Of a stretch of 9,463 nt of DNA, positions 1 to 9,463 are shown one piece after another. The stretch comes from Candidatus Thorarchaeota archaeon. Lineage in GTDB: Archaea > Asgardarchaeota > Thorarchaeia > Thorarchaeales > Thorarchaeaceae. Numbering within the stretch: position 1 is the stretch's first letter; each line of letters begins with the position of its first letter. The notes beneath the pieces are model-generated. The model did not search any database. It saw only the letters and a list, made by a program, of their open reading frames with translations, and was not told where the DNA came from. The DNA lies in NCBI GenBank assembly GCA_016839345.1, contig JAEOUL010000263.1, forward strand, positions 1 through 9,463. Reading direction: 5' to 3'. A program made the translations under genes and the position numbers.

Positions 1-145
1 CATGATCTTTCAATCTAACATTAGAGTCCAATATTACCTCAGGACCTTCTGTCTTGTAGAATATTAATCCCCGTTGCATCTCTCCCTTTTCTGGAAAAAT
101 TTTGATTGGGATTCCATCTGATTTTTGGTCAAGAGAGTTTGGCAT
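1..145 (-). CDS. Hypothetical protein, N-terminal part (cut by left window edge)
   Basis: Read on the minus strand, an ATG at 145-143 opens a frame of 48 codons that is still open at the window edge. The protein begins MPNSLDQKSDGIPIKIFPEK and continues with alternating hydrophobic and charged residues (RGLIFYKTEG, PEVILDSNVRLKD), which looks like a soluble beta-rich fold rather than chance translation. There is an in-frame stop (TAA) at 175-173. A TTG directly before the ATG is a possible alternative start. A TATA-like A/T stretch 25-32 bases upstream fits a leaderless transcript, and no Shine-Dalgarno sequence is visible. I do not recognise the family from 48 residues. Reality of the gene is likely; function is unknown. 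Confidence 0.6.
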   Translation of the reverse strand, partial: MPNSLDQKSDGIPIKIFPEKGEMQRGLIFYKTEGPEVILDSNVRLKDH

Positions 146-169
146 CAAGCTAAATTTGAAAATCAGTCT

Positions 170-177
170 TATTTATT
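170..177 (-). promoter_or_regulatory. TATA-like box for the left-edge gene
   Basis: On the minus strand the bases AATAAATA lie 25-32 bases before the ATG at 145. This is the usual distance between an archaeal TATA box and a transcription start, so translation may begin at or near the first base of the RNA. The region is generally A/T rich, so the match is only suggestive. Confidence 0.35.
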
Positions 178-202
178 CTGCTACTTATTGAATTGTCATT
201 GT

Positions 203-250
203 AAAAAAAGGAAAAATGTCGGAACGAACTTAATTAGTCAGTTCCGACAT
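203..250 (-). terminator. Hairpin plus T-tract terminator, minus strand
   Basis: Bases 216-225 (ATGTCGGAAC) and 241-250 (GTTCCGACAT) form a perfect 10-bp stem around a 15-base loop. Read on the minus strand, the stem is followed by TTTT, CC and a run of seven T (209-203). No T-run follows on the plus side, so the terminator acts leftwards. It sits just after the stop of the 37-codon ORF at 265-378 and before the start of the left-edge gene, separating two transcription units. Confidence 0.7.
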
Positions 251-264
251 GAATGTATATGTTA

Positions 265-378
265 TCACCAAGGCTCGAAGGGTGGTCTGTCTGGATCACA
301 GCAGATTATGTCACGCTCAAAAGGAGACTTGGAGCTATCAATTGTTTCAATATACTGATTCTCGATGTTGTTCTGCAT
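265..378 (-). CDS. Possible small protein, 37 residues, unknown function
   Basis: An ATG at 378-376 on the minus strand starts a 37-codon frame ending in TGA at 267-265. The protein begins MQNNIENQYIETIDSSKSPF and ends with a striking Cys-Cys and proline-rich tail (DIICCDPDRPPFEPW). A stop codon lies only three codons upstream of the ATG, so this is not the end of a longer gene. The ORF is followed after about 15 bases by a strong minus-strand terminator, which argues that this strand is transcribed here. There is no clear Shine-Dalgarno sequence and no good TATA box at the expected distance. Composition looks protein-like, but the length allows chance. The region could instead be a small untranslated RNA ending at the same hairpin. 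Confidence 0.45.
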   Translation of the reverse strand: MQNNIENQYIETIDSSKSPFERDIICCDPDRPPFEPW

Positions 379-696
379 TGTAGTTCAGATACTAGTGTAG
401 ATTCAAGTTCGAGAAACCAACAGATTCATTCGAGCTAGTTATGTCTGACAAAGTGACGGTCTTCAACTCCAGAGTGACAAAAAGTAGGAAATTTCCGGGA
501 GGTCTTTATTAGGGAGAGAAGAGCACAGATTTTACGAATCTAATTTTCTAACAGGAGATATTAGGATATATCACAATATAGATTTTCCAGAGAAGGAATT
601 TTAAAGCAGTTTCAAAAGCAGTGGTGCTTATTTATATCTCTCAGGTGAATAATAACATCTACTGGGGGCGATCGTATAGTAGGTAGGAAAGCTAAG
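379..696. other. Intergenic stretch with no convincing gene
   Basis: I see no convincing protein gene or tRNA here on either strand. The stretch is A/T rich and holds a perfect 10-bp palindrome GGAAATTTCC (487-496). It also holds a direct repeat AAAGCAGT (603-610 and 615-622) and a short stem AAGCA/TGCTT (616-620 with 625-629) next to a TATA-like TTTATATC (631-638). A second TATA-like TATAGT lies at 675-680. These last elements could form the promoter region of the gene at 697, but none is strong. A minus-strand frame of about 40 codons ends inside the stretch but lacks an ATG. Confidence 0.5.
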
Positions 697-1077
697 GTGA
701 GATATGTCAATGCATGCCCATGCCATCGTATTTTCGAAAATGAACAACTATGCATTAACGAGAACCCAGTAAAGCTGATAGTGACATTCGATATCAATAA
801 AGAACTGATAGGAAGTGAATTCATTCCACAATCATTCACTAGGATCAAAGAAGCGGACAACCTGTGCTTTTGTGTAATCTACTTAGATGAGAGTGAAAAT
901 CGATTCTATTGTCTATCTCAAGATAGGCGGATTCAAGTACAGGGAGAAGAGGTTAGAGGAGATGAAATGAAGAAAGCACTGAAGATGCTAATTCCAGAAA
1001 ATACTCTCTACGAACCTGAGCTGTGTAATGAGTGTCTTTACAATGTTTTGGCTTTGTTGAAGAATATTGGAGAATAA
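697..1077 (+). CDS. Cys-rich hypothetical protein, 126 residues
   Basis: The start is a GTG at 697. The frame is closed upstream by TGA at 646-648, and the next in-frame ATG would remove about 90 residues, so GTG is the only sensible start. The protein has eight cysteines, arranged as CPC (7-9), C19, CFC (57-59), C72 and CNEC (110-113), a pattern that suggests a zinc or metal site. The middle part (about 25-85) looks like beta strands (VKLIVTFDI, NLCFCVIYLD) and the end like two helices (EMKKALKMLI, LYNVLALLKN). It has no signal peptide or membrane segment, so it should be cytoplasmic. It lies 74 bases before mre11 on the same strand; cotranscription is possible, but a separate promoter for mre11 is also plausible. 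I do not recognise a family. Confidence 0.62.
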   Translation: MRYVNACPCHRIFENEQLCINENPVKLIVTFDINKELIGSEFIPQSFTRIKEADNLCFCVIYLDESENRFYCLSQDRRIQVQGEEVRGDEMKKALKMLIPENTLYEPELCNECLYNVLALLKNIGE

Positions 1078-1117
1078 TCTCGTTCCATATAACAAGTTGA
1101 TTCAAATAGAGCATTGA

Positions 1118-1151
1118 CTATACACCTCCCGGGTAATTTGTTTCGGGGGTT
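1118..1151 (+). promoter_or_regulatory. Possible promoter/leader of mre11 with weak hairpin
   Basis: A TATA-like CTATACAC (1118-1125) lies about 30 bases before the TTG start of mre11. Between them, bases 1126-1131 can pair with 1144-1149 (six pairs including one G-T wobble, 12-base loop). The right arm CGGGGG is the only G-rich, ribosome-binding-like sequence before the TTG, with a very short spacing. The hairpin followed by TTTT could equally be a weak terminator of the gene ending at 1077. Confidence 0.3.
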
Positions 1152-2240
1152 TTGGACATAGTACGCATAGCGCACATCTCTGATTCGCATCTTGGAAGTT
1201 CTATATTTCAATTAACAGAACGTCGGGACGACGCACGGAAATGTTTCAAGAAATCAATCGAGATGGCAATGAAACATTCACCAGACATCTTGGTTCATAC
1301 AGGTGATTTGTTTCATTCACACCTTCCTCAGAATGATGACTTGATTTTCGTTATCGAGTTGTTCAAGAGTCTCAAAGAAAAGGTACGACTCATTGTGCTT
1401 GATGGAAATCACGATATACCATATGGATATCGCCACAATTACAGTCCGCTCCGGGGTCTCGAAACTATGGAACTTATTGTTTCGACCGGCTCTGGACCTT
1501 ATTCAACCTTTACCGAAGCATTTGATGGTAAAAAAGTGGAAATTCATCTAGTTTCATGGACCTCCGTTCCCCAGTTTGAACAATTTTTGAATTCAGCCCA
1601 GCCAACCGAAAAGATTGCACTCTTCTTTGCACATGACATTGAATTACCAAAAGAGAATCTACCAGTTTTTTTCAACTACTATGGATGTGGTCACAAACAC
1701 AATTTTTGGCTTGATGAAGAATATGACATCGGGAGACCTGGTTCAACATGCTTTGTGAATTGGAGCCGAGAAATGGGTAGAAAGAAGAAGCTCATCGTCG
1801 TTGATGTGGATAACTCGGGTGAAAATGAATATACATTGGAAACTCTGAATGATGTGAGAGAGTTCAAATTCGTTACAGGTCTTGATATCACTGGTTTGAA
1901 TGCAGAGGAAGTGAACACGATGCTGAAGACTTCACTTACAAAGCTTTCTCCAAAGAAGAAGAAACCAATTATCATTGTTCATGTGAATGGATTGATTGAT
2001 ACTGAAACCGAGAGGGGAATCGAACGTAGTGCTCTTCTTGAGTACGGAGAAAAGAGGCTAGACCCACTATTTCTGCATATTGAACCAAACTGGTCATCGA
2101 TTGGACCACGACCTGTACAGCTCTCTGAACCTCTGGATGTTGAAACCTCAATCCTAGAGTATATGGAGCAGACGAAGGATAAACGAGCGGGTCAGGTCAA
2201 GCGTATGATGCCACGTTTTTTTGGAGGTGAGCCCAAGTGA
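1152..2240 (+). CDS. mre11: DNA double-strand break repair nuclease Mre11
   Basis: This is a Mn-dependent 3'-5' exonuclease and endonuclease that works with Rad50 at DNA ends. The calcineurin-like phosphoesterase motifs are complete: DSH (D11, H13), GD (D52), GNHD (85-88), AHD (H161) and GHKH (180-183), which together hold the two metal ions. Residues from about 190 to 270 should form the capping domain, and the basic, proline-containing C-terminus (to 362) is where archaeal Mre11 binds Rad50. At 362 residues it is somewhat short for the archaeal family, with the loss at the C-terminal side. The start is a TTG: an in-frame TAA lies at 1134-1136, no other start codon lies between them, and the conserved RIAHISDSHL must begin directly after it. 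The stop overlaps the rad50 start by four bases (GTGA), so the two are translationally coupled. Confidence 0.93.
   Translation: MDIVRIAHISDSHLGSSIFQLTERRDDARKCFKKSIEMAMKHSPDILVHTGDLFHSHLPQNDDLIFVIELFKSLKEKVRLIVLDGNHDIPYGYRHNYSPLRGLETMELIVSTGSGPYSTFTEAFDGKKVEIHLVSWTSVPQFEQFLNSAQPTEKIALFFAHDIELPKENLPVFFNYYGCGHKHNFWLDEEYDIGRPGSTCFVNWSREMGRKKKLIVVDVDNSGENEYTLETLNDVREFKFVTGLDITGLNAEEVNTMLKTSLTKLSPKKKKPIIIVHVNGLIDTETERGIERSALLEYGEKRLDPLFLHIEPNWSSIGPRPVQLSEPLDVETSILEYMEQTKDKRAGQVKRMMPRFFGGEPK
2223..2230 (+). promoter_or_regulatory. Strong ribosome binding site of rad50
   Basis: GGAGGTGA lies inside the last codons of mre11 and matches the complement of the archaeal 16S rRNA 3' end. The core GGAGG is nine bases before the GTG at 2237. 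This fixes the rad50 start and shows that the GTG inside the GTGA overlap is used. Confidence 0.75.
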
Positions 2241-3520
2241 TTAGGCGGCTTGGTCTTCAGAACTTCAAGATCTACAAGAAACAGGAGTTCAAGTTCGAGG
2301 ATGGATCCACAGCAATAGTAGGTCCGAACGGATCAGGCAAGACCACGATTCTTGAAGCCATTGAGTTTGGGTTATTCAGGATGGTAACAAGGAAAGAGAA
2401 GAAGGTTGCACAGGTTGAGGACCTCATTAACCCAAAGGGGAAGAGGGCTATTGTGGAGCTCGAGTTCAAAGCACCTGTGAACCGAAGGGAGTACTTGGTG
2501 AAACGAACGATATACCCAGGTGAAACTAGGGCGGAGCTCTTTGAGGTTGGAAAAAAGGACCCAGAGATCATGGGCGCTACAAGAGTCGATGACAAGATTG
2601 TAGATCTATTGGGAATGGACCGGAATGCCTTCTCAGCCCTGACATATGTTCGACAGGGTGAGATAGACAGACTCTCAAGGTTGACTCCTAAAGGGAGAAG
2701 AACCGACCTCTATTCAATGATGGGTCTCGGTATCTACGACAAGCAGAGTTCCAAGGTACAGAAAGAGATCAAAAAAATGGACAAGGACCTCCAGAGCATT
2801 GTGGAGTCAACGAAACGATTACGGGAAGTACAGGCACATCTTCCAGAGAAGAAGGACATCACTGCGGCTCTCAAAGCCCTCGAAATACTGGAAGAATCAC
2901 TTGGCAAAGAACCGATCAAGAAGGTTCGAGATGTGATTCAGAAAGTCAGCGAGTCAGTAATGGTTGTTGAAGACCAACTCAGTTCTCCTGAATTGTCCGA
3001 GAGACCGGAAGAGCTCGAGGAAGAGTCAGAGGTAGCCAAGTACCTTAAGACCCTGCTTGACACAATCCCAGATGTAGCTGAGAATCAACTGAGACCCCAC
3101 ATCAGAAACGAGGCACGTATCATCTTCAGAGAAATATTTGGAGATCGATACAGTGACCTTGTGATTGATGACGACTACGAGATAGCATTGTATGATCTTC
3201 AAGGAAACAGGATTTCTCTAATGGCTGCAAGTGGGGGGGAAGATGTCTGCGTCAACTTCGCTCTTCGTGTGGCTGTGAACACAGCCCTGCAGAAGCACTC
3301 TATCAGTGGACCTCCGCCAGGGATAATTATCCTGGATGAGCCCGGAGCAGGACTTGACGCTCAACGTCGGATGTGGCTACCTGAAGCAATCAATAGACTC
3401 GATGTTGTTAAGCAAGTCATAGTAGTGACGCATATGGAGGAACTAAAGGGATCGACAGACCACGTGATATCCCTCATCCCACAGGGAAAGGGAAGACAAC
3501 CACTTGTTGAGGTGGATTAG
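2237..3520 (+). CDS. rad50: Short Rad50-type SMC-like ATPase without long coiled coil or zinc hook
   Basis: This is the ATPase partner of Mre11; ATP binding should close two heads over DNA and control the nuclease. The head is complete: N-terminal strand and Walker A GPNGSGKTT (29-37), Q-loop Q140 in YVRQGEIDRL, signature ASGGED (331-336), Walker B IIILDEP (363-369), D-loop GLD (372-374) and H-loop TH (398-399). Known archaeal Rad50 proteins have roughly 850-900 residues, with several hundred in a coiled coil tipped by a CxxC hook. Here the N- and C-lobes are separated by only about 110 residues (170-280): short helical segments around a Pro- and Glu-rich middle. The sole cysteine is C338 in the signature helix, so no hook exists. 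The residue after SGGE is Asp, where Arg, Lys or Thr is more usual. The frame is uninterrupted and motif spacing within each lobe is normal, so this is a compact protein rather than a broken gene. Start GTG is supported by the strong ribosome binding site. Confidence 0.88.
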   Translation: MIRRLGLQNFKIYKKQEFKFEDGSTAIVGPNGSGKTTILEAIEFGLFRMVTRKEKKVAQVEDLINPKGKRAIVELEFKAPVNRREYLVKRTIYPGETRAELFEVGKKDPEIMGATRVDDKIVDLLGMDRNAFSALTYVRQGEIDRLSRLTPKGRRTDLYSMMGLGIYDKQSSKVQKEIKKMDKDLQSIVESTKRLREVQAHLPEKKDITAALKALEILEESLGKEPIKKVRDVIQKVSESVMVVEDQLSSPELSERPEELEEESEVAKYLKTLLDTIPDVAENQLRPHIRNEARIIFREIFGDRYSDLVIDDDYEIALYDLQGNRISLMAASGGEDVCVNFALRVAVNTALQKHSISGPPPGIIILDEPGAGLDAQRRMWLPEAINRLDVVKQVIVVTHMEELKGSTDHVISLIPQGKGRQPLVEVD

Positions 3521-3735
3521 TTGGTAGGTAATGAAGAAAAAAAACAGCTGAAGGAAAACCGCTCAGCCTTCAACAAGTTGATGATGGAAATAATGAACCC
3601 ATCAAAATGAATCCTCGCATAGCTGAATCCTAGATTTGTATTCTTGAAGAATGAGATAGTATTTCTATTGTAGAGGGTGATGAAGAACATCCAGTGAAAA
3701 TAAGAATAATTGTTAAAAAAAGGGGAAAATCATAG
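3521..3735 (+). pseudogene. Probable remnant of a small gene behind rad50
   Basis: Directly after the rad50 stop, a TTG at 3521 opens 29 codons (begins MVGNEEKKQLKENRSAFNKL, ends at TGA 3608-3610). The neighbouring frame, entered near 3590, continues in protein-like fashion (NEPIKMNPRIAES), with TAG at 3631 and TGA at 3652. It then reads SISIVEGDEEHPVKIRIIVKK and stops at 3733-3735. One frameshift plus two point mutations would restore a protein of about 70 residues on the rad50 operon. Charged helical and beta-like segments make chance less likely, but this is a judgement by eye. Alternatives are a genuine 29-residue protein followed by noncoding DNA, sequencing errors, or pure intergenic sequence. 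The family is not recognised. Confidence 0.4.
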
Positions 3736-3740
3736 CTATG
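3712..3740 (-). terminator. Possible T-tract terminator after the oxidoreductase gene
   Basis: Read leftwards from the stop at 3762-3764, the minus strand shows a 10-bp palindrome CATAGCTATG (3731-3740), then ATTTTCCCC and a run of seven T (3721-3715). Archaeal termination often needs only a T-tract, so this is a reasonable end for the leftward transcript. The palindrome has no spare loop and would make a poor hairpin. The convergent rad50 transcript has no clear terminator of its own. Confidence 0.4.
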
Positions 3741-3761
3741 TTGACTTATGATTGATCTAAA

Positions 3762-4952
3762 CTAAGAATCATCAAAGATTGCTTGCTTGATGTCAGTGAC
3801 CTTTTCACCTTTCATTATTAGACTGCGCAGCTTGAGTGCCACTTTGCGATTTCCAAGTGCAATACCGCCAACAACAACATCATCTTTCAAGACTGCCTTG
3901 AAGTATTTCCCATTCTCCATATCAATTGATACAATGGTTTCAAATTCGGGAGACTCTGGATGGACCAGTCCAATACTTGTCAGATCAATTCCTGCCACCT
4001 GCAGTTGGTTTGAGGGTGTGACTCCTTCGAACTTCGCACTCCCAAATTCGAGCATGTTCTGAGCTGCGATTTTTGCTGTAGCTGTCGCCCAAGGGATAAT
4101 TCCATACCAAGTACCATTGAATTCCATACAGTCTCCTGCAGCAAAGATACCAGGAGATGAGGTCTGCATGTGTTCGTCAACAGCTATCCCCATTTTGTAT
4201 TCGATGCCTGAGTTCTTTGCTATGATTGTGTTGGAGCGAACTCCAGTGGCGATGACAACTAGATCTCCTTGTATGTGATCACCCTGATTGGACACAATGC
4301 CAGTAGCATCCTCTTCACCCGTTATGCCCTTACAAGCGAATCCAGTTAGAACCTGAATTCCCATCAAATCCAGTTGCTTAGTAAGAACACTGCTTCCGAG
4401 AGCATCCAGTTGTACAGGTAGCAGACGGTTATCATAATCAACAACTATAGGCTCACCGCCTACCTCCTTAATTGCCGCCGCGAGCTCAATACCAAGAATC
4501 CCTCCGCCGATAACGATCTCACGACCAGCTCCTTTAACTGCCTCACGTATGTCCAGGGCATCATCTAATGTTCGAATCACATGAACATTGTTTTTATGCA
4601 GCCCTTCAAAGGGAGGTATGTGAGGGCGACAGCCTACTGCGATGAGTATTGAGTCATAATCTCCGTAGTCCTCTGCTGTCGAAATGACTCGTTTCCTCTC
4701 GGGGTCAATTTGAAAAACCGGAGAAGAAAGATAGAGGTCAACATCATTATTCAAGTACCAGTCTAAATCGTGTCGGATGGTTTCTTTTATGGTACGCCGA
4801 TTGGCAACAAGATCAATTAGATTGGGCCGAGGATAATATGGATGTCTCTCATCGGTAAAGACATCAATCTCGATTGCCTTGTCCTTGCCTCGAATCTCAC
4901 GCACAGCAGTGGTAGCCGCAACTCCATTACCGACAATTGCGAGTCTAGTCAT
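3762..4952 (-). CDS. FAD-dependent pyridine nucleotide oxidoreductase (NirB/rubredoxin reductase-like)
   Basis: This cytoplasmic flavoprotein should pass electrons from NADH to a small redox protein or acceptor. In the 396-residue protein, GNGVAA (8-13) binds FAD, and HPYYPRP (37-43) is the motif seen in nitrite reductase large subunit and rubredoxin reductase relatives. GGGILGIE (149-156) binds the nicotinamide nucleotide, with Asp172 at the end of the next strand favouring NADH over NADPH. VIATGVR (233-239) and FAAGDC (270-275) complete the FAD fold, and a C-terminal domain follows (about 315-396). There is no redox CxxC pair, which excludes thioredoxin and lipoamide dehydrogenase types. 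The start is the ATG at 4952: the conserved MTRLAIVGNG begins there and AGGAG lies eight bases upstream. A longer frame from 5018 would begin inside the preceding terminator. The exact acceptor cannot be read from the sequence. Confidence 0.85.
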   Translation of the reverse strand: MTRLAIVGNGVAATTAVREIRGKDKAIEIDVFTDERHPYYPRPNLIDLVANRRTIKETIRHDLDWYLNNDVDLYLSSPVFQIDPERKRVISTAEDYGDYDSILIAVGCRPHIPPFEGLHKNNVHVIRTLDDALDIREAVKGAGREIVIGGGILGIELAAAIKEVGGEPIVVDYDNRLLPVQLDALGSSVLTKQLDLMGIQVLTGFACKGITGEEDATGIVSNQGDHIQGDLVVIATGVRSNTIIAKNSGIEYKMGIAVDEHMQTSSPGIFAAGDCMEFNGTWYGIIPWATATAKIAAQNMLEFGSAKFEGVTPSNQLQVAGIDLTSIGLVHPESPEFETIVSIDMENGKYFKAVLKDDVVVGGIALGNRKVALKLRSLIMKGEKVTDIKQAIFDDS

Positions 4953-4960
4953 TTCTGAAG

Positions 4961-4965
4961 CTCCT
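4961..4965 (-). promoter_or_regulatory. Ribosome binding site deciding the oxidoreductase start
   Basis: On the minus strand AGGAG is followed by eight bases and the ATG at 4952-4950. It supports this start over the upstream ATG at 5018, which has no such site and lies in the T-run of a terminator. Confidence 0.65.
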
Positions 4966-5016
4966 ATCGAGGTCGAACACTGATTCCTTATTGAGTATGT
5001 CGGATGGAGAGTTACC

Positions 5017-5047
5017 AAAAAAGAGGAGGAGGCAAGACATGCCTCCT
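5017..5047 (-). terminator. Hairpin plus T-run terminator of the surface protein gene
   Basis: Bases 5027-5033 (AGGAGGC) and 5041-5047 (GCCTCCT) form a perfect 7-bp stem with a 7-base loop. On the minus strand this is followed, after CCTC, by six T (5022-5017). It lies nine bases after the stop of the gene ending at 5056 and before the oxidoreductase gene, so these two minus-strand genes are probably separate transcription units. Confidence 0.72.
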
Positions 5048-5055
5048 ATGGATAG

Positions 5056-6006
5056 TTATTTCCTGATTCTAACGACAACTGCTACTACTGCAACGATCAA
5101 AATCAGACCGCCAACAGCAATTAGCGTTGCTGAATCAAGAAGTGATGAACCACTAGTGTCTGATAAACCAACAATTGGATCGTAAAACAGCGTTTCATTC
5201 CCAAAGTATGGAAATGAGAGCCAGACTGATTCCCCGGCAAGGAGACCTGAGGTTGGTCCATAACTGGCTCCAACTTGGAGGCTATTTTGAGCGGCTAAAG
5301 CTGTTGGTTCGTACTCCATGAAACCATTGGAGAACTGGAATCTGGTCTGAGTTCGATTGAAATTGCGTGGAGCATTCTCAGGTTCACCATTACCATGATT
5401 GCTCTCTGCAATCACGAACTGGAAAACTAGGAGAGAATCATCACGAGTCCAAATCCAGCCATCTATTATGAGATCGAACTTGACCTCACTAGGTTTGTCC
5501 ATATCGATGTGACAGAGGATCTGCACAAAGATATCCATGTCAGGAATCGCTGGATAGTGGTTCCATTCTCCCTCTACACCTTCAGGCCTAGGATCGAATC
5601 CTGTTAGTGATGTGAAGTTGAAATGGACAGCCAAAAGTTTACCATCCTCCATTTCGGTTTCAAATCCGCTGAATTCCCAATCAGTTGTGGGAAGTGTAAA
5701 TCTTGGACTAATGTGGGGATCCACACAATGGTCGTACACACCATTTTCAGCAAGGTCATCAACCTCAAAGATTCCTAGAAATCTCATATGATAGTCGATT
5801 TGTGGATTGGTAGGGCTCCACCAGTGAAAGTGAGGCTGTTCATTTACTCCACCTATTCGAATTTCGAGATTGTCCGTGCTCAGTCTTACAATACCTTCTG
5901 AGTGTTCATACTCAAGATGATGGCTCTGAGCTGTAGCTGAAGGAAGTGAAATTCCCAGCATGATTACAGTCATCAGGGCGAGAATGATCTTTTTATGGTT
6001 CTTCAA
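5056..6006 (-). CDS. Secreted, C-terminally membrane-anchored surface protein, unknown function
   Basis: The 316-residue protein starts with a typical Sec signal peptide (MKNHKK, a hydrophobic core to about 20, cleavage likely near ATAQ at 24-27). It ends with a single membrane helix (about 295-312) and the basic tail RIRK, so the body faces the outside. The ectodomain is rich in aromatic and acidic residues (FHWWSP at 60-65, GWIWTRDD at 183-190) and is probably a beta-sandwich. It has only two cysteines (94 and 165), which might form a disulfide, and sequons at N130, N217 and N270. The start is a TTG at 6006-6004, with GGTGATC just upstream and a TATA box further out; the MKNHKK basic start of the signal peptide fits it. 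The gene is divergent from the large surface peptidase gene. I do not recognise the family; the topology is clear, the function is not. Confidence 0.78.
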   Translation of the reverse strand: MKNHKKIILALMTVIMLGISLPSATAQSHHLEYEHSEGIVRLSTDNLEIRIGGVNEQPHFHWWSPTNPQIDYHMRFLGIFEVDDLAENGVYDHCVDPHISPRFTLPTTDWEFSGFETEMEDGKLLAVHFNFTSLTGFDPRPEGVEGEWNHYPAIPDMDIFVQILCHIDMDKPSEVKFDLIIDGWIWTRDDSLLVFQFVIAESNHGNGEPENAPRNFNRTQTRFQFSNGFMEYEPTALAAQNSLQVGASYGPTSGLLAGESVWLSFPYFGNETLFYDPIVGLSDTSGSSLLDSATLIAVGGLILIVAVVAVVVRIRK

Positions 6007-6008
6007 TA

Positions 6009-6044
6009 GATCACCGAGTCAGTGCGTGTTTCGATGGTATATAA
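6009..6044 (-). promoter_or_regulatory. Promoter and ribosome binding site of the 316-residue surface protein
   Basis: On the minus strand a TATA box TTATATA (6044-6038) lies about 35 bases before the TTG start. GGTGATC (6015-6009), an exact piece of the sequence complementary to the 16S rRNA 3' end, lies two bases before the start. A transcript starting about 25 bases after the TATA box would have a leader of roughly ten bases, just long enough to carry this site. Confidence 0.6.
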
Positions 6045-6127
6045 TGAATATTGAAATAGGAAACCATTTTGGAGAAATAAACACGCCTCATAACCCTCCA
6101 TTTCATCAATGAAGATTTATGGACCAT

Positions 6128-6134
6128 TATATAA
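6128..6134 (+). promoter_or_regulatory. TATA box for the large surface peptidase gene
   Basis: TATATAA at 6128-6134 is the best TATA match on the plus strand before the gene at 6234. Transcription would begin near 6155-6160 and give a leader of about 75 bases, long for an archaeon, that contains the hairpin at 6200-6221. It lies about 85 bases from the oppositely directed TATA box at 6038-6044, so the two surface protein genes share one divergent control region. Confidence 0.5.
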
Positions 6135-6199
6135 CTATAAGAAATGAGAAGAATTTTACTAGTACAGTAAAGTACAACGATGAAGCTCCTGAAATATCT

Positions 6200-6221
6200 C
6201 TTGTAGAGGATACTCTACAAG
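6200..6221 (+). repeat. Perfect inverted repeat in the leader, touching the ribosome binding site
   Basis: CTTGTAGAG (6200-6208) and CTCTACAAG (6213-6221) are exact complements around the 4-base loop GATA. In RNA this would be a stable 9-bp hairpin; as DNA it is a near-palindrome of the kind bound by dimeric regulators. The right arm ends with AAG, the first three bases of the AAGGAGG ribosome binding site. No T-run follows, so it is not a terminator. A role in controlling translation or in regulator binding is inferred. Confidence 0.6.
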
Positions 6222-6225
6222 GAGG
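6219..6225 (+). promoter_or_regulatory. Ribosome binding site of the surface peptidase gene
   Basis: AAGGAGG ends eight bases before the TTG at 6234 and supports this start. The start codon lies in an exact tandem duplication TTGGATA TTGGATA (6227-6240). The second copy's TTG is in frame and well spaced; the first copy's TTG is out of frame. Confidence 0.72.
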
Positions 6226-6233
6226 GTTGGATA

Positions 6234-9146
6234 TTGGATAATAAAGTAAAAGCCACCATTGTAATTCTTATCCTTATGGCTGCGGGTGCTGCTGGCGTTT
6301 TTCTCCTTCTGGGAGGATTCCTAGCTCCAGAGCCAACTTACTCAACTTTCAATGGAGATGCTTGGATCAATGAGGTCCACATGAATTCTACATTGACAGC
6401 GAATGAGGAATATTTTGAGATATACATCTCGAATGACTACACACAATCCTCAATCACAGGTTGGACAATCACAACATTCGATGAAGAAGGTAGAGTAACA
6501 CTTCCTACAATCATGAATGTCGATGCGGAAGATTTCATTGCAGTTTATACTGGAACTGGTTTGGATGACCATGATGCATCCGATGGTACTGCAGTTGTGT
6601 ATCTAGGACTCGAAGATAGAATTCTAGACCCTGAGGGTGATGAGATTGCGATCTTCGATGAGTCAAATCTATTGATTCATTATATGCGATACGGTGGAGG
6701 GAACGGAGGTCCAGTCTATGACGAGTGGAGCACAACAGATGTCGGACCATCTCTTCCAGCTGGACACACTGGATCGCTGTCCTACTTTGGCGAGGACAAG
6801 ACCAACACAACAGCCTGGTTAGAGTCATTGACAACTCCAGGAAACCCTAACAAGTATGCTTTCACCACTGACACTACTGTACCATATTATGTAATCATTA
6901 CTTCAGGTGTCAAGGAACAGTATTCATTTCTTGGAATTGATGACATAAAATCTGCTGGCAAGAATGAAACGATAGACATATTCCCAGCAGCTGGTGTGAA
7001 TGCATCGACTATCAAGGCGATCAAGGAGCATATCGAATTTAGTTTAGAATTCTATGATGGAAAGGGATTTGATCGAGGTCCTGCAACCTACAAACCTGGG
7101 AGAATCAATGTTACAGTTATGCAGGGTACAACCACTGAATCAGTTGGTAGTTGTAATACTGAAGGTGAGATAGTCATCGAGCTTGGCAACATGACGAGTC
7201 TCATCGATCTCAAGTATGTTTGCGAACATGAACTAATGCACGCATTCCAGTTCAAAGTAGAAAACACAGGAGAAGGTAATCAAGACCACGCTCCTTTGAA
7301 GAACAAGTGGTATTTAGAAGGACAAGCAACGTACTGGGGTATCGAATCGACAAAAGCGAATTACAACCTTACCAATTCACAGATTCAAGAGGAGTTCGAA
7401 CGTGTTGGAGACCACAACTGGTTTACACACTATGCTGATCTCAACCGAAGCATCACGATAGGATGGGGAGGTGGCTACTCCGACTATATGGGTTCATACT
7501 TACTCTTCAAATGGATCAGTGAAACATTTGGCGAAGACAAAGTCAAGGAAATCTTTGATAAAGCCAAAGATAATTTTGGCAACGACTCCTTAGATGTGAG
7601 CCCTGAAGATGCAGCAGCTGAAGTGCTTGGGCTTCCATGGGAAACACTGCTTGCAATGTTCCATGCGTGGATGATGTCTGGTGCAATCACTGACAATGGA
7701 GTACCTGAACGAACGGGTCATGTGAATGTTACCTGGTCAGGAACACAGACTGGAGATTCGATTGGTGTTGTTCCACATGGGGCTGGTGTTGAGAGAATCA
7801 AGGTAAACAGCAATGAACCTTTCACGCTGGACTTTCAAACTGAACCAGGCGCAGTCTGGAAAATTACAGTCATCTACGTCTATGCTGATGGTTCGCGTGA
7901 GCAGGCGGAAAACTGTCCAAGGACTTATGCTGGGACGTCATCACCCTGGCCGGTGAATCCAGGAGCTCATGATAAAGTACTAGTTGAAGTAATTGTCATC
8001 AAGACACTAATCACCACTGGTTCAGTGAGTCAGATCAATATGACGCTGACACCAGTCAATCCAATTGGACCTGTACCATTGATTCCAAATACACCAGAGC
8101 CCTTTAAACTCCCACCAGGGTTCTGGAACGAAACAGACCCACATGACTTTCCTTGGTTGAAATCATTCATCTTAAACTACACCAGTGATAATTGGGAACA
8201 TCTCATAGCAATCGATATTCCTGATCCGTGGTTTGTTGATAGCTTCTTCGACATCTACTTCACGATTGATGATGTGATAGTACTCAATACTTCGCATATA
8301 CAGGTCACTGAGGCCAATCCTTACATCATTCCAGTCGATCCTGACGGTTCGTGGCCATTAGGTCTGTATAACATAACTCTCATACAATCAACAGTTGACT
8401 CAGTCATTGAAGGTACAATCGAAGATGTAGCATTCCTACCAGATGGCTATGACTTTGACCATCCACGTCATCATGAATATGGGGAGCTGGTACCGCAGGA
8501 CTCTGTGCAGCATAGAACAACAGGAGACCGTTGGTTCACAACGTATCCATCGAACGCTTCGGCATTCGAGTACTTCCTCACAGTTGGTCCAGAGTTTGTG
8601 ATGATTGCGGACTGGAACATGGAACTATATGTTGCCACAGATCCGACTGCTCCGATTCGCTCAACCGTGGGAGACTATGTAGCTGGAGAATGGCCAAGGA
8701 CTTTGAGTGTTCCAACTATACTCGATCCCGATTGGTCAGAAGATGGATACATACTCAGGGTCATCTATGATGGGGAGTATGCGGTTGGAGAACTCCAACA
8801 TATTGAAGACAGGCTTGAAGGAACAGCATTTGAGAAACCTTTGTGGCACACACTGTATGCGACTGAGTTCTATGGTGCACCCATACCATATCCAGATAGT
8901 GGGATGCTTTACATCAATTGCTCAATCACTGATACGAATTCCCTACGCTTTGATCTGAATGCTACGGTCAACGATTTAGTGGTCACGCTCTGGGTAAATG
9001 GTGTGGTAGTAGAGTCATTTTCTAACGGGGGAGATGGAAGTTATACTGCTTGGCTAAGCAGTGTAGTTGGACAAATGGTGACCATCACTGTGGAACAGGG
9101 TTCACTTGTCGGAGAGGTCTTGTGGCTCTGGTCAAGTACTACATAG
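6234..9146 (+). CDS. Large membrane-anchored surface protein with lamin-tail-like domain and HExxH zinc peptidase domain
   Basis: The 970-residue protein has a short basic N-terminus and one hydrophobic segment (about 8-30), a signal anchor or uncleaved signal peptide, so nearly everything is outside the cell. Residues about 40-155 resemble a lamin-tail domain: AWINEVHMN, EYFEIYISN, ITGWTIT and VTLP in the usual order. A peptidase domain follows: HELMH (332-336) with catalytic Glu333, and WYLEGQATYWGIE (359-371), where Glu362 should be the third zinc ligand. This is the gluzincin arrangement. The rest (about 490-970) is beta-rich and probably forms several sandwich domains for binding or spacing. 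I count 17 N-x-S/T sequons, as expected for a glycosylated archaeal surface protein. No C-terminal anchor is seen. The start is TTG with AAGGAGG upstream. The substrate is unknown; degradation of external protein or processing of cell-surface proteins is inferred. Confidence 0.82.
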   Translation: MDNKVKATIVILILMAAGAAGVFLLLGGFLAPEPTYSTFNGDAWINEVHMNSTLTANEEYFEIYISNDYTQSSITGWTITTFDEEGRVTLPTIMNVDAEDFIAVYTGTGLDDHDASDGTAVVYLGLEDRILDPEGDEIAIFDESNLLIHYMRYGGGNGGPVYDEWSTTDVGPSLPAGHTGSLSYFGEDKTNTTAWLESLTTPGNPNKYAFTTDTTVPYYVIITSGVKEQYSFLGIDDIKSAGKNETIDIFPAAGVNASTIKAIKEHIEFSLEFYDGKGFDRGPATYKPGRINVTVMQGTTTESVGSCNTEGEIVIELGNMTSLIDLKYVCEHELMHAFQFKVENTGEGNQDHAPLKNKWYLEGQATYWGIESTKANYNLTNSQIQEEFERVGDHNWFTHYADLNRSITIGWGGGYSDYMGSYLLFKWISETFGEDKVKEIFDKAKDNFGNDSLDVSPEDAAAEVLGLPWETLLAMFHAWMMSGAITDNGVPERTGHVNVTWSGTQTGDSIGVVPHGAGVERIKVNSNEPFTLDFQTEPGAVWKITVIYVYADGSREQAENCPRTYAGTSSPWPVNPGAHDKVLVEVIVIKTLITTGSVSQINMTLTPVNPIGPVPLIPNTPEPFKLPPGFWNETDPHDFPWLKSFILNYTSDNWEHLIAIDIPDPWFVDSFFDIYFTIDDVIVLNTSHIQVTEANPYIIPVDPDGSWPLGLYNITLIQSTVDSVIEGTIEDVAFLPDGYDFDHPRHHEYGELVPQDSVQHRTTGDRWFTTYPSNASAFEYFLTVGPEFVMIADWNMELYVATDPTAPIRSTVGDYVAGEWPRTLSVPTILDPDWSEDGYILRVIYDGEYAVGELQHIEDRLEGTAFEKPLWHTLYATEFYGAPIPYPDSGMLYINCSITDTNSLRFDLNATVNDLVVTLWVNGVVVESFSNGGDGSYTAWLSSVVGQMVTITVEQGSLVGEVLWLWSSTT

Positions 9147-9161
9147 ACCGACATCAAATGA

Positions 9162-9195
9162 ATGGGAGGTGACCCCTCCCATCACACTCTTTTTT
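9162..9195 (+). terminator. Hairpin plus T-run terminator of the surface peptidase gene
   Basis: ATGGGAGG (9162-9169) and CCTCCCAT (9175-9182) form a perfect 8-bp stem with a 5-base loop. Seven bases later comes a run of six T (9190-9195). It begins 16 bases after the stop of the 970-codon gene. The T-run also forms part of the TATA-like sequence of the next gene. Confidence 0.75.
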
Positions 9196-9197
9196 AA
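9190..9197 (+). promoter_or_regulatory. TATA-like box for the HAD gene
   Basis: TTTTTTAA is centred about 25 bases before the ATG at 9219, the spacing expected if the RNA begins at the start codon. No ribosome binding site is visible between it and the ATG, so a leaderless transcript is likely. The overlap with the terminator T-run makes the call less certain. Confidence 0.4.
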
Positions 9198-9218
9198 CCG
9201 CCAGTATCCCGAGCTTGT

Positions 9219-9463
9219 ATGAGTGATGGGAGTAGTAGGATCCGAAACATAGAGGCAATTTTGTTCGATTTGCATTTTACACTGACTGAAGTGACAGAAG
9301 ACATGATATCCCTAACAAGAAAGGTTTCTGCCGGCACAGGAATCGATCTTTCGGAATTTACAGATGACGAAATCCAACAGGCAGTGGAGAAGAGTGATGA
9401 GTGGTTCAAATCATATATGATCGAGAATGATGTTGAAATTCATTTTGGTAGTGAGATTGAACA
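9219..9463 (+). CDS. HAD-superfamily hydrolase, N-terminal part (cut by right window edge)
   Basis: An ATG at 9219 opens a frame of 81 codons that is still open at the window end. An in-frame TAA lies at 9195-9197, and no other start codon lies between. The protein begins MSDGSSRIRNIEAILFDLHF; AILFDLHFTLTE (13-24) is HAD motif I at the usual distance from the N-terminus. Asp17 is the predicted nucleophile and Thr21 the motif's threonine. The second acidic residue of the usual DxDxT is His19. Similar DLxxTL variants occur in haloacid dehalogenase-like relatives, so the protein may still be active. The following helical, acidic stretch (TEDMISLTRK, DDEIQQAVEK) fits the alpha-helical cap inserted after motif I. 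Motifs II-IV lie outside the window, so the substrate cannot be judged. Confidence 0.75.
   Translation, partial: MSDGSSRIRNIEAILFDLHFTLTEVTEDMISLTRKVSAGTGIDLSEFTDDEIQQAVEKSDEWFKSYMIENDVEIHFGSEIE

Follow-up and report, generated by a model that had tools for sequence, protein, structure and literature searches.

The window, which is the whole 9,463-nucleotide stretch of Thorarchaeota DNA analyzed here, encodes an Mre11-type nuclease and a Rad50-type ATPase lacking both the long coiled-coil arm and the zinc hook, a combination that recurs in relatives alongside a second, hooked Rad50. Judging from sequence and modelled structure, the two proteins probably form a second, specialized Mre11-Rad50-type complex of Thorarchaeota, a local ATP-gated DNA-end nuclease that would operate without long-range tethering.

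Architecture of the gene pair

The mre11 gene (1152..2240, plus strand) encodes a 362-aa protein from a presumed TTG start, with relatives mostly of 355-365 aa and the database's own prediction on this contig of 323 aa. In agreement with the initial annotation, this Mre11 is intact, combining a phosphodiesterase domain that keeps its metal ligands with a capping domain and a pair of C-terminal helices. The ligands D11, H13, D52, H87, H161 and H183 are invariant across 77 aligned rows, while N86 and H181 are found in at least 90% of them; all seven metal ligands and the catalytic histidine, to which we assign roles on the presumption that they follow P. furiosus Mre11, are present. The C-terminal helices (residues 330-340 and 346-356; 2139..2219, plus strand), placed by the model, are the predicted Rad50-binding helix-loop-helix, a role that we take over from known complexes; up to its very end the protein can be aligned with Mre11 chains solved together with Rad50, such as 3av0_A. 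Pfam recognizes it as Metallophos, its best NCBIfam match is the Mre11 equivalog (90.5 bits against a cut-off of 500), and its nearest Protein Data Bank entry is the Mre11 3auz (49.2 bits). In one relative, genome G204, an apparent disruption of mre11 by a TGA was rejected, this TGA being the gene's own stop (open reading frame 6176-7303 of locus L054).

The start of rad50 (2237..3520, plus strand) overlaps the end of mre11 by 4 bases, and its frame, open from a GTG start, confirms the uninterrupted 427-codon gene described initially. Open reading frame, family matches, alignment and model identify the product as a short-armed, hookless Rad50-type ATPase. Its bipartite ABC head displays, all on the plus strand, Walker A (GPNGSGKTT, aa 29-37; 2321..2347), the Q-loop Q140, the signature motif SGGE (aa 332-335; 3230..3241), Walker B (IIILDEP, aa 363-369; 3323..3343), the D-loop D374 and the H-loop His399 (3431..3433). 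These motifs had been correctly placed in the initial annotation, and their key residues (G29, G32, G34, K35, T36, Q140, S332, G333, G334, E335, D367, E368, D374 and H399), as well as C338, are 100% conserved in an alignment of 89 short Rad50 rows, chosen from the best 120 of 340 matches with fragments left out. Based on sequence and model, the two ABC half-lobes should form one ATPase head. Pfam detects AAA_23, SMC_N and a sub-threshold SbcC_Walker_B; the nearest Protein Data Bank entries are the heads 5f3w (116.8 bits) and 3aux (115.7 bits), which we take to be of M. jannaschii Rad50. The best NCBIfam match, Rad50_Sulf (NF041034), gives 149.5 bits in two stretches and lies far below the curated cut-off of 1000, partly because the long arm is missing; the canonical 934-aa Asgard Rad50 of locus L050 also falls under its NCBIfam cut-off (302.1 against 700).

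The window protein has C338 as its single cysteine and no CxxC, just as first noted, and the 89 rows contain one cysteine in 75 cases, two in 13 and three in one. No CxxC, and hence no zinc hook at the arm tip, is found in any of the 134 short Rad50 proteins retrieved from the best 120 of 340 and the best 120 of 335 matches, the window's own included; the comparison with orthologues suggested at the outset gives 410-446 aa for 129 of these 134 listed proteins and 341-401 aa for the other five. Between the lobes, the predicted structure (mean pLDDT 88.5) has four helices of 37, 18, 24 and 46 residues (165-201, 205-222, 225-248 and 256-301): arm helix A (aa 165-201; 2729..2839), a distal helical hairpin where the long coil and zinc hook would otherwise be (aa 205-248; 2849..2980), and arm helix B, which runs into lobe II (aa 256-301; 3002..3139), all on the plus strand. 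Helix A shows a heptad pattern, with a hydrophobic period of exactly 3.5 residues that none of 5000 shuffles equalled in strength, and the two hairpin helices share this periodicity (16/5000 and 2/5000 shuffles as strong). Helix B is without such a period over its full length (2838/5000), which counts against the preferred reading of the complex. Alignment of the linker across relatives, likewise suggested initially, gives 138 residues for the segment matching 165-301 in 80 of the 89 rows and 134-137 in nine, so that all 89 lack the canonical long antiparallel coiled-coil arm. Mean top residue frequency across these rows is 0.78 and 0.87 in the lobes and 0.46-0.56 in helix A and the hairpin. 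Conserved arm length combined with drifting sequence better fits a defined helical arm than a random linker. Residues 200-265, suggested initially as a possible alternative apex contact, are variable in sequence and conserved in length and are modelled as a helical hairpin. The initial estimate of about 110 residues between the lobes was close, the distance being ~120-137 depending on where the lobe ends are set, whereas the statement that there is no coiled-coil arm was too strong: the model keeps a short helical arm capped by the hairpin.

Three further genes were noted in the window. A convergent FAD-dependent oxidoreductase (3762..5018, minus strand), recognized by its families and by adjoining the pair in relatives, is taken as a marker of the locus and probably does not belong to the complex. 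A 970-aa protein (6234-9146, plus strand) weakly matches a lamin-tail domain and, on visual inspection, carries a zinc-peptidase-like HELMH motif; a 76% identical relative lies at the same site in genome G002 (L066), and no match is found in the remaining 12 short-pair loci over the stretches retrieved. Upstream of mre11, a 126-aa cysteine-containing open reading frame (697-1077, plus strand) matches no Pfam, NCBIfam or PADLOC family and nothing in 24 related loci compared.

Distribution, descent and the second, hooked Rad50

The survey covered 227 Asgard genomes, taken as the phylum to which a named Thorarchaeota genome belongs, and scored per genome at most seven candidates for short Rad50, three for canonical Rad50, five for hooked Rad50 and eight for Mre11. 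Short Rad50 is strongly matched in 24 genomes (best E at most 1.9e-56; next genome 4.3e-23), albeit only in part in G186 and G211, and the short-pair Mre11 in exactly the same 24 (best E at most 2.1e-32; next genome 6.7e-21); the adjacent mre11, overlapping in the window, is thus co-inherited with the short rad50 in 24/24 genomes. All 24 fall inside a block of 47 Thorarchaeota-type genomes (G001-G004 and G184-G226), delimited by a hooked Rad50 of at least 41% identity as against at most 36% in all others listed, and as far as seen the pair is confined to this one Asgard block. Given that G189 and G214, each nearly one contig, are without it, its absence does not only reflect incompleteness. 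The block is called Thorarchaeota after the names of the short-pair loci from the search of genome contigs (L001-L004), four further matches of that search being weak. Against this assignment, single family members among the listed matches bear the names Odin-, Hermod-, Hod- and Promethearchaeota, which may reflect wrong binning or a wider range.

Using a ~700-aa hooked Rad50 from G001 as query (threshold E 1e-20), 99 of the 227 genomes were matched, including all 24 with the short pair. Of the latter, 20 have the hooked protein whole, G186 and G192 have it in two pieces, and G003 and G205 yield only a partial match, ending before the hook. The zinc-hook family PF04423 was found at E 1e-3 in 17 of the 24, with no match at that threshold in G003, G004, G185, G188, G192, G203 and G205; G185 nonetheless has a CxxC in its hooked Rad50 (L092). 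Indeed, CxxC is present at residue 337-355 in 20/20 sampled hooked Rad50s, nine of them from the 24 genomes. The initial annotation had left open whether the short form is the lineage's only, minimal Rad50 or a specialized second pair beside a fuller one; the hooked paralog in 24/24 genomes rules out the sole-Rad50 option and bears out the latter, so that in relatives the short pair is an old accessory second pair. A third Rad50, the canonical 934-aa form (query from G199), is whole in G198 and G199 and in two pieces in G193; it is also found in pieces in G218 and G219, both without the short form.

The hooked Rad50 of G001 (692 aa) is preceded by an Mre11 (436 aa), a HerA-like protein (589 aa) and a further protein of 433 aa. 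All 20 sampled hooked loci have mre11 and a herA-like gene flanking rad50, relatives of the 433-aa protein, which occupies the usual NurA position, are seen in 13/20, and the Pfam HerA central domain was detected in 5/5 further herA-like proteins checked; the 433-aa protein of L060 gave no Pfam or NCBIfam match. Queries with three herA-like Asgard proteins, one HerA and the NurA-position protein of L060 (E 1e-4) found no match in the window and 13 short-pair loci, where the only matches of hooked-operon queries are weak ones to the short mre11 itself. As a separate observation, the ABC signature of hooked Rad50 (2948-5026, minus strand, in L060; the other 19 sampled loci being L090-L104 and L106-L109) reads S[FY]GD rather than SGGE in 16 of the 20 sampled and SGGD in four more distant ones. 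S[FY]GD occurs in 9/9 genomes with the short pair and 7/11 without it, and in 14/14 hooked Rad50s sampled from the 47-genome block.

The short pair mostly keeps one chromosomal site: the oxidoreductase adjoins it in 12 of the 13 loci listed (of 24), the exception being L063. Ten oxidoreductase loci from genomes without the pair (L110-L119) were compared as candidate empty sites. In G202, G226, G218 and G219 the oxidoreductase lies near genes that border the pair in other genomes, and nothing of the pair itself is seen; in G189 one flank of the site is partially matched, and G200, G209, G214 and G201 are uninformative on the pair-side flank. G196 retains a decayed rad50 C-terminus (L105 6945-7109, minus strand; residues 373-426, 57%) with two in-frame TGA codons, placed between the oxidoreductase and the next gene. 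Together the empty sites and this remnant indicate that the pair has been lost at least once. Across 18 genomes, the identities of the short Rad50 and those of the hooked one follow a similar ranking (Spearman 0.77, the two sets being measured against different reference proteins; G001 and five genomes with partial matches omitted), which fits vertical descent. In trees of 55 head sequences and 35 Mre11 sequences, a 100/100 branch of length ~1 cuts off the 12 short forms in each case; the two nodes neighboring short Rad50 in the head tree, from which L086 and three SMC sequences without a DEP motif near the C-terminus were omitted, have SH-aLRT values of 12.3 and 82.9, and the trees single out no long Rad50 as the parent. 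A phage or plasmid origin was rejected, given that 0/437 phage and 0/23 plasmid matching records have one place covering 80% of the query; viral contigs yielded one weak match to short Rad50 (29%, residues 9-198).

Relationship to known systems

Canonical archaeal Rad50-Mre11 (NF041034, NF002572; heads 3auy and 3qku) has hundreds of coil residues and a CxxC, whereas the short Rad50 has neither, and it is therefore classified here as a Rad50-type variant, expected to function in the manner of a Rad50 head, rather than a canonical Rad50. Its architecture is practically that of the engineered Rad50-NBD heads (3auy, 3qkt, 3qku), with two lobes and a cut-down coil (3auy_A comprises 366 residues numbered 4 to 1004); however, those heads were truncated in the laboratory and joined by an artificial linker, while the short Rad50 occurs in nature, has a conserved length and carries a helical hairpin as its cap. 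One such truncated complex, the P. furiosus MR-NBD, was tested as active according to PMC8824468. The hooked ~700-aa Asgard Rad50 of the same genomes likewise has its own mre11 (20/20 sampled loci) but differs in an arm estimated at roughly 170 residues on each side, the CxxC hook and the herA-like neighbor, and the HerA-NurA-Mre11-Rad50 operon, with herA and nurA beside mre11-rad50, is not matched at the short-pair loci.

Heads with little or no coil are also seen in RecF, an arm-poor SMC-type ATPase, and in mad3 and AriA, although the partners of these three differ from those of the Mre11-Rad50 pair; the RecF model TIGR00611 gives 58.2 bits on short Rad50, below its cut-off of 172. Two other families score far below their cut-offs on this CxxC-free protein, namely ASRP (coalescin/Sph; NF045487, 41.3 bits against 300) and Arcadin-4 (NF053563, 73.7 bits against 860). 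According to PMC9389158, ASRP has a zinc hook in the vast majority of cases. The hinge-less oceanic SMC variants of PMC12153180 resemble the short Rad50 in having an SMC-superfamily head and missing the arm-tip module, but they are bacterial and keep the coiled coil, and the available extract of that report mentions no Mre11 partner. Arm-poor SMC-type heads and hinge-less SMC are already known; in the titles, opening parts of abstracts and passages of the literature searched, no description was found of a hookless, short-armed Rad50 with its own complete Mre11 as a second pair.

Another hookless but long-armed pair was observed in other Asgards, where genomes G068 and G069 encode 788-792-aa Rad50-like proteins (L088 1393-3759 and L089 1309-3687) with no CxxC, the signature SGGTED and an Mre11-like neighbor; the best match of the L088 protein is Rad50. 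The Mre11s of G068, G069, G071 and G072 are the best matches of the short-pair Mre11 outside the 24 genomes (26-27% identity).

Functional proposal and its alternatives

The window being one short contig, the short gene could represent an ordinary rad50 that lost its long coil and hook in one genome or assembly, by assembly collapse or recent deletion. This is vanishingly improbable: CxxC is absent from all 134 listed matches and 129 share the same length, short Rad50 occurs in 24 genomes at identities down to 52% (the two partial cases included), and all 12 short forms lie on one side of the 100/100 head-tree branch, apart from hooked and canonical Rad50. The pair is moreover under purifying selection, with pN/pS of 0.14-0.26 for Rad50 (dS is saturated in 4/4 pairs) and dN/dS of 0.05-0.07 for Mre11 in three of four pairs, the fourth being saturated. 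The conserved length and the 24 genomes put collapse out for practical purposes, and a relative whose gene at this locus encodes an ordinary coil and hook, which the initial annotation had named as contrary evidence, is found neither among these genomes nor among the 134 listed proteins.

A defense or mobile-element module, in which a short-armed ATPase and a nuclease act against foreign DNA like anti-phage SMC/Rad50-type ATPases, is unlikely. It would agree with the patchy presence in 24 of 47 genomes and with a collinear match of PADLOC mad3 (374 positions) to residues 2-423 (113.7 bits; 137.2 for the G185 form), but mad3 also matches long Rad50s (102.8 and 121.5 bits), so the match is not specific, and Mre11 has one PADLOC match, of 17.9 bits. 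The oxidoreductase neighbor shared by 12 of 13 loci, the divergence ranking with hooked Rad50 (with its different references) and the lack of phage or plasmid records of the required coverage likewise argue against it. It is quite unlikely, too, that the short Rad50 serves as a structural or regulatory head for the hooked Mre11-Rad50, modulating it for instance through mixed heads, instead of acting in an independent nuclease. Such a role could account for co-occurrence with the hooked form in 24/24 genomes and for the S[FY]GD signature of the latter, which might alter its ATPase; however, S[FY]GD is also seen in 7/11 sampled genomes without the short pair, ABC ATPases with SYGQ work, and in 24/24 genomes the short Rad50 comes with a dedicated Mre11.

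We accordingly return to the local end nuclease as the preferred reading. Head and Mre11 appear to have everything needed for an ATP clamp-and-cut cycle, taking the step from structure to function throughout by analogy. Two Mre11 subunits would dimerize, and the C-terminal helices of each would dock where one Rad50 arm leaves its head; in the ATP-bound state the two heads would clamp DNA, and hydrolysis would open them and allow Mre11 to cut, as in canonical head complexes. Likely targets may be ends, hairpins or blocked ends, cut locally, with tethering and HerA-coupled work left to the hooked ~700-aa complex of the same genomes. At 0.15 nm per helical residue, the short arm is estimated at ~6-9 nm, and without a hook it presumably cannot join two complexes over a long distance. 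Coil-shortening experiments on Rad50, reportedly in yeast, provide a comparison. According to PMC6315862, removal of ~500 coil residues abolished homologous recombination and removal of ~300 severely impaired end joining. In light of these effects, so short an arm may have a function different from canonical repair; the presence of the pair in 24 of the 47 block genomes and its loss in some imply that it is dispensable there.

A more tentative possibility is that Thorarchaeota have split the Mre11-Rad50 job, the hooked, longer-armed complex tethering and working with HerA and the short-armed one only cutting, with the short arm as a distinct working part. Nearly fixed in length and tipped by a helical hairpin, this arm would serve, for example, as a local clamp or as a hook-free contact between two heads.

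The purpose of the long coil and zinc hook of Rad50 has so far been studied by laboratory shortening. The short Rad50 is a natural counterpart of the cut-down versions used by structural biologists, long conserved, with its own Mre11 and in genomes that also have the hooked form. With it, one could ask which tasks of Mre11-Rad50 depend on the arm, and do so in Asgard archaea, considered the nearest group to the eukaryotic ancestor. If the job is indeed divided, tethering and cutting would be naturally separable.
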